Shown here piece after piece: positions 1 through 52,628 of a stretch of DNA of 52,628 nucleotides. Position 1 is the first letter of the stretch, and each line of letters starts with the position of its first letter. The notes below the pieces were generated by a model. That model saw only the letters and a list, made by a program, of their open reading frames with translations, was not told the origin of the DNA and did no database searches. A program made the translations under genes and the position numbers. Source of the stretch: Candidatus Mediterraneibacter quadrami (GTDB lineage Bacteria; Bacillota; Clostridia; Lachnospirales; Lachnospiraceae); assembly GCA_019120575.1 (NCBI GenBank), contig DWUU01000054.1, positions 1-52,628 of the forward strand, written 5' to 3'.

Positions 1-2
1 GG

Positions 3-794
3 GCCATCAGGATGAGCGAGAAGGGCTATGCCTACAAGACCATCAACAACTGGAAGCGGTCTTTGAAAGCGGCCTTTTACACGGCGATTGAGGACGACTG
101 CATCCGAAAAAACCCGTTCAACTTCGCTATGGACACGGTCCTGGAGGATGACACGGAGGAAAAAGTCGCGCTGACCCAGGAACAGGAGGACCGCCTCCTG
201 GCCTTCGCCGGCAGCGACCCGGTCTACCGGAAGTATTGCGATGAGATCATCGTCCTGCTGGGGACCGGCCTCCGCGTCTCTGAGCTGTGCGGACTGACGG
301 TGGATCTGGATTTTGAGAACCGCCGGATCGATGTGGACCACCAGCTTCTACGGGACAGCGAACTCGGCTACTATGTGGACGCGCCCAAGACCAAGAACGG
401 CGTGCGGCAGATCCCCATGAGCGAGAAGGTCTACCAGGCATTGAAGCGGGCTGTGAAGAACAGGGGCAAGGCCGCCCCGGTCAATATTGGGGGTTACACC
501 AACTTCCTGTTCCTCAACCAAAGCGGCCTTCCCAAAACGGCGTCCTGCTACGAGAGCATGTTCCAGGGGCTTGTCAGGAAGTACAACAAGAACCACAAAC
601 CAGAGGAGGCCCTGCCGAACATCACGCCCCATACCATGCGACATACATTCTGTACCCGCCTCGCCCACGCTGGGATGAACCCCAAAGACTTGCAGTACAT
701 CATGGGACATTCTAATATCACCATGACGCTGAACTATTACGCTCATGCGGATTATGCTTCCGCAAAGGCGGCGATGGACAGGCTGGCGGCATAG
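3..794 (+). CDS. Tyrosine recombinase (integrase), 5' end outside the window
   Basis: C-terminal catalytic domain of a phage/Tn916-type integrase that cuts and joins att sites. Counting from the first visible ATG (12), the catalytic set is present: R88 in GLRVSEL, K128 in KTKNG, H207/R210 in HTMRHTF, H233 in GHSNIT, and Y242 or Y243 in NYYAH. The frame stays open to the window edge (codons at 3-11) and the protein is about 260 residues against about 400 for the family, so the N-terminal arm-binding domain lies upstream of the window. The core-binding domain begins near residue 1. A stop at 792-794 is followed by a non-coding stretch with repeats, as is usual where int sits at the end of an integrative element. 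Function is firm; the element type is inferred. Confidence 0.9.
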   Translation, partial: AIRMSEKGYAYKTINNWKRSLKAAFYTAIEDDCIRKNPFNFAMDTVLEDDTEEKVALTQEQEDRLLAFAGSDPVYRKYCDEIIVLLGTGLRVSELCGLTVDLDFENRRIDVDHQLLRDSELGYYVDAPKTKNGVRQIPMSEKVYQALKRAVKNRGKAAPVNIGGYTNFLFLNQSGLPKTASCYESMFQGLVRKYNKNHKPEEALPNITPHTMRHTFCTRLAHAGMNPKDLQYIMGHSNITMTLNYYAHADYASAKAAMDRLAA

Positions 795-885
795 TAGTAA
801 GCCCCCGTTTCTACTACGGTTTTACTACTTTTCAACGCTAAATGAGGCTCCGAAATGCCATGATATGCGGGGTATCTTCCGAAAC

Positions 886-934
886 GCAAAATGCCGGAAA
901 TGCTTGATATTCCAAGCAATTCCGACATTTGCGA
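886..934. repeat. Imperfect inverted repeat downstream of integrase, possible Int-binding or att region
   Basis: The arms CGGAAATGCTTG (895-906) and CAAGCAATTCCG (913-924) pair almost perfectly around a 6-nt loop. They extend outward with partial pairing (CGCAAAATGC against GACATTTGCG). Related words (CCGAAATGC near 850, CGGAAATGC at 895) recur in direct orientation. A second small hairpin, GAACTTTT/AAAAGTTC, lies at 965-985. The 217 bases between the integrase stop and the next gene hold no credible ORF. Repeats of this kind beside int are often arm-type or core-type integrase sites; the att core itself cannot be placed without the other end. Confidence 0.4.
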
Positions 935-1011
935 AGTGGTGCCAAGATAATCAGAAAATCGGTAGAACTTTTCAGTAAAAAGTTCCAATAGTACTGACAG
1001 AAAGGTAAAAA

Positions 1012-1386
1012 ATGGAAGAAATATTACAATTTTTTGATGCCCATCCGGATGCGCTCCCTCTCTATGACAAATTTGAGAAATGCGTTACGGAACATGTACC
1101 AGAGGCAAGGATTAAAGTTCAGAAGACACAGATTTCTTTCTACAACAGGCATATGTTTGCCTGTGTGTCTTTTGCGAGAGTAAGAAAAAAGAAAGACTGC
1201 CCGGACAGTTACATTGTAGTTACTTTCGGACTGGATCACCGGGCAGTTTCCCCGCGGATCGATATTGCCACGGAGCCGTATCCGAACCGCTGGACCCATC
1301 ACGTACTGATCTCAGAACTTTCGGAGATCGATGATGAACTGATAGCCTGGGTGGAAGAAGCGGCGTGCTTCTCCGACCGGAAATAG
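1012..1386 (+). CDS. DUF5655-like protein
   Basis: A 124-residue soluble protein resembling the DUF5655 family, whose biochemical role is not known. Diagnostic features are the central KTQISFYNRHMFACVSF strand region, a HRAVSPRID segment, and a C-terminal EPYPNRWTHHVLI block followed by an acidic helix (EIDDELIAWVEEA). The length matches the small single-domain members. It starts at ATG 1012 after AGAAAGG. It is the first intact gene beyond the integrase end and is read away from it, while the next gene (MerR) converges on it with only 1 bp between stops. No catalytic residues can be assigned. Confidence 0.65.
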   Translation: MEEILQFFDAHPDALPLYDKFEKCVTEHVPEARIKVQKTQISFYNRHMFACVSFARVRKKKDCPDSYIVVTFGLDHRAVSPRIDIATEPYPNRWTHHVLISELSEIDDELIAWVEEAACFSDRK

Positions 1387-1387
1387 C

Positions 1388-2257
1388 TCATCCTCGGAAG
1401 TTCTTACCGTAGCAGTAATAGGTGAAGCAGAGATTGGCAACAAACAGGATGAGCGCAATGATAAACGCCAGCAGATATCCCGGCTCGGTAAAGCTTACCC
1501 GGACCATCCAGAGATTGCACAGGATAAAGAGCAGGATCGGCAGGGTGATAACGGAGATGAACCGGTATCGGTAATATTTCTTCTCCGACATGCCTTCCGG
1601 GATATAATCTTCGGGATGGAGCATTTCGCAGTGGAGGACAATGCCCAACCGGGACGAAGTCCGGTACGCCCGGTACTCAACGCCGTTGATCAGAAGGCGC
1701 GGGGACAGGCTTTCTTTGAGGATGACCATGTGGAGACCGTTCTGTTCTCCGTATTTCAGCAGTTCTTCAGTAAATTTGTCCGGCTTATCACACCGGTCGT
1801 CCGGCATAAAGGAAAAATCCCGAACCATTTCCGAGCGCACGACTGCGGCATAATCTTCTGCAAAGCGGGCGAATGCGGAACCGGATTTTTCACGTTTCTT
1901 CATTTCGTCAAGATAAGTATCCACGTCCAGATCTGCAAGCTGCGTCTCTTTGATCGTGCCGCAGAAATCCAGTGCAGCGGCCAGCTTTTCTCTTTCGCTT
2001 TCCAGACGGCGCATCTGCAGTCGGATCGTGTCTTCCAGCGAAACGTCGCCATCAAACATCCGGCGGATATCTCCGATGGGCATGTCGAGGCTCCGGAAGA
2101 GCCGGATCATTTTCAGACGGTTGATGTCTTCATCGGAGTATTCCCTGTAGGAATTTCCATGATTGCGTTTCGGCGTGAGCAGTTTCTGTTTTTCATAGTA
2201 ACGGATATTCTGGGTTGTAATGCCGGTGATCTGTTCGGCTTCTTTGATCGATTTCAT
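1388..2257 (-). CDS. MerR-family regulator with C-terminal membrane anchor
   Basis: A 289-residue regulator. Residues 1-70 form the MerR winged helix-turn-helix (IKEAEQITGITTQNIRYYEKQKLL, then YREYSDEDINRLKMI). A coiled-coil dimerisation helix rich in E/R/L covers about 75-105. The middle (120-225) is a poorly conserved sensor-like segment. Two hydrophobic stretches near residues 232-252 and 260-282 look transmembrane, so the regulator may be membrane tethered, which is unusual for MerR. The gene has its own promoter/operator at 2282-2312 with the 19-bp spacer typical of MerR targets, so autoregulation is likely. The ligand is unknown. Confidence 0.85.
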   Translation of the reverse strand: MKSIKEAEQITGITTQNIRYYEKQKLLTPKRNHGNSYREYSDEDINRLKMIRLFRSLDMPIGDIRRMFDGDVSLEDTIRLQMRRLESEREKLAAALDFCGTIKETQLADLDVDTYLDEMKKREKSGSAFARFAEDYAAVVRSEMVRDFSFMPDDRCDKPDKFTEELLKYGEQNGLHMVILKESLSPRLLINGVEYRAYRTSSRLGIVLHCEMLHPEDYIPEGMSEKKYYRYRFISVITLPILLFILCNLWMVRVSFTEPGYLLAFIIALILFVANLCFTYYCYGKNFRG

Positions 2258-2281
2258 AGTAAAATTCCCCTTTTTGTTTTC

Positions 2282-2312
2282 TTTATACGCCTTATAGCTG
2301 GTATAAGGTCAA
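2282..2312 (-). promoter_or_regulatory. MerR-type autoregulated promoter with 19-bp spacer
   Basis: Read on the minus strand: -35 TTGACC (2312-2307), a 19-bp spacer, then -10 TATAAA (2287-2282). The spacer region contains the palindrome CCTTATA-N5-TATAAGG (2290-2308). An over-long 19-bp spacer with a centred dyad is the hallmark of promoters that MerR proteins activate by untwisting DNA. It lies just upstream of the MerR gene (start 2257), and its -35 overlaps the stop of the preceding gene. Confidence 0.75.
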
Positions 2313-2815
2313 GAGGCGGGTTTCATTTTCCGTTCTTTTCCTGTGAAATTTTTTACATCGATGCGGTAAACGCCTGTCCGTTCCAGCATTTCGGGACGGA
2401 ATTCGATGCGTGCGCCGGGCGCCATGTGTTCCATGATCCGGGTCAGCGCATGGATCTTTTCCGGCTTCCCGGTCAGTTCCCGGATCGTGCCGTTGCCCAT
2501 GATGCTGCGGTAGGCGCAGGAATAACTGCACGTATAGTCTCCGGTGATGATCCCGTCCATGCAGTCCATCTCAATGGCGACAGACGGATCAGCAGCAAAG
2601 GCTTCCGCTTTCCGGCCTTCTCTTGCTCCGTGGACATAGAGGGTCAGCTTCAGGCCGGTCCCGTCGGTCTCGATATCATATCCATAATTCACAGGCACAA
2701 TAAACATGCCGTCACGGTCGCGCAGGCCGAGCCTGACAATATCGCAGGACTCAATGATGTCCCGGAGCATGTCCGGATCTTTAATTTCCCGTTTATTTAG
2801 ACGCATTTCTCGCAT
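2309..2815 (-). CDS. Pyridoxamine 5'-phosphate oxidase-fold (NimA-like) flavin protein
   Basis: A 168-residue member of the split-barrel FMN-binding family that includes nitroimidazole-resistance NimA and general-stress flavoproteins. The N-terminus MREMRLNKREIKDPDMLRDI is typical (MRR..R.i.d...i..il), followed by a barrel with VPVNYGYD at about 42-49, an LYVHGAREGRK segment (flavin/substrate contact in Nim proteins) at about 60-70 and a SYSCAYRSIMGNG segment at about 96-108. It is read in the same direction as the MerR gene, but that gene has its own promoter inside the 3' end here. Substrate is unknown; Nim-like reductive detoxification is only one possibility. Confidence 0.8.
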   Translation of the reverse strand: MREMRLNKREIKDPDMLRDIIESCDIVRLGLRDRDGMFIVPVNYGYDIETDGTGLKLTLYVHGAREGRKAEAFAADPSVAIEMDCMDGIITGDYTCSYSCAYRSIMGNGTIRELTGKPEKIHALTRIMEHMAPGARIEFRPEMLERTGVYRIDVKNFTGKERKMKPAS

Positions 2816-2836
2816 TTTAAAATATCCTTTCTGTTA

Positions 2837-3460
2837 TTACCGGCGGAACATTGTGAAGATCATGAGGATAAGGATTATTACAAAGATGATCTGTCCGAAC
2901 CGTTCCGATCCGATATGTACTTCTTCAAATTCCCTCGGATAATTAAATATATCCGGGTCGTTCCGGTGCTGTTTCCACTGAAAATCTTCCAGATAATGCT
3001 TCCAGCCGCTCTGATCTGTATAGACTTTTACCTGTGGAGAACTTAAATAACGGTGGATCGGCTTCCGGTATCCCTGACTCTGGATCTCCGATGATATTCC
3101 GGTCATTGGGTCGGTCATCTGTACATTCAGGAAGTAATAGCGCCGATACCGCAGATGCCGGTGTTCTCCGGATGTATAGTAAGGGACATCCTGCCGTGTT
3201 ACCCCGGTGATCGTACCGTACGCGGCATTTCCGAGGGCAATCGCCTCGGCGCGCTGTTTCCGGTAGAAAAGCGCCCGCCGGATGCTGGTGACAGCCTGGA
3301 AGACCGGCAGGACGCCTGCGATCAGAAATATGACAAGCATAAGCTGGAAACCGCCGCGCAGGATGATGCCGCCGATGGAGCAGTACCAGAAGATACTGAA
3401 CAGAATACCGGGAACAACATTGCCGATTTCTTCTTCTGCCGGCCGGATCACACGTTTCAT
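2837..3460 (-). CDS. Uncharacterised membrane protein
   Basis: A 207-residue protein with two adjacent hydrophobic segments near the N-terminus (about 15-35 and 38-58), a long soluble central region (70-180) rich in Y/R, and a C-terminal hydrophobic helix (about 188-203) ending in FRR. The layout (two TM, an extracytoplasmic or cytoplasmic beta-rich domain with short strands such as YGTITGV, then TM) recalls DUF3592-like proteins, but I do not recognise the family with certainty. It sits 21 bp upstream of the Nim-like gene on the same strand, so the two may be cotranscribed. Confidence 0.6.
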   Translation of the reverse strand: MKRVIRPAEEEIGNVVPGILFSIFWYCSIGGIILRGGFQLMLVIFLIAGVLPVFQAVTSIRRALFYRKQRAEAIALGNAAYGTITGVTRQDVPYYTSGEHRHLRYRRYYFLNVQMTDPMTGISSEIQSQGYRKPIHRYLSSPQVKVYTDQSGWKHYLEDFQWKQHRNDPDIFNYPREFEEVHIGSERFGQIIFVIILILMIFTMFRR

Positions 3461-3566
3461 AAATCAGAACTCCTCTCAGTTATTCATACCATTTCTTTCA
3501 TGGTACTCCAGTGCGGTAATAAAATCAAGAACATAGAAAACAATGGAAGCGGCAGCGTGCGGGTGG

Positions 3567-3572
3567 TATAAT
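3567..3572 (+). promoter_or_regulatory. Possible -10 box of the acetyltransferase promoter
   Basis: TATAAT lies 34 bp before the ATG at 3607. No convincing -35 element was found 16-18 bp upstream, so this is only a weak promoter call. Confidence 0.3.
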
Positions 3573-3606
3573 AATCAGGTAAAGTGTTTGACGGAAGAGA
3601 GATATT

Positions 3607-4122
3607 ATGGACAGACAGAAAACAGAGGCATGGCTGAAGGAAAGAAATATGCACCTGATCACGGAAGATTACGACGCTGCGATCGCGGCGATCATCCGTG
3701 CGAATCTGGAACGATATCACCTGGACATCCCCGGAACGGCGTATTTTGATCCGGAACTGGATCATCTGAGCAGTTATTATAACATCGGAACGGATGAGAG
3801 GGTGTACTTCATCCTGACGGATGAGAGCGGCCGGGTGATCGGCGGAGCGGGTGTCGCGGAATTCCCGGGAATTGATGATTGTGCGGAAGTTCAGAAACTC
3901 TATGTGGCGGACGGATGGAAAGGCCGGGGATACGGGAAAATGCTAATGAAGACAATAGAGGAATATGCCCGGGGAGCAGGTTTTCGGAGATTGTATCTTG
4001 AGACACATTCCAATCTGGATGTAGCCATGCACATGTATGAGAAGTATGGATTTCATCTGATCGGGCGGCCGGAGACAGTTGTGCACAGCACCATGGATCG
4101 TTTTTATATGAAAGAACTGTAG
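3607..4122 (+). CDS. GNAT-family N-acetyltransferase
   Basis: A 171-residue acetyl-CoA-dependent acetyltransferase. Motif A is clear: VQKLYVADGWKGRGYGKML (about residues 98-116), with the Q/R-x-x-G-x-G/A acetyl-CoA pyrophosphate loop as GWKGRGYG. It is followed by motif B (LYLETHSNLDVAMHMYEKYGF, about 134-154). The N-terminal 50 residues form the variable substrate lobe. Acceptor substrate is not predictable. The gene ends at the first base pairs of a 15-bp inverted repeat (4121-4166) that may act as its transcript end. Confidence 0.85.
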   Translation: MDRQKTEAWLKERNMHLITEDYDAAIAAIIRANLERYHLDIPGTAYFDPELDHLSSYYNIGTDERVYFILTDESGRVIGGAGVAEFPGIDDCAEVQKLYVADGWKGRGYGKMLMKTIEEYARGAGFRRLYLETHSNLDVAMHMYEKYGFHLIGRPETVVHSTMDRFYMKEL

Positions 4123-4166
4123 CATCAGTGTACAACGACCGTATTGTCCCCTTGTACACTGATGCT
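4121..4166. repeat. 15-bp perfect inverted repeat (hairpin) between genes
   Basis: AGCATCAGTGTACAA (4121-4135) is the exact reverse complement of 4152-4166, with a 16-nt loop. It begins inside the stop codon of the acetyltransferase and ends 22 bp before the GTG start of the next gene. There is no T-run, so it is not a classical terminator. The right arm shares 14 bp (CCCTTGTACACTGA, 4149-4162) with 14878-14891 at the end of cbiB, suggesting a dispersed REP-like element. Confidence 0.7.
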
Positions 4167-4188
4167 AGAGCCGGAAGGAGGAACGATT

Positions 4189-5013
4189 GTGATCGAGATC
4201 ATGTTCGGAGAAAGTGAAGCCGGTTCCATGAAAATGGCAAAGCGGTGTGAAGATGAGAACGATGAGGAAGTGATCTGCCTCGGATTTCTCCTGGATATTG
4301 GTGATATCAGGGAGCCTGTCGACAGTATTTACCGCAAAGAACTGATCTATTCTATGTATGCTCAGGAACAATGGGGCAGAGATGAAGAAATGGACAGAGA
4401 ACTGCGGGAGACAGGGAATACGTACTGCCGGGAAATGGAACGGCTGCTGGCATATTTGCAGGATGGAAAGCCGGTCAGGATATGGTACAGTGATGCGCCA
4501 TATTCAGCCTGTGGTTTTTATCATATCTGTAATGAACTGCAGAAATATGAAAATGATGTTTTTGCTGTAAAACTACCGGATTATATAGAGAAGGAAGACT
4601 ATACGGTCATTTACAGCAACTGGGGTGAAGTACCGGTAGAAGAACGGATGGGATTTACATTAGAAGAGAGAACACTGAAGAAAAGAAATCTGCTGTATTA
4701 TGCATCATTATGGCAGGAACTTCGGGAAGATAACAGTCCGCTTCGGGCAGTGGTTAATGGACGGCTGACAGGAGTGCCGGAAGATTTTTATGATTTCCTG
4801 ATTAAGAAGGAAATCACGGATCAACCGCAGAAAGAAGCCGTTGTCATTGGAAATATACTTGGAAATCATCCGGGCGGAGTAAGAGACTGGTGGTATGCGA
4901 AGCGGATCGATGTGATGATTGAATATGGTTATATAAAAGTAGATGAGGAATCTGAGAATAAATATGCAAGGATGATATCAAGGAGGTGTAATATTGGACC
5001 TGACAAAATTTAG
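4189..5013 (+). CDS. DUF1835/DUF3658 domain protein
   Basis: A 274-residue protein. The N-terminal half begins with a beta strand and FGESEAGSMK motif typical of DUF1835, continues through an LGFLLDIGDI segment, and includes an IWYSDAPYSACGFYHIC segment. The C-terminal part (from about residue 165) is DUF3658-like, ending in a helix-rich domain with DWWYAKRIDVMIEYG. Function is unknown. The start is GTG 4189, chosen because AAGGAGG (4175-4181) lies 7 nt upstream; an earlier TTG at 4144 lies inside the inverted repeat and has no ribosome site. It overlaps the next gene by 20 bp, indicating translational coupling. Confidence 0.75.
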   Translation: MIEIMFGESEAGSMKMAKRCEDENDEEVICLGFLLDIGDIREPVDSIYRKELIYSMYAQEQWGRDEEMDRELRETGNTYCREMERLLAYLQDGKPVRIWYSDAPYSACGFYHICNELQKYENDVFAVKLPDYIEKEDYTVIYSNWGEVPVEERMGFTLEERTLKKRNLLYYASLWQELREDNSPLRAVVNGRLTGVPEDFYDFLIKKEITDQPQKEAVVIGNILGNHPGGVRDWWYAKRIDVMIEYGYIKVDEESENKYARMISRRCNIGPDKI

Positions 5014-5593
5014 CTGGACAAGACAGCCGGAGCATTTCCGGATCACAGACGGTACAGTGGAGATTGTCACGAAACCTCACACGGATCTGTGGCAGCGCAC
5101 GTATTATCATTTCCGCAATGACAATGCACCGGTTTTTCAGATGGAGACGGAGGAACAGTATTTCAGTTTTGTCGTGAAAACGGAGTTCGCAGACAGCCAT
5201 CACCGTTTCGACCAGTGCGGGATCGTGATGTATCTGGACAGTGAGAACTGGCTGAAAGGTTCCATCGAGTATGAGAATGACGAGTATCAGCATCTGGGCA
5301 GTGTGGTTACGAACGAGGGCTGGTCGGACTGGGCGACGACGGTCATACCGGCGGACGTGAAGTCCATGTGGTACCGGTTCAGCCGGAGGGAGGACGATTA
5401 CTGTATCGAATGCTCTGAGGACGGAGAGCATTTCCAGCAGATGCGCATTTGTCATATGCATAAAGGGAAAGGAAAGATCCGGTTCGGCATCTATGCCTGT
5501 TCGCCGGAAGAATCGTCATTTAGAGCGGTATTCTCGCATATGGAACTGACGGAGTGCCGGTGGATGGCGCACGACGGGCAGCAGCCGGACTGA
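4994..5593 (+). CDS. DUF1349 (concanavalin-like) protein
   Basis: A 199-residue protein of the DUF1349 family, a jelly-roll lectin-like fold related to yeast Ree1 (regulation of enolase 1). Recognisable blocks are DLWQRTYYHF near residue 31, the DQCGIVMYLDSENWLKGSIEYE block (about 74-95), a SVVTNEGWSDWAT block and MWYRFSRREDDYCIECSEDGEHF. The start is TTG 4994, with AAGGAGGTG immediately upstream. It overlaps the DUF3658 gene. The biochemical role is unknown; carbohydrate binding is plausible from fold only. Confidence 0.8.
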   Translation: MDLTKFSWTRQPEHFRITDGTVEIVTKPHTDLWQRTYYHFRNDNAPVFQMETEEQYFSFVVKTEFADSHHRFDQCGIVMYLDSENWLKGSIEYENDEYQHLGSVVTNEGWSDWATTVIPADVKSMWYRFSRREDDYCIECSEDGEHFQQMRICHMHKGKGKIRFGIYACSPEESSFRAVFSHMELTECRWMAHDGQQPD

Positions 5594-5612
5594 CGGATCG
5601 GAGAGTACAAAC

Positions 5613-6227
5613 GTGGAGAGAAGCAAAAGACGTGGCAGGCACATTATCCTGAAAATCCTGCTGGCCCTGGTCATCCTGGCAGCGGTCTACATAGGGAAGA
5701 ATGTATATGACATCTGTGCGTTCAGTACGGTTGATGAAGCGTGCCGGGCGGATACCGCGATCATCCTCGGGGCTGCGGTGTACGGGGATGAGCCGTCGCC
5801 CGTATACAGGGAGCGGATCAATCACGGGGTGACGCTGTATCGGGAGGGATATGTGGATCAGCTGATCGTCACCGGAGGATCGCCTGACGACTCGGAGAAG
5901 ACAGAGGCGGCAGTCGCAAAAGAATATCTGGTGTCACAGGGAATCCCGGCTGAAGACATTCTGACGGAAGATCAGTCTTCGATCACGCAGGAAAATCTGG
6001 AAAATGCCAAAGTGATCATGGACGGGAACCATTTGGAGACGGCGGTGATCGTCAGCGACCCGCTGCATATGAAACGCGCGATGCTGCTGGCAGAGGATGC
6101 GGGGATCACGGCGTACAGTTCACCGACGCCTACCACGCGGTATATCAGTATGAGGACGAAGATCCCGTTTCTGGCGAGAGAGACATTTTATTATATCGGA
6201 TATCAGTGGTACCGGCTGTTCGTTTAA
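5613..6227 (+). CDS. YdcF/SanA-like DUF218 membrane protein
   Basis: A 204-residue protein with a single N-terminal membrane helix (about residues 11-30) after a basic KRRGR start, followed by a DUF218 domain. Signature segments: TAIILGAAVYGDEPSPVYRERI (about 49-70), LIVTGG (about 84-89), a TEAAVAKEYLVSQGIP helix, AVIVSDPLHMKRA (about 145-157). SanA/YdcF proteins are linked to envelope integrity and vancomycin tolerance in other bacteria; the reaction is unknown. The start is GTG 5613 after a GGAGAG site. It is followed within 11 bp by the DUF3267 gene, so likely one transcript. Confidence 0.85.
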   Translation: MERSKRRGRHIILKILLALVILAAVYIGKNVYDICAFSTVDEACRADTAIILGAAVYGDEPSPVYRERINHGVTLYREGYVDQLIVTGGSPDDSEKTEAAVAKEYLVSQGIPAEDILTEDQSSITQENLENAKVIMDGNHLETAVIVSDPLHMKRAMLLAEDAGITAYSSPTPTTRYISMRTKIPFLARETFYYIGYQWYRLFV

Positions 6228-6238
6228 AGGGGGCATTT

Positions 6239-6838
6239 ATGAAACTTCACTATATGGGGAAATACAACCTTGATCCGGATTCCCTGCCGCACGGGGAACA
6301 TATGCCCGGAGCCGTACAGTTTAAAGAAGCAGGGAGTTCAGGGGAACTTGGACTGCTGGCCAATGTACTGTGTATTGTGATCATGGTCATACTTGTAGTC
6401 TTTGCAGTGATATGTGGGCGGTTTGATTTCAGCTTTAAGAGTGACTGGCGGAAGATATCGGGGGCATGTCTGGTTGTTCTGATCACACTTTTCCCGCACG
6501 AACTGCTCCATGCGGCCTGTTTTAGACGGGACGTCTATCTGTATACAAATCTGATGCAGGGGATGCTATTTGTTGTCGGACCGGAAACGATGAGCAAAAG
6601 CAGATTTATCTTTATGTCTCTGCTTCCGAATCTTGTGTTTGGCTTGATTCCATATCTGGCAGGAATGATCTTTCCGGATCTGATGATGCTTTTGATGGTT
6701 GGCATCCTCGGGATCGGAGCAGGAGCCGGAGACTATTATAATGTTTTCAATGCAGTTACACAGATGCCGCGCGGGGCCAGGACATATCTGTACAAGTTTC
6801 ATTCATACTGGTATATGCCGGAGGGCGGAAAGGAATAG
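6239..6838 (+). CDS. DUF3267 putative membrane metalloprotease-like protein
   Basis: A 199-residue integral membrane protein. Residues about 38-58 form the first TM; the segment VLITLFPHELLHAACF (about 78-93) carries an HExxH zinc-protease motif inside a hydrophobic stretch, as in DUF3267 and site-2-protease-like families. Two or three more TM helices follow (about 125-145, 148-180). The start is ATG 6239, preceded by AAAGGGGG, instead of the upstream in-frame GTG at 6206 that lies inside the preceding gene. Protease activity is suggested by the motif only. Confidence 0.75.
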   Translation: MKLHYMGKYNLDPDSLPHGEHMPGAVQFKEAGSSGELGLLANVLCIVIMVILVVFAVICGRFDFSFKSDWRKISGACLVVLITLFPHELLHAACFRRDVYLYTNLMQGMLFVVGPETMSKSRFIFMSLLPNLVFGLIPYLAGMIFPDLMMLLMVGILGIGAGAGDYYNVFNAVTQMPRGARTYLYKFHSYWYMPEGGKE

Positions 6839-6864
6839 AAGCTTTGATACATACAATAAAATTC

Positions 6865-7064
6865 ATGGACAATTTCTATATTTTTGACAATGGGATGGTC
6901 CGGCAGTTCCTGATCACAGGGTCGGGCCGGAATATATCAGCCGAAATCTGGAGGACGCCATCGCTATGAGGAACGGAAAACTTCCGGGAACGCCCCATCC
7001 GGAAATGCCGTGTATTGCTTATCAGGGGAAATGGACCGTATTTTATGGAGAAAGAAACGATTGA
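6865..7064 (+). pseudogene. Internally deleted metallo-beta-lactamase-fold hydrolase remnant
   Basis: The ATG at 6865 opens a segment DNFYIFDNGMVRQFLITGS that matches the N-terminal strands of MBL-fold hydrolases (normally followed by an ALLIDTG strand and the HxHxDH motif). Instead, the frame runs to a stop at about 6967-6969. In another frame, from about 6930 to 7064, the text reads like the C-terminus of the same kind of protein (LEDAIAMRNGKLPGTPHP... then GKWTVFYG). About 200 residues including all metal ligands are missing. The last 20 bp overlap the start of the next acetyltransferase. Identification is by recalled family pattern, not alignment. Confidence 0.5.
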
Positions 7065-7503
7065 GATCCGTCAGGTGACGGAAAATAAAAAGGCGTATCT
7101 GGAGCTGCTCCTTCTCGCGGATGAGCAGGAGAGCATGATCGACCGGTATCTGGACAGAGGAACGATGTATGTTCTGGAAGATGATGGCGTGAAGGCGGAG
7201 TGTGTGGTCACGGACGAAGGAAATGGGATCCTGGAGATCAAGAATCTTGCTGTAGTCCCGAACTGTCATCGGCAGGGGTATGGGCGTCACATGATCCGTT
7301 TTCTGGAAGAGACATACAGGAGCAGATACGGGATCCTTAAGGTCGGTACGGGAGACAGTCCGCTTACTGTTCCGTTCTATGAAGCGTGCGGTTTTGTGAA
7401 GTCATATGTGGTTCCTGGGTTCTTTACGGAGCATTATGACCATCCGGTCTATGAGAGCGGGAAACAGCTGGTGGACATGATTTATTTACAGAAAAAACTG
7501 TGA
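7045..7503 (+). CDS. GNAT-family N-acetyltransferase
   Basis: A 152-residue GNAT enzyme. The acetyl-CoA loop is seen in LEIKNLAVVPNCHRQGYGRHMI (about residues 62-83, motif HRQGYG), followed by LKVGTGDSPLTVPFYEACGF (about 101-120). The C-terminal HYDHPVYESGKQLVDMIYLQ is characteristic of a small Firmicutes GNAT subgroup. The ATG at 7045 is the usual family start (MEKETIEIRQVTENK). Upstream translation is closed off by the decayed MBL gene. Substrate is unknown. Confidence 0.8.
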   Translation: MEKETIEIRQVTENKKAYLELLLLADEQESMIDRYLDRGTMYVLEDDGVKAECVVTDEGNGILEIKNLAVVPNCHRQGYGRHMIRFLEETYRSRYGILKVGTGDSPLTVPFYEACGFVKSYVVPGFFTEHYDHPVYESGKQLVDMIYLQKKL

Positions 7504-7534
7504 ATGGAAATTATTAAGACAGGAGAAAAGTGTA

Positions 7535-8182
7535 ATGGATGAAAAAAATATCGTAGAAGAACAGAATATTATACCAGAAGAAAAGCCGGTGACGCCTTCG
7601 GTTGATATCGCGCTGCTGGCCCGGTGGGTCCGTGTCCTTTTCTGGCTCATTATCGCATCGCTGCTGATCTCTTTTCTGACAGGAGAGACAATATCCGAGA
7701 CAATGCCGGTTGTGGCAGCAGCAGCGCAGATCGCCAATATTCTTGTCGTAGCATTTTACGGATTCGTACTGCTTAAAATGTCTGCTGAAGCGATCCGGTA
7801 CCGCGGTGCGGCAATCTGTCATTTTATTTCAGCGGCTTTCAGCCTCGCGCTGTTCCCGATATCTGCGGATGTGGAAAATCCGCTGGTTGTCATCGCGGCT
7901 CTGCTCGCGGTTGTGATCGACATGATCGGTGAGTATTACGAATATATGGGCCATACCGATGTACTTGTTGATGTGGACCGGGAACTTTCCGGAAAATGGT
8001 TCAAATTGTGGAAGTGGTATCTGATCACATTCCTTGGGATCTTTGCGGGCACGATCCTGACCGTCCTGATCCCGCTTCTTGGTATGCTGGTCATGCTTGT
8101 GTGTACGATCGGTACGTTAATCGTGAGTATTTTGAAGGTTGTGTATATTTATAAAATGGCAAACGTTTTAAAAAAGGCATGA
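7535..8182 (+). CDS. Uncharacterised multi-pass membrane protein
   Basis: A 215-residue protein with about 30 polar residues at the N-terminus (rich in E/P) and then five hydrophobic segments: roughly 31-50, 57-77, 88-105, 112-128 and 163-205 (the last long enough for two helices). A cytoplasmic-looking segment GEYYEYMGHTDVLVDVDRELS precedes the last block. No family is recognised with confidence. The start is ATG 7535 after AGGAGAAAAG. Its stop overlaps the ATG at 8179, and the next real gene starts 12 bp later, so the two are probably cotranscribed. Confidence 0.65.
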   Translation: MDEKNIVEEQNIIPEEKPVTPSVDIALLARWVRVLFWLIIASLLISFLTGETISETMPVVAAAAQIANILVVAFYGFVLLKMSAEAIRYRGAAICHFISAAFSLALFPISADVENPLVVIAALLAVVIDMIGEYYEYMGHTDVLVDVDRELSGKWFKLWKWYLITFLGIFAGTILTVLIPLLGMLVMLVCTIGTLIVSILKVVYIYKMANVLKKA

Positions 8183-8193
8183 GGGTTAATGCA

Positions 8194-8637
8194 ATGATCA
8201 GAAGAATGCAGTTTACAGATCTGGATAAAATATCACAGATCTGGCTGGAATCAAATAAAGAGGCGCACGGGTTTATTCCGGCAGAATACTGGGAATCTCA
8301 TTTACAGTCTGTAAAAACCGCCCTTCTGCAGGCGGAAGTTTATGTATATGTTAATGAACGCCGGGATGAAATCCTTGGCTTTATCGGCATGAACGGAGAA
8401 TACATAGAGGGAATCTTTGTAGACGGCAGGGCGCGGTCCCTTGGGATCGGACGGGAGCTTCTGGAGTTTGTGAAAGTGAAAAAAGACAGGCTGAAGCTTC
8501 ATGTATATGTGAAAAATGAGCGAGCGGTCCGGTTTTACAAGCGGGAAGGCTTCCGGATCATCAGGACATTGATCGACGAGGGTACCGGTGAGGAAGAATA
8601 CATTATGATATACGGGCCTGCAGGCTCTGCTGTCTGA
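8194..8637 (+). CDS. GNAT-family N-acetyltransferase
   Basis: A 147-residue GNAT enzyme beginning MIRRMQFTDLDKISQIWLESN, the standard opening strand and helix. It has IEGIFVDGRARSLGIGRELL (about residues 69-88), where RSLGIG is the acetyl-CoA loop, and LHVYVKNERAVRFYKREGF (about 103-121). These features resemble YjaB-type small acetyltransferases. I use ATG 8194, preceded by GAGGG, not the in-frame ATG 8179 that overlaps the previous stop; the earlier start would add five residues. Confidence 0.8.
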   Translation: MIRRMQFTDLDKISQIWLESNKEAHGFIPAEYWESHLQSVKTALLQAEVYVYVNERRDEILGFIGMNGEYIEGIFVDGRARSLGIGRELLEFVKVKKDRLKLHVYVKNERAVRFYKREGFRIIRTLIDEGTGEEEYIMIYGPAGSAV

Positions 8638-8668
8638 AATATAGATCTGAGAAAGGAAATAAGCTTAT

Positions 8669-9031
8669 ATGAAGTTAAAAAATATACTGATCGTTGTTAA
8701 TGACATTGAAAGAGCGAAGAAGTTTTACCGGGATCTGTTCGGCCTGGAGACAGTACTGGATAACGACGGCAATGTGATCCTGACGGAAGGGCTTGTCCTG
8801 CAGGACAAAAATATCTGGAAAGATTTTCTTAAAAAAGATATCATCCCGGAGAGTAATGCTGCAGAACTGTATTTTGAGGAGAAGGATATCGAAGGGTTTG
8901 TGAGCAGGCTGGAGCAGATTTATCCGGACGTACAGTATGTAAACCGGCTGATGACCCATGAATGGGGACAGAAAGTGGTCCGGTTTTATGATCCGGACGG
9001 AAATCTGATCGAAGTCGGGACGCCGATGTGA
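8669..9031 (+). CDS. Glyoxalase/bleomycin-resistance (VOC) fold protein
   Basis: A 120-residue vicinal-oxygen-chelate protein. Paired beta-alpha-beta-beta-beta modules are visible: IVVNDIERAKKFYRDLFGLE (residues about 8-27) in the first half, and VRFYDPDGNLIEVGTPM at the C-terminus (about 104-120), the standard end of VOC proteins. Candidate metal ligands are the final E (LIEVG) and positions in the opening strand. The length is that of a single VOC unit that would dimerise. The substrate cannot be predicted. It has its own AAAGGA ribosome site and stands 31 bp after the acetyltransferase. Confidence 0.85.
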   Translation: MKLKNILIVVNDIERAKKFYRDLFGLETVLDNDGNVILTEGLVLQDKNIWKDFLKKDIIPESNAAELYFEEKDIEGFVSRLEQIYPDVQYVNRLMTHEWGQKVVRFYDPDGNLIEVGTPM

Positions 9032-9096
9032 TTTCCCTGATCCGATATGAGAATCCGTATCCGTGAAAAAGAATGACTGGAAGTGAGGGAGAGAAG

Positions 9097-9699
9097 ATGG
9101 AGAGATGCCCGTGGTGTATGTGCAATGAGAAGATGATCCGCTATCACGATGAGGAGTGGGGCGTGCCGGTGCATGACGACCGGAAGCAGTTTGAGTTTCT
9201 GATGATGGAAGTGATGCAGTGCGGACTGAACTGGAACATGATGATCCAGAAGCGGGAGATCTTCCGGCAGTGCTTTGACAATTTTGATTTCGACAAAGTG
9301 GCAGCGTATGGGGAAGCGGATATTGAACACATCCTGGATACAGAAGGGATGATCCATTCCAGGAGAAAGACGGAGGCCGTGATCCACAATGCCCGCTGCT
9401 TTCAGAAGATACGGGATGAGTTCGGCTCATTCAGCGATTATATATGGGGATTTACGGAGGGAAAAACATATCTCTATACCGGACATCAGCGCGGGGAGAT
9501 GCCCGCAAGGAATGGTCTGTCTGACCGGATCAGCGCCGATCTTAAAAAGCGGGGACTGAAGTATATGGGATCGATCACGGTCTATTCCCACCTGCAGGCA
9601 TGCGGGATCATCAACGATCATCTGGAAACATGCTTCCGGTATCAGGAACTCCTGGATATGACGGATGCTGTCCGCAAAAGAAGAGATAAAGAGCAGTAG
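9097..9699 (+). CDS. tag: DNA-3-methyladenine glycosylase I
   Basis: A 200-residue Tag enzyme that excises 3-methyladenine from alkylated DNA in base-excision repair. Family marks: start MERCPW with the zinc-ligand Cys4, HDEEWGVPVHDD (about 17-28), the helix-hairpin region FEFLMMEVMQCGLNW and near the C-terminus INDHLETC, whose His and Cys (four residues apart) complete the zinc site of E. coli TAG. Length is close to the usual 187-200. The start is ATG 9097, after GAGGGAGAG, because it gives the conserved MERC terminus; an upstream in-frame ATG at 9073 would add eight atypical residues. Confidence 0.93.
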   Translation: MERCPWCMCNEKMIRYHDEEWGVPVHDDRKQFEFLMMEVMQCGLNWNMMIQKREIFRQCFDNFDFDKVAAYGEADIEHILDTEGMIHSRRKTEAVIHNARCFQKIRDEFGSFSDYIWGFTEGKTYLYTGHQRGEMPARNGLSDRISADLKKRGLKYMGSITVYSHLQACGIINDHLETCFRYQELLDMTDAVRKRRDKEQ

Positions 9700-9779
9700 T
9701 CGAACGGAGAAATACAAGACAGTTGGATGATTTGTATGGTGTGGATCATCATTAGTGAGAAAGGAGAGGAAAGCGCAAT

Positions 9780-10310
9780 ATGCTCTCGGTTTTAAGCAGT
9801 GTTGTTCTGGCTGTGATGACGCTTTTATTGTCGGGCTGGGTAATCTTCTGTGCAATACAGTTTTTCCGCTTCAGCAGAAATATGGTGGCTTCCGGAGATT
9901 TTACAGCGCATGTACAATGTGAAAAGTGCGGTATGAAATATGACGTCAGCGCGGATGGATTTTCAAAGAGTTTTATTTCAAAATATAAAAGAGTGACCCG
10001 GACGAGGATAGAGGGAGGCGCATTTGTAAACCGCCCCCGTTACAGTTCTTATGCAAAGAAATTTTATTGCCCGAAGTGTGGGAAAAGAAGATATGCACAG
10101 ATACTCAATGTAAATGAGCTTAACGGCATGATGGAAAAACCTATGCTCCGGGCGGGAATGCGGTGGCTTGTCTATATGTGCATCGGCGGCATGATCATAC
10201 TGGTAGTGACGGCAATCCCCATGCACTTTATAAATCAGGCCAGGGAGCAGCATGTTGAAGAACTGAAAGAACAGCGGTATGAGGAGTTCAAAGAAAGGTA
10301 TGGATTTTAG
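9780..10310 (+). CDS. Membrane protein with zinc-ribbon-like domain
   Basis: A 176-residue protein not assigned to a known family. The N-terminal helix (about residues 5-28) is hydrophobic. The soluble part has two CxxC knuckles, CEKC (about 47-50) and CPKC (about 97-100), about 50 residues apart, which probably bind one zinc. A second membrane helix spans about 127-148, followed by a charged amphipathic tail (EQHVEELKEQRYEEF). The ribosome site AAGGAGAGG precedes ATG 9780. It overlaps the next membrane gene by 11 bp, so the pair is likely translated together. Confidence 0.65.
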   Translation: MLSVLSSVVLAVMTLLLSGWVIFCAIQFFRFSRNMVASGDFTAHVQCEKCGMKYDVSADGFSKSFISKYKRVTRTRIEGGAFVNRPRYSSYAKKFYCPKCGKRRYAQILNVNELNGMMEKPMLRAGMRWLVYMCIGGMIILVVTAIPMHFINQAREQHVEELKEQRYEEFKERYGF

Positions 10311-10767
10311 AGAAACGAGGACGGATAAACTTCTGGAATATTTGTGCAGGATCATACTTGCAGGAACGCTGGTATTCCTTATTGCCTACTGGTCCCGGAT
10401 CCCGGATCAGATCCCGACACATTATAATGCGGCCGGTGAGATTGACAGCTGGGGCGGCAAAGGGATGATCTGGTTTATAGTGATTATGTCATGGGTGATG
10501 TATCTGGGGATCACTTTTGTAGAAAAGTATCCTGAGATATGGAATACCGGTGTGAAGATTACGAAGAAAAATGCGGAAAAAGTATATCGCCTGCTGAAAT
10601 ATCTGATCTGTACATCGAAACTGATCATGGTGGCTGTGTTTTGTTCGCTGGCAGTCTTTTCTGCGCTGGCAAGTCCATTGCCGGCGTGGTGGACGGCAGT
10701 GTACTTTACACTTCTGATCGGGAATGCGGTTTTCTGGCTGGTGCGGATTATCATAGCGCGAAAATAA
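10300..10767 (+). CDS. DUF1648 membrane protein
   Basis: A 155-residue membrane protein. The segment SRIPDQIPTHYNAAGEIDSWGGK (about residues 27-49) is the DUF1648 signature (lp..iP.Hfn..G..d.w..k) seen in SdpI-type and other Firmicutes membrane proteins, set between a first TM (about 12-28) and further TMs at about 53-70, 95-118 and 125-150. SdpI-related members act in immunity or signal sensing, but no such role is shown here. I use ATG 10300; the in-frame ATG at 10279 lies further into the previous gene. It is followed directly by a strong terminator. Confidence 0.75.
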   Translation: MDFRETRTDKLLEYLCRIILAGTLVFLIAYWSRIPDQIPTHYNAAGEIDSWGGKGMIWFIVIMSWVMYLGITFVEKYPEIWNTGVKITKKNAEKVYRLLKYLICTSKLIMVAVFCSLAVFSALASPLPAWWTAVYFTLLIGNAVFWLVRIIIARK

Positions 10768-10798
10768 ATAGAGCAGGCTGACTCAGCCTGCTCTATTT
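10766..10798. terminator. Bidirectional rho-independent terminator
   Basis: A near-perfect 16-bp stem AAATAGAGCAGGCTGA (10766-10781) with its complement at 10783-10798. It has A-rich and T-rich flanks on both sides, so it can stop the DUF1648 gene and the convergent nuclease gene. Confidence 0.85.
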
Positions 10799-10817
10799 AT
10801 ATAGGAAAAATGGAAGT

Positions 10818-11726
10818 TTATTCTGACCAGTATTCTGCAAGATAGTTTTCAGCTTCATTTTCGGAAAGAGGATATTTTTCTTTCAATTTTTGAAGAGCGG
10901 TATCTTTTGGGATGTTCAGTTCATATAATGCAGAAAGAAGCTGACGGATTCCGTTTTCACGCTCTTCTTCCTGTCCCTCATTACGCAAGGTTTTATCGTG
11001 TAGTTCTTTATCATACGTTTCCAAGATCATCTGGATCACCTCTGCTTTTTGATCAGTCAGGATATCCGGCAGAATGTTTTTTCGGATGCAGATGTCAATA
11101 GCTGAGGAAACTGCAAGTTCCAGTGGTCTGTCAGAAGAAAGTTCCTGCCTTACAGTATCAACGAAAATGGCGTATTCTTTGAGCCTCTGACATTTTTCCA
11201 ACAGGTCCTTATTGTGGCCGTAATTGATATTCAGCATTGTAGCAACACATTCCAGACACGGTTTTACTGGGATGACTGGCTTTTTAAACAGGTCTGAGAG
11301 GTTCAGGTCCTGTCGGTCCGGTTCGGATTTTGTCCCGTTATAAAATACAAAATATTGAGGAAACGGAAGAGTTTTTGGGGTTGATGTATAAATGTCTATT
11401 TTATTTTTTATGATATATTTTTCATATAGTTTACAAAGATACATCAGTCCGCGGATCGGCATGTTAGGATTAAATGTACTTTGGTGTTCATACAAGTTCA
11501 TCATTCCGCTGATCAAAAAAGAAATATCATTTTTCTTTGTCAGATACAGTACATTTCCAAGTGTGTTTACTTCCAGTTCATCCGGATCATCATAATTGCT
11601 TCCGTTGACAGCGTTATAAAGGGACAGAAGATCTTCTTTTTTCTGAAATACCAGTCTGAAAAGACTATCTTTATACTCTCTGTTGGCTGCCGGATATTCC
11701 TGATCATTATTAAATTTTTGTGTCAA
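10818..11726 (-). CDS. Rpn-family PD-(D/E)XK nuclease/putative transposase
   Basis: A 302-residue protein of the recombination-promoting nuclease (Rpn/PDDEXK transposase) group that is abundant in Lachnospiraceae. The N-terminal nuclease core shows REYKDSLFRLVF (about 16-27), ELEVNTLGNVLY, NDISFLI (about 66-72, acidic residue) and YEHQST (about 79-84), matching the D...E-x-Q variant of the PD-(D/E)XK site. The central KTLPFPQYFVFYNGT strand is typical. The C-terminal half is helical, and its last 40 residues form a small helical tail. The start is TTG 11726 with GGAGG 8 nt upstream. The gene is AT-richer than its neighbours, consistent with transfer. Mobility function is inferred from family. 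Confidence 0.8.
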   Translation of the reverse strand: MTQKFNNDQEYPAANREYKDSLFRLVFQKKEDLLSLYNAVNGSNYDDPDELEVNTLGNVLYLTKKNDISFLISGMMNLYEHQSTFNPNMPIRGLMYLCKLYEKYIIKNKIDIYTSTPKTLPFPQYFVFYNGTKSEPDRQDLNLSDLFKKPVIPVKPCLECVATMLNINYGHNKDLLEKCQRLKEYAIFVDTVRQELSSDRPLELAVSSAIDICIRKNILPDILTDQKAEVIQMILETYDKELHDKTLRNEGQEEERENGIRQLLSALYELNIPKDTALQKLKEKYPLSENEAENYLAEYWSE

Positions 11727-12027
11727 TAATTACACCTCCATTATAGGGAAAAAAATGAGTAGTTGCAACCTTTCGTAAAGTTGACATTTGTCTGACTGTG
11801 ACAAAAGGGAGTTTCGGCAGATAATGCCGGATTGCCGTTAAGCAAAAAGTACTGTTTTTGAAACAGTGTGCGGAAAGGAAAGATTCCGCTGATAGTTTGT
11901 TCATTATAACGCAGATAACATGTGTAAACAATAGTGAAACTTCCACAAAAAATATAGACATCGCTTTGTGAAAAATGATACAATATTTCTGTTATGAAAC
12001 CGGGGATTCCTGACGGGAGGCGGCGGG
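11727..12027. other. Intergenic region between divergent nuclease genes
   Basis: About 300 bp between the Rpn-like gene (minus) and the OLD-like gene (plus). It holds the ribosome site of the first (CCTCC on the plus strand, 11735-11739), a promoter for the second (11955-11984) and no credible ORF above 40 codons. I see no tandem repeats. Confidence 0.6.
11955..11984 (+). promoter_or_regulatory. Promoter upstream of the OLD-family nuclease
   Basis: -35 TAGACA (11955-11960), 18-bp spacer, -10 TACAAT (11979-11984). The ATG at 12028 is preceded by GGGAGG. One transcript could run from here through the overlapping cbiB gene. Confidence 0.5.
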
Positions 12028-13896
12028 ATGCAGATTGCGGATTTACGGATACGGAATTTCAGATCGATCAGGGACATGCAGATCAGAGATATTGAAAATG
12101 CCCTGATCCTGGTCGGTAAAAACGACACGGGCAAGACGGCCGTCCTGGATGCCGTGCGCGCTGCGGGCGGTGATTATACGGTCAGGGCGGAAGATTTCCG
12201 CGAGGATTTTCCGAATGTGGAAGTTTCTGTAAGGCTGCGGATCGAGGAAGACGACCTGAAGCGGTTCCACCGGTTCGGCATGGTGAGCGCGTACCGGAGA
12301 TATGATTCCTGGTACCGGGATTTCTGCAGAAAGCTGCCTTCATATGAGCCGGACGGGGAAGCGTCCGGCGGGGTGCTGTCTTTTGATTTTTCGGCCAACC
12401 GGGAAGGACGCGTCCGGTACAGCGACGGACATCAGAAAAATAATGCCTGTATCCCTCAGATCTTCCCGCATATTTATTTTATGGATACGCAGCGGAATCT
12501 GAAGCGATTCCAGGACGCGCTCCTTCTGATGCAGGAGGACGATCTGCTGAAGCAGATGCGGTCCGGCTGCTGTATGTTTGATGTGGCAAAAGAATGCAAC
12601 CGCTGCTTTTCCTGCATCGGCCTGATCCACAAGAAACCGACGGAAGAGCTGAATGCGTTTGAAGCGGCAAAGCTTCTGGAATATAAACTTTACAACCTGA
12701 ACCTGGATGCATTTTCGAGGAAGGTGAATGATATCTTCCAAAGAAACGGCGGGCGCGATGAGATCGTGTACACAATGGATCTGGATATCGAGCAGACACT
12801 GTCTGTGACGGCGGGCGTCCGTCAGGCCGGATACCAGGAAATCCGGCCGGCAAAGAGCATGGGAAAGGGCATGCGCAGCATCTATATGCTTTCCCTGCTG
12901 GAAGCGTACGAAGAGGACGGCATGAAAAACGCGGATATCATTATGGTGGAAGATCCGGAGATCTTCCTTCATCCGAAACTCCAGAAAGTATCCGGGGATA
13001 TCCTGTACAGGCTGTCGCGGAAGAACCAGGTGCTCTTTTCCACCCATTCCCCGAACCTGCTGTCCAATTTTAACAGCCGGCAGATCCGGCAGGTTTATCT
13101 GGATGATGAGGGAATGTCCGAAGTGAAGGCGCGGACGGATATCAGCGCGGTGCTGGATGATCTGGGCTATTCCGCCAATGACCTGATGAATGTGAATTTT
13201 GTGTTTATCGTGGAGGGCAAACAGGACAAGAGCCGGCTGCCCCTGTTGATCCGGAAATACTATGGCGAGACGTATGACGAGGATGGAAATCTTTCTCGGA
13301 TCGCCATCATCACGACCAACAGCTGCACGAATATCAAGACTTACGCGAACCTGAAGTACATGAACCAGATCTATATCCGGGATAATTTCCTGATGATCCG
13401 GGACGGCGACGGGAAGGACAGCGGGGAACTGAAGCGTCAGCTCTGCCGTTATTATGAGGAGCGCAATGCAGAAGACATTGACCGGCTGCCGCGGGTGACG
13501 GAGAAAAATGTACTGATCCTGAAGTACTATTCGTTTGAAAATTATTTCCTTGACCCGAAGGTAATGGCCAGGATCGGCGTGCTGGACAGCGAAGATCAGT
13601 TTTATGAGATCTTTCTTGAAAAATGGCACGAATACCTTTATCGTCTGCGAAGCGGCGAGAAGCTGCGGACGGTTGTCGGACATGATTTTGATACGATGGA
13701 TGATGTGAAGGAGCATATGGAAGAGATCCGCATCCATCTGCGGGGACACAACCTGTATGATATTTATTACGGCCGTTATAAAGAACGGGAGCGGGAGATC
13801 CTGGGGCGCTATATCGACGAAGCGCCGCGGGAAGATTTTGCGGATATCCTGGATTCCATTGACCGTTTTATCTATTTTGAGAGCAGAAAGAAATGA
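12028..13896 (+). CDS. OLD-family ATP-dependent nuclease (AAA ATPase + TOPRIM)
   Basis: A 622-residue overcoming-lysogenization-defect (OLD) protein. The N-terminal ABC-type ATPase starts IADLRIRNFRSI and has Walker A GKNDTGKT (about residues 30-37). Walker B and the extended motif are seen at IIMVEDPEIFLHP (about 307-319), followed by a switch region LFSTHSPNLLSNF. The C-terminal TOPRIM nuclease starts at FVFIVEGKQDKSRLP (about 391-405, catalytic Glu in VEG) and includes MIRDGDGKDSG (about 455-465) with metal-binding acids. OLD proteins act in phage exclusion or DNA metabolism. No UvrD-like partner (Gabija) or reverse transcriptase is next to it. Its stop overlaps the cbiB start by 4 bp. Confidence 0.88.
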   Translation: MQIADLRIRNFRSIRDMQIRDIENALILVGKNDTGKTAVLDAVRAAGGDYTVRAEDFREDFPNVEVSVRLRIEEDDLKRFHRFGMVSAYRRYDSWYRDFCRKLPSYEPDGEASGGVLSFDFSANREGRVRYSDGHQKNNACIPQIFPHIYFMDTQRNLKRFQDALLLMQEDDLLKQMRSGCCMFDVAKECNRCFSCIGLIHKKPTEELNAFEAAKLLEYKLYNLNLDAFSRKVNDIFQRNGGRDEIVYTMDLDIEQTLSVTAGVRQAGYQEIRPAKSMGKGMRSIYMLSLLEAYEEDGMKNADIIMVEDPEIFLHPKLQKVSGDILYRLSRKNQVLFSTHSPNLLSNFNSRQIRQVYLDDEGMSEVKARTDISAVLDDLGYSANDLMNVNFVFIVEGKQDKSRLPLLIRKYYGETYDEDGNLSRIAIITTNSCTNIKTYANLKYMNQIYIRDNFLMIRDGDGKDSGELKRQLCRYYEERNAEDIDRLPRVTEKNVLILKYYSFENYFLDPKVMARIGVLDSEDQFYEIFLEKWHEYLYRLRSGEKLRTVVGHDFDTMDDVKEHMEEIRIHLRGHNLYDIYYGRYKEREREILGRYIDEAPREDFADILDSIDRFIYFESRKK

Positions 13897-14891
13897 GTGG
13901 AGAAGTGACAGATATTTTATTAACAGCAACAGGAGCCTGCCTGGCAGGCTTCCTGTTAGATTTTTTGTTCGGGGATCCGGTCCGGCTCTATCATCCGGTG
14001 CGGATCATCGGAAACGGGATCGCGCTCGGGGAACGCCTGCTCCGGAAACGGTGCGGACAGGACAAACGCAGGCTGACCGCGGCGGGCGGCGCCCTGTGGG
14101 TGTGTATCGCGGCCCTTTCATTCCTGGTCCCGCTGGCGGCGCTGGTTCTTGCATACAAGATCCATCCGGAGCTCTGGTTCGCGCTGGAGGCGTTCTGGTG
14201 CTTTCAGATTCTGGCGGCCCGTTCCCTGTGCAGGGAGAGCAAAAAAGTGTATGACCGTCTGAAGGAGAATGATCTGCCCGGCGCCAGGAAAGCCGTTTCC
14301 ATGATCGTGGGCAGGGATACGGAAAATCTGACTGCGGAAGGTGTGACGAAAGCGGCCGTGGAGACGGTGGCGGAGAATACATCGGACGGGGTGACCGCTC
14401 CCCTGATCTTCCTGCTGATCGGCGGAGCGCCGCTTGGATTTCTGTATAAGGCAGTCAATACGATGGATTCCATGCTGGGATATAAGAACGATGCATACCT
14501 GTATTTCGGACGGATCCCGGCGAAAATGGATGATGTTTTCAATTATATTCCGTCCAGGCTGACGGCGCTTTTTATGATTGTCGCGGCAGGATTATGCGGG
14601 ATGGACGGCCGGAACGCATGGCGGATCTGGCGGCGGGACAGCCGGAAGCATGCCAGCCCCAATTCCGCGCAGACGGAAGCGGCATGCGCGGGCGCCCTGC
14701 GGGTGAAGCTGGCCGGGGACGCATATTATTTCGGAAAGCTGTATAAGAAGGATTCTATCGGGGACGGGATCCGCCCCATTGAACCGGAAGATATCAGAAG
14801 AGCCGGGCGGCTCATGTATGTAACGGCGGCTCTGATGCTGGCGGCGGGGATCCTGCTCAGGTGCGGGCTGGTGCGTGCCCTTGTACACTGA
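13893..14891 (+). CDS. cbiB: Adenosylcobinamide-phosphate synthase
   Basis: A 332-residue membrane enzyme (CbiB/CobD) that attaches aminopropanol or its phosphate to adenosylcobyric acid. Typical blocks: GFLLDFLFGDPVRLYHPVRIIG near the N-terminus (about 17-38), GRDTENLTAEGVTKAAVETVAENTSDGVTAPL (about 137-168), a GAPLGFLYKAVNTMDSMLGYKN block (about 173-194) and an SRKHASPNSAQTEAACAGAL segment (about 250-269), all conserved in the family. Several TM helices. ATG 13893 overlaps the OLD gene stop (ATGA), so it is translationally coupled to it. The last codons and stop lie in a copy of the TTGTACACTGA repeat. Confidence 0.93.
   Translation: MSGEVTDILLTATGACLAGFLLDFLFGDPVRLYHPVRIIGNGIALGERLLRKRCGQDKRRLTAAGGALWVCIAALSFLVPLAALVLAYKIHPELWFALEAFWCFQILAARSLCRESKKVYDRLKENDLPGARKAVSMIVGRDTENLTAEGVTKAAVETVAENTSDGVTAPLIFLLIGGAPLGFLYKAVNTMDSMLGYKNDAYLYFGRIPAKMDDVFNYIPSRLTALFMIVAAGLCGMDGRNAWRIWRRDSRKHASPNSAQTEAACAGALRVKLAGDAYYFGKLYKKDSIGDGIRPIEPEDIRRAGRLMYVTAALMLAAGILLRCGLVRALVH
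14878..14891 (+). repeat. 14-bp copy of the 4149-4162 repeat word, at the cbiB stop
   Basis: CCCTTGTACACTGA is identical to the right arm region of the hairpin at 4121-4166. Here it is a single arm, without its complement, and supplies the last four codons and the TGA stop of cbiB. Confidence 0.5.
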
Positions 14892-14961
14892 CACTAAGCC
14901 TGCGCATGCGCCTTTTGGGAGATTTGAATGACGGATCAAAACAGATAACAGGAGACAGACT

Positions 14962-16008
14962 ATGATATACGGACACGGAGGAGATATCTATACGCATAAG
15001 CCGGATCTTGATTTTTCCGTAAATGTGAATCCGCTTGGACCGCCGGAAGGCGTGGTCAGGGCGGCGAAGCAGGGAGCGGAGCGGATGGCGGCCTATCCGG
15101 ACAGCCGGTGCAGGATGCTTCGGGAGAAGCTGTCGCTAAAACAGGGCATCGCAGAGGATCATTATGTATTCGGAAACGGGGCGGCGGATCTGATCTACCG
15201 GCTGGCGCTGGCGGAGAAACCGGAGCGTGCGCTGATCCCGGTTCCTGCATTTTCCGAATATGAACAGGCGTTGAAAACGGTCGGATGCAAGATTACATAT
15301 TATGAGATGAAACCTGAGAGTTGCTTTTGTATAGATGAGCATTTCCTGAACAAACTGGATGGACAGTATGATATGGTGTTTCTCTGTTCGCCGACCAATC
15401 CGTCCGGACAGGTGATCGGGAAAGAACTGCTGGTGGAGATCGTTAAGATCTGCGAAAATCGCGGGATCCGGCTGGTGCTGGACGAGTGCTTTATCGGATT
15501 CCTGGAGAATGCGGATGAACTGTCTATGCTGAGAGAGACTGAACGGTATCCACACTTATTTCTTCTCCGGGCATTTACGAAGATCTATGCCATGCCGGGA
15601 ATGCGTCTGGGATACGGCGTCTCTTCCGACCGGGACCTGCTGGAGCGGATGGAGGAAGCCGGACAGCCCTGGAGTGTATCTGTCCCGGCGCAGATGGCCG
15701 GGCTCGCCGCGCTGGATGAGGATGAGTATGTGTCTGAAGCACGGAGGCTGGTGCGCGTGGAGCGGGAGTTCCTCGAATCTGAACTGGCAGGAATGGGAAT
15801 TGATTTTGTTTCTTCTGATGCAAATTTCATTCTTATACATGAGAAGACAGATCTTTTCAACCGGCTCAGATCCGGCGGGATCCTGATCCGGGACTGTGCA
15901 AATTATCCGGGACTTGGAAGGGGATGGTACCGGATCGCCGTGCGGACGCGTGAGGAAAATGCGCGCCTGATGTCTGCGATAAGAGAGATAAAGGAGGCCG
16001 GAAAATGA
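14962..16008 (+). CDS. cobD: Threonine-phosphate decarboxylase-type aminotransferase
   Basis: A 348-residue class II PLP enzyme of the CobD(Salmonella)/CobC/HisC group that makes the aminopropanol phosphate arm of cobalamin from L-threonine phosphate. It opens YGHGGDIY...[12 protein letters not shown] (typical GG..y..a...g....DFS.N.NP.G.P). PLP-binding features: [10 protein letters not shown] (about 73-82), [12 protein letters not shown] (about 142-153), VLDECFIGF (about 173-181) and the Schiff-base lysine in [15 protein letters not shown] (about 205-219). Context between cbiB and cbiP supports the cobalamin role over histidine synthesis. The ribosome site ACAGGAGAC precedes ATG 14962. The name here follows the Salmonella CobD usage. 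Confidence 0.88.
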
Positions 16009-17540
16009 AAGGTTCGATCATGATACAGGGGACCATGTCCAATGCCGGGAAGAGTGTGCTCGCAGGCGGACTCTGCCGGGTGCTCCGTCAAGACGGCTGC
16101 CGTGTGGCCCCCTTTAAATCCCAGAATATGGCGCTCAATTCTTTTATCACCCGGGACGGGCTGGAGATGGGGCGTGCCCAGGTGATGCAGGCGGAGGCGG
16201 CCGGGATCGAACCGGACGCGGCCATGAACCCGATCCTGCTCAAGCCGACCAACGACACCGGCTCCCAGGTGATCATTAACGGCCGGTCCGTCGGCAATAT
16301 GTCTGCGGTGGAATATTACCGTCATAAGAAAGAATATATCCCTTATATCATGGAAGCCTATGAGAAGCTGAAGCAGCAGTATGATGTGATCGTGATCGAG
16401 GGGGCGGGCAGCCCGGCCGAGATCAATCTGAAGCAGGATGATATAGTAAATATGGGACTGGCAGAGCTTGTGGACGCACCGGTCCTGCTGGCCGGGGATA
16501 TTGACCGGGGCGGTGTATTTGCCCAGCTCATCGGGACGGTCATGCTGCTGGAAGAACAGGAGCGGCAGCGCATCAGGGGACTGATCATCAATAAGTTCCG
16601 CGGAGATGTCTCCATTCTGGAGCCGGGACTGCGCATGCTGGAGGAGCGGGCCGGGATCCCGGTGACGGGGGTGGTCCCGTATTTTCATCTGGACATTGAT
16701 GAGGAGGACAGTCTGACCGAGCGTTTTCAGAAGAAAGACGGGGCGGGACTTTTAGAGATAGCAGTGATCCGGCTGCCCAGGATCTCGAACTTTACGGATA
16801 TTGCCCCGCTGGAAGCCATGGAGGAAGTAAATGTCAGGTATGTTTCCTCGACGGCGGAGTTCGGTTCGCCGGACGCGGTCATCCTGCCGGGCAGCAAGAA
16901 TACCATACAGGATCTGCTCTGGATGAGACAGAACGGACTGGAGGCGAAGATATTAAGGCACGCGTCTTCGGGCGGCCTTGTATTCGGCATCTGCGGCGGC
17001 TATCAGATGCTGGGAGAGGAAGTATCCGATCCCTTCGGGGCAGAGCAGAAGGGGTCTGTCCGGGGGATGGGGCTTCTGCCGGTGCGGACCGTTTTCAGTG
17101 AAGAGAAGACGCGAACGCGGGTCGAAGGGCGGTTCCTGAGCCCGGGCGGGATCCTGCAGGAATTAAGCGGAACTGCGTTTGAAGGATATGAGATTCATAT
17201 GGGCGAGAGCGTCCTTCCGGAGTTCGCTGAAGCCGCCAGGACCGGCAGCCGGGCGCTTGTGGAATTCTCCGCCCTGCAGGAGCCGGGGCGCGGAGCGCAT
17301 ACAGACGGCGCCTGGAGCGGGAATGTGTACGGATGCTACGTCCATGGGATCTTTGACGCGCCGGGGTGCGCGAAAGGATTCGTAAGCGCCCTGCTGAAAG
17401 AAAAAGGGTATGATCCGTCCCGGATCAAAGTGACGGACTGGAAGGCATACAAGGAAGAGCAGTATGATAAGCTGGCGGACATTATCCGGGCAAGCCTGGA
17501 TATGGAACGCATTTATCAGATCATTGAAACAGGGAAATAG
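16005..17540 (+). CDS. cbiP: Cobyric acid synthase
   Basis: A 511-residue CbiP/CobQ glutamine-dependent amidotransferase that amidates four side chains of adenosylcobyrinic a,c-diamide. The N-terminal dethiobiotin-synthetase-like ATPase starts [18 protein letters not shown], followed by a [10 protein letters not shown] segment (about 39-48) and [14 protein letters not shown] (about 166-179). The C-terminal class I GATase-like domain has the nucleophile in [12 protein letters not shown] (about 327-338) and the catalytic His in GCYVHGIFD (about 446-454). Full length. It overlaps the aminotransferase stop by 4 bp and is 12 bp from hemC. Confidence 0.95.
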
Positions 17541-17552
17541 GAAGGAAATTCG

Positions 17553-18440
17553 ATGCAGAAAACAGTAAGGATTGGAAGCAGGGAAAGCCTGCTGGCGGTG
17601 CGGCAGGCAGAGATCATCCGGGATCAGATCCTGCGGCTCTGCCCGGAAATGGAAGTCGAGATCGTGACTATGAAAACGACCGGGGATAAGATCCTTGATA
17701 AAAGCCTGGCGAAGATCGGCGGCAAAGGGCTTTTTGTGAAAGAACTGGACCGGGCGCTCATGGACGGACGGATCGATATCGCGGTCCACAGCTTAAAAGA
17801 TGTGCCCATGGAGGAGAACCCGGATTTCCCGATCCTGGCCTGCGGGCGGCGGGAGGATCCCAGGGATGTGCTCCTTCTTAAGCCCGGGCTTCACAAACTG
17901 CCGGAAGACGGTGTGGTCGGCACATCCAGCAGCCGGCGGATGATCCAGATGAAACGGCTTTTCCCGGGCTGCTCTTTTCGCGGGATCCGGGGGAATGTCC
18001 AGACCCGGCTGCGGAAGCTTGAGACAGAGGGATATGACGGTACGCTCCTGGCGGCGGCCGGATTAAAGCGCCTCAATATGGTGCATGTGATCGGAAAATA
18101 TTTTTCCGTGGATGAGATCATTCCGGCGGCGGGGCAGGGCATTCTGGCTGTCCAGGGCAGGAAAGACGCGCGCTGGGAGTGGCTGGATCAGATTAATGAC
18201 CGGGATGCACGCGCAGCGGCGGAGGCGGAGCGGCAGTTCATCCGTGTGGTCGGCGGAGACTGTACGTCTCCCTGCGCGGCGCATGCGCGGATCCATGGCA
18301 GTGAGCTGAAGCTGACCGGATTATATTACAGGGAAAATTCAGAGGATTATGCGACGGATACGATCATAAGCGAGATCTCAAAGGCGCGTCAGGCGGGGGA
18401 AGAACTGGCGCAGAAAATGATGAGCCGGGCAGAGGACTGA
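17553..18440 (+). CDS. hemC: Porphobilinogen deaminase (hydroxymethylbilane synthase)
   Basis: A 295-residue HemC that polymerises four porphobilinogens into hydroxymethylbilane. Diagnostic segments: RIGSRESLLAVRQAEII (about 6-22), TTGDKILDKSLAKIGGKGLFVKELDRAL (about 41-68), the AVHSLKDVPM block (about 78-87), GTSSSRR (about 122-128), IRGNVQTRL and the dipyrromethane attachment loop VVGGDCTSPCAAHA (Cys near residue 232). It lies between cbiP and the cobA-hemD fusion, feeding precursor to siroheme/cobalamin. No hemA, hemB or hemL is present in the window, so those steps must be encoded elsewhere. Confidence 0.95.
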   Translation: MQKTVRIGSRESLLAVRQAEIIRDQILRLCPEMEVEIVTMKTTGDKILDKSLAKIGGKGLFVKELDRALMDGRIDIAVHSLKDVPMEENPDFPILACGRREDPRDVLLLKPGLHKLPEDGVVGTSSSRRMIQMKRLFPGCSFRGIRGNVQTRLRKLETEGYDGTLLAAAGLKRLNMVHVIGKYFSVDEIIPAAGQGILAVQGRKDARWEWLDQINDRDARAAAEAERQFIRVVGGDCTSPCAAHARIHGSELKLTGLYYRENSEDYATDTIISEISKARQAGEELAQKMMSRAED

Positions 18441-18460
18441 CCGGGAAAGAAAGAGGTTAT

Positions 18461-20044
18461 ATGGAAACAGGAAAGAATCATTCAGAAAAATATACAGGAC
18501 CGGCCGGAAAAGTCTGGCTGGCCGGGGCCGGGCCGGGCGATGCGGGCCTGCTCACGGTGAAGGCCGCGGAGCTGATCAAAAGTGCGGATGTGATCGTCTA
18601 TGACGCCCTTATCAGCGCTGAGATCCTGAGCCGGATCCCGACGGAAACGGAAGTGATCTATGTGGGCAAGCATGCAGGAAACCATCCGGTGCCGCAGGAT
18701 GAGATCAACCGGATCCTGGTGCGGGAGGCGAAAAAAGGCAAAAAAGTGCTCCGTCTTAAAGGCGGAGATCCGTTCGTCTTCGGGCGGGGCGGCGAAGAAC
18801 TGGAAGAACTGATCCGAGAAGGCATTTCCTATGAAGTGGTCCCGGGCATCACATCTTCCGTGGCGGTGCCCGCTTATGCGGGAATCCCGGTCACGCACCG
18901 GGATTATACCTCTTCCTTCCATGTGATCACCGGACATGCCAGAAAGGACGGGACGCTCAGTATTGACTTTGAGTCCCTGGTAAAACTGAACGGAACGCTT
19001 GTGTTTCTGATGAGCATATCTTCTATGGAAATGATTCTGAACGGACTGATGAACGCCGGAATGCCGTCCGTGATGCCGGCCGCTGTGCTGGAGCGGGGGA
19101 CCACTGCGCGTCAGAGAAGAGTGACGGCTACGGTGGGAACATTAAAAGAAGAGGCGGACCGGGCCGGGATCCGCACGCCGGCGATCATCCTTGTAGGAAA
19201 AGTCTGCGCCCTTTCAGAACAACTGCACTGGGCGGAAGACCGGCCTCTTGGAGGGCGGCAGTTCCTGCTTACAAGGCCCCGCCAGAATATGTCCGTTCTG
19301 GCAGGACGGCTGAGGGATCTGGGGGCACAGGTCATTGAGATGCCGGCGATCCGGACAGAGATGATCACGCCAAATGAACCTTTGCGGGAGGCGCTCGTGC
19401 GGTTCGCCGAGATGAAACAGAAGAGGTGGCTTGTCTTCACAAGCCCGATCGGGGTGTCTGTATTTTTTGATCTGATCCGGGAGATGCGGATGGATCTTCG
19501 GGATATATTTGGACAAAATCGTGTGAAGATCGGCGCTATTGGATCCGCTACCGGGGCCGCGCTTGAAAAGCACGGTCTGTTTCCGGATGCGGTGCCGGAC
19601 GTTTACAGCGCGGGACAGCTTGGTGAAAAACTGGCGGAGACCGCAGAAGCCGGGGATCATATCCTGATCGTCCGTGCCGAAAAAGGATCCGAAGAACTGA
19701 TCCCGCCGCTTACAGAGGCGGGGCTAGAGGTTGAGGATATCCCGCTGTACCGCACGATATACGAGATGGATCCGCTGCTCAGGGACGAGACAACGGAATT
19801 GTTCCGGAACGGAGAGATCGATGCCGTGACATTTACAAGCGGCTCCACTGTCCGCGGCTTTGCGGCTGCAATGAATGTCGGGGATGAAAAGCCGGGACTG
19901 GATTTCAGCCGGATCCGCGCCGTGTGCATCGGGGAGCAGACTGCACGTGCCGCAGCGGAATACGGAATGCAGATCGCGACCTCCAGACAGGCGTCCATGA
20001 ATGCGATGGTGGAGAAGATACTGGAACTGTACGGCCGGGGATGA
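18461..20044 (+). CDS. Uroporphyrinogen-III methyltransferase / uroporphyrinogen-III synthase fusion
   Basis: A 527-residue fusion of CobA (SUMT) and HemD, common in Clostridia. Residues about 15-255 are the SAM-dependent methyltransferase: VWLAGAGPGDAGLLT (about 16-30), YDALISAEIL, KVLRLKGGDPFVFGRGGEE (about 90-108), YEVVPGITSSVAVPAYAGIPVTHR (about 119-142). It makes precorrin-2 from uroporphyrinogen III. Residues about 265-527 form the two-lobed HemD that cyclises hydroxymethylbilane, ending with FTSGSTVRGF (about 447-456), CIGEQTARAA and the MNAMVEKILELY helix. With hemC just upstream, this gives a short path from porphobilinogen to precorrin-2. Confidence 0.95.
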   Translation: METGKNHSEKYTGPAGKVWLAGAGPGDAGLLTVKAAELIKSADVIVYDALISAEILSRIPTETEVIYVGKHAGNHPVPQDEINRILVREAKKGKKVLRLKGGDPFVFGRGGEELEELIREGISYEVVPGITSSVAVPAYAGIPVTHRDYTSSFHVITGHARKDGTLSIDFESLVKLNGTLVFLMSISSMEMILNGLMNAGMPSVMPAAVLERGTTARQRRVTATVGTLKEEADRAGIRTPAIILVGKVCALSEQLHWAEDRPLGGRQFLLTRPRQNMSVLAGRLRDLGAQVIEMPAIRTEMITPNEPLREALVRFAEMKQKRWLVFTSPIGVSVFFDLIREMRMDLRDIFGQNRVKIGAIGSATGAALEKHGLFPDAVPDVYSAGQLGEKLAETAEAGDHILIVRAEKGSEELIPPLTEAGLEVEDIPLYRTIYEMDPLLRDETTELFRNGEIDAVTFTSGSTVRGFAAAMNVGDEKPGLDFSRIRAVCIGEQTARAAAEYGMQIATSRQASMNAMVEKILELYGRG

Positions 20045-20070
20045 AATCAGAAAACCGGCAGAAGAGCCTG

Positions 20071-20724
20071 TCAATCGGTATATTTGTCAACTATTTTATA
20101 AATCAGAAACAGCACAAGTATGATTAATGCTGCAAGTGTAAGATGAATATAAAATAGCTTAAAAGTTAATGTCATTTTAACTATAAGGGACAATACAAGC
20201 GTGACAGCGATCAGAACTCCAAAGCCGATGTCCCATGAATGAGTGTCCTGGAAAGAATGCCTGCAGAGATAATTAATAAGTCTTTCAGCTGCAAATATGA
20301 TCAACAGTCCGCTCAGAAGATCTCCGGCTGTTACAGGACAATAAAATGTCCGGAATATGCCTGCTGCAATACGGACAGAGCTCCCGAAAGTCCAGATGAC
20401 AAGCAGGACGATCATTGCAGGAAGCAGATCTCGTATGTGACCGAGTATTTTCTCCTTTACACTTAACGGCGGAAGCTCTTTTACAATGTTGTCGCAGAAT
20501 TCCCGATAGTCGGGCCCGATAACATCATTTGCAGAACTGCCGCGCAGTTCTCCGTCGATCAGCATCCGTGTTACATCGCTGCGGATCATTTCCTGCTGAT
20601 ACATCGTAATCGGCATACCGCGAAGATAAACGATAATATCGGTCAGAACATGCTGTCCCTCTTCGGACAGCAGATCATTCATCCGGTTATTTTCTTTAAG
20701 CAAGTCTTTTACACGTCTGCTCAT
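20071..20724 (-). CDS. DUF1048-type membrane protein paired with PadR
   Basis: A 217-residue protein. The N-terminal 90 residues are helical and resemble the DUF1048/HAAS-type domain found next to PadR regulators (LLKENNRMNDLLSEEGQHVLTDIIVYLRG, then MIRSDVTRMLIDGE). Then come four hydrophobic segments at about 98-118, 131-150, 164-182 and 188-210. In similar pairs the membrane partner is under PadR control and may sense envelope stress; this is inferred from context. The start ATG (20724) overlaps the PadR stop by 4 bp. Confidence 0.65.
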   Translation of the reverse strand: MSRRVKDLLKENNRMNDLLSEEGQHVLTDIIVYLRGMPITMYQQEMIRSDVTRMLIDGELRGSSANDVIGPDYREFCDNIVKELPPLSVKEKILGHIRDLLPAMIVLLVIWTFGSSVRIAAGIFRTFYCPVTAGDLLSGLLIIFAAERLINYLCRHSFQDTHSWDIGFGVLIAVTLVLSLIVKMTLTFKLFYIHLTLAALIILVLFLIYKIVDKYTD

Positions 20725-21056
20725 GGTTTCTCCTCCATTATATCTGCAAAAAGATGTTCCACAGCATTTGAAAGTTCACGATAATTTTCGGTGAAGTCCA
20801 GCAATTCCCCGCGGCCTTTTTCTGTCAGGAAATAATATTTCCGTTTCGGTCCGAAGTCGGACTGGCGATAGACGGCAGAGATCATTCCGTTTTTCTCCAG
20901 ACGGAGAAGAAGGGGATAGATCGTTCCTTCGGCAATCTCTCCAAAGCCGTAAGTTTCAAGTTGTTTTGATATTTCATAACCATAGGTTTCATTTTTGCTG
21001 ATGATGGCCAGGATACAACCTTCAAGAGTTCCTTTCAGCATTTGAGATGGTATCAT
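20721..21056 (-). CDS. PadR-family transcriptional regulator
   Basis: A 111-residue PadR winged-helix repressor. Typical segments are QMLKGTLEGCILAIISKNETYGYEI (about 5-29), EIAEGTIYPLLLRLEKNGMI (recognition helix and wing, about 40-59), and a RKYYFLTEKGRGEL segment (about 72-85). The C-terminal helix mediates dimerisation. Its promoter at 21094-21122 overlaps a dyad at 21084-21103, so it probably represses itself and the following membrane gene until it meets its ligand, a common PadR arrangement. Confidence 0.9.
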   Translation of the reverse strand: MIPSQMLKGTLEGCILAIISKNETYGYEISKQLETYGFGEIAEGTIYPLLLRLEKNGMISAVYRQSDFGPKRKYYFLTEKGRGELLDFTENYRELSNAVEHLFADIMEEKP

Positions 21057-21076
21057 ACCGCACCTGCCTTGTAATA

Positions 21077-21122
21077 CAAAGTAGCTTTACTATATTGTAA
21101 AGCAAAGTAGCATCTGTGTCAA
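21077..21122 (-). promoter_or_regulatory. PadR-operon promoter overlapped by operator dyad
   Basis: On the minus strand: -35 TTGACA (21122-21117), exact 17-bp spacer, -10 TACAAT (21099-21094). The perfect dyad GCTTTAC-N6-GTAAAGC (21084-21103) covers the -10, and CAAAGTAGC is directly repeated at 21077-21085 and 21103-21111. The match to consensus suggests a strong promoter kept off by a repressor. Confidence 0.8.
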
Positions 21123-21148
21123 TATTTTGTACTGTTTTTTTACGTTGT

Positions 21149-21682
21149 CTACAGCAGCGGTTTCAGACACCGGACGATCTGTTCCACTGTCGCAACATAG
21201 GTATCTGTATCAGCCTGCGGATTGTTGAGATAGGCGTGGTATGCGCCCTGTATGCAGTAGGATATCAGGATCTGCTTTGACATGTCATTTCTGAATTCCG
21301 GATATTTATGAAAAAGCATTTCTTTCAGCGCGGTGTCGAGCCGGTATCCGAGATGGCTCTGTTCCCGTCCGGAAAAAAGGATCCGGATAAGTGAGATCTG
21401 CGACATGAATGCCAGACAGAGTTCCCGCGTATAGATATCTGATTTTTCGGGCGTATAGTCTTTCAGGTGCCCGATGCTCCCGATGATCGAGGCGACGGTT
21501 TCCTGTTCCATCGTTTCGGACAGGGCGTAGATGTCCTCATAGTGAGAGTAAAAAGTCGACTTATTGATCATTGCACGCTCACAGAGTTCTTTTACGGTGA
21601 TCTTTTCAAGAGGCTTTTTTGAGCGCAGTTCAATGAAAGCATTTTTAATGGCCTGTTCTGTTTTCTGAATACGCAGATCCAT
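21149..21682 (-). CDS. TetR/AcrR-family regulator
   Basis: A 177-residue regulator with an N-terminal TetR helix-turn-helix: TEQAIKNAFIELRSKKPLEKITVKELCERAMINKSTFY in outline (about residues 8-45), followed by HYEDIYALSETME. The C-terminal domain is of the DhaS/TetR_C_7-like kind (FMSQISLIRILFSGREQSHLG). Such proteins often regulate kinase, efflux or lipid genes; the ligand is unknown. It is divergent from the branching-enzyme gene, with about 190 bp between them. The intervening DNA carries the repeated word TTATCCG (around 21759 and 21771) and GTCGGAT on the minus strand, possible operator parts. Confidence 0.85.
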   Translation of the reverse strand: MDLRIQKTEQAIKNAFIELRSKKPLEKITVKELCERAMINKSTFYSHYEDIYALSETMEQETVASIIGSIGHLKDYTPEKSDIYTRELCLAFMSQISLIRILFSGREQSHLGYRLDTALKEMLFHKYPEFRNDMSKQILISYCIQGAYHAYLNNPQADTDTYVATVEQIVRCLKPLL

Positions 21683-21875
21683 AATAGATTTTCAGCCTTT
21701 CCGGATCCTTCTGCGGAATCCTGAGAATCTTTTAATCCGACAATTTCAGACAAGAGTCGTTTATCCGACGCTTATCCGGAATTGCCGGTGTATTTCTGTA
21801 TGTATCAAGGGTATCCTCATTATAGGACAAAAACCGACGGGTGTCGATTATTTCACGATGAAAAGGAGTAAAAAC

Positions 21876-23669
21876 ATGGATTACTACGGCTTCTATACAG
21901 GAAAGTGTTTTGACGCGTATAAATATCTGGGCGCGCACGTCCGGTTCAAAGAAACGGGACGGGGGCGGGAGACCGTCTTTCGCACGTTTGCACCGATGGC
22001 ATCGCGGATCTCGGTGATCGGGGAATTCAATGACTGGACGGAGAGTCCGATGGAGAAGGTCTATGACGGGAATTTCTGGGAATTTGTTTCGGATCAGGCG
22101 AAGCCCGGCATGATGTATAAGTACCGGATCTATGACCGGACCGGAAATTACGTAGATCACTGCGACCCGTACGGATACGGGATGGAGCTCAGGCCCAATA
22201 CGGCATCTGTTATCCGGGAGATGGATGCATACCGGTTCCGGGATGAGAAGTGGATGAAGGGCAGATCCGACCACCGGGCGAAGCCGCTGAACATATATGA
22301 GGTGCATTTCGGTTCGTTTAAGAAGCCGGGGGAGGAGCCGGACGCCTGGTATGATTATGAGGAGATGGCGGATATCCTGATCCCGTATGTGAAGGAAAAC
22401 GGATATAATTATGTGGAGATCATGCCGCTGAATGAGTACCCGAGCGACGAATCCTGGGGGTATCAGGGAACCGGATTCTACAGTCCCACATCCCGGTACG
22501 GGACGGCGGACCAACTGCGGGCTTTCGTGGACGCCTGCCACCGGGAGGGGATTGGTGTGATCCTGGATTTTGTGCCGGTGCATTTTGCAGTGGACGGATA
22601 CGCGCTGGCCGATTACGACGGTACGGCGCTCTATGAATACCCGCACAATGACGTGGGATACAGCGAGTGGGGAAGCCGGAACTTCATGCATTCCAGGGGC
22701 GAAGTGCGAAGCTTCCTGCAGTCGGCGGCGGAATACTGGCTCACTGAATACCATATGGACGGACTCAGGATGGATGCCATCAGCCGGGCTATTTACTGGC
22801 AGGGCATGCCGGAGCGGGGCGTGAATTCCAATGCAGTGGAATTTCTGAAATATATGAACCAGGGACTGAAAGCGCGCCATCCGGATGTGATCCTGGCGGC
22901 GGAGGATTCTACTTCATTTCCGGGCGTGACGAAACCGGTGGAAGAGGGCGGCCTCGGATTCGACTATAAGTGGGATATGGGCTGGATGAACGATACTCTT
23001 GACTATTTCCGGACGGCGCCGGAATACCGGGCGGGGGATTATCATAAGCTGACCTTTTCCATGGCCTATTATTATGACGAGCGGTATCTCCTGCCACTGT
23101 CCCACGATGAGGTGGTACACGGGAAAGCCACGATCCTGCAGAAAATGTATGGGGATTATGAGATGAAATTCCTCCAGGCGCGGGCGTTCTACATGTATAT
23201 GTACGCGCATCCTGGCAAGAAGCTGAATTTCATGGGAAATGAGCTGGGCCATTTCCGGGAGTGGGATGAGAAGCGGGAACTGGACTGGGATCTTCTGGAC
23301 TATCCGGCGCACCGGGAGTTCCATGAATTCATGAAAGCGCTGAACCGTTTCTATCTGGATCATCCGGCATTCGCGGAAGAGGATTATGACAGAACCGGCT
23401 TCAAATGGATCGAATGCAGTGCGCAGGAGCAGTGCGTGTATGCTTTTGAGCGCCGTAGCCTGAAAGAGCGGATCGCGGCGGTCTTCAATTTTTCAGATGA
23501 GGAGCAGGAGTTCGTGCCGGATCTTGACGGGGCAGGTGTGATAAAGAAGATCTTTGACAGCGCCGGATCGGAAGACGGCAAAGAACAGATATATGACAGG
23601 AAGAAAAACCGGTTCCGGCTTCCCCCGTTCAGCGCCGGGTATTACAGCATTTCAGGCGGGAAAGTATGA
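21876..23669 (+). CDS. glgB: 1,4-alpha-glucan branching enzyme
   Basis: A 597-residue GH13 branching enzyme that creates alpha-1,6 branches in glycogen. The N-terminal CBM48 has FRTFAPMASRISVIGEFNDW (about 36-55). GH13 regions: DFVPVHF (about 229-235), DGLRMDAIS (about 295-303, nucleophile D), AAEDST (about 345-350, acid E) and LSHDEVVHG (about 408-416). The C-terminal amylase beta domain ends at residue 597. It is on the short side for GlgB (typically 620-730) because the extra N1 domain is missing. The start is ATG 21876 with AAAGGAG; no other glg gene is adjacent. Confidence 0.93.
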   Translation: MDYYGFYTGKCFDAYKYLGAHVRFKETGRGRETVFRTFAPMASRISVIGEFNDWTESPMEKVYDGNFWEFVSDQAKPGMMYKYRIYDRTGNYVDHCDPYGYGMELRPNTASVIREMDAYRFRDEKWMKGRSDHRAKPLNIYEVHFGSFKKPGEEPDAWYDYEEMADILIPYVKENGYNYVEIMPLNEYPSDESWGYQGTGFYSPTSRYGTADQLRAFVDACHREGIGVILDFVPVHFAVDGYALADYDGTALYEYPHNDVGYSEWGSRNFMHSRGEVRSFLQSAAEYWLTEYHMDGLRMDAISRAIYWQGMPERGVNSNAVEFLKYMNQGLKARHPDVILAAEDSTSFPGVTKPVEEGGLGFDYKWDMGWMNDTLDYFRTAPEYRAGDYHKLTFSMAYYYDERYLLPLSHDEVVHGKATILQKMYGDYEMKFLQARAFYMYMYAHPGKKLNFMGNELGHFREWDEKRELDWDLLDYPAHREFHEFMKALNRFYLDHPAFAEEDYDRTGFKWIECSAQEQCVYAFERRSLKERIAAVFNFSDEEQEFVPDLDGAGVIKKIFDSAGSEDGKEQIYDRKKNRFRLPPFSAGYYSISGGKV

Positions 23670-23718
23670 AATTCTTATAAAATTCCGCGCAGGACGCTTG
23701 CAGGAGCCGCCGGTGCAT

Positions 23719-23751
23719 ATTATTATTTTCTAATGGACAGAAAATAATAAT
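23719..23751. repeat. AT-rich 13-bp inverted repeat upstream of the dnaK-like gene
   Basis: ATTATTATTTTCT (23719-23731) and AGAAAATAATAAT (23739-23751) form a perfect 13-bp stem with a 7-nt loop, ending just before the ribosome site AAGGAG. It could be the terminator of glgB or a regulator of the chaperone message. It does not match the CIRCE element (TTAGCACTC-N9-GAGTGCTAA). Confidence 0.6.
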
Positions 23752-23769
23752 CAAGGAGATCGGACAGGG

Positions 23770-25530
23770 ATGAAGACAATAGGAATCGACCTGGGGACAA
23801 CAAACAGTTGTGTTTCTGTTGTAGAGAATAACGTGCCGGTGATCATTCCGTGCAGTACGGGCGGCCAGACGACGCCCAGCGTGGCGGCATTTACGAAGAA
23901 GGGCGAGCGCCTGGTGGGCGCTGCGGCAAAACGCCAGGCCGTGACCAATCCGGACCGGACGGTCAGCTCGGTCAAGCGCCATATGGGAACGGACTGGTCG
24001 GTCAGTATAGACGGGAAAAGCTACAATGCGCAGATGATCAGCGCCATGATCCTGACGCAGTTAAAGAAAGATGCGGAAGAATTCCTCGGCGAACCGGTGA
24101 CCGACGCGGTCATCACGGTGCCGGCGTATTTTAATGACATTCAGCGGCAGGCGACAAAAGACGCCGGACGGATCGCTGGGCTTACGGTAAAGCGGATCAT
24201 CAATGAACCGACCAGCGCGGCCATGTCCTACGGGCTGGATCACGGCGAGCCGCAGAAGGTCATGGTATACGACCTGGGCGGCGGAACATTCGACGTATCC
24301 ATTATAGAGATCGGGGATGGCGTGATCGACGTCCTGTCCACATCCGGTGACAACCATCTGGGCGGCGATGATTTCGACGAGCGGATCGCGGAGTGGATCC
24401 TCCGGAATTTCAAGGCAAAGTACCGTACTGATCTGAGCAAAGATTTCTCCGCCATGCAGCGGATCCGGGAGGCGGCCGAGCAGACGAAGAAAGAGCTTTC
24501 GACTTCCTCGACCTCAAATATCAACCTGCCCTATCTGACTCAGATCAAGGGCGAACCGGTGCATCTGGAGCTGACGCTTACACGCGCCGTGTTCAATGAA
24601 CTGATACAGGATCTGATCGAACGGACGCAGGGGCCGGTGCAAAATGCATTGAATGACGCGGGACTTCAGCAGTCCGACCTGGGCCGGGTGCTGCTGGTCG
24701 GAGGATCCACAAGGATCCCGGCCGTGCAGGATATGGTGCGGCGGCTGACCGGAAAGGAGCCTTCAAGGAATATCAATCCGGATGAATGCGTGGCAAAAGG
24801 CGCGGCGATCCTCGGAAGCGCGCTGGAGGGAAATGCACTGGCGGCAGCCGGCACCGGGCAGAGCCTGCTGCTCATGGACGTGACGCCCCTGAGCCTTTCT
24901 ATCGAGACGCTGGGCGGTGTATCCACCTGCCTGATCAAACGGAATTCCACGATACCGACCCGGTATTCGAAAATCTTTACGACCGCCGTTCCCTATCAGA
25001 GCAGCGTGGACATCCATGTGCTCCAGGGAGAACGCCCGATGGCAAAGGACAATAAAACGATCGGGAAATTCCGTCTGAAAGGGATCCGCAAAGCCATGGC
25101 CGGTGTGCCGCAGATTGAAGTGACATTTGACATCGATGTAAACGGGATCCTGAAAGTATCCGCGAAAGACCTGGATACGGGAAAAGCCCAGTCTATAACG
25201 ATCACCGCGGGCGACCGGATGTCGGATGCTGAGATCGAGCAGGCAATGCAGGACGCCCGGGAGTACGCGGGGCAGGATCAGCTGAGGCGTGACGCACTGG
25301 AGCTGATCGGGGATGCACAGAAGACCGCAGTCCGGGCCCGCCGCGTTCTGAAAGAACAGGACAAGATCATGGACAGGGCGCGGAAGAAACAGCTGAAGAA
25401 GGACGTAAGCGTTCTGGAAAAAGCATTGTCGAAGATCCGGGTGGACAAAGTGTCAGAAGAGGATATGGCCGGCGTGCGTGCGGCCATGCAGACCGTAGAT
25501 GCAGAACTTGGCGCAGAAGTGCAGCAGTGA
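23770..25530 (+). CDS. Hsp70/DnaK-type chaperone (likely second paralogue)
   Basis: A 586-residue Hsp70. ATPase domain: [15 protein letters not shown] (about 5-19), [22 protein letters not shown] (about 118-139), [27 protein letters not shown] (about 168-182), [13 protein letters not shown] (about 312-324). Substrate domain: [18 protein letters not shown] (about 365-382), [27 protein letters not shown] (about 455-469). The helical lid is shortened and lacks the usual glycine-rich EEVD-like tail. There is no hrcA, grpE or dnaJ beside it, no CIRCE, and the arrangement with glgB suggests an accessory paralogue. That the genome has another dnaK is inferred. Confidence 0.9.
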
Positions 25531-25541
25531 AATGAGAATAT

Positions 25542-25579
25542 AAAGAAAGGGAATCGTGCTTATCCGATTCCTTTTCTTT
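25542..25579. terminator. Convergent terminator between dnaK-like and mazG
   Basis: Stem AAAGAAAGGGAATCG (25542-25556) pairs with CGATTCCTTTTCTTT (25565-25579) with one G-T wobble and T/A-rich flanks on both sides. It covers the 3' end of mazG, so it serves both strands. Confidence 0.8.
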
Positions 25580-26033
25580 TCTTTGCGGCCTCAATCAGTT
25601 CAATCGATTCGTCAAATGCTTCCGGAAGATATTCTTCCGTCCATTCTTTCCCCGCTTTTTCCTGTTTTTTGATCTCATCCCAGCTCGCCTGGGAGCCGTC
25701 GTCTCCCGAACCTTTATCGGTTCCGAAAACATGCGGGTGGCGGCGGATCATTTTGTCCGTGATGGACTGGATGACGTCGTCCATGGTGAACAGACCTTCT
25801 TCCTCTGCGATCCGGGCATGCATGACCACCTGCATGAGCAGGTCCCCCAGCTCTTCCTTCAGATTGTCAGGATCGCCGGTCCGGTCAAGGATATTGATCC
25901 CGCAGATGACTTCGGCGGCTTCCTCAATGCAGGTGCGTTTCAGGGAGGCATGGGTCTGGGCGCGGTCCCACGGGCAGCCGTCGGGGGCGCGCAGGCATGC
26001 GATCACCTGTTCAAATTCCTCAAATTTCGTCAT
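25560..26033 (-). CDS. mazG: MazG-type nucleoside triphosphate pyrophosphohydrolase
   Basis: A 157-residue house-cleaning NTP pyrophosphatase with one MazG domain (E. coli MazG has two). The opening LRAPDGCPWDRAQTHASLKRT (about 12-32) is the family signature, followed by EEAAEV and GDLLMQVVMHARIAEEEG, which carry the ExxE-x12-ExxD type metal ligands. The C-terminal IRRHPHVFG is also typical. The start is the ATG at 26033 with GGGAGG upstream, not the earlier in-frame ATG at 26090, which would add 19 atypical residues. Confidence 0.9.
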   Translation of the reverse strand: MTKFEEFEQVIACLRAPDGCPWDRAQTHASLKRTCIEEAAEVICGINILDRTGDPDNLKEELGDLLMQVVMHARIAEEEGLFTMDDVIQSITDKMIRRHPHVFGTDKGSGDDGSQASWDEIKKQEKAGKEWTEEYLPEAFDESIELIEAAKKRKGIG

Positions 26034-26116
26034 AAAAATGCCTCCCTTCCAATGTAGATTCATCTTACTACGTTTGGGAAAGAGAGGCAAGAAATTAATA
26101 ATTCTAGTTATGCCTG

Positions 26117-26410
26117 TCAGAAATCAGCAGACATAGTTGCATACCCGCGGATTTCTCTGACACCGCTGTATCGGATCTCCGGTTTCAGCCCGTACACGGT
26201 GCTGCTGATTACATATTTGCCGCCATTGACATACACTTCGATGAGGTTGCTGTCAACGATTACATCCAGATGGCAGGTGCCGTCCGGATTATTATAGTCT
26301 GTATCCGGCGTTTTCGAGATAAGATGCGCCCCCTCAAAAGAGGGATATACGGCCGCGCGGTCGGTAACGATGCGGTTTCCCTTCCGGGTGATGAGATATC
26401 CGCCGATCTC
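26117..26410 (-). pseudogene. C-terminal fragment of a GH32 (sucrose-6-phosphate hydrolase-like) enzyme
   Basis: On the minus strand, from about 26410 to the stop at 26117, the translation reads like the C-terminal beta-sandwich of GH32: GGYLITRKGNRIVTDRAA, then CHLDVIVDSNLIEVYVNGGKYV, matching the family's L.ifvD.s.iEiFvN.G..v motif. All catalytic motifs (WMNDPNG, RDP, EC) are missing. The open frame continues to 26620, but beyond 26410 it is merely antisense to the fragment below. Calls are by recalled motif, not alignment. Confidence 0.6.
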
Positions 26411-26588
26411 CCGGGAGGCGGTCATCCCGACCAGCACGGTGGGACAGCAGATCCCAGTGATCGCGAATGAGGCTATGGAGATCCTGTCCGCACAGATGGA
26501 AGAGCGGAAGAAGAGGCGGCCGCAGCCGATGGAGCCGGTGCATAAGGTGATCCCGCCGATCCTCATAAGGAGAGAGACGACGGCGTAA
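26400..26588 (+). pseudogene. C-terminal fragment of a LacI-family regulator
   Basis: On the plus strand the segment STVGQQIPVIANEAMEILSA followed by PVHKVIPPILIRRETTA and a stop at 26586-26588 matches the C-terminal end of LacI/GalR repressors (..LTTV.Q....iG..A...L......vPt.LviR.St). The DNA-binding and most of the ligand domain is gone. Its broken end joins the broken end of the GH32 fragment, which reads in the opposite direction. That is what a deletion across the shared 5' region of a divergent GH32-lacI pair would leave. Confidence 0.55.
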
Positions 26589-26612
26589 TGCAACGGTGTA
26601 AATAAAAAAGAT

Positions 26613-26641
26613 TTGCCCAAATCCTGTTATTCCGCTATAAT
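26613..26641 (+). promoter_or_regulatory. Promoter of the 5-oxoproline operon
   Basis: -35 TTGCCC (26613-26618), 17-bp spacer, -10 TATAAT (26636-26641), 37 bp before the ATG of the NRAMP-like gene. Confidence 0.6.
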
Positions 26642-26677
26642 TTAGTATTAGACCAATAATGAAAGGATGAGATTAAG

Positions 26678-27898
26678 ATGGAAAAGAACAACAAAAAGAG
26701 TCTCAGCGTCCTGATCGGCGCCGCTTTCCTTATGGCGACGTCCGCGATCGGACCGGGATTCCTCACACAGACAGGACAGTTTACAGGAAGCCTGAAGGCG
26801 AGTTTCGGATTTGTTATCCTGATCTCGGTCATCCTGTCCGCGATCGTGCAGCTCAACGTATGGCGTGTGCTCTGTGTATCCGGCATGAGAGGGCAGGACG
26901 TGGCGAACAAGGTCCTTCCCGGACTTGGCTACGTAGTGGCGTTCCTTGTTGTTGCAGGAGGTCTGGTATTTAACATTGGAAATGTGGGCGGAGGCGCTCT
27001 CGGCTTCAATACCCTGCTTGGCATCCCGGAGATGGCGGGATACTTTATCGCCGGGGGTCTCGCGATCGTTATCTTCCTGATGAAGAATGCGCTGAATGCT
27101 ATGGATACGCTGACGAAGATCCTGGGCGGCATCATGATCGTCGTGATCTTTGTGGTGATCATTATTGTCCGGCCGCCGGTAGGCCTTGCGCTGAAAGAGA
27201 CGGTTATGCCGACTGCTTCGATGAAGGATATCTTCCCGGCGATCCTGACCCTGCTCGGCGGTACGGTAGGTGGATACATTACGTTCTCCGGTGCACACCG
27301 CCTTATTGATGCAGGTATCACAAAGAAAGAGAACTTGAAAGAGATCAACCGGAGCTCGGTTATGGGAATCGGCATCGCAACCATCGTCCGTGTGTTCCTG
27401 TTCCTGGCCGTACTGGGCGTTGTTGTGGAGACGGCGACTTCCGCTGCCCACACACTGGACCCGGCCAACCCGGCGGCGGACGCATTCCGCATCGGCGCGG
27501 GTGAGATCGGCTACCGCTTCTTCGGTCTGGTGCTCCTGTGTGCGGCGCTTACATCAATCGTAGGATGTGCATATACTTCCGTATCATTCCTGAAGACGTT
27601 CCACGAGAGCATCGAGAAGCATGAAAATGCATTTATCGTCGGCTTTATCGCCCTGAGTACTGCTGTGATGGCATTCCTCGGACAGCCGGCCGTCCTGCTG
27701 GTACTGGCAGGCGCGGTGAACGGCCTGATCCTCCCGATCACGCTGGGCGTGTGTCTCATCGCATCTAAGAAGAAATCTATCATGGGCGAGGACTATAAGC
27801 ATCCGACATGGCTTCTGATCCTCGGCATCATCGTGGTGATCGCATCTGCATATCTGGGAATTACAACATTTGGTTCAAACCTGGGCAAACTTCTGTAG
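26678..27898 (+). CDS. NRAMP-related transporter (YcsG-like)
   Basis: A 406-residue, about 11-TM protein of the NRAMP superfamily resembling B. subtilis YcsG, which lies with the same pxp genes. The family metal site is altered: in TM1 the canonical DPGN is replaced by IGPGFLTQTGQF (about residues 23-34), and in TM6 the MPH motif is absent (GGYITFSGAHR, about 198-208). This argues against ordinary Mn/Fe transport. Being first in the pxp operon, it may import 5-oxoproline or another organic substrate; that is inference. The ribosome site is GAAAGGATG, with pxpB 36 bp downstream. Confidence 0.85.
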   Translation: MEKNNKKSLSVLIGAAFLMATSAIGPGFLTQTGQFTGSLKASFGFVILISVILSAIVQLNVWRVLCVSGMRGQDVANKVLPGLGYVVAFLVVAGGLVFNIGNVGGGALGFNTLLGIPEMAGYFIAGGLAIVIFLMKNALNAMDTLTKILGGIMIVVIFVVIIIVRPPVGLALKETVMPTASMKDIFPAILTLLGGTVGGYITFSGAHRLIDAGITKKENLKEINRSSVMGIGIATIVRVFLFLAVLGVVVETATSAAHTLDPANPAADAFRIGAGEIGYRFFGLVLLCAALTSIVGCAYTSVSFLKTFHESIEKHENAFIVGFIALSTAVMAFLGQPAVLLVLAGAVNGLILPITLGVCLIASKKKSIMGEDYKHPTWLLILGIIVVIASAYLGITTFGSNLGKLL

Positions 27899-27934
27899 TA
27901 ATGATGTGCATCTTGTGAAAGGCAGGAGATTTGA

Positions 27935-28663
27935 ATGAGTGAAATCAAGATTTATACGGCGGGAGATTCTTCCCTGCTCATTGAGTTCGAGCAGAAGATC
28001 TCCCCGGAGATCAACGCGCAGATCACGGCAGTCGTCCGCATGATCAAAGCGCAGCAGATCGAAGGGGTCACGGACATGATCCCGGCTTTCGCGTCGCTTC
28101 TGATCAACTACGATCCGCGCGTGATCAGTTACGCCGGGCTGAAGAGCCGGCTGGAGAAGCTCCTGAAGCTGGAGATCAGCGGAGAGGCTTCCGCGGCCAG
28201 GATCTTCGAGATCCCGGTATGCTACGGTGGAGAATACGGGCCTGACCTTCAGAATATTGCGGACCATGCCGGGCTTTCTCCGGAAGAGGTGATCCGGATC
28301 CACAGCGGGGAGGATTATCTCATCTATATGCTGGGATTCCTGCCGGGCTTCTCTTATCTGGGCGGCCTGGATGAGCGAATCCATACGCCCCGCCTTGCCA
28401 ATCCGCGCATCCGCATCCCTGCGGGAAGCGTGGGGATCGGCGGTTCCCAGACGGGCATCTACCCGCTGGATTCCCCCGGCGGATGGCAGCTTCTCGGCAT
28501 GACGCCGGTGAAGACCTACGATCCGGACCGGGAGGTCCCGATCCTTTTTGAGGCGGGCGACTATATCCGTTTTATCCCGGTATCGGAAGCGGAATATCTG
28601 GACATTAAGAAACAGGTGGACGAAGGCACCTATACGTGCACCATCCATCAGAAGGAGGTGTGA
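27935..28663 (+). CDS. pxpB: 5-oxoprolinase subunit PxpB (KipI-like)
   Basis: A 242-residue PxpB/KipI, one of the subunits of the prokaryotic ATP-dependent 5-oxoprolinase and homologous to part of the urea amidolyase carboxyltransferase region. Family blocks: IYTAGDSSLLIEFEQKI (about 5-21), a SLLINYDPRVISYAGL segment (about 54-69), the GFLPGFSYLGGLDERIHTPRLANPR block (about 134-158), and IGGSQTGIYPLDSPGGWQLLG (about 168-188). KipI itself was first known as an inhibitor of the sporulation kinase KinA. It is 3 bp from pxpC, so tightly coupled. Confidence 0.93.
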   Translation: MSEIKIYTAGDSSLLIEFEQKISPEINAQITAVVRMIKAQQIEGVTDMIPAFASLLINYDPRVISYAGLKSRLEKLLKLEISGEASAARIFEIPVCYGGEYGPDLQNIADHAGLSPEEVIRIHSGEDYLIYMLGFLPGFSYLGGLDERIHTPRLANPRIRIPAGSVGIGGSQTGIYPLDSPGGWQLLGMTPVKTYDPDREVPILFEAGDYIRFIPVSEAEYLDIKKQVDEGTYTCTIHQKEV

Positions 28664-28666
28664 TCC

Positions 28667-29671
28667 ATGGGCATTCGTGTTTTAAAAGGCGGGATGCTGT
28701 CGACCGTGCAGGATCTGGGCCGGACCGGCTACCAGAGCCAGGGATTCAGCGTATCCGGCGTCATGGACATCCGGTCCTTCAAGATCGCCAACCTGCTCCT
28801 GGATAACCCGGAGAACGAGGCGGTCCTGGAGTTCACGCTGATGGGCCCGAGCCTGGAATTTACCTCAGAGACGATCATCGCCATCACAGGCGGGGATTTC
28901 CAGCCCCGCGTCAATAAGAAACCGGTGAAAATGTATACGGCGCTGTATATGCACAAAGGCGACATCCTGGATTTCGCCGGATGCCGGACCGGAAGCCGCG
29001 GATATATCGCATTTTCCAGCTATCTGGACATCCCGGTCGTCATGGGCAGCCGCTCGACCAACATCAAGTGCGGCATCGGCGGCTTCAAAGGGCGCAGGCT
29101 GAAGGAGGATGATTACATCGGCTTCCGCATCAAGCGGAGATACCTGCCATTCTTCCTCTCGAGAAGCCTGGACCTGGACGAATTCGACTATGATGAAGTG
29201 ACGCTTCGCGTGGTCATGGGACCGCAGACCGATGTGTTCACCGCTGCGGGGATTGAGACATTCCTGAACTCGGAATACACCGTGACCAGTGAGTTTGACC
29301 GGATGGGCTGCCGTCTGGAAGGCCCCTTTATCGCATATAAGAATACGGCGGATATCATTTCCGACGGCATTGCTTTCGGATCCGTGCAGGTGCCGAGCCA
29401 CGGCAAGCCGATCGTGCTCCTGTCGGACCGGCAGACGACCGGCGGATATGCCAAGATCGCGACCGTGATCTCGGCGGACCTTCCGAAGCTGGCTCAGAGC
29501 AGGACGGACAATAAAGTCCGCTTTGCCGCAGTGACCGTGGAGGAGGCGCAGCAGCTCCTGCTCGACGAGGTGGCGGAGATGAACGAGTTCCGCAGACGGA
29601 TCTACAGGCCGTGCAAAGAGGTGCTGGAGTGCCGTCTTGTGGCGAAACGACTGGGCAAGCTGTTTAAGTAG
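28667..29671 (+). CDS. pxpC: 5-oxoprolinase subunit PxpC (KipA-like carboxyltransferase domain)
   Basis: A 334-residue PxpC/KipA subunit, classified as biotin-dependent carboxyltransferase-like because it is homologous to urea carboxylase. Diagnostic segments: IRVLKGGMLSTVQDLGRTGYQSQGF in outline (about 3-27), LEFTLMGPSLEF (about 51-62), GGDFQPRVNKKPV, GSRGYIAFS (about 105-113) and VLLSDRQTTGGYAKIATV (about 249-266). It is the catalytic partner of PxpB; with PxpA it opens 5-oxoproline to glutamate using ATP. AccB and AccC follow immediately. Confidence 0.93.
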   Translation: MGIRVLKGGMLSTVQDLGRTGYQSQGFSVSGVMDIRSFKIANLLLDNPENEAVLEFTLMGPSLEFTSETIIAITGGDFQPRVNKKPVKMYTALYMHKGDILDFAGCRTGSRGYIAFSSYLDIPVVMGSRSTNIKCGIGGFKGRRLKEDDYIGFRIKRRYLPFFLSRSLDLDEFDYDEVTLRVVMGPQTDVFTAAGIETFLNSEYTVTSEFDRMGCRLEGPFIAYKNTADIISDGIAFGSVQVPSHGKPIVLLSDRQTTGGYAKIATVISADLPKLAQSRTDNKVRFAAVTVEEAQQLLLDEVAEMNEFRRRIYRPCKEVLECRLVAKRLGKLFK

Positions 29672-29693
29672 TACAAAGATAGGAGTGACCGTT

Positions 29694-30116
29694 ATGGATT
29701 TGGGAAATATTGAAAAACTGGTAAATATCATTGAGAAGTCCTCGATGCTGGAGTTTTCCATCCAGGAGGGCGATACGAAGATCAAGATGAGCCGCAGGGG
29801 GACCGCAGGCGAGCCGGGCGCACCGCTCACGGTTGTAAAGACAGAGGCGCCGGCGGAGGATACGGTGGATGAAAATTATATCATCTCCCCCATTGTGGGT
29901 ACATTTTACTCGGCTCCGGCCCCGGATGCGCCGGCATTCGTCAAAGTGGGCGATGTGGTGAAAGCGGGACAGACCGTATGCATCCTTGAGGCCATGAAAC
30001 TGATGAATGAGATCGAGAGCGACTATGACTGCGAGATCGAGGCAGTCCTTGTCAGCAATGAACAGAAAGTCGAGTACGGACAGCCACTCTTCAAAGTGAA
30101 AAAACTTTCAGATTAA
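29694..30116 (+). CDS. accB: Biotin carboxyl carrier protein
   Basis: A 140-residue BCCP. The C-terminal biotinyl domain (about 60-138) carries the biotin-attachment lysine in CILEAMKLMNEIESD (about 99-113). The N-terminal IEKLVNIIEKSSMLEFSIQEG is the usual AccB opening helix, followed by an acidic/proline linker. The start is ATG 29694, with AGGAGTG upstream. It sits between pxpC and accC, with no accA or accD in the window, so the partner carboxyltransferase is not the usual acetyl-CoA one unless encoded elsewhere. Confidence 0.92.
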   Translation: MDLGNIEKLVNIIEKSSMLEFSIQEGDTKIKMSRRGTAGEPGAPLTVVKTEAPAEDTVDENYIISPIVGTFYSAPAPDAPAFVKVGDVVKAGQTVCILEAMKLMNEIESDYDCEIEAVLVSNEQKVEYGQPLFKVKKLSD

Positions 30117-30128
30117 GGAGGGGCGCTG

Positions 30129-31475
30129 ATGTTTCAGAAAATATTGATCGCAAACCGCGGCGAGATCGCTGTGCGGATCATCCGTGCCTGCCGGAATATG
30201 GGGATCCGCAGCGTGGCGGTTTACTCAAAAGAAGATAAGGACAGCCTGCATGTCCAGCTGGCCGACCAGCGGATCTGCATCGGCGAGGGACCGGCGAAGA
30301 ACAGCTACCTCAATATGGAGCGCATCGTGACCGCAGCCCTGAATATGGGCGCGGACGCCATCCATCCGGGGTTCGGCTTCCTCTCCGAGAATGCGGATTT
30401 TGTCCGTCTCTGTGAGAAGAACGGGATCACTTTCATTGGGCCTAAAGCAGAGGTTATCGACAGCATGGGAAATAAATCCCACGCCCGCAGGACCATGATG
30501 GAGGCCGGTGTACCGGTCGTGCCGGGGACGAAAGAACCGGTGTACGACGCGGAGACCGGCGTGAAGCTGGCGGAGGAGATCGGCTATCCGGTGATGATCA
30601 AAGCGTCGTCCGGAGGCGGCGGCAAGGGCATGCGCGTGGCGAAGTCCGCGGACGAGTTTGAATTTCAGTTCAACATGGCCCAGCGGGAATCTGCCAATGC
30701 ATTCGGCGACGATACCATGTATATCGAGCGGTTCATCGAGAACCCGCGCCATGTGGAGATCCAGATCATGGCGGACAAGTTCGGCAACGTGGTGGCGCTG
30801 GGCGAGCGTGACTGCTCGGTTCAGAGAAACCATCAGAAGCTGATTGAAGAGTCGCCCTCGCCGGCCATCAATGACGAGATCCGCAATGCCATGAACCGGG
30901 ACGCGGTCCTGGCAGCAAGGACGGTAAACTATACAAATGCGGGAACCGTGGAGTTCATCCTTGATCCGAAAGGATCCTATTATTTCATGGAGATGAATAC
31001 CCGGATCCAGGTGGAGCACGGCGTGACGGAGATGGTGACGGGCACGGACCTGATTATCGAGCAGATCCGGGTGGCCATGGGCGAACCGTTAAGCTTCAAC
31101 CAGGAGGGCATTCAGCTGCGAGGTCATGCCATCGAGTGCCGCATCAATGCGGAGATCCCGCAGAAGAACTTTATGCCAAGCCCCGGTGTGGTAAAACATC
31201 TGCATCTTCCGGCGGGCAACGGCGTTCGCGTGGATACGGCGCTCTATACCGGATACCGCATCCCGTCGGAATATGATTCCATGATCGCCAAAGTCATCGT
31301 CCATGCACCGGACCGGAACGCGGCGATCCAGAAGATGCGCTCCGCGCTGGATGAGATGGTGATTCTCGGCGTGGAGACGAACCTGGACTTCCAGTTCCAG
31401 ATTATGCGCAATCCGGAATTCTGTGAGGGCAGGGCGGACACCGGATTCATCCAGCGGATGCTGAGGCTGGACTGA
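30129..31475 (+). CDS. accC: Biotin carboxylase
   Basis: A 448-residue ATP-grasp biotin carboxylase that carboxylates the biotin of AccB using bicarbonate and ATP. Motifs: [19 protein letters not shown] (about 4-22), [13 protein letters not shown] (about 79-91), [13 protein letters not shown] (about 160-172, glycine-rich ATP loop), [15 protein letters not shown] (about 202-216), [18 protein letters not shown] (about 286-303). Complete length for AccC. It lies 12 bp after accB and 31 bp before pxpA, so it is part of the pxp transcript rather than a fatty-acid operon. Confidence 0.95.
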
Positions 31476-31506
31476 TCCGGATATCATTAAGAAAGAAGTG
31501 AATGAA

Positions 31507-32277
31507 ATGTATAAAGTAGATTTAAACAGCGACCTGGGCGAGAGCTTCGGACGCTACACCCTTGGGATGGATGAGAAGATCATCCCCCTCATTTCCTCGG
31601 CGAATATCGCCTGCGGATTTCATGCGTCAGACCCGGTGGTGATGATGCAGTCCGTGAGCCGTACAAAGGAGGCGGGCATCCGCATCGGCGCGCATCCGGG
31701 CTTCCCGGACCTGATGGGGTTCGGACGCCGGAACATGGTGATCTCGCCGGAAGAGGCGAAGGCCTATACGCTGTATCAGATCAGCGCCCTGGGCGGCATG
31801 TGCCGGGCACAGGGAATGAAGCTGCAGCATGTGAAGCCCCACGGTGCATTCTACAATATGGCGGCGAAGGATTACGAACTGTCGAAAGCGATCTGTGAGG
31901 CCGTTAAAGCGTATGATCCGGAACTGATCGTCATGGGACTTTCCGGAAGCGAGACGATCCGTGCGGCAAAAGACCTGGGGCTCAGGACCGCAAGTGAAGT
32001 GTTCGCGGACCGGGGCTATGAGGAGGACGGAAGCCTTGTCAACCGGAAGAAAGAAGGCGCCTTCATCCGCGATGAGGATGAGGCCATCGCCCGCGTGGTG
32101 CGCATGGTGAAGGAAGGCAAAGTGACCGCCGTTACCGGAAAAGATATTGATATCCGGGCGGATTCCGTGTGCGTGCACGGGGACGGCGAGAAAGCGCTGC
32201 TCTTCGTGGAGAAGATCCGCAGCGCGCTGAAAGAAGAGGGGATCCAGATCGCGCCGCTTGACGAGATCTGTAAATAA
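31507..32277 (+). CDS. pxpA: 5-oxoprolinase subunit PxpA (LamB/YcsF)
   Basis: A 256-residue LamB/YcsF-family protein, the third subunit of the bacterial 5-oxoprolinase. The opening [14 protein letters not shown] (about 2-15), the [14 protein letters not shown] block (about 31-44), [15 protein letters not shown] (about 64-78), [10 protein letters not shown] (about 109-118), [17 protein letters not shown] (about 168-184) and VHGDG near the C-terminus are all family marks. The start is ATG 31507; a GTG at 31498 would add three residues. The order pxpB-pxpC-accB-accC-pxpA suggests all five products act together. Confidence 0.93.
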
Positions 32278-32279
32278 TT

Positions 32280-32759
32280 ATGAGTAAAAAAGAAGAAAAA
32301 ACAAATGTGATGCGCCTTCTGGAGCAGAAGAAGATCCCATACAACAGTTATAATTATCTGAGCACCGGAGCCATCAGCGGCACGGAGGTCGCAAAGGCGC
32401 TGGGGGAGGATCCGGATCTTGTATTTAAGACGCTGGTCACAGAAGGAAGATCAAAAGAACATTATGTGTTTGTGATCCCTGTGGAGAAGGAACTGAATCT
32501 GAAGAAGGCGGCGAAGAGCGTGGGCGAGAAGAGCATTGAAATGATCCGGCAGAAAGAGCTGCTTCCGCTGACCGGATATGTGCACGGCGGCTGCTCGCCG
32601 ATCGGCATGAAAAAGCCGTTTACAACGACGATTGACGAAAGTGCGGCCGCACACGAAAAAATCATCTTCAGTGCGGGAAAGATCGGCTATCAGGTCGAAG
32701 TGGCGCTGGAAGACCTGAAGAAGATCGTGCGGTTTCAGCTCGCGGATGTGACAGAGTAA
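32280..32759 (+). CDS. ybaK: YbaK/EbsC-type Cys-tRNA(Pro) deacylase
   Basis: A 159-residue YbaK protein, which hydrolyses mischarged Cys-tRNA(Pro). Typical: opening KTNVMRLLEQKKIPYNSYNY, then VFKTLVTEG (about 43-51), the catalytic-site lysine region FVIPVEKELNLKKAAKSVGEKS (about 61-82), GYVHGGCSPIGMKKPF (about 99-114) and FSAGKIGYQVEVALEDL (about 130-146). It starts 3 bp after pxpA and is followed by a terminator, so it is the last gene of this transcript. It is not functionally linked to oxoproline as far as known. Confidence 0.93.
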   Translation: MSKKEEKTNVMRLLEQKKIPYNSYNYLSTGAISGTEVAKALGEDPDLVFKTLVTEGRSKEHYVFVIPVEKELNLKKAAKSVGEKSIEMIRQKELLPLTGYVHGGCSPIGMKKPFTTTIDESAAAHEKIIFSAGKIGYQVEVALEDLKKIVRFQLADVTE

Positions 32760-32777
32760 AATGCAGACTGATGTCCG

Positions 32778-32812
32778 ACGGAGTCTCCGGTAGAAGGAGG
32801 CTCCGTTTCTTT
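32778..32812 (+). terminator. Rho-independent terminator of the pxp operon
   Basis: Stem ACGGAGTCTCC (32778-32788) pairs with GGAGGCTCCGT (32796-32806) with one wobble, 7-nt loop, followed by TTCTTTATGCTTTTT. Confidence 0.8.
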
Positions 32813-32822
32813 ATGCTTTTTA

Positions 32823-32851
32823 ATGACATGATCATGACAATATGCTATATT
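32823..32851 (+). promoter_or_regulatory. Promoter of the oligopeptide/nickel-type ABC operon
   Basis: -35 ATGACA (32823-32828), 17-bp spacer, -10 TATATT (32846-32851), 45 bp before the first permease ATG. Confidence 0.45.
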
Positions 32852-32895
32852 TATTAAATGGGCAATCAGGTTTTAAAGAAAGGCGGTGAGAGGAT

Positions 32896-33828
32896 ATGGC
32901 CCGATACACATGCAGGCGTATACTGACGGGGTTCCTCTCTCTTTTTGTCCTTATTACGGTTACGTTTTTCCTGGTCCGAATCATCCCCGGAAGCCCGTTC
33001 CAGAGGGGCGGCGTGTCGGAGACGGTGGTGGAGGCCATCGAGCAGGAGTATGGACTGAATGAGCCGCTCTTTACACAGTATATTTCCTATATCGGCGGTG
33101 TGCTGCACGGGGATCTCGGCATCTCCTATCAGGATCCGTCCGTGCGTGTGACGGAAGTCATCGCGCGGGCGTGGCCGGTCACGGCTTCCGTAGGCGCCGC
33201 TGCGCTGATCGTCTCTCTGATCCTGGGAACCGGCCTTGGGATCCTGAGCGCCGTGTCGGGACGGAGAAGCGTGAAACAGATGATCTCAGCCGGCGGTATG
33301 ATCGCGGCGGGAATCCCCGGATTCGCGGCAGCCATCCTGCTGATGCTCGTGTTCAGTGTGAAATTAAAGCTGCTCCCGGCGTCCGGACTGTTAAGCCCGG
33401 TCCATTACATCCTGCCGGTGGCGGCGCTCTCGCTCTATCCGGCGGCCATGGTCTCGCGGCTGGTCAGCAGTACGCTGGAGACGGAGCTTACGAAAGATTA
33501 TGTGCTGTTTGCCAGGGCCAAGGGGCTTGGCAGGCGGCAGGTCATATTTACGCATGCGCTGAAAAATGCGTATCTCCCGGTTATCAATTATATCGGCCCG
33601 GCGTCTGCATCCCTGCTGACGGGAAGTTTTGTGGTGGAGAGCATTTTCACCATACCCGGACTCGGGCGGGAGTTCGTCGGATCGATCACGAACCGGGATT
33701 ACACGCTCATCCTGGGGCTTACGGTCTTCATGGGGGCAGTGGTGATCCTTGTAAATCTTATTACGGACCTGCTGTGCGCGTGGCTGGATCCGAAGACCCG
33801 GAGGGCATACCGGGAGGAGCGCGCATAA
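32896..33828 (+). CDS. ABC transporter permease (DppB/NikB type)
   Basis: A 310-residue inner-membrane permease of the peptide/nickel (PepT) importer class. It has the usual six TM helices: TM1 at about 10-30, a large external loop with QEYGLNEPLFTQYISYIGGVLHGDLGISY (in outline, 55-83), then TMs at about 95-120, 130-155, 165-185, 230-255 and 275-300. The cytoplasmic EAA motif is ARAKGLGRRQVIFTHALKNA (about 210-229). First gene of a five-domain operon with its own promoter. Confidence 0.92.
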   Translation: MARYTCRRILTGFLSLFVLITVTFFLVRIIPGSPFQRGGVSETVVEAIEQEYGLNEPLFTQYISYIGGVLHGDLGISYQDPSVRVTEVIARAWPVTASVGAAALIVSLILGTGLGILSAVSGRRSVKQMISAGGMIAAGIPGFAAAILLMLVFSVKLKLLPASGLLSPVHYILPVAALSLYPAAMVSRLVSSTLETELTKDYVLFARAKGLGRRQVIFTHALKNAYLPVINYIGPASASLLTGSFVVESIFTIPGLGREFVGSITNRDYTLILGLTVFMGAVVILVNLITDLLCAWLDPKTRRAYREERA

Positions 33829-33847
33829 ACGGAAAGGAGGGTACGTC

Positions 33848-34714
33848 ATGCTGAAGCGGATCAGACAGCAGTGGAAAACATACATGGGCGGCAGCCGGAT
33901 GGCGGCGGCCGGATGCATCGTACTCGCGGTCTGGATCCTGCTGGCGGTGACGGTGCCGCTTGTCAGTCCCTGGTCGTATTCCGCGCAGGATGCGCAGATC
34001 CGGAACCAGGGCGTTTCCCTGCTCCATTGGTTCGGGACGGACCGGTTCGGACGGGATCTGTTTACGAGAGTGTGGTACGGCGCCGGCATCAGCCTGACCG
34101 TAGGGATCGCCAGTGCACTGATAAATGGCGCCATCGGTGTGCTCTACGGTGCGGTGTCCGGTTTCGCAGGCCGGCATACGGATCTGATCCTGATGCGGAT
34201 CGCGGACATCATTTCTGCCATTCCGTCCATGCTCTATGTGATTCTGCTTACCCTGGTCATGGGTGCGGGGATCGGAAGTATGATCCTGGGGCTCTGCGTC
34301 GCAGGCTGGATCGGCATGGCGCGGATGGTCCGGGGAGAAATCCTGAAACTCAAAGAGATGGAATATGCTTACGCGGCCCGGATGGAAGGGATCCGTCCGT
34401 TGCGCATCCTGGCGCGGCATCTCCTGCCGAACGCGGCGGGGACGATCACCGTGAACCTGATCTTTCTCGTGCCCCAGGCGATCTTCACGGAAGCGTTCTT
34501 AAGCTTCCTGGGCGTTGGGATCGAGGCGCCGGCGGCCAGCCTGGGAACGATCATACAGGAGGCGAGGAGTCAGATGATGCTTTATCCGTATCAGATGGTC
34601 TTTCCGCTGCTGGTTCTCTGCGTGATGCTGCTCGCCCTGAATATGGCGGGTACAGCGGCTGAGCAGCGGGCAGGAGGCCGCATGGGGACTATGAGAGGAA
34701 GAGAAGACCGATGA
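33848..34714 (+). CDS. ABC transporter permease (DppC/NikC type)
   Basis: A 288-residue second permease. It shows the C-type permease opening (TM at about 18-40), HWFGTDRFGRDLFTRVWYGAGISL (in outline, 58-81), which is a hallmark of DppC/OppC proteins, and the EAA motif AARMEGIRPLRILARHLLPNAAGTI (in outline, 176-200). The C-terminal FLSFLGVGIEAPAASLGTII completes the family pattern. It pairs with the upstream permease and overlaps the ATPase gene by 4 bp. Confidence 0.92.
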   Translation: MLKRIRQQWKTYMGGSRMAAAGCIVLAVWILLAVTVPLVSPWSYSAQDAQIRNQGVSLLHWFGTDRFGRDLFTRVWYGAGISLTVGIASALINGAIGVLYGAVSGFAGRHTDLILMRIADIISAIPSMLYVILLTLVMGAGIGSMILGLCVAGWIGMARMVRGEILKLKEMEYAYAARMEGIRPLRILARHLLPNAAGTITVNLIFLVPQAIFTEAFLSFLGVGIEAPAASLGTIIQEARSQMMLYPYQMVFPLLVLCVMLLALNMAGTAAEQRAGGRMGTMRGREDR

Positions 34715-36540
34715 ATGTGCTGGAAGTAAAGAACCTGAGCGTGCAGTACCCGGGGGCGGAAGGCGCATCAGAGATCGTGAAGGATATCAGTTTTACAGTA
34801 GAAGAAGGCGGCATCACCGGGATCGTCGGCCAGTCCGGTTCCGGGAAAAGCACGGCTATGCTGGCGGTGATGGGGCTGCTGGACGGACGCGCGTCCGTGC
34901 AGTACGGGCAGATCACGGTGAAAGGGAAGGCGCCCGTACCGGGGCGGAATATTGCCATGATCTTTCAGGATTCATTAAGCTGCCTGAATCCGTCCGTGAA
35001 GATCGGGCGGCAGATCACGGAGACTGTCCGGATGCGGAAAGGCTGCGGCCGGAAAGAGGCGGCGGCCCGCGCAGAAGAGCTGCTGGAGACGGTCGGAATC
35101 CGCAATCCCGCACTTCGGATGCGGCAGTATCCCTTTGAACTGTCCGGCGGAATGCGTCAGCGGGTGGTGCTGGCCATCGCCCTGGCCTGTGAGCCGGACC
35201 TGATCATCGCGGATGAGCCGACCACGGCGCTGGATGCGGTGGTGCAGGCCCAGATCCTGCAGCTTCTGCGCCGGATCGTGCGGGAGACCGGAACCGCCCT
35301 CCTGCTGGTCAGCCACGATATGGGCGTGACGGCGGCCATGTGCCGGAATGTGTATGTGATGCACGGCGGCAGGATCATCGAAGAGGGAGCCGCAGAGGAT
35401 ATTTTCTATGACCCGTCGGAAGGATATACGAGGCAGCTTCTTAAGGATGCGAAAGGCGGCAGACTGCGGGAGAGGGAAAAAAGAAATGTGGATGATCCGG
35501 CAAACAGGGAAGATGCGCTGATCCGGATGGCGCATGTGACGAAAATATTTGATGCGGATGAAGGCATCAGGGACGTGTCTCTGGAGATCCGAAAAGGTGA
35601 GATTCTGGCTCTGGTCGGGGAGAGCGGAAGCGGCAAGACGACGGCGGCCCGGATCCTGACCGGCATGATCCGGGAAGATAAAGGCCGGCTTTATTACAGA
35701 GGACAGATCCTGCAGCGGGGGCGGAGAATGGATTCATTTGGCGGAAAAGTCCAGATGGTGTTCCAGGATCCCTATGCATCGCTGAACCCCTGCCTGACCG
35801 TGCGACAGGCGCTCTCAGAGGCGCTGGATGCGGCGGCGGGACTTGCCGGGCGTGGCGCGGTAGATGGGAGAACGGCCGGGCACCGTCTGACAGATCAGGA
35901 AAAAGAGGAGCGTATCCGGAAGATCCTTGCCCTGACCGGGCTGTCTTACAGCGATGCAGACCGGTATCCCCATGCCTTTTCCGGCGGGCAGCGTCAGCGC
36001 ATCGGCATTGCCCGGGCGCTGATCACAGAACCTGAAGTGCTGGTCTGTGATGAAGCGATTTCCTCGCTGGATGCGACCACGCGGGAACAGATCCTGGAAC
36101 TGATCTTCCGGGTCCAGAGAAAGATCGGGTTCGCCTGCCTGTTCATTTCCCACGATATGCATGTGGTGCGCAGGATCAGTGACCGGATCGCCGTGATGTA
36201 CGGCGGACAGATCGTGGAGACGGGAAGGACGAAAAAGGTCTGCTCCGATCCCTGGCATCCGTATACGAAGCTGCTTTTAGAGGCGGTTCCGGAGCCTGAT
36301 CCGGTCCGGGCAAAGAAGATAAAATCAGGCCCGGTAAAGGAGGCTGCCGGAACAGACCTGCCCGATGCGGCCGGGGGATGCTGTCCGTTCGCGGGACGCT
36401 GCGGATACGCCCTGGAGTGCTGCCGGCGGGAAAGGCCGGAGCAGTATGTATTCGGAGACAGGGGCGTGTCCTGCCTCCTTTATTCGGATGAACACAGCGG
36501 ACGCCGCAGCAGTGCGTACCGGATGACGTCCCAGATATAA
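34711..36540 (+). CDS. Fused two-domain ABC ATPase (DppD-DppF type)
   Basis: A 609-residue protein with two complete nucleotide-binding domains in one chain. Domain 1 (about 1-250): Walker A GQSGSGKST, signature LSGGMRQRV, Walker B LIIADEPTTALD. Domain 2 (about 268-530): Walker A GESGSGKTT, signature FSGGQRQRIGIAR, Walker B VLVCDEAISSLD. The C-terminal tail (about 555-600) contains several cysteines (CCPFAGRC, CCRRERP, SCLLYSD), typical of oligopeptide-transporter C-terminal domains. Most systems encode the two halves separately; the fusion is known in Clostridia. Confidence 0.93.
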   Translation: MNVLEVKNLSVQYPGAEGASEIVKDISFTVEEGGITGIVGQSGSGKSTAMLAVMGLLDGRASVQYGQITVKGKAPVPGRNIAMIFQDSLSCLNPSVKIGRQITETVRMRKGCGRKEAAARAEELLETVGIRNPALRMRQYPFELSGGMRQRVVLAIALACEPDLIIADEPTTALDAVVQAQILQLLRRIVRETGTALLLVSHDMGVTAAMCRNVYVMHGGRIIEEGAAEDIFYDPSEGYTRQLLKDAKGGRLREREKRNVDDPANREDALIRMAHVTKIFDADEGIRDVSLEIRKGEILALVGESGSGKTTAARILTGMIREDKGRLYYRGQILQRGRRMDSFGGKVQMVFQDPYASLNPCLTVRQALSEALDAAAGLAGRGAVDGRTAGHRLTDQEKEERIRKILALTGLSYSDADRYPHAFSGGQRQRIGIARALITEPEVLVCDEAISSLDATTREQILELIFRVQRKIGFACLFISHDMHVVRRISDRIAVMYGGQIVETGRTKKVCSDPWHPYTKLLLEAVPEPDPVRAKKIKSGPVKEAAGTDLPDAAGGCCPFAGRCGYALECCRRERPEQYVFGDRGVSCLLYSDEHSGRRSSAYRMTSQI

Positions 36541-36557
36541 GAAAAGGATACGATAAG

Positions 36558-38174
36558 ATGAAGAAACGGATTACAGCAGTATTTTTAATATTGGCCCTGG
36601 CCTGCGCCTGTGCGCTGCCGGGATGCGTGACGGCGGACCCGGCCGCGGAGAATGCAGGGGGGAAGGCCATCACGGTGGCGGTCAGCAGCGATACAGGCTC
36701 CATGGATCCGGCAGGGTCCATCGCCCTTACCTACCTTGCCTATTCGGTGAGCGCGCTGGACGAGCTGCTGACCTTTGATGAAGACGGGGAGATCGATTAC
36801 CGGGCGGCCGAGAGCTATGAGGTAAATGAGGATTCTACGGAATGGACCTTCCATCTGCGCGAGGATGCACGGTGGTCCGACGGCACCCCCGTGATGGCTG
36901 CGGATTTCCTGAATACGATCACCCGCGCCCTGAATCCTGAATCCGGGAGCGGCTATGCGAATTATCTGTTCCCTATTGAGAATGCGGAAGCCATCTACAA
37001 CGGAGAGGCAGAAGCGGACAGTCTGGGCGTGGAGACGCCCGATGACCATACCCTGATCTTTCATCTGACTGAACCCTGTGTTTATTTTCTGGATCTTTTG
37101 AGACTGCCCGTCTATACGCCGTCCTGCGCGGAGTATGCGGACTCCGCAGAGAGCGGATGGGACCGGGATCCCGGGACCAGCCTGGCAAACGGGCCGTTCT
37201 GTCTGGAAGAATATGTGCCGGACCAGTATTTTATCCTGGAGAAGAATGAATACTACTGGAATGCGGATGAAGTAAATCTTGACCGGATCACTTATCGCTT
37301 TTTTGACGATACCCAGGCCATGGCAAATGCCTATGAAGCCGGCGAGGTGGATGTGGCCACCTCTCTCTCTTCGACGGTCATGGAGATGTATGAGGGACAG
37401 GAAGATCTGTTTGTCACAGACCTGATCGCCACGCGATACATTTATATGAACCTGAACGTGGAGCCGCTTGGTGACGTCCGTGTACGGGAAGCCGTCAATC
37501 TGGCCATTAACCGGGAAGATCTGTGCACCATCGTGGGCAGCGATACGGAACCCGCCTATAACCTGGTGGCAAAATATATGAAAGACCGGAATACAGGCGG
37601 ATACTTTGTGGACGAGGCAGAGCAGCCTTTTGAGGAAAATGTGGAACGCGCCCGGGAGCTGCTGGCGGAGGCCGGCTATCCGGACGGGGAGGGATTCCCG
37701 GAGCTGACGTATAAATACCCGACGCTTGAGATGGATTCCGTCACCGCCCAGGTGATCCAGGAGCAGCTGAAGAACAATCTGGGCATCACGATCCGTCTGG
37801 AAGCCCAGGAACTGCAGGCCAATTATTCGTCGCGGCATGCGGGGGACTTTGATCTCTGCCGGATGAACTGGACGGCGGATTTTGCCGATCCTTATACCTA
37901 TCTCTCCATGCTCATGTCCAACAGCACCTATAACTGCAGCGGTATCTGCGATCCGCAGTATGATGAGCTGGTGGCGCAGTCCGGTTCGGAGTCTGATCCG
38001 GCGGCGCGGGCGGATCTGATGCACCGGGCAGAGCAGCTGGCGGTGGGAGAACAGTTTTACATTATTCCCCTCTATGCCATGAAGAGCGTGAACCTGGTGA
38101 ATCCGGAGGTGACGGGGATCCGTCAGATCCCGGCCAGCGGGTCACTGGAATACCGGTATGCGGATATCGGATAA
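36558..38174 (+). CDS. ABC substrate-binding lipoprotein (family 5, peptide/nickel)
   Basis: A 538-residue family-5 solute-binding protein. The signal peptide KKRITAVFLILALACACALPGC ends in a lipobox LPGC (Cys near residue 23), so it is membrane anchored. Features: SSDTGSMDPAGSIA (about 40-53), a WTFHLREDARWSDGTPVMAADF block (about 96-117) that is the family signature, NREDLCTIVG and QYDELVAQSG near the end. The partner permeases and fused ATPase are directly upstream. Peptides are the most likely ligand; nickel or a cobalamin precursor cannot be excluded. Confidence 0.92.
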   Translation: MKKRITAVFLILALACACALPGCVTADPAAENAGGKAITVAVSSDTGSMDPAGSIALTYLAYSVSALDELLTFDEDGEIDYRAAESYEVNEDSTEWTFHLREDARWSDGTPVMAADFLNTITRALNPESGSGYANYLFPIENAEAIYNGEAEADSLGVETPDDHTLIFHLTEPCVYFLDLLRLPVYTPSCAEYADSAESGWDRDPGTSLANGPFCLEEYVPDQYFILEKNEYYWNADEVNLDRITYRFFDDTQAMANAYEAGEVDVATSLSSTVMEMYEGQEDLFVTDLIATRYIYMNLNVEPLGDVRVREAVNLAINREDLCTIVGSDTEPAYNLVAKYMKDRNTGGYFVDEAEQPFEENVERARELLAEAGYPDGEGFPELTYKYPTLEMDSVTAQVIQEQLKNNLGITIRLEAQELQANYSSRHAGDFDLCRMNWTADFADPYTYLSMLMSNSTYNCSGICDPQYDELVAQSGSESDPAARADLMHRAEQLAVGEQFYIIPLYAMKSVNLVNPEVTGIRQIPASGSLEYRYADIG

Positions 38175-38189
38175 AAAGGGAGAAGAGAG

Positions 38190-38963
38190 ATGGATGACAA
38201 ATCAATCGTAGAGATGGCGGTCCTGGCGGGCGAGATCATGCTGCGAAGCGGCGCGGAGACGTACCGCGTGGAAGATACGATGAAGCATATCCTGAACACC
38301 ACCGGTACGGCCGAGGCGGAGGCGCTTGTCATGTTGACGAGCATCATGGTCACGGTCAGCCGTCCCGGGGAGGATACCGTCACCGTCATGCGGCGCGTAT
38401 ATGACCGGGGAACCAATATGCACCGCATCGTTGAGATCAATGAGATCTCGAGAAAATACTGTGAGGGCGAACTGTCCGCTGAAGAAACTTGGGAGAAACT
38501 GAAAAATATCAAAGGAAAGCAATATACAACGTGGATGTATAATCTTGCCACCGTCATGGTGCCGGCCGGCTTTGCCCCGCTGTTCGGCGGCGGACCTGCG
38601 GAGGTTGTCTCCGCCGCAGCCGCAGGTGTGATCCTGGCGGTCCTGATGACCATCGGAAAACGGATCCGGCTGGGCGGATTCGTCCTCAACGTGCTGTGCG
38701 CGGCGGGCGTTGCGGCAGCGGCAGCCGTGCTGAAGGTGACGGAGCCGGTCGTAAATATGGATACGGTCATCATCAGCAGCATTATGCCGATGGTGCCCGG
38801 CGTGGCGATCACCAACGCCATCCGGGATACGCTCCGGGGCGATTACATTTCCGGAGGGGCGAGGGCGCTGGAAGCGTTCGTGACGGCTGCGGCTGTGGCC
38901 ATCGGCGTCGGCGCGGGCATTGCCTCTGTAAATATCCTGTGGCAGGGAGGTGTGCTGCTGTGA
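38190..38963 (+). CDS. ThrE-type threonine/serine exporter, N-terminal half (DUF1212)
   Basis: A 257-residue subunit with the DUF1212 N-terminal domain: VEMAVLAGEIMLRSGAETYRVEDTM in outline (about 5-30), VMLTSIMVTVSRPGE (about 47-61), VYDRGTNMHRIVEINEISR (about 71-89). Membrane helices occupy the C-terminal half from about residue 115. In many Firmicutes ThrE is split into this half and a small DUF3815 half, which is the next gene. Threonine/serine export is the family function in Corynebacterium; the substrate here is inferred. Confidence 0.88.
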   Translation: MDDKSIVEMAVLAGEIMLRSGAETYRVEDTMKHILNTTGTAEAEALVMLTSIMVTVSRPGEDTVTVMRRVYDRGTNMHRIVEINEISRKYCEGELSAEETWEKLKNIKGKQYTTWMYNLATVMVPAGFAPLFGGGPAEVVSAAAAGVILAVLMTIGKRIRLGGFVLNVLCAAGVAAAAAVLKVTEPVVNMDTVIISSIMPMVPGVAITNAIRDTLRGDYISGGARALEAFVTAAAVAIGVGAGIASVNILWQGGVLL

Positions 38964-39418
38964 CGGAACTTATATTTGCAGTTTTCGGAAGTTTTATTGC
39001 CATCATCGGTTTCGCGGTGCTGGTGGAGACCCCGCGGAAATATGTGCTTCAGGCCGGTATTGCCGGAGCCTGCGGAGGCGGCGTCTATTTCTTCAGTTCG
39101 CAGTGCGGCCTGGACGTGGTGACGGCCAGCTTTCTTTCAGCCCTGGCCATTTCCCTGCTGGCGCACGTTTTTGCAAGGAGCTTCAAGGCGCCGGTCACGG
39201 TGTTCCTGATCGCGGGGATCCTGCCCACAGTGCCGGGCGCCGGGATGTACCGGACGGTGTATTACATTATTGCGGACGACCGGACCCATGCGGCTTATTA
39301 TCTGGTACAGACGCTGGAGATCGCGGGCGTGATCGCACTGGCGATCTTTATCATGGACGCGCTGTTCCGGCTGCGGCCGCGTAAGGAGATCAGCAGGCCG
39401 GGGGTGAGCGGACGATGA
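38960..39418 (+). CDS. ThrE-type exporter, C-terminal half (DUF3815)
   Basis: A 152-residue membrane protein, the DUF3815 partner of the upstream gene. Five hydrophobic segments with FGSFIAIIGFAVLVETPRKYVLQAG (in outline, about 9-33), a SFLSALAISLLAHVFAR segment and the FLIAGILPTVPGAGMYRTVYY block (about 92-112), the second-half signature. The start is GTG 38960, overlapping the previous stop, with AGGGAGG 9 nt upstream. It overlaps the CobU-like gene by 4 bp, so it is transcribed into the second cobalamin block. Confidence 0.85.
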   Translation: MTELIFAVFGSFIAIIGFAVLVETPRKYVLQAGIAGACGGGVYFFSSQCGLDVVTASFLSALAISLLAHVFARSFKAPVTVFLIAGILPTVPGAGMYRTVYYIIADDRTHAAYYLVQTLEIAGVIALAIFIMDALFRLRPRKEISRPGVSGR

Positions 39419-40437
39419 TGGAACTTGTAACAGGCGGAAGCGGCAGCGGAAAATCCGCTTATGCAGAGGAACGGATCTGTACGCTCCACCGGAGACTGTG
39501 TAAAGAGAGAAATACAGAAATTCCGCTGTACTATATCGCGGATATGATCCCGTACGGGCGGGAGACGGAGCAGAAGATCGGGAAACACCGGCAGCAGCGC
39601 GCGGGAAAAGGATTTGCCACGCTGGAATGGTATGTGGACCTGCCGGGGAAGCTTTCCGGCGCTGAAACGGAAGGAGCTGCGCAGGCGGGATCAGAGGATC
39701 TTTCCGGAGCCTGTGTGCTTCTGGAATGTGTCTCCAACCTGACGGCCAATGAGATGTACGAACCCGGCGGGGCAGGCGCCTATACAGTGGAGCGCATCAC
39801 GGAAGGCGTGCGGATGCTGCGGGAGCGGTGCGCGCATCTCGTGGTTGTTACAAACGATGTGTTCCGGGAGAGCGTGCCGGATTCGGACGAGATGGCGCAG
39901 TATAAGAAGAATCTGGGCGAGGTCAACCGGGCGCTTGCACAGATGGCGGACCGGGTGACGGAAGTCGTCTTCGGCCGGACGGTCTGTGTAAAAGGTGAAG
40001 AGGCCGGAAAGACAGTCCGGGCGGCAGATGAAGGAGCGGATGCAGGAATGATTCTGATCACAGGCGGTGCATATCAGGGAAAGCTTGAATATGCAAAAGA
40101 AAAATATGAGTTTACAAAATGGACGGACGGCGCGGTATGTGAGACGGATGAGATCCATTCCTGCCGTGTGCTGGATCATTTTCATCTGTTTATCCGCCGG
40201 TGGCTGCAGACGGGAAAGACGCAGGAAGAACTGATCCGGCTGCTTTTTGAGCAGGATGAGGATCAGCAGGAGGAGAAGCGGATCATCATCTGTGACGAGA
40301 CCGGGTGCGGGCTGGTGCCGGTCGACGCCTTCGAGCGGGAATACCGGGAGACGGCCGGACGGATCTGTACGGCGCTTGCGGAACATGCGGATGAAGTATA
40401 CCGTGTGGTCTGCGGAATCGGGATGAGAATAAAATAA
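39415..40437 (+). CDS. Tandem CobU-like adenosylcobinamide kinase/guanylyltransferase protein
   Basis: A 340-residue protein made of two CobU-like halves. N-terminal half (about 1-195): P-loop TGGSGSGKSAYAE (about 6-18), YIADMIPYGRETEQKIGKHRQQR (in outline, 40-62), LLECVSNLTANEM and VVTNDVFRESVPDSDEMAQYKKNLGEVNRALA (in outline). C-terminal half (about 213-340): a second loop ILITGGAYQGKLEYAKEKY with the P-loop serine-lysine part degenerate (AYQGKLEY), then VICDETGCGLVP-like IIICDETGCGLVPVD and EYRETAGRICTALAEHADEVYRVVCG, the normal CobU C-terminus. Normal CobU is about 180 residues. The second half may be catalytic in nucleotidyl transfer or inactive. Confidence 0.75.
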   Translation: MMELVTGGSGSGKSAYAEERICTLHRRLCKERNTEIPLYYIADMIPYGRETEQKIGKHRQQRAGKGFATLEWYVDLPGKLSGAETEGAAQAGSEDLSGACVLLECVSNLTANEMYEPGGAGAYTVERITEGVRMLRERCAHLVVVTNDVFRESVPDSDEMAQYKKNLGEVNRALAQMADRVTEVVFGRTVCVKGEEAGKTVRAADEGADAGMILITGGAYQGKLEYAKEKYEFTKWTDGAVCETDEIHSCRVLDHFHLFIRRWLQTGKTQEELIRLLFEQDEDQQEEKRIIICDETGCGLVPVDAFEREYRETAGRICTALAEHADEVYRVVCGIGMRIK

Positions 40438-40452
40438 AGGAGCGTATCAGAT

Positions 40453-41088
40453 ATGCTGAATGAACTGGAACAGGTAAAGCCTGCGGACATTGAAAAGAGA
40501 AGTTTTGAGATTATTACGGAAGAACTTGGCGACAAGATCATGATGCCGGGGACGGAACCGATCGTTAAGCGATGCATCCACACAAGCGCGGATTTTGACT
40601 ATGCGGACAATCTGGTCTTTTCCGGCCAGGCGGTGGCGAAAGCGCTGGCGGCGATCCGCGGCGGCGCGTTCATCGTGACGGACACCCAGATGGCAAAAGC
40701 CGGGATCAACAAGAAACGGCTGGCGCAGTACGGCGGAGAAGTACTCTGCTTCATGTCTGACGAGGATGTGGCGCGGACAGCAAAGGAGAACGGAACAACG
40801 CGGGCGGCGGCCTGCATGGATAAGGCGGCGGATCTGTACGGAGACCGGAAGCTGATCTTTGCAGTCGGAAATGCGCCGACAGCGCTGGTACGGCTCTATG
40901 AACTGATCCGGGAGGGGAAGATCCGTCCGGAGCTCATCATCGCCGTGCCGGTGGGATTTGTCAACGTGGTCCAGTCGAAGGAGCTGATTCTGACGCTTCA
41001 GGATATCCCGCATATCGTGGCCAGGGGAAGAAAAGGCGGCAGCAATATCGCGGCATGCATCTGCAATGCGCTTCTGTACATGCTGTGA
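40453..41088 (+). CDS. cbiC: Precorrin-8X / cobalt-precorrin-8 methylmutase
   Basis: A 211-residue CbiC/CobH enzyme that moves the methyl group from C-11 to C-12 to make (cobalt-)cobyrinate. Family marks: PADIEKRSFEIITEELG (about 10-26), VKRCIHTSADFDYADNLVFS (about 38-57) with the catalytic His in RCIHT, the AALA/GGAFIVTDTQMAKAGI region (about 71-86), GNAPTALVRLYELI (about 141-154) and PVGFVNVVQSKELI (about 167-180). The ribosome site AAAGGAG precedes ATG 40453. Confidence 0.94.
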   Translation: MLNELEQVKPADIEKRSFEIITEELGDKIMMPGTEPIVKRCIHTSADFDYADNLVFSGQAVAKALAAIRGGAFIVTDTQMAKAGINKKRLAQYGGEVLCFMSDEDVARTAKENGTTRAAACMDKAADLYGDRKLIFAVGNAPTALVRLYELIREGKIRPELIIAVPVGFVNVVQSKELILTLQDIPHIVARGRKGGSNIAACICNALLYML

Positions 41089-41133
41089 CCGCCGGACGGT
41101 TCATTATTATGGATGTGGAAAGGGTGACATGAA

Positions 41134-41607
41134 ATGGAGAAAACATATTTTCCGATGTTCATCGATCTGACCGGGAAGAAGATCCTGGTCGCGGGCGGCG
41201 GCGCCATCGCCCTGCGGCGCGTGCGGACGCTGCTCCGATTCGGGGCGGATATCCAGGTGACCGCGCCGGAATTGTGTGAAGAGATGGAACGCCTTGAAAA
41301 AGAGAAAAAGATCACGGCAAAGCACAGGGAATATCGAAGCGGTGACATAGACGGGATGCAGATCGTGCTGGCTGCGACGGATGACCGGGCGGTGAACCGC
41401 AGGATCCGGGAGGACTGTCAGAGCGCCGGGATCATGGTCAACGTGGCGGATGACAGAAGCCTCTGCGACTTCTATTTCCCGTCTGTGGTTATGACAGAAG
41501 ACGCAGTGATCGGGATCAGCGGAGACGGCAGCGACCACGCAGGGGTAAAAGAGGCGCGCAGGCGGATCGAGAAAGCCTGCAAAGCGGAGAAAGATTCACT
41601 TTACTGA
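41134..41607 (+). CDS. Precorrin-2 dehydrogenase / sirohydrochlorin ferrochelatase-type protein
   Basis: A 157-residue stand-alone version of the CysG N-terminal domain (Met8/SirC group), which oxidises precorrin-2 to sirohydrochlorin with NAD. FPMFIDLTGKKILVAGGGAIALRRV (about 6-30) is the Rossmann opening, followed by VLAATDDRAVNRRIREDC (about 78-95), VADDRSLCDFYFPSVV (about 103-118) and ISGDGSDHAGVKEARRRIE (about 129-147). The dimerisation domain of full-length CysG is absent. It follows cbiC by 45 bp and uses precorrin-2 from the CobA-HemD fusion. Confidence 0.88.
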   Translation: MEKTYFPMFIDLTGKKILVAGGGAIALRRVRTLLRFGADIQVTAPELCEEMERLEKEKKITAKHREYRSGDIDGMQIVLAATDDRAVNRRIREDCQSAGIMVNVADDRSLCDFYFPSVVMTEDAVIGISGDGSDHAGVKEARRRIEKACKAEKDSLY

Positions 41608-41659
41608 CCGGAATGGTGAATTGTAAAAGGATGGAAACAGAGAAAGGATTTAACAGATT

Positions 41660-41991
41660 ATGGAAATAAAACAGCTGGAGATCGCAAAGACGATCCCCTT
41701 TGCGGATACGAACCGGAATCTGAAGCGCTTTATCGTTCCTGATGAAAACCGTGGAAACGGAAGCCTCTGGCAGCTGCTCATGGGCGGCTCGGGGAGTCGG
41801 AAAATATTTTCGAATATCTGATCTGCGCCGTCTGCCCGGTGAGCGGGGACTATGAGCCGGGAGAGGCGGAGTGCGGGTTCCTGTTTCCGGCCTACTCGGA
41901 CGGTGGCGCACTGATGAACTGTGTTGATATTCACCAGGCGGATGAGAGACATCCACATGAGGAACTGGAGAATATCCTGCTGGGGAAATAA
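41660..41991 (+). pseudogene. Fragment of a DUF4317 gene with frameshift
   Basis: From ATG 41660 one frame reads QLEIAKTIPFADTNRNLKRF to SLWQLLMG and then ends at 41820. In a second frame, from about 41795, it reads ESENIFEYLICAVCPV and continues GFLFPAYSDGGALMNCVD to a stop at 41989-41991. These pieces match the central part of DUF4317, usually about 420 residues. The N-terminus and C-terminus are missing and a frameshift lies near 41790. No role is expected. Identified by recalled family pattern. Confidence 0.5.
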
Positions 41992-42059
41992 GAATGAGAC
42001 AGGCGGTGCAGCAGTGCTGCGCCGCCTGTCTCATTTATGTGTATCAGTATCGGTTCATT

Positions 42060-42563
42060 CTAAGCATCATTGTCCGGGATCAGTTCCAGCAGTTTCCGGG
42101 CTGCCTCTGCCGGAAAATCATCTGCCGGCGGATTCTCCGCCCATTCATGCAGCAGCGCATGGGTGTTGCCGCTCTGGGGGAGCATGTATCCTGATTCGCG
42201 GAGCAGGTCTTCGTTTACCAGCCGGACCGATCTTGCCACAGCGGTCATGAGCCGGTAAAGGGCATCCTCATCTGTGGATGCGGCGATCTGCGCGGCTGTT
42301 TTTTCCTGTGCCGCTTTATTCTTTATCATCCGGTAAGATTCTGTGAGAACAGGATCTTCTTTTTTCTGCTGAGGCGGATATTCAAGCGGGACCATGGAGA
42401 TCGCACCGCCGGGACAGGCGTCGGCACAGTCACCGCAGCCGGTGCATCTGCTGATGTCAATGATACTGTCCTCGGTGTCCGTGGCGCCTGTCGGGCAGAC
42501 ATACAGACAGAGACAGTCTTTGGTGCACAGCCTCAGGTTGCGAACAGCGATCTTTGTTTTCAT
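42060..42563 (-). CDS. Two-cluster 4Fe-4S ferredoxin-domain protein
   Basis: A 167-residue protein. The N-terminal 60 residues hold two cysteine sets, [12 protein letters not shown] (about 13-24) and [12 protein letters not shown] (about 40-51), consistent with two [4Fe-4S] clusters, although the first set has an atypical spacing. The remaining 110 residues are helical and unrelated to any family I recognise. It overlaps the rubredoxin-domain gene by 4 bp, so the two proteins are probably electron-transfer partners in oxidative-stress defence. Confidence 0.85.
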
Positions 42564-43240
42564 GCGGAACGCCTCCCTTCTATCTTATCGAATTTCCAGG
42601 CGGGAACTTTGCATACCGGGCAGAGTTCAGGCGGCGTATCGCCTACATAGGCGAATCCGCATACCGAGCAGACCCAGATCTGCGTATTCCTGAGGAATGC
42701 AGATCCTTCCCGCTGATATCGCTGTACCAGGGAATTGAGGATCACGGTCACTTTCTGTCCCCACACGCATACGCGCTGCGTTCCGCGGTCGCCGGCTGCC
42801 TGTGCGGCGCCCTGGACTGCAGGATAGCCGGTGGTCAGATCATTCTCAAACAGAGAGAGAAGATGAGTGAGATCCCCATCGGGCTCGTCCGGTGTAACCG
42901 CCGCGAAGTAAGCGGCAATCTCGCGAAACAGACCGGCTTCTTCATTTTTGTACTGTTTCTCGCATCCCCGGGCCAGGTTCGAGCACAGGGCGGAAAGTTC
43001 TCCGGCGGAGAGCTTATGCAGATCTTCTCCGGCATGATCCGTATCGACATGCGCAGATGGTCCGGCAGCTGCGGGAGCCGGACGTGCCGGTTCAGGCGCT
43101 GCTTCAGTTTTCTCCGGGCGGAACAGATCCTTTGCAGCCCGGCAGAGCGGACAGACCCAGGAGTCGGGAAGATCGGCAAAAGCAGTGCCTTCTGACGCCT
43201 CGTTATAGACATATCCGCAGATTGAGCAGATATACTTCAT
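42560..43240 (-). CDS. Rubredoxin - rubrerythrin-like - rubredoxin protein
   Basis: A 226-residue iron protein with a rubredoxin at each end: [10 protein letters not shown]...[16 protein letters not shown] (about 5-40) and [27 protein letters not shown] (in outline, about 192-218). The proline/alanine-rich linker (45-65) leads to a helical middle domain (70-185) with rubrerythrin-like [24 protein letters not shown] (in outline), but the ExxH motifs expected for a diiron site are not seen. The role is likely in electron transfer to peroxide or superoxide. Its promoter has a dyad over the -10. Confidence 0.8.
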
Positions 43241-43262
43241 TACGTTGCACCTCCTTTATATT

Positions 43263-43312
43263 TTACGAACATATGTTACAAATATCGTAATAATTTTATA
43301 TATCCGTGTCAA
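43263..43312 (-). promoter_or_regulatory. Rubredoxin-operon promoter with overlapping dyad
   Basis: On the minus strand: -35 TTGACA (43312-43307), 17-bp spacer, -10 TACGAT (43289-43284). The outer dyad TTACGA (43263-43268) / TCGTAA (43285-43290) encloses an inner palindrome AACATATGTT, covering the -10 and downstream. It could be a stress-regulator (PerR/Fur-like) site; identity is not proven. Confidence 0.55.
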
Positions 43313-43322
43313 GAAAAAATGT

Positions 43323-43351
43323 TTGACATTCCAGTAATAACGTGATAAAGT
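43323..43351 (+). promoter_or_regulatory. Promoter of the T-box operon
   Basis: -35 TTGACA (43323-43328), 17-bp spacer, -10 TAAAGT (43346-43351). It is divergent from the rubredoxin promoter, and transcription would start just before the T-box leader. Confidence 0.6.
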
Positions 43352-43355
43352 GTAC

Positions 43356-43640
43356 CAAAACTATTGAGGAAGAGCAAGTAGCTTCACTGGACGCTTCACA
43401 GAGAGCCGCAGGCGGTGGGATTGCGGTAAGACGGACTTGGGGTGAATGGGCTTCTGAGGGCGAGTTGAAATGTGAAGTAGGCGAGCCGGAGAACATACTC
43501 CGTTACCAAAGAAAGCATATGTCAGTATGCATGAGTGGATGCGGATCACCGCATCAAGCCGGGTGGCACCGCAGGAGTTATTTTGATCTACAGCTCTTGT
43601 CCCTGCAGAATTATTGTATGGGACGAGGGCTTTTTATTTT
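43356..43640 (+). ncRNA. T-box riboswitch leader
   Basis: A full T-box leader between the promoter and the HcxA-like gene. Visible parts, in order: stem I specifier-loop strand AGTA (43377-43380), AGAGAGCC and a CCGCA/TGCGG apical stem with GGTG loop (43400-43424), specifier region near 43455-43470, the AGTAGGC...CCGTTA block (43476-43505), the T-box motif GGTGGCACCGC (43562-43572) that pairs with the tRNA acceptor end, and a terminator whose arms are GCTCTTGTCCC (43593-43603) and GGGACGAGGGC (43620-43630) followed by Ts. The specifier codon is uncertain: GGC (Gly) at 43459-43461 or TTG (Leu) at 43465-43467. Uncharged tRNA binding should let the operon be expressed. Confidence 0.88.
43593..43640 (+). 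terminator. T-box regulatory terminator
   Basis: Arms at 43593-43603 and 43620-43630 with GU pairs, then TTTTTATTTT. The 5' side competes with the antiterminator formed around the T-box motif at 43562-43572. Confidence 0.8.
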
Positions 43641-43673
43641 GTCCGGATCCCGGAATGGAAAGGAGAAACAGCT

Positions 43674-44786
43674 ATGCAACTTGAAAATTATGAAGTACAT
43701 CTTCCCAACTATTCGATCGGAGATCACATTTACGACAAGATCGGACCGGTGTGTGGATCGTACGGAAAGAAGGTCCTCGTGATCGGCGGGAAAAAGGCGC
43801 TTGATGCCGCTTATGATAAGATCCGGTTCTATGTGGATCAGACGGATCTTGAGATCATCGGGAAAGAGTACTACGGCGAAAACTGTACCTATGCCACGGT
43901 GGAAAAACTTCGCAGTATGCCGATCTATCAGGAGGCGGATATGGTGTTCGGCGTGGGTGGCGGAAAGGCGCTTGATACAGTAAAATGTCTGTGCATCACG
44001 GATGACAAGCCGGTCTTTGCTTTCCCGACGATCGCATCCAACTGCTCAGCCTGCACGTCCGTTTCCATCATGTACAATGAAGACGGAACGTTTCTGAAAC
44101 CGCATTTTTTCATCAGACCGGTGATGCATGCCTTTATTGATACGGAGATCATCGCCAAAGCGCCGGTCCGGTATATGTGGGCCGGAATAGGAGATACATA
44201 TGCGAAGTACTATGAAGCAACGATCTCATCAAGAGAGGAGCGGCTGGAACATTTTACTGCGCTTGGCGCCCTGGTGAGCCGGATGTGCCGGGATCCGCTG
44301 CTGGAATACGGGCCGAAAGCACTGGACGACCACCGAAAAGGTCTCTGCACCTATGATGTGGAGCAGGTCGTTCTTGCCATCGTTGTAACAACAGGGATCG
44401 CATCCATCTTCCTTACGAAAGATTATACGCCGGATTATAACAGCGGACTGGCGCATGCGGTCTTCTATGCGATGACGGCATATCCGGTCATTGAGGAGCG
44501 GCACCTTCACGGAGAAGTGGTGGGATTCGGCGTCCTGCTGGCGCTTCTGGTTGACGGGCAGGATGAAGAATTTGAACAGATCTACCGGCTGAACCGCGCG
44601 CTGGGGCTTCCGGTTTCGCTGGAACAGATTGAGATCACGGATGAACAGTGGGAAGAATGCAGGAAGCGTATCCCGGATATGTCGGATGTAGCGCATTATC
44701 CATACAGAGTAACAGAAGAGATGCTGGCTGACGCCATGGACAGACTGAAAGAAAGGGTGAGAAAAGATGCAGATGAAGAAGAATAG
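43674..44786 (+). CDS. Iron-type dehydrogenase, HcxA(YbdH)-like hydroxycarboxylate dehydrogenase
   Basis: A 370-residue member of the GldA/Fe-ADH family. The closest pattern I recall is E. coli HcxA (YbdH), an NAD(P)H-dependent reductase of 2-oxo acids such as 2-oxoglutarate and 2-oxobutanoate: GVGGGKALDTVKCL (about 86-99), FPTIASNCSACTSVSIMYNE (about 113-132), a YMWAGIGDTYAKYYEA block (about 162-177), AHAVFYAM and RHLHGEVVGFG. The likely metal ligands are D in GIGD, H in LAHAV and H in HLHGE. The start is ATG 43674, with AAAGGAG upstream. It is the first gene behind the T-box, so it responds to amino-acid starvation; substrate is inferred. Confidence 0.8.
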   Translation: MQLENYEVHLPNYSIGDHIYDKIGPVCGSYGKKVLVIGGKKALDAAYDKIRFYVDQTDLEIIGKEYYGENCTYATVEKLRSMPIYQEADMVFGVGGGKALDTVKCLCITDDKPVFAFPTIASNCSACTSVSIMYNEDGTFLKPHFFIRPVMHAFIDTEIIAKAPVRYMWAGIGDTYAKYYEATISSREERLEHFTALGALVSRMCRDPLLEYGPKALDDHRKGLCTYDVEQVVLAIVVTTGIASIFLTKDYTPDYNSGLAHAVFYAMTAYPVIEERHLHGEVVGFGVLLALLVDGQDEEFEQIYRLNRALGLPVSLEQIEITDEQWEECRKRIPDMSDVAHYPYRVTEEMLADAMDRLKERVRKDADEEE

Positions 44787-45948
44787 GAATACAGCGATCA
44801 TTCTGGGGGTGTCTTTTGTATGGTTCACGACGCATTTTGGCGGCGGGTTTGCCTCCGGAGCCCAGATCTACAGTTATTTCGTAAGATATGGGGCCGCATG
44901 TCTGATCATGCCGGTCCTGGCGATGCTGTACAATGGAGTATTTTTTGCATATAGCCTCCGTTTTGCAAGAAAGCACGAAGTATATGATTACCGTTCTTAT
45001 AACAACGCATTTTACGGAAGATTTGCGCCGGTATTTTCCAACCTGTTCGAAGTCCTGTATATCTGTGTGATGTGCGTGGCGCCGGCAGTCGCCTTTGCTA
45101 CAGGAGGCGCTACGCTGAGCACGCTGACCGGACTGCCGTATCTGCTCTGTACGTTCCTGATCGGCGTGTTCATATTCGTTGTAGCTATATTCGGGACGGA
45201 TCTGGTAAGGAAAGTTGCTTCGATCCTGTCTGTCTGCATTATCGCCGGACTGCTGATCGTTTATATCCCCAATATTGCCGCGGGAATGGGAAATATCACA
45301 GAAGCGGCGGAACAGATGACGGCAGCGGAGCTTCCGGTTGGCAGCGCTTTGTATTCTGCATTTCTGTACGGGACATTCCAACTGTCGAACATTGCCGTAT
45401 TTGTCCAGCATGCGAGATCTTTTGAGAAGCCGGCGGATGCCGTAAAGAGCATGGGCGCGGGAGTGGTCGTGAACGCGCTGATGATGGTGATGGTCGTGCT
45501 GGGTCTGATGACAGTATATACGGATCCGGGGATGGCGGACGCCAGCGTGCCGACACTTCTGATGGTCCGGAAAGGCGTGGGCGCATCTTTTATGACGCCT
45601 CTGATCTCACTGCTTATCATCCTCGGCGCAGTGTCTACCGCGGTAAATATGGTCGCAGCCATGGTAACGCGGATCTGCGGTGGGAAAACAGAAGCAAAGA
45701 CAAAGAAGCTGAAGATCGGCAAGAAAGAGGCCCTTGCTGCGCTTATATGCTGTATCGTAGATTTTGGCATCGCACAGTTCGGACTCCTGACCCTTATACA
45801 GAAGGCGTACAGCCTGATTGCATATCTGGCGGTCCCGGTGATCCTGATCCCGTATATTGTGCATATGATCGTGACCAGGTTCGATACAAAACCTGCAAAA
45901 GTTCTGTCACGTTTGAATGAAGAAAGAGGATTGATTAAATTATCCTGA
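44767..45948 (+). CDS. YkvI-type membrane transporter
   Basis: A 393-residue, about 10-11-TM protein similar to B. subtilis YkvI, a member of the LeuT-fold transporter superfamily by general features. The first helix carries the conserved FTTHFGGGFASGAQIYSYF (about 18-36), comparable to the unwound substrate-binding TM1 of that fold. Later TMs include about 75-100, 108-130, 140-165, 190-215, 225-250, 265-290, 320-345 and 350-375. It overlaps the dehydrogenase by 20 bp and is under the same T-box. The substrate might be the amino acid or its hydroxy/oxo acid; this is inference. Confidence 0.8.
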   Translation: MQMKKNRNTAIILGVSFVWFTTHFGGGFASGAQIYSYFVRYGAACLIMPVLAMLYNGVFFAYSLRFARKHEVYDYRSYNNAFYGRFAPVFSNLFEVLYICVMCVAPAVAFATGGATLSTLTGLPYLLCTFLIGVFIFVVAIFGTDLVRKVASILSVCIIAGLLIVYIPNIAAGMGNITEAAEQMTAAELPVGSALYSAFLYGTFQLSNIAVFVQHARSFEKPADAVKSMGAGVVVNALMMVMVVLGLMTVYTDPGMADASVPTLLMVRKGVGASFMTPLISLLIILGAVSTAVNMVAAMVTRICGGKTEAKTKKLKIGKKEALAALICCIVDFGIAQFGLLTLIQKAYSLIAYLAVPVILIPYIVHMIVTRFDTKPAKVLSRLNEERGLIKLS

Positions 45949-46013
45949 TTTGCTATGATGTATCTCGGTCAGTAAGTCCCCTGATACATACATAGCAAAG
46001 AGAGGAAAGAAAA

Positions 46014-47189
46014 ATGGGCTCACTGCTTATTGCTGTTATCTATCTTGCGTTTATAAGCCTCGGACTGCCGGATTCCCTGCTTGGTTCCGGATGGCCGACC
46101 ATGCAGACTGCATTTCAGGTCCCGTCGTCTTACGCTGGATATGTTTCTATGGTGATTTCGTGCATGACAATCATTTCCGCGCTGATGAGTCCGAGACTGA
46201 TCCGGAGTGTCCATACGAAATGGATCGTGGTCGTATCGACAGGATTAACGATCATCGGGCTGTTTGGATTTTCTTTTTCAGGACAGTACTGGATGCTGTT
46301 CCTGTTTGCCGTTCCCTATGGCCTGGGAGCCGGTTCGATCGACGCCTCGCTTAACCATTATGTCGCAGAGAATTATTCATCTTCCGTGATGAATTTCCTG
46401 CACTGCTTTTACGGACTGGGCGCAGTCATCAGCCCCAATATTATGGCGCTGGCGCTGAAATATGCGCACTGGAATGAAGGATACCGCTGGACGGCGTATG
46501 TACAGATCGGAATCCTTGCGGTCTGCATCCTGTCCCTGCCGCTCTGGGAAAATGCAAAAAAAGAAGAGAAGCTGGCGGCAGAGAAGCTTGCAGGGATCAG
46601 CGAGTCAATAAAGGTGCCCGGTGTGGTCCTGACCCTGATCGCATTTTTTGCCTACTGTGCGGGAGAGGCTACCGCTTTTCTGTGGACGTCCAGTTATTTT
46701 GCCGGAACAAAATCAGGGATGAGCGAAGGGCTCATCGCCGCGTTCGGTTCGCTGATCTTCGGCGGGCTGATGCTGGGGCGGCTGATTTCCGGTTTTGTCT
46801 CCAACCGGCTTGGCGACCGGATGCTGATCCGTATCGGGATCGCGGTTGAATTCGTGGGGATCATACTTATTGCGCTGCCGTTTCAGGGCTACATAGCTGC
46901 AGCTGTCGGATTCCTGATCACGGGAACAGGCATGGGGCCGGTTTATCCGGCGATCCAGCATATGGCTCCGGCGAATTTCGGAAGAAAATACAGCGCGGCC
47001 GTGATCGGTCTTCAGATGGCTTTTGCATATGTGGGCACTATGTTCATGCCGATGATATTCGGAAAACTGCAGGAGGCGGTCGGTATATGGATCATGCCGC
47101 TGTATCTGGCTGTATTTGCTGTAATCAATATCTCCATGCTGGAAATCGCATATCGCAGGATAAAAAAAGAGGGGCGGATCCATGAGTGA
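46014..47189 (+). CDS. MFS transporter
   Basis: A 391-residue major facilitator with twelve hydrophobic helices and the sugar/fucose-permease-like opening LIAVIYLAFISLGLPDSLLGSGWP (in outline, about 4-27), the GLGAGSIDASLNHYVAENY loop (about 103-121) and HCFYGLGAVISP (about 130-141). The second half has SGFVSNRLGDRMLIRIGI, a typical inter-helix loop. It starts 65 bp after the YkvI gene without an obvious promoter, so it may be read from the T-box promoter. A second transporter in this operon suggests exchange of substrate and product. Confidence 0.85.
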   Translation: MGSLLIAVIYLAFISLGLPDSLLGSGWPTMQTAFQVPSSYAGYVSMVISCMTIISALMSPRLIRSVHTKWIVVVSTGLTIIGLFGFSFSGQYWMLFLFAVPYGLGAGSIDASLNHYVAENYSSSVMNFLHCFYGLGAVISPNIMALALKYAHWNEGYRWTAYVQIGILAVCILSLPLWENAKKEEKLAAEKLAGISESIKVPGVVLTLIAFFAYCAGEATAFLWTSSYFAGTKSGMSEGLIAAFGSLIFGGLMLGRLISGFVSNRLGDRMLIRIGIAVEFVGIILIALPFQGYIAAAVGFLITGTGMGPVYPAIQHMAPANFGRKYSAAVIGLQMAFAYVGTMFMPMIFGKLQEAVGIWIMPLYLAVFAVINISMLEIAYRRIKKEGRIHE

Positions 47190-47203
47190 TCCGCCTCTTT
47201 TTT
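47166..47203. terminator. Terminator of the T-box operon
   Basis: AAAGAGGGGCGGATC (47166-47180) pairs with GATCCGCCTCTTTTTT (47188-47203); the loop contains the end of the MFS gene. T-runs on both strands let it also serve the convergent kinase-like gene. Confidence 0.85.
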
Positions 47204-47220
47204 GTGCACTATTGCAGTGA

Positions 47221-47838
47221 TCATGCACGGTACACTGTTTCCAGAAGATCTACGACCTTATCGATCCCGAGCAGGCTGGCATTTAAAAGCGCCTGATGGG
47301 AGTAGATGCTTCCCCACTCCAGTCCGGTGTGTGTTTCATAGTAGAACTTCCGATCCCGGTCCGTTTTCCGGATCCGTTCGGCCGCTTTCTTCTCTGTCAG
47401 GCCGTAGCGCCCGGCGATGCGCCGGATCCGGTCTTCTTTCTCCGCACAGATAAAGACGTTGATGAGATCTGCCTTATCCCTGAGGATGTAGTCGGCGCAG
47501 CGGCCTACGATCACGCACGGGCCTTTCTGCGCAAGGCTCCGGATGATCTCGGACTGTTTCCGGAACACCCTTACATCAAGGGACGGCATATAGGAAGCCG
47601 TGGAAATGAAATTTATGTAACTCATGGGTGTGACACTGTAGGCTGCCATAAAAGAATCCAGAGAGGATTCATCCGCCCGCTCAACACTTTCTTTTGTATA
47701 TCCCAGCTCATCCGCCGCCATGCTGATGAGCTGATTGTCATAGAGCGGGATCCCCAGGCGGGCAGCCAGCTTTTCACCGATCTCATGGCCGCCGCTTCCA
47801 AACTGCCGGCTGATCGTAATGACTTTGTATTCTGACAT
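47221..47838 (-). CDS. Cytidylate kinase-like protein
   Basis: A 205-residue protein of the cytidylate-kinase-like family often found in Clostridia (not the essential Cmk). The P-loop is ISRQFGSGGHEIGEKLA (about 8-24), followed by LGIPLYDNQLI (about 28-38), a CVIVGRCADYIL core (about 108-119), VFICAEKEDRIRRI and RKTDRDRKFYYETHTGLEW (about 161-179), the lid-like region. The phosphate acceptor is uncertain. The promoter (47889-47917, minus strand) is near consensus. Confidence 0.85.
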   Translation of the reverse strand: MSEYKVITISRQFGSGGHEIGEKLAARLGIPLYDNQLISMAADELGYTKESVERADESSLDSFMAAYSVTPMSYINFISTASYMPSLDVRVFRKQSEIIRSLAQKGPCVIVGRCADYILRDKADLINVFICAEKEDRIRRIAGRYGLTEKKAAERIRKTDRDRKFYYETHTGLEWGSIYSHQALLNASLLGIDKVVDLLETVYRA

Positions 47839-47888
47839 ATTGATCCCTCCTTTGCTATGAAAAAAGATACGGGTTTTTATATGCTTTT

Positions 47889-47917
47889 ATTATAACTCTG
47901 CGACGGGGAGGGGACAA
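47889..47917 (-). promoter_or_regulatory. Promoter of the kinase-like gene
   Basis: On the minus strand: -35 TTGTCC (47917-47912), 17-bp spacer, -10 TATAAT (47894-47889), about 50 bp before the ATG at 47838. Confidence 0.6.
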
Positions 47918-47985
47918 GGCGTTCCGGAGCTTAAAAAAATAAAATAAAGTACGTAAAGTATGGATTGACAAAAAGGAACATAGCC

Positions 47986-48609
47986 ATGTTATATCAATAT
48001 TTGAAAGAAAATTATATTCAGGGAGAACCTATTTTTACCGGAGATATTGATATCCCAGGGATGACGGAAGAGAATCTTAGATATCATTTAAAAAAATATA
48101 CTGATAGTGGAATTATATGCCGATTTGAGCCGGGAGTATACTATTTTCCTAAAATAGATATTTTTGGTGAACGGATGGTTTTGTCCCCGGATGCAGTAGC
48201 TGTTCACAAGTATATCTTACGCAGAGGAAAGCGCGTGGGATATTTTTCCGGTTATACATTAGCGAATCGCATGGGATTATCTACGCAGGTGCCGTTTACA
48301 CAGGAGATATGCAGCAACTATGCTCCGGCATTGGTAAGGAAAATTACGATTAAAAACAGGCAATACATTCTCAGAAGACCAGTGGTGGAGGTGACGGAAG
48401 AAAATGTTTTGGTACTGCAGTTTCTTGATTGTCTGAAGGATATTGAAAAATGTGCAGAGATGGATCTGGAGAAATGCGGAAAAATTTTGACAGAATATGC
48501 CAGAAAAAATGCTATTACAAAGAAAAGGCTCGACAAATATATTACAAATTATCCGACTAAAATATATAAAGCAATATATGAAACGGAGGTAGAATATGTA
48601 TCTTCATAA
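47986..48609 (+). CDS. AbiEi/DUF6088-like type IV antitoxin, orphan
   Basis: A 207-residue protein resembling AbiEi-type antitoxins (DUF6088 group). The N-terminal winged helix (about 1-60) ends in RFEPGVYYFPK (about 52-62). The C-terminal part has a YFSGYTLANRMGLSTQVPFTQEICSN block (in outline, about 88-113), VRKITIKNRQYILRRPVVEVTEENVLVLQFLDCL (in outline) and a helical tail. The gene is clearly AT-richer than its neighbours, suggesting transfer. I start it at ATG 47986 (AAAAGGA upstream) rather than the TTG at 47965. The partner toxin, usually overlapping downstream, is reduced to a stub. Confidence 0.65.
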   Translation: MLYQYLKENYIQGEPIFTGDIDIPGMTEENLRYHLKKYTDSGIICRFEPGVYYFPKIDIFGERMVLSPDAVAVHKYILRRGKRVGYFSGYTLANRMGLSTQVPFTQEICSNYAPALVRKITIKNRQYILRRPVVEVTEENVLVLQFLDCLKDIEKCAEMDLEKCGKILTEYARKNAITKKRLDKYITNYPTKIYKAIYETEVEYVSS

Positions 48610-48640
48610 GGATAAAGAAATTATTAGTGATCGGACGTAA
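48596..48640 (+). pseudogene. Stub of AbiEii-like toxin gene
   Basis: An ATG at 48596, with GGAGG 6 nt upstream (48585-48589), overlaps the antitoxin end by 14 bp and starts MYLHKDKEI, the usual N-terminus of AbiEii/AbiGii nucleotidyltransferase toxins. It stops after 14 codons (TAA 48638-48640). The next 40 bp give no recognisable toxin sequence and run into the LysR gene. Confidence 0.5.
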
Positions 48641-48684
48641 TTTTATCAGGATTATTTTATAGAAGATGACAGGAGGCGATTGAT

Positions 48685-49557
48685 ATGGAATTGCGTGTGC
48701 TGAAATATTTTTTGACAGTAGCGGATGAAGGAAACATTACAAGGGCAGCAGATATCCTTCATGTTACCCAGCCGACCTTAAGCCGCCAGCTAATGGAGCT
48801 GGAAGACGAACTGGGAACGGCTCTGCTGATCCGGGGGAAGCGTTCTGTGACTTTAACAGACGAAGGATTTCTGTTTAAACAGCAGGCGGAAATGATCGTA
48901 GAGCTGTCGGACAAGCTGGAACATACATTTAAAGACAGGAAAGACGTCGTCTGCGGAACCATCCGGATCGGCGCGGCAGAAGCGGTAGGATGCCGGGCGC
49001 TGGCTGCTTACATGAAGGAATTTCGTGAAAAATACCCGAATGTCCAGTTTGATCTTTATAATGGAATGGCAGACAATATCAAAGAAATGCTTGAACGGGG
49101 TCTGCTGGATCTGGGGCTCGTGCTGGAGCCGGTCGACACCGCAAAATTCGAATATGTGAGGCTTCCACAGAAAGAAACCTGGGGACTCCTTTTAAGGAAG
49201 GATCACGAACTTGCAGGAAAAGAAACCATAACCGTGGAGGAGATCAGGCAGTATCCGCTGATCATGCCGGGAAGAGAGAAGGCCAAAAACGAGGTCCTTC
49301 ACTGGATGCAGTGTGAGGAAAGGCATCTGACCATTCCGGCCTGTTACAATCTTCTTTCCAACGCCGCATTGCTGGTAGAGGCCGGGATGGGCTGTGCGGT
49401 CTGTCTGGACGGCGCCTTATCCATACATGCGGATCCCGATCTCTGCTTTCGTCAGGTCCTTCCGGAGCATACGACAAGAAGTGTGATCCTGTGGAAAAAG
49501 AACCATTTGTTTTCTCAGGCGGCCTCCCTCTTTGTACAGACGATACAGGAACATTAA
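48685..49557 (+). CDS. LysR-family transcriptional regulator
   Basis: A 290-residue LysR regulator. Residues 1-60 are the winged HTH (MELRVLKYFLTVADEGNITRAADILHVTQPTLSRQLMELEDELGTALLIR, in outline). The effector domain (about 90-290) is a periplasmic-binding-protein-like fold with a GTIRIGAAEAVGC strand and LLDLGLVLEPVD. It has no divergent partner: upstream is the AbiE remnant and downstream, after a terminator, an acetyltransferase. Target genes and ligand are not apparent. Confidence 0.9.
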   Translation: MELRVLKYFLTVADEGNITRAADILHVTQPTLSRQLMELEDELGTALLIRGKRSVTLTDEGFLFKQQAEMIVELSDKLEHTFKDRKDVVCGTIRIGAAEAVGCRALAAYMKEFREKYPNVQFDLYNGMADNIKEMLERGLLDLGLVLEPVDTAKFEYVRLPQKETWGLLLRKDHELAGKETITVEEIRQYPLIMPGREKAKNEVLHWMQCEERHLTIPACYNLLSNAALLVEAGMGCAVCLDGALSIHADPDLCFRQVLPEHTTRSVILWKKNHLFSQAASLFVQTIQEH

Positions 49558-49561
49558 AAAT

Positions 49562-49604
49562 GGCTGTGGCATCAGTTATAACGCTGGTGCCACAGCTGTT
49601 TTTA
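49562..49604 (+). terminator. Rho-independent terminator after LysR
   Basis: CTGTGGCATCAG (49564-49575) pairs with CTGGTGCCACAG (49584-49595) with one wobble, followed by CTGTTTTTAA. Confidence 0.8.
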
Positions 49605-49717
49605 ATATACGGAGAACGTATCATTTTGCATAGAAGACAGGTATTAGACAGTGGGAACGGAAGAAATTTATAATGGGAATAACAGAAGATATTTTACATA
49701 GAAAGAGGTCAAAGAAC

Positions 49718-50308
49718 ATGACAGAATTAGAAAAGAAACAGTCAGGGGAGTTCTATGATACGCGGGATGCTCAGATCCGTACCGCTCATAACAGGGCAAA
49801 AGAACTGATGAAAAGATACAATGACATCCCGGCTTCAGAAGCAGAAGAAAGGGAGATGCTGCTCCGGACCATGCTGGGCAGTTTTGGAAAAAACTGCCGG
49901 ATAAACCAGCCTTTTTACATCGATTACGGAACGAATATTTTTCTTGGGGATAACGCTTTTATAAATCTGAACTGTACGCTTTTGGATACCGGTGTGATCA
50001 CGATAGGGGAAAACACGCTGCTGGGACCTGACGTAAAAATATACACGGCCGTTCATGAAACAAAGTGGACAGAACGCTTCTGGTTTCAGGAAGACAAGGC
50101 GGCTGCGATCAAAACAAGAACAGAACCGGTGCATATCGGGAAATACGTGTGGATCGGCGGTGGGACAGTGATCCTTCCAGGCGTGACGATCGGAGATTAT
50201 GCAGTGATCGGAGCCGGAAGCGTAGTAACAAAATCAATACCCGAGAATGCAGTCGCTTTTGGAAATCCCTGCCATGTACATCGTTATTTAGATGCCGCTG
50301 AAAAATAA
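49718..50308 (+). CDS. Maa/LacA-type sugar O-acetyltransferase
   Basis: A 196-residue left-handed beta-helix acetyltransferase (maltose/galactoside O-acetyltransferase group). The N-terminal maltose-acetyltransferase helix segment (EFYDTRDAQIRTAHNRAKELMKRYN, in outline) is followed by hexapeptide repeats such as CRINQPFYIDYGTNIFLGDNAFINLNCTLLDTG (in outline). The catalytic His lies in TAVHET (about 109-114), and the repeat end WIGGGTVILPGVTIGDYAVIGAGSVVTKSIP (in outline) is the usual C-terminus. I start at ATG 49718 (AGAGG upstream); an in-frame ATG at 49673 has no good site. Confidence 0.88.
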   Translation: MTELEKKQSGEFYDTRDAQIRTAHNRAKELMKRYNDIPASEAEEREMLLRTMLGSFGKNCRINQPFYIDYGTNIFLGDNAFINLNCTLLDTGVITIGENTLLGPDVKIYTAVHETKWTERFWFQEDKAAAIKTRTEPVHIGKYVWIGGGTVILPGVTIGDYAVIGAGSVVTKSIPENAVAFGNPCHVHRYLDAAEK

Positions 50309-50330
50309 AAAGTTGAGGATGATTGAATAA

Positions 50331-50550
50331 ATGAAAGAAAATATTTTGATCGTGTACTATTTTTATTCCGGGAAAACCCGCAGGATTGCAGAAGAAATCC
50401 AGAAACAGACAGGCGGTGAGGGGCAGATGCCCGGGAACGGACATGAAGAACAGCCTGTATGTATTGGAAAACAGCGGTGAAAGATTACCCCATATCGTGC
50501 AGGAATGGCTGGAGCAAAATTTCCCGCCAGAGAGGAAGGAAGATAAGTAA
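50331..50550 (+). pseudogene. Flavodoxin-like remnant
   Basis: ATG 50331 opens MKENILIVYYFYSGKTRRIAEE, the FMN-phosphate loop region of short flavodoxins (usually YSYSGNT), but after QTGGEG the frame diverges and stops at 50478-50480 (49 codons). In another frame a segment SLYVLENSGERLPHIVQEWLEQ to a stop at 50548-50550 could be the C-terminal helix of a similar protein. The central 80 or so residues are missing. Confidence 0.5.
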
Positions 50551-50627
50551 TGGATAAGGCCCAGAAGTTTCAACGAATGACGCGGTGCTTTGGCAGGTTC
50601 CTATGAATAAGAAGGAGGATTTCAGAC

Positions 50628-51065
50628 ATGCAGGATACAGAGGCAGAAAAGAAAGAAATCAAACGCCGCTTCCAGCTCTGGATCAGACCGTCCACCCTGG
50701 AGCTGGCGGATACTCTCTATAAAAAAGACAACTGTGACAGCAAGAGCGAATTCATCGAAAAGGCCGTGTTGTTTTATGCCGGATATCTTTCCGCAGAGGA
50801 CAACAAAACCTATCTCCCTAATATCGTCACCTCCACGTTGAAAAGCATTGTAGCGGAGAGTGATCACCGGCAGAACCGGATGATCTTCAAGATGGCTGTG
50901 GAGCTGGCGGTGATGATGAACGTGGTTGCAGCGAATAACAACATCGATCCAGTGTTACTGGAACGCCTGCGGGGAGAATGTGTCAAGGAAGTCAAAAGGC
51001 TGAATGGCTCCTTCTCTTTTGATGATGCGGTGAGCTGGCAGAAAGGATGGGAAGAAAACGAGTAG
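50628..51065 (+). CDS. Small accessory protein, possibly ribbon-helix-helix related
   Basis: A 145-residue soluble protein of a kind often met in clostridial integrative elements; function is not established. The N-terminus (KRRFQLWIRPSTLELADTLYKKDNCDSKSEFIEKAVLFYAGYL, in outline, about 12-54) reads as a strand followed by two helices, which fits a ribbon-helix-helix DNA-binding unit. The rest is helical (MIFKMAVELAVMMNVVAANN, about 85-104). A strong AGAAGGAGG site precedes ATG 50628. A GCAATT/AATTGC dyad lies just past its stop (51065-51083). Confidence 0.6.
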   Translation: MQDTEAEKKEIKRRFQLWIRPSTLELADTLYKKDNCDSKSEFIEKAVLFYAGYLSAEDNKTYLPNIVTSTLKSIVAESDHRQNRMIFKMAVELAVMMNVVAANNNIDPVLLERLRGECVKEVKRLNGSFSFDDAVSWQKGWEENE

Positions 51066-51076
51066 CAATTGAAAAC

Positions 51077-51088
51077 GAATTGCAATCC
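51077..51088 (+). repeat. 12-bp direct repeat, left copy
   Basis: GAATTGCAATCC, preceded by AAAAC. It recurs exactly at 52605-52616 (preceded by AAAAT), bracketing the methyltransferase and a decayed gene. It overlaps the -35 of the methyltransferase promoter. Confidence 0.55.
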
Positions 51089-51108
51089 CCGGTTCCTCTT
51101 GATATAAT
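51080..51108 (+). promoter_or_regulatory. Promoter of the methyltransferase gene
   Basis: -35 TTGCAA (51080-51085), 17-bp spacer, -10 TATAAT (51103-51108), 48 bp before ATG 51157. Confidence 0.65.
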
Positions 51109-51156
51109 AATGGTTAGATATTACTAACTCATTTGCATATAGGAGGATAGATAGCC

Positions 51157-51966
51157 ATGTCCGAATTTGGTATAGTAGAAGATACAATGTTTATTCCTAT
51201 GGTGGGAAGGATTTACGCCAGCGAAAAGTTTCCGTGTATTTTATATGATAAAAAAGCACTTTCATTAAAAGAAAAGCTGCCATCCGCACTGTTGGAAACA
51301 GGAAATCAAAGTCAATACACGCTACTGGCTTCTGCATCCCGTTCCGCTAATATGGATCGGCATATCCAGAACTTCCTGAAACGTAAGCCGGATGGTGTTG
51401 TCATACAGCTGGGCTGCGGACTGGAGACAACATATGATCGCAATGACAATGGGCAAACCCAATGGTATGCTGTAGACCTTCCGAATGTAATCGAATACCG
51501 GCGCAGTTTGCTCCCGGAACCTGAGAAGGAAACTTATCTTTCAGGGGATGCTTTTTCAGACGGATGGCTCAGGCAGATCCGAAGGAACATGCCTGATACG
51601 CCTCTTCTGGTTACTGCAGGAGGTTTGTTCCATTACTTTCAAGAGGAAAAAGTTTTTGGCCTTCTGCAGATGCTGGAAGGTTTCGGGAATATAGAGCTTG
51701 TGTTTGATACGGTAAATAAAAGCGGCATGAAAATGTTGCAGAAGAAATATATGAAGCAGATGGGACATGAAAATGCCCGAATGTTTTTTTATGTGAATTC
51801 GGCTGAAGATCTGGTTACCACACTAGGTAGAGGTGTCAAAGTATTGGCGGATGAACCATATTACAAGTTTATCAAACGAGATGGATTAAAAATCATTACA
51901 AAAATCAGTATGGATATTTCAGATCGATTTGGAATGCTCAAAATGATCCATCTGGAGTGGAGCTAA
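51157..51966 (+). CDS. Class I SAM methyltransferase of the leucine-carboxyl-methyltransferase (LCM) family
   Basis: A 269-residue LCM/Ppm1-type O-methyltransferase. SAM motif I is VVIQLGCGLETTYDRND (about 85-101) and motif II is WYAVDLPNVIEYRRSLLPE (about 107-125), both characteristic of the family. LLVTAGGLFHYFQEEKVFGLLQML (in outline) is the post-catalytic helix. Bacterial members methylate polyketides or other small carboxylates; the substrate here is unknown. The strong ribosome site AGGAGG precedes ATG 51157. It stands alone between direct repeats, with a lower GC than the core genes. Confidence 0.8.
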   Translation: MSEFGIVEDTMFIPMVGRIYASEKFPCILYDKKALSLKEKLPSALLETGNQSQYTLLASASRSANMDRHIQNFLKRKPDGVVIQLGCGLETTYDRNDNGQTQWYAVDLPNVIEYRRSLLPEPEKETYLSGDAFSDGWLRQIRRNMPDTPLLVTAGGLFHYFQEEKVFGLLQMLEGFGNIELVFDTVNKSGMKMLQKKYMKQMGHENARMFFYVNSAEDLVTTLGRGVKVLADEPYYKFIKRDGLKIITKISMDISDRFGMLKMIHLEWS

Positions 51967-51973
51967 TGTAAAT

Positions 51974-52457
51974 ATGGTGGTCATGATAGAAAGTCTGATT
52001 GGTATCTTATTATTCACAATCCTGATTGTGTCGCTGACGCTGAAAAATCCCCTTGCCTCAGTGGGAGATTATCCCCGGCCATAAGGGAGAAATGTATGGA
52101 ATTAGGATTAATCGAAAAAAGAGAACAACGTTTCCCAGGTCAGATATCATCTAGAAAGGAATCGCCCTGCTTGCTTTTGTGTTCATCTTCGCTGTTATCC
52201 TGAAACAGTTTAATGGAGCGGATACATTCTGGAAAGGGGTTCGGGATTCCTACATGATCTGGCTGATCATTGATTGGTATGATGCTCTTGTACTCGATAG
52301 CATCTGGTTTTGCCATTCGAAAAAAGTCAGGATACCAGGCACAGAGGATATGGAAGAATATAAGGATTACTGTTTTCATATTAAGCAGTCCTGTATTGGT
52401 ATGCTTCTTGGCTTGCCCGCCTGTCTTGCAGTGGGAGTGATTACAGCAATCCTCTGA
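51974..52457 (+). pseudogene. Decayed membrane-protein gene
   Basis: Pieces of one membrane protein in three frames. ATG 51974 reads MVVMIESLIGILLFTILIVSLTL to DYP and stops at 52082. A second frame from about 52096 reads MELGLIEKREQRF. A third, blocked by an in-frame TAG near 52150, continues KGIALLAFVFIFAVILKQFNG and ends with SYMIWLIIDWYDALVLD, then a final TM and a stop at 52455-52457. At least one frameshift and one nonsense change separate them. The intact parent would be about 155-160 residues with several TM helices; I do not know its function. Confidence 0.6.
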
Positions 52458-52628
52458 TCAGCCATCAAATGATATAAAACAGAATATGATTCGCATTCAG
52501 TAGGAAATCTCTTACTATGTCTCCTGCTCTTCCTTTACTCTAAAATGGAAGGAGGTTTCTCATGACCCGCCATGTCACTATCAAATGAGTAACAGGTAAA
52601 AAATGAATTGCAATCCTGCATGTCTCCT
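52458..52628. other. Right-end non-coding stretch
   Basis: No ORF longer than 30 codons is credible. It contains the second copy of GAATTGCAATCC (52605-52616). A ribosome-like AAGGAGG (52549-52555) precedes an ATG at 52561, but the frame stops after eight codons. The next gene would begin beyond the window. Confidence 0.5.
52605..52616 (+). repeat. 12-bp direct repeat, right copy
   Basis: GAATTGCAATCC, identical to 51077-51088, 1.5 kb apart in the same orientation. Confidence 0.55.

Follow-up and report, generated by a model that had tools for sequence, protein, structure and literature searches.

An apparent tryptophan-sensing T-box leader upstream of an iron-type alcohol dehydrogenase superfamily gene and a transporter gene in Candidatus Mediterraneibacter quadrami

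A T-box leader lies upstream of a dehydrogenase-type gene in the stretch of 52,628 nucleotides of Candidatus Mediterraneibacter quadrami DNA analyzed here (contig DWUU01000054.1; hereafter the window). The gene encodes an iron-type alcohol dehydrogenase superfamily protein (FeADH) and overlaps by 20 bases with the gene of a membrane transporter for which an APC/LeuT-type fold is predicted. Judged from the leader sequence, regulation by a tryptophan T-box is well supported. We propose that the two genes constitute a tryptophan-responsive salvage operon, in which FeADH would oxidize indole-3-lactate to indolepyruvate and an aminotransferase would then produce tryptophan, and we assign this reading a probability of roughly 55%.

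The covariance model RF00230 covers the leader over its full length, from Stem I to the antiterminator (positions 43355–43607, forward strand; model positions 1–219 of 219), with 86.3 bits and an E value of 1.9e-19 in a search of 461 bases. The AGTA, AGAGAG and GGTGGCACCGC motifs are all present, and together with the terminator they bear out the complete T-box leader announced in a preliminary description of this DNA. The score lies below the Rfam gathering score of 93 for RF00230, which is why a scan of the whole window at the gathering cut-off listed no T-box. Elsewhere in the genome there are 11 more T-boxes; six of these also score below 93 bits, five of them in front of synthetase genes, and the sub-threshold score is therefore not decisive. 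Single-sequence folding gives a minimum-energy structure that differs from a T-box (z −1.75; 4 of 100 shuffles are as stable). The low score and this fold would fit a decayed or misread T-box, but those synthetase leaders, and the conservation of specifier, bulge, antiterminator and terminator in relatives, render such a reading extremely improbable. A promoter-like site, TTGACA-17-TAAAGT with TG ahead of the second hexamer (10 of 12 matches), is found at 43323–43351 of the forward strand; it is considered weak because five sites were found against 4.9 expected in shuffles.

The covariance alignment, which the preliminary description had suggested for fixing the specifier, places UGG, the codon of tryptophan, at the specifier-loop position (43447–43449, forward strand). 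The same reading yields the correct amino acid in all eight synthetase T-boxes of the genome, the names of the synthetases and of ilvB having been given by eye from translations. The pheS leader has an insertion of two bases that makes the codon ambiguous, with UUU in the model columns and UUC one base on, both specifying Phe; the eight calibration T-boxes do not include those of ilvB (GUA), of a CstA-like gene or of the TrpB-like gene discussed below. A UGGC bulge in the antiterminator (43564–43567, forward strand) is complementary to the end of tRNA-Trp and matches the G discriminator of the host tRNA-Trp, which is located in L170 of the same genome. The RNA switch appears to sense uncharged tRNA-Trp (anticodon CCA, discriminator G), and the single amino acid that the leader was previously said to sense can now be identified as tryptophan. 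In the S. suis trpXYZ T-box, UGG and UGGC are needed for the low-tryptophan response, as found by mutation (PMC9382623, in part). According to the same partial source, that T-box likewise has UGG, UGGC and terminator control, responds to low tryptophan and drives an ABC transporter, whereas the T-box described here precedes a dehydrogenase and an APC-fold transporter; trpXYZ partners FeADH in some relatives. The predicted low-tryptophan control of FeADH and the APC-fold gene by the T-box is strongly supported by these sequence features and by their conservation in relatives.

The leader sequence allows two competing structures to be drawn, an antiterminator and a terminator, AGCTCTTGTCCC / GGGACGAGGGCT followed by a T-run (43592–43640, forward strand). 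Across 27 related leaders, 98.5% of the cells of the terminator helix are paired, and seven cells are changed on both sides; none of 500 shuffles reaches seven two-sided cells, while 30 of 500 reach the three pairs with such a change. The antiterminator is paired in 100% of the cells yet hardly varies, and shows no covariation because it is too invariant. As pairing potential, the two structures are mutually exclusive on the 27 leaders. The terminator is missing from the program-made terminator list, whose rule admits loops of 3–8 only.

The FeADH gene (43674–44786, forward strand; 370 aa) begins at an ATG picked by alignment, the mechanical open reading frame starting further upstream. The protein exceeds the Pfam gathering cut-offs of PF00465 (63.9 vs 31.3 bits) and PF13685 (48.7 vs 28 bits), and residues D174, H261 and H279 are invariant in an alignment with GldA and HcxA. 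The solved structures nearest in sequence are of the glycerol dehydrogenase GldA type, and the best NCBIfam subfamily is also a glycerol dehydrogenase (NF006941; 202.3 bits, cut-off 336); a second glycerol dehydrogenase model, NF047954, gives 159.4 bits (cut-off 700), and the HcxA model NF007880 gives 152.8 bits (cut-off 429), with E. coli HcxA itself scoring 752.7. As all these cut-offs are missed, both glycerol dehydrogenase and HcxA were rejected as family names. FeADH and E. coli GldA have the family and the D/H/H positions in common, and differ by an identity of 27%, by the missed cut-offs and by the replacement of the GldA motif TDAP with NCSA, in which the aspartate is missing, as in HcxA. 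E. coli HcxA (YbdH, hydroxycarboxylate dehydrogenase A) belongs to the same superfamily, has the same D/H/H positions and lacks the GldA-type aspartate motif; FeADH is set apart from it by an identity of 28%, by its score, by its position under a T-box and by its transporter partners. The preliminary description of an HcxA/YbdH-like Fe-type dehydrogenase is therefore correct as to the superfamily that holds HcxA, whereas the low identity and a score far below the cut-off make HcxA a resemblance, seen in one active-site motif, and not a membership. HcxA-type enzymes are described as broad 2-oxo acid reductases. In E. coli, hcxA adjoins the aminotransferase gene ybdL divergently, and paralogues of FeADH adjoin a class-I aminotransferase in three loci (L047, L048 and L050); near FeADH itself, a single aminotransferase query, which other kinds would escape, found none in the 80 loci of relatives described below.

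The transporter gene (44767–45948, forward strand; 393 aa) has no family match in Pfam or NCBIfam, and no credible match in sequence among solved structures. The APC/LeuT-type fold is predicted from an AlphaFold2 model (pLDDT 88.4), whose top Foldseek match is ApcT (E 7.1e-6). Metal-ion transporters are also among the Foldseek matches, and the fold does therefore not tell the substrate. This protein is the one previously labeled YkvI; the overlapping transporter is present as described, while the label finds no counterpart in either family library.

The best 80 relatives of FeADH, whose loci are named L plus a number, were compared. A T-box lies ahead of the operon in 62 of the 80, and FeADH is partnered by an APC-fold gene homologue in 71 and by trpXYZ in four, which establishes the link between leader, dehydrogenase and transporter that the preliminary description had proposed to look for in relatives. 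All specifiers of the 64 distinct relatives' T-boxes that were read are UGG, and none is a codon for Phe or Tyr. The training set of the leader HMM consisted of 59 leaders selected with a pattern including AATGG followed by G or A; a first scan without the codon requirement detected a T-box in 58 of the 80 loci, with UGG when taken together with the second reading (the region of L066 was misplaced in the first). The automatic codon match failed in five of 67 rows, among which L118, L119, L122 and L044 read TGG by eye at the same place and L067, a fragment without Stem I, was dropped from the codon reading; L037 repeats L086 and L040 repeats L129, hence the number of 64.

Since its partner differs among the 80 relatives, FeADH is the constant part of the unit. 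Whether the unit opens with FeADH, the APC-fold gene or trpX, the T-box precedes that first gene. The three arrangements (the APC-fold gene after FeADH, the APC-fold gene before FeADH, and trpXYZ) require at least three changes on a quick tree with long branches flagged, throughout which FeADH stays. The tree omits the duplicate rows L086, L129, L113 and L126; rows with other partners were excluded from the count of changes, and L056, L068, L126, L039 and L041 from the T-box count. TrpX is the best NCBIfam match, under the cut-off, of the binding protein in L042, L044 and L045. As trpXYZ, a known target of tryptophan T-boxes (PMC9382623, in part), accompanies T-box and FeADH in some relatives, the operon stands closer to classic amino-acid systems than had been claimed.

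Should tryptophan itself be the cargo of the transporter, as may be the case, there would be no explanation for FeADH. Plain tryptophan uptake, with FeADH as a hitchhiking polyol or aldehyde dehydrogenase that has no tryptophan-related substrate, would account for the partners being transporters of the APC-fold type or trpXYZ, and for glycerol dehydrogenase being the best subfamily match. It would not account for the retention of FeADH while the transporters change, for the replacement of the TDAP motif, or for L071 and L074, where FeADH follows a T-box and no gene of either transporter was detected; we regard it as unlikely, though still of some weight. Five loci have neither transporter, among them L126, which is cut 254 bases upstream. 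Against the salvage reading, in 14 of the 80 loci FeADH and the APC-fold gene occur with no T-box found and at least 3.4 kb upstream, and one further locus keeps a remnant. An Rfam search of six of the 14 (L075, L096, L098, L110, L111 and L113) returned only a tRNA and no other leader class. In favor of it, the contigs of three loci without a T-box have a tRNA-Trp gene upstream; those of L110 and L114 are not independent, as the two are sisters on the tree. Behind the operon no recurrent third gene was detected, no cluster of open reading frames exceeding eight except that of the transporter. Ten genes lying behind operons were scanned: NlpC/P60, YqeY, tRNA nucleotidyltransferase, APH, DUF5688, sodium:alanine symporter, FeoB, nucleoside phosphorylase, HAD and amidase.

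The salvage of an amino-acid skeleton, put forward in the preliminary description, remains the best reading of a tryptophan T-box joined by a conserved link to a dehydrogenase-superfamily gene and a transporter. When tryptophan is short, uncharged tRNA-Trp would pair through its CCA anticodon with the UGG specifier and through its end with the UGGC bulge, the antiterminator would form, and FeADH and the APC-fold transporter would be made. The transporter would import a compound with the tryptophan skeleton, presumably tryptophan, indole-3-lactate or indolepyruvate; FeADH, metal- and NAD(P)-dependent by family, would convert the 2-hydroxy acid indole-3-lactate, its putative substrate, to indole-3-pyruvate, which an aminotransferase of the cell would turn into tryptophan. 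FeADH might instead act on another compound toward tryptophan or aromatic amino acids (phenyl-lactate type acids, indole aldehyde or alcohol), with tryptophan as a regulatory signal only. The breadth described for HcxA-type enzymes on 2-oxo acids is consistent with this, as is the indolepyruvate oxidoreductase alpha subunit, over the cut-off in six of nine genomes tested, including the host's own, which suggests arylpyruvate chemistry in these cells; the occurrence of UGG at every specifier read, with no Phe or Tyr codon, makes it quite improbable. In the opposite direction, FeADH would reduce tryptophan-derived indolepyruvate to indole-3-lactate for export or redox balance, as gut Bifidobacterium do with an aromatic lactate dehydrogenase (PMC8556157, in part); a T-box switches genes on at amino-acid shortage, when spending tryptophan makes little sense, and we consider this very unlikely.

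In searches for trpA, trpC and trpD, none of the three was found over the cut-off in the host genome or two near relatives, whose assemblies may be incomplete (that of G000 is 94% complete). A second tryptophan T-box of the genome precedes the TrpB-like gene, which may provide for indole salvage. These observations, like the presence of the indolepyruvate oxidoreductase alpha subunit, count in favor of the proposed operon function. An overrepresentation of FeADH among genomes lacking trpC was considered and rejected: trpC is missing in three of 11 sampled genomes with FeADH at E 2.6e-115 or better vs 48 of all 200 sampled genomes, so that apparent auxotrophs show no excess of FeADH, which counts against the proposal.

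Gut bifidobacteria and lactobacilli make indole-3-lactate from tryptophan, and this compound acts on host receptors (PMC8556157, PMC10949743, both in part). Bifidobacterium Aldh, a type 4 LDH, acts on the pair indolepyruvate/indole-3-lactate that is proposed for FeADH; by its description in the part of PMC8556157 consulted, it is set apart by its LDH family, by making the lactate and by no T-box being mentioned. A fuller proposal, tentative and with somewhat less than even odds, is that FeADH represents a new clade of indole-3-lactate dehydrogenases working in the oxidizing direction. Lachnospiraceae of the gut and their relatives, some of which seem to lack a tryptophan pathway of their own, would induce it by a tryptophan T-box, rebuilding tryptophan from the indole-3-lactate of neighboring bifidobacteria and lactobacilli after uptake via the APC-fold transporter or trpXYZ. 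If starved Lachnospiraceae turn indole-3-lactate back to tryptophan, part of its pool would be a shared tryptophan currency, and tryptophan would pass between gut bacteria as a metabolite also read by the host. A substrate and a physiological role would thereby be assigned to a clade of iron-type dehydrogenases that has no name, and a transporter type without a name in the family libraries used would acquire a role; the T-box points to the gene worth testing for indole-3-lactate use. T-boxes with their specifiers and downstream genes, tryptophan T-boxes included, are presented in TBDB (PMC7778990) and in a survey by Wels et al. (PMC2494555), and the word "dehydrogenase" is absent from the main text of both papers. 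In the titles and abstract openings searched, there is no description of an iron-type alcohol dehydrogenase under a T-box or of this gene combination.

The third gene of the cluster encodes an MFS transporter (46014–47189, forward strand; 391 aa; PF07690, 125.1 bits), formerly counted with the operon as one of "two transporters". It was located in only two of the 80 relatives' loci, L051 and L052, some contigs ending early, and was rejected as a member of the conserved unit; it is a local, lineage-specific addition, and two transporters are therefore not a conserved feature. Between the APC-fold gene and the MFS gene lies a near-palindrome with a one-base bulge (45949–45999), recognized by eye and absent from the output of a repeat search that permits no gaps. 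Little-changed copies of it occur in L051 and L052, and it is possibly an operator; a promoter-like site ahead of the MFS gene (45931–45959) lies beside it, such sites being at chance level (5 vs 4.9). A terminator closes the cluster at about 47173–47203, as previously described; its stem (47173–47195) is listed for the reverse strand, and a T-run follows on the forward strand too.

The dehydrogenase gene of the window (43674-44786, forward strand) is preceded by a leader that the preliminary description had taken for a T-box, and covariance searching with the Rfam model RF00230 bore this out. The match runs end to end (43355-43607; 86.3 bits, E 1.9e-19), though it scores below the curated value of 93, and a default scan of the window passes over it. 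The low score is no sign of decay, because only 5 of the 12 T-boxes in the same genome (2.19 Mb in 61 contigs, 94% complete; the window is contig C11) exceed the cut-off, and those of valS, tyrS, pheS, ileS and metG, genes named by eye from translations, also fall below it. When the leader was folded as a single sequence, the result was not a T-box structure (z -1.75; 4 of 100 shuffles were equally stable).

The specifier codon was read from the covariance alignments as the triplet ending one model column ahead of the lower Stem I helix; the T-box database TBDB, as described in PMC7778990, gives priority to bases 2-4 counted from the loop end. Applied to the synthetase T-boxes of the genome, this reading named the cognate amino acid every time (8 of 8): CUC for leuS, CCG for proS, ACC for thrS, GUA for valS, UAC for tyrS, AUC for ileS, AUG for metG, and UUU, or UUC one base further on, for pheS. 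The codon of the window leader, which the preliminary description had left to such an alignment, is UGG (43447-43449), specifying tryptophan. Its flank is shared with the metG leader (UGG-G-CUUCUGAG versus AUG-G-CUUCUGAG). The antiterminator bulge is UGGC. Both contacts fit the tRNA-Trp of the genome, since this has the anticodon CCA and a discriminator G. The same pair, UGG and UGGC, occurs in the trpXYZ (tryptophan ABC transporter) T-box of Streptococcus suis, where mutation revealed that both are needed for the response to low tryptophan, according to the account in PMC9382623.

Profile searching, with a single genome taken for each species, confirmed 444 relatives of the dehydrogenase, of which the best 80 (63-98% identical) were kept. 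Candidatus Mediterraneibacter excrementavium and guildfordensis, which we take to be chicken-gut Lachnospiraceae, are the closest named relatives among them, with 98% identity. An upstream T-box was found at 58 of these 80 loci by a pattern scan without codon requirement, reading UGG, and at 62 by a sequence-profile search. All 64 distinct readable T-boxes of relatives specify UGG (including L044 and L045, two trpXYZ loci; four by eye only). The leader-gene link, which the preliminary description wished to see checked in relatives, holds. The bulge is UGGC in 54 of 64 rows and UGGT in 10, two rows being duplicates; according to TBDB, 46% of tryptophan T-boxes combine U with a discriminator G (from the text of PMC7778990). 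In an alignment of 27 leaders, 98.5% of the terminator-helix cells are paired. Changes on both sides affect 7 cells, a number reached in 0 of 500 shuffles, and 3 pairs, a number reached in 30 of 500. The antiterminator is 100% paired and, being nearly invariant, silent on covariation. Sequence evidence supports a tryptophan T-box in front of the dehydrogenase and transporter genes, a link conserved to dehydrogenase identities of about 50%. T-boxes, tryptophan T-boxes and T-box control of trpXYZ are already known. An iron-type dehydrogenase as a conserved tryptophan T-box target was not seen in the result listings of full-text literature searches, nor in the accessible portions of PMC2494555, PMC3766115, PMC7778990 and PMC11477304; such cases may well be present, unremarked, in TBDB.

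At the remaining 18 of 80 loci, the contig ends within 311 bases upstream in three (L056, L068, L126), L067 retains a T-box remnant only, and no T-box was found in 14 despite at least 3.4 kb of upstream sequence (L075, L096, L098, L108-L115, L121, L123, L125). A tRNA-Trp gene lies 0.3-3.3 kb upstream at three of the latter, on the same contig as the transporter and dehydrogenase genes (L110 3413-3484; L114 238-309; L125 294-365); the scan found 4 tRNA genes across 19 loci, and L110 and L114 are sisters. In L096, L110, L114 and L123 the region upstream of the operon looks by eye like a short leader that includes a hairpin and a T-run, possibly another attenuator.

A homologue of the transporter gene (44767-45948, forward strand) lies downstream of the dehydrogenase gene at 53 of 80 loci and upstream at 18; at 4 the partner is trpXYZ, and at 5 neither transporter was found. 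Where a T-box occurs, it heads the unit, regardless of which gene comes first. Four further family genomes (L042-L045) have the dehydrogenase gene followed by trpXYZ, two with a tryptophan T-box; TrpX was the best model for the substrate-binding protein in three tested (238-276 bits, cut-off 390). On a quick dehydrogenase tree, with long branches flagged, at least 3 changes among the three arrangements and at least 8 of T-box state are required. Because arrangements change around the dehydrogenase both on the tree and in the 80 loci, the enzyme is the fixed part of the unit and the transporter the exchangeable one, in a survey that used the dehydrogenase as query and so covered transporter loci only where it is present. 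The second transporter of the preliminary description, the MFS gene (46014-47189, forward strand), is not a shared feature, with homologues in only two of the 80 loci (L051, L052). Between it and the first transporter gene lie a promoter-like site and a near-palindrome (45931-45999; TTTGCTATG-ATGTATC / GATACATACATAGCAAA), the latter kept in both relatives; the MFS gene may be a separately regulated unit. Genes at 39415-41607, named by eye, resemble cobalamin/sirohaem-type genes (cobU-like, precorrin isomerase-like, cysG-like).

The dehydrogenase had been described as HcxA-like. It belongs to the same iron-type alcohol dehydrogenase superfamily, and D174, H261 and H279, which from GldA structures we take to be metal ligands, are invariant with HcxA and GldA in the alignment; sequence identity with E. 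coli HcxA is 28%, and with GldA 27%. Membership of either family was rejected, the scores falling under both cut-offs. At the position of the GldA motif TDAP, whose aspartate presumably contacts glycerol, the sequence is NCSA in the window protein and TCAA in HcxA. Neither Pfam nor NCBIfam gave a match for the transporter; its AlphaFold2 model (pLDDT 88.4) matches APC/LeuT-type transporters, ApcT first (E 7.1e-6), with metal-ion transporters also near the top. Paralogues of the dehydrogenase (40-43% identical) adjoin class-I aminotransferases in L047, L048 and L050, in the first two lying between the aminotransferase and a Gate-domain membrane protein; E. coli hcxA adjoins ybdL. In L049 (242-2667), a paralogue of 39-41% identity follows a distant transporter homologue (27%), with no T-box found; the two genes may have been paired before the T-box joined them.

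Because a T-box switches on when its amino acid is short, the dehydrogenase would be expected to help the cell make or acquire tryptophan. Most probably it acts as a 2-hydroxy acid dehydrogenase that converts indole-3-lactate to indolepyruvate and so feeds tryptophan formation, a salvage route that would otherwise require just one common aminotransferase. Indole-3-lactate is produced in the gut by bifidobacteria (abstracted from PMC8556157) and lactobacilli, and mouse gut communities supplied with it turn it into other indoles (both as related in PMC10949743). The main alternative, that the transporter carries tryptophan while the dehydrogenase acts on an unrelated substrate, is less likely, since the dehydrogenase is retained where the transporter differs. 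A HAD hydrolase gene stands behind the operon in L040 (8031-8849); its likeness to the Bifidobacterium aldh setting, where an aminotransferase and a HAD gene adjoin aldh (PMC8556157), may be chance.

The genome lists 13 class-I/II aminotransferase matches, some partial, and has an indolepyruvate oxidoreductase alpha subunit; no TrpX was found in it. Among 22 carrier genomes tested, trpC exceeded the cut-off in 16; the six without it are this genome, the genomes of L051 and L052, and three more. trpA is missing from all six as well, and none has a trpD that reaches the cut-off, a 73-residue piece being present in one; both genes are present in three carriers tested alongside. The dehydrogenase is not special to apparent auxotrophs, because trpC is absent from 3 of 11 genomes carrying it at E 2.6e-115 or better versus 48 of 200 in a family sample. 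The genome has a second tryptophan T-box (L012 1501-1797, reverse strand; UGG, UGGC). The gene behind it is TrpB-like (682 bits, cut-off 366), and searches of this genome for trpA, trpC and trpD found none of the three. A further T-box (L004 1501-1763, reverse strand; 101.9 bits), with a specifier that is perhaps AUC, stands before a transporter gene that is CstA-like by eye.
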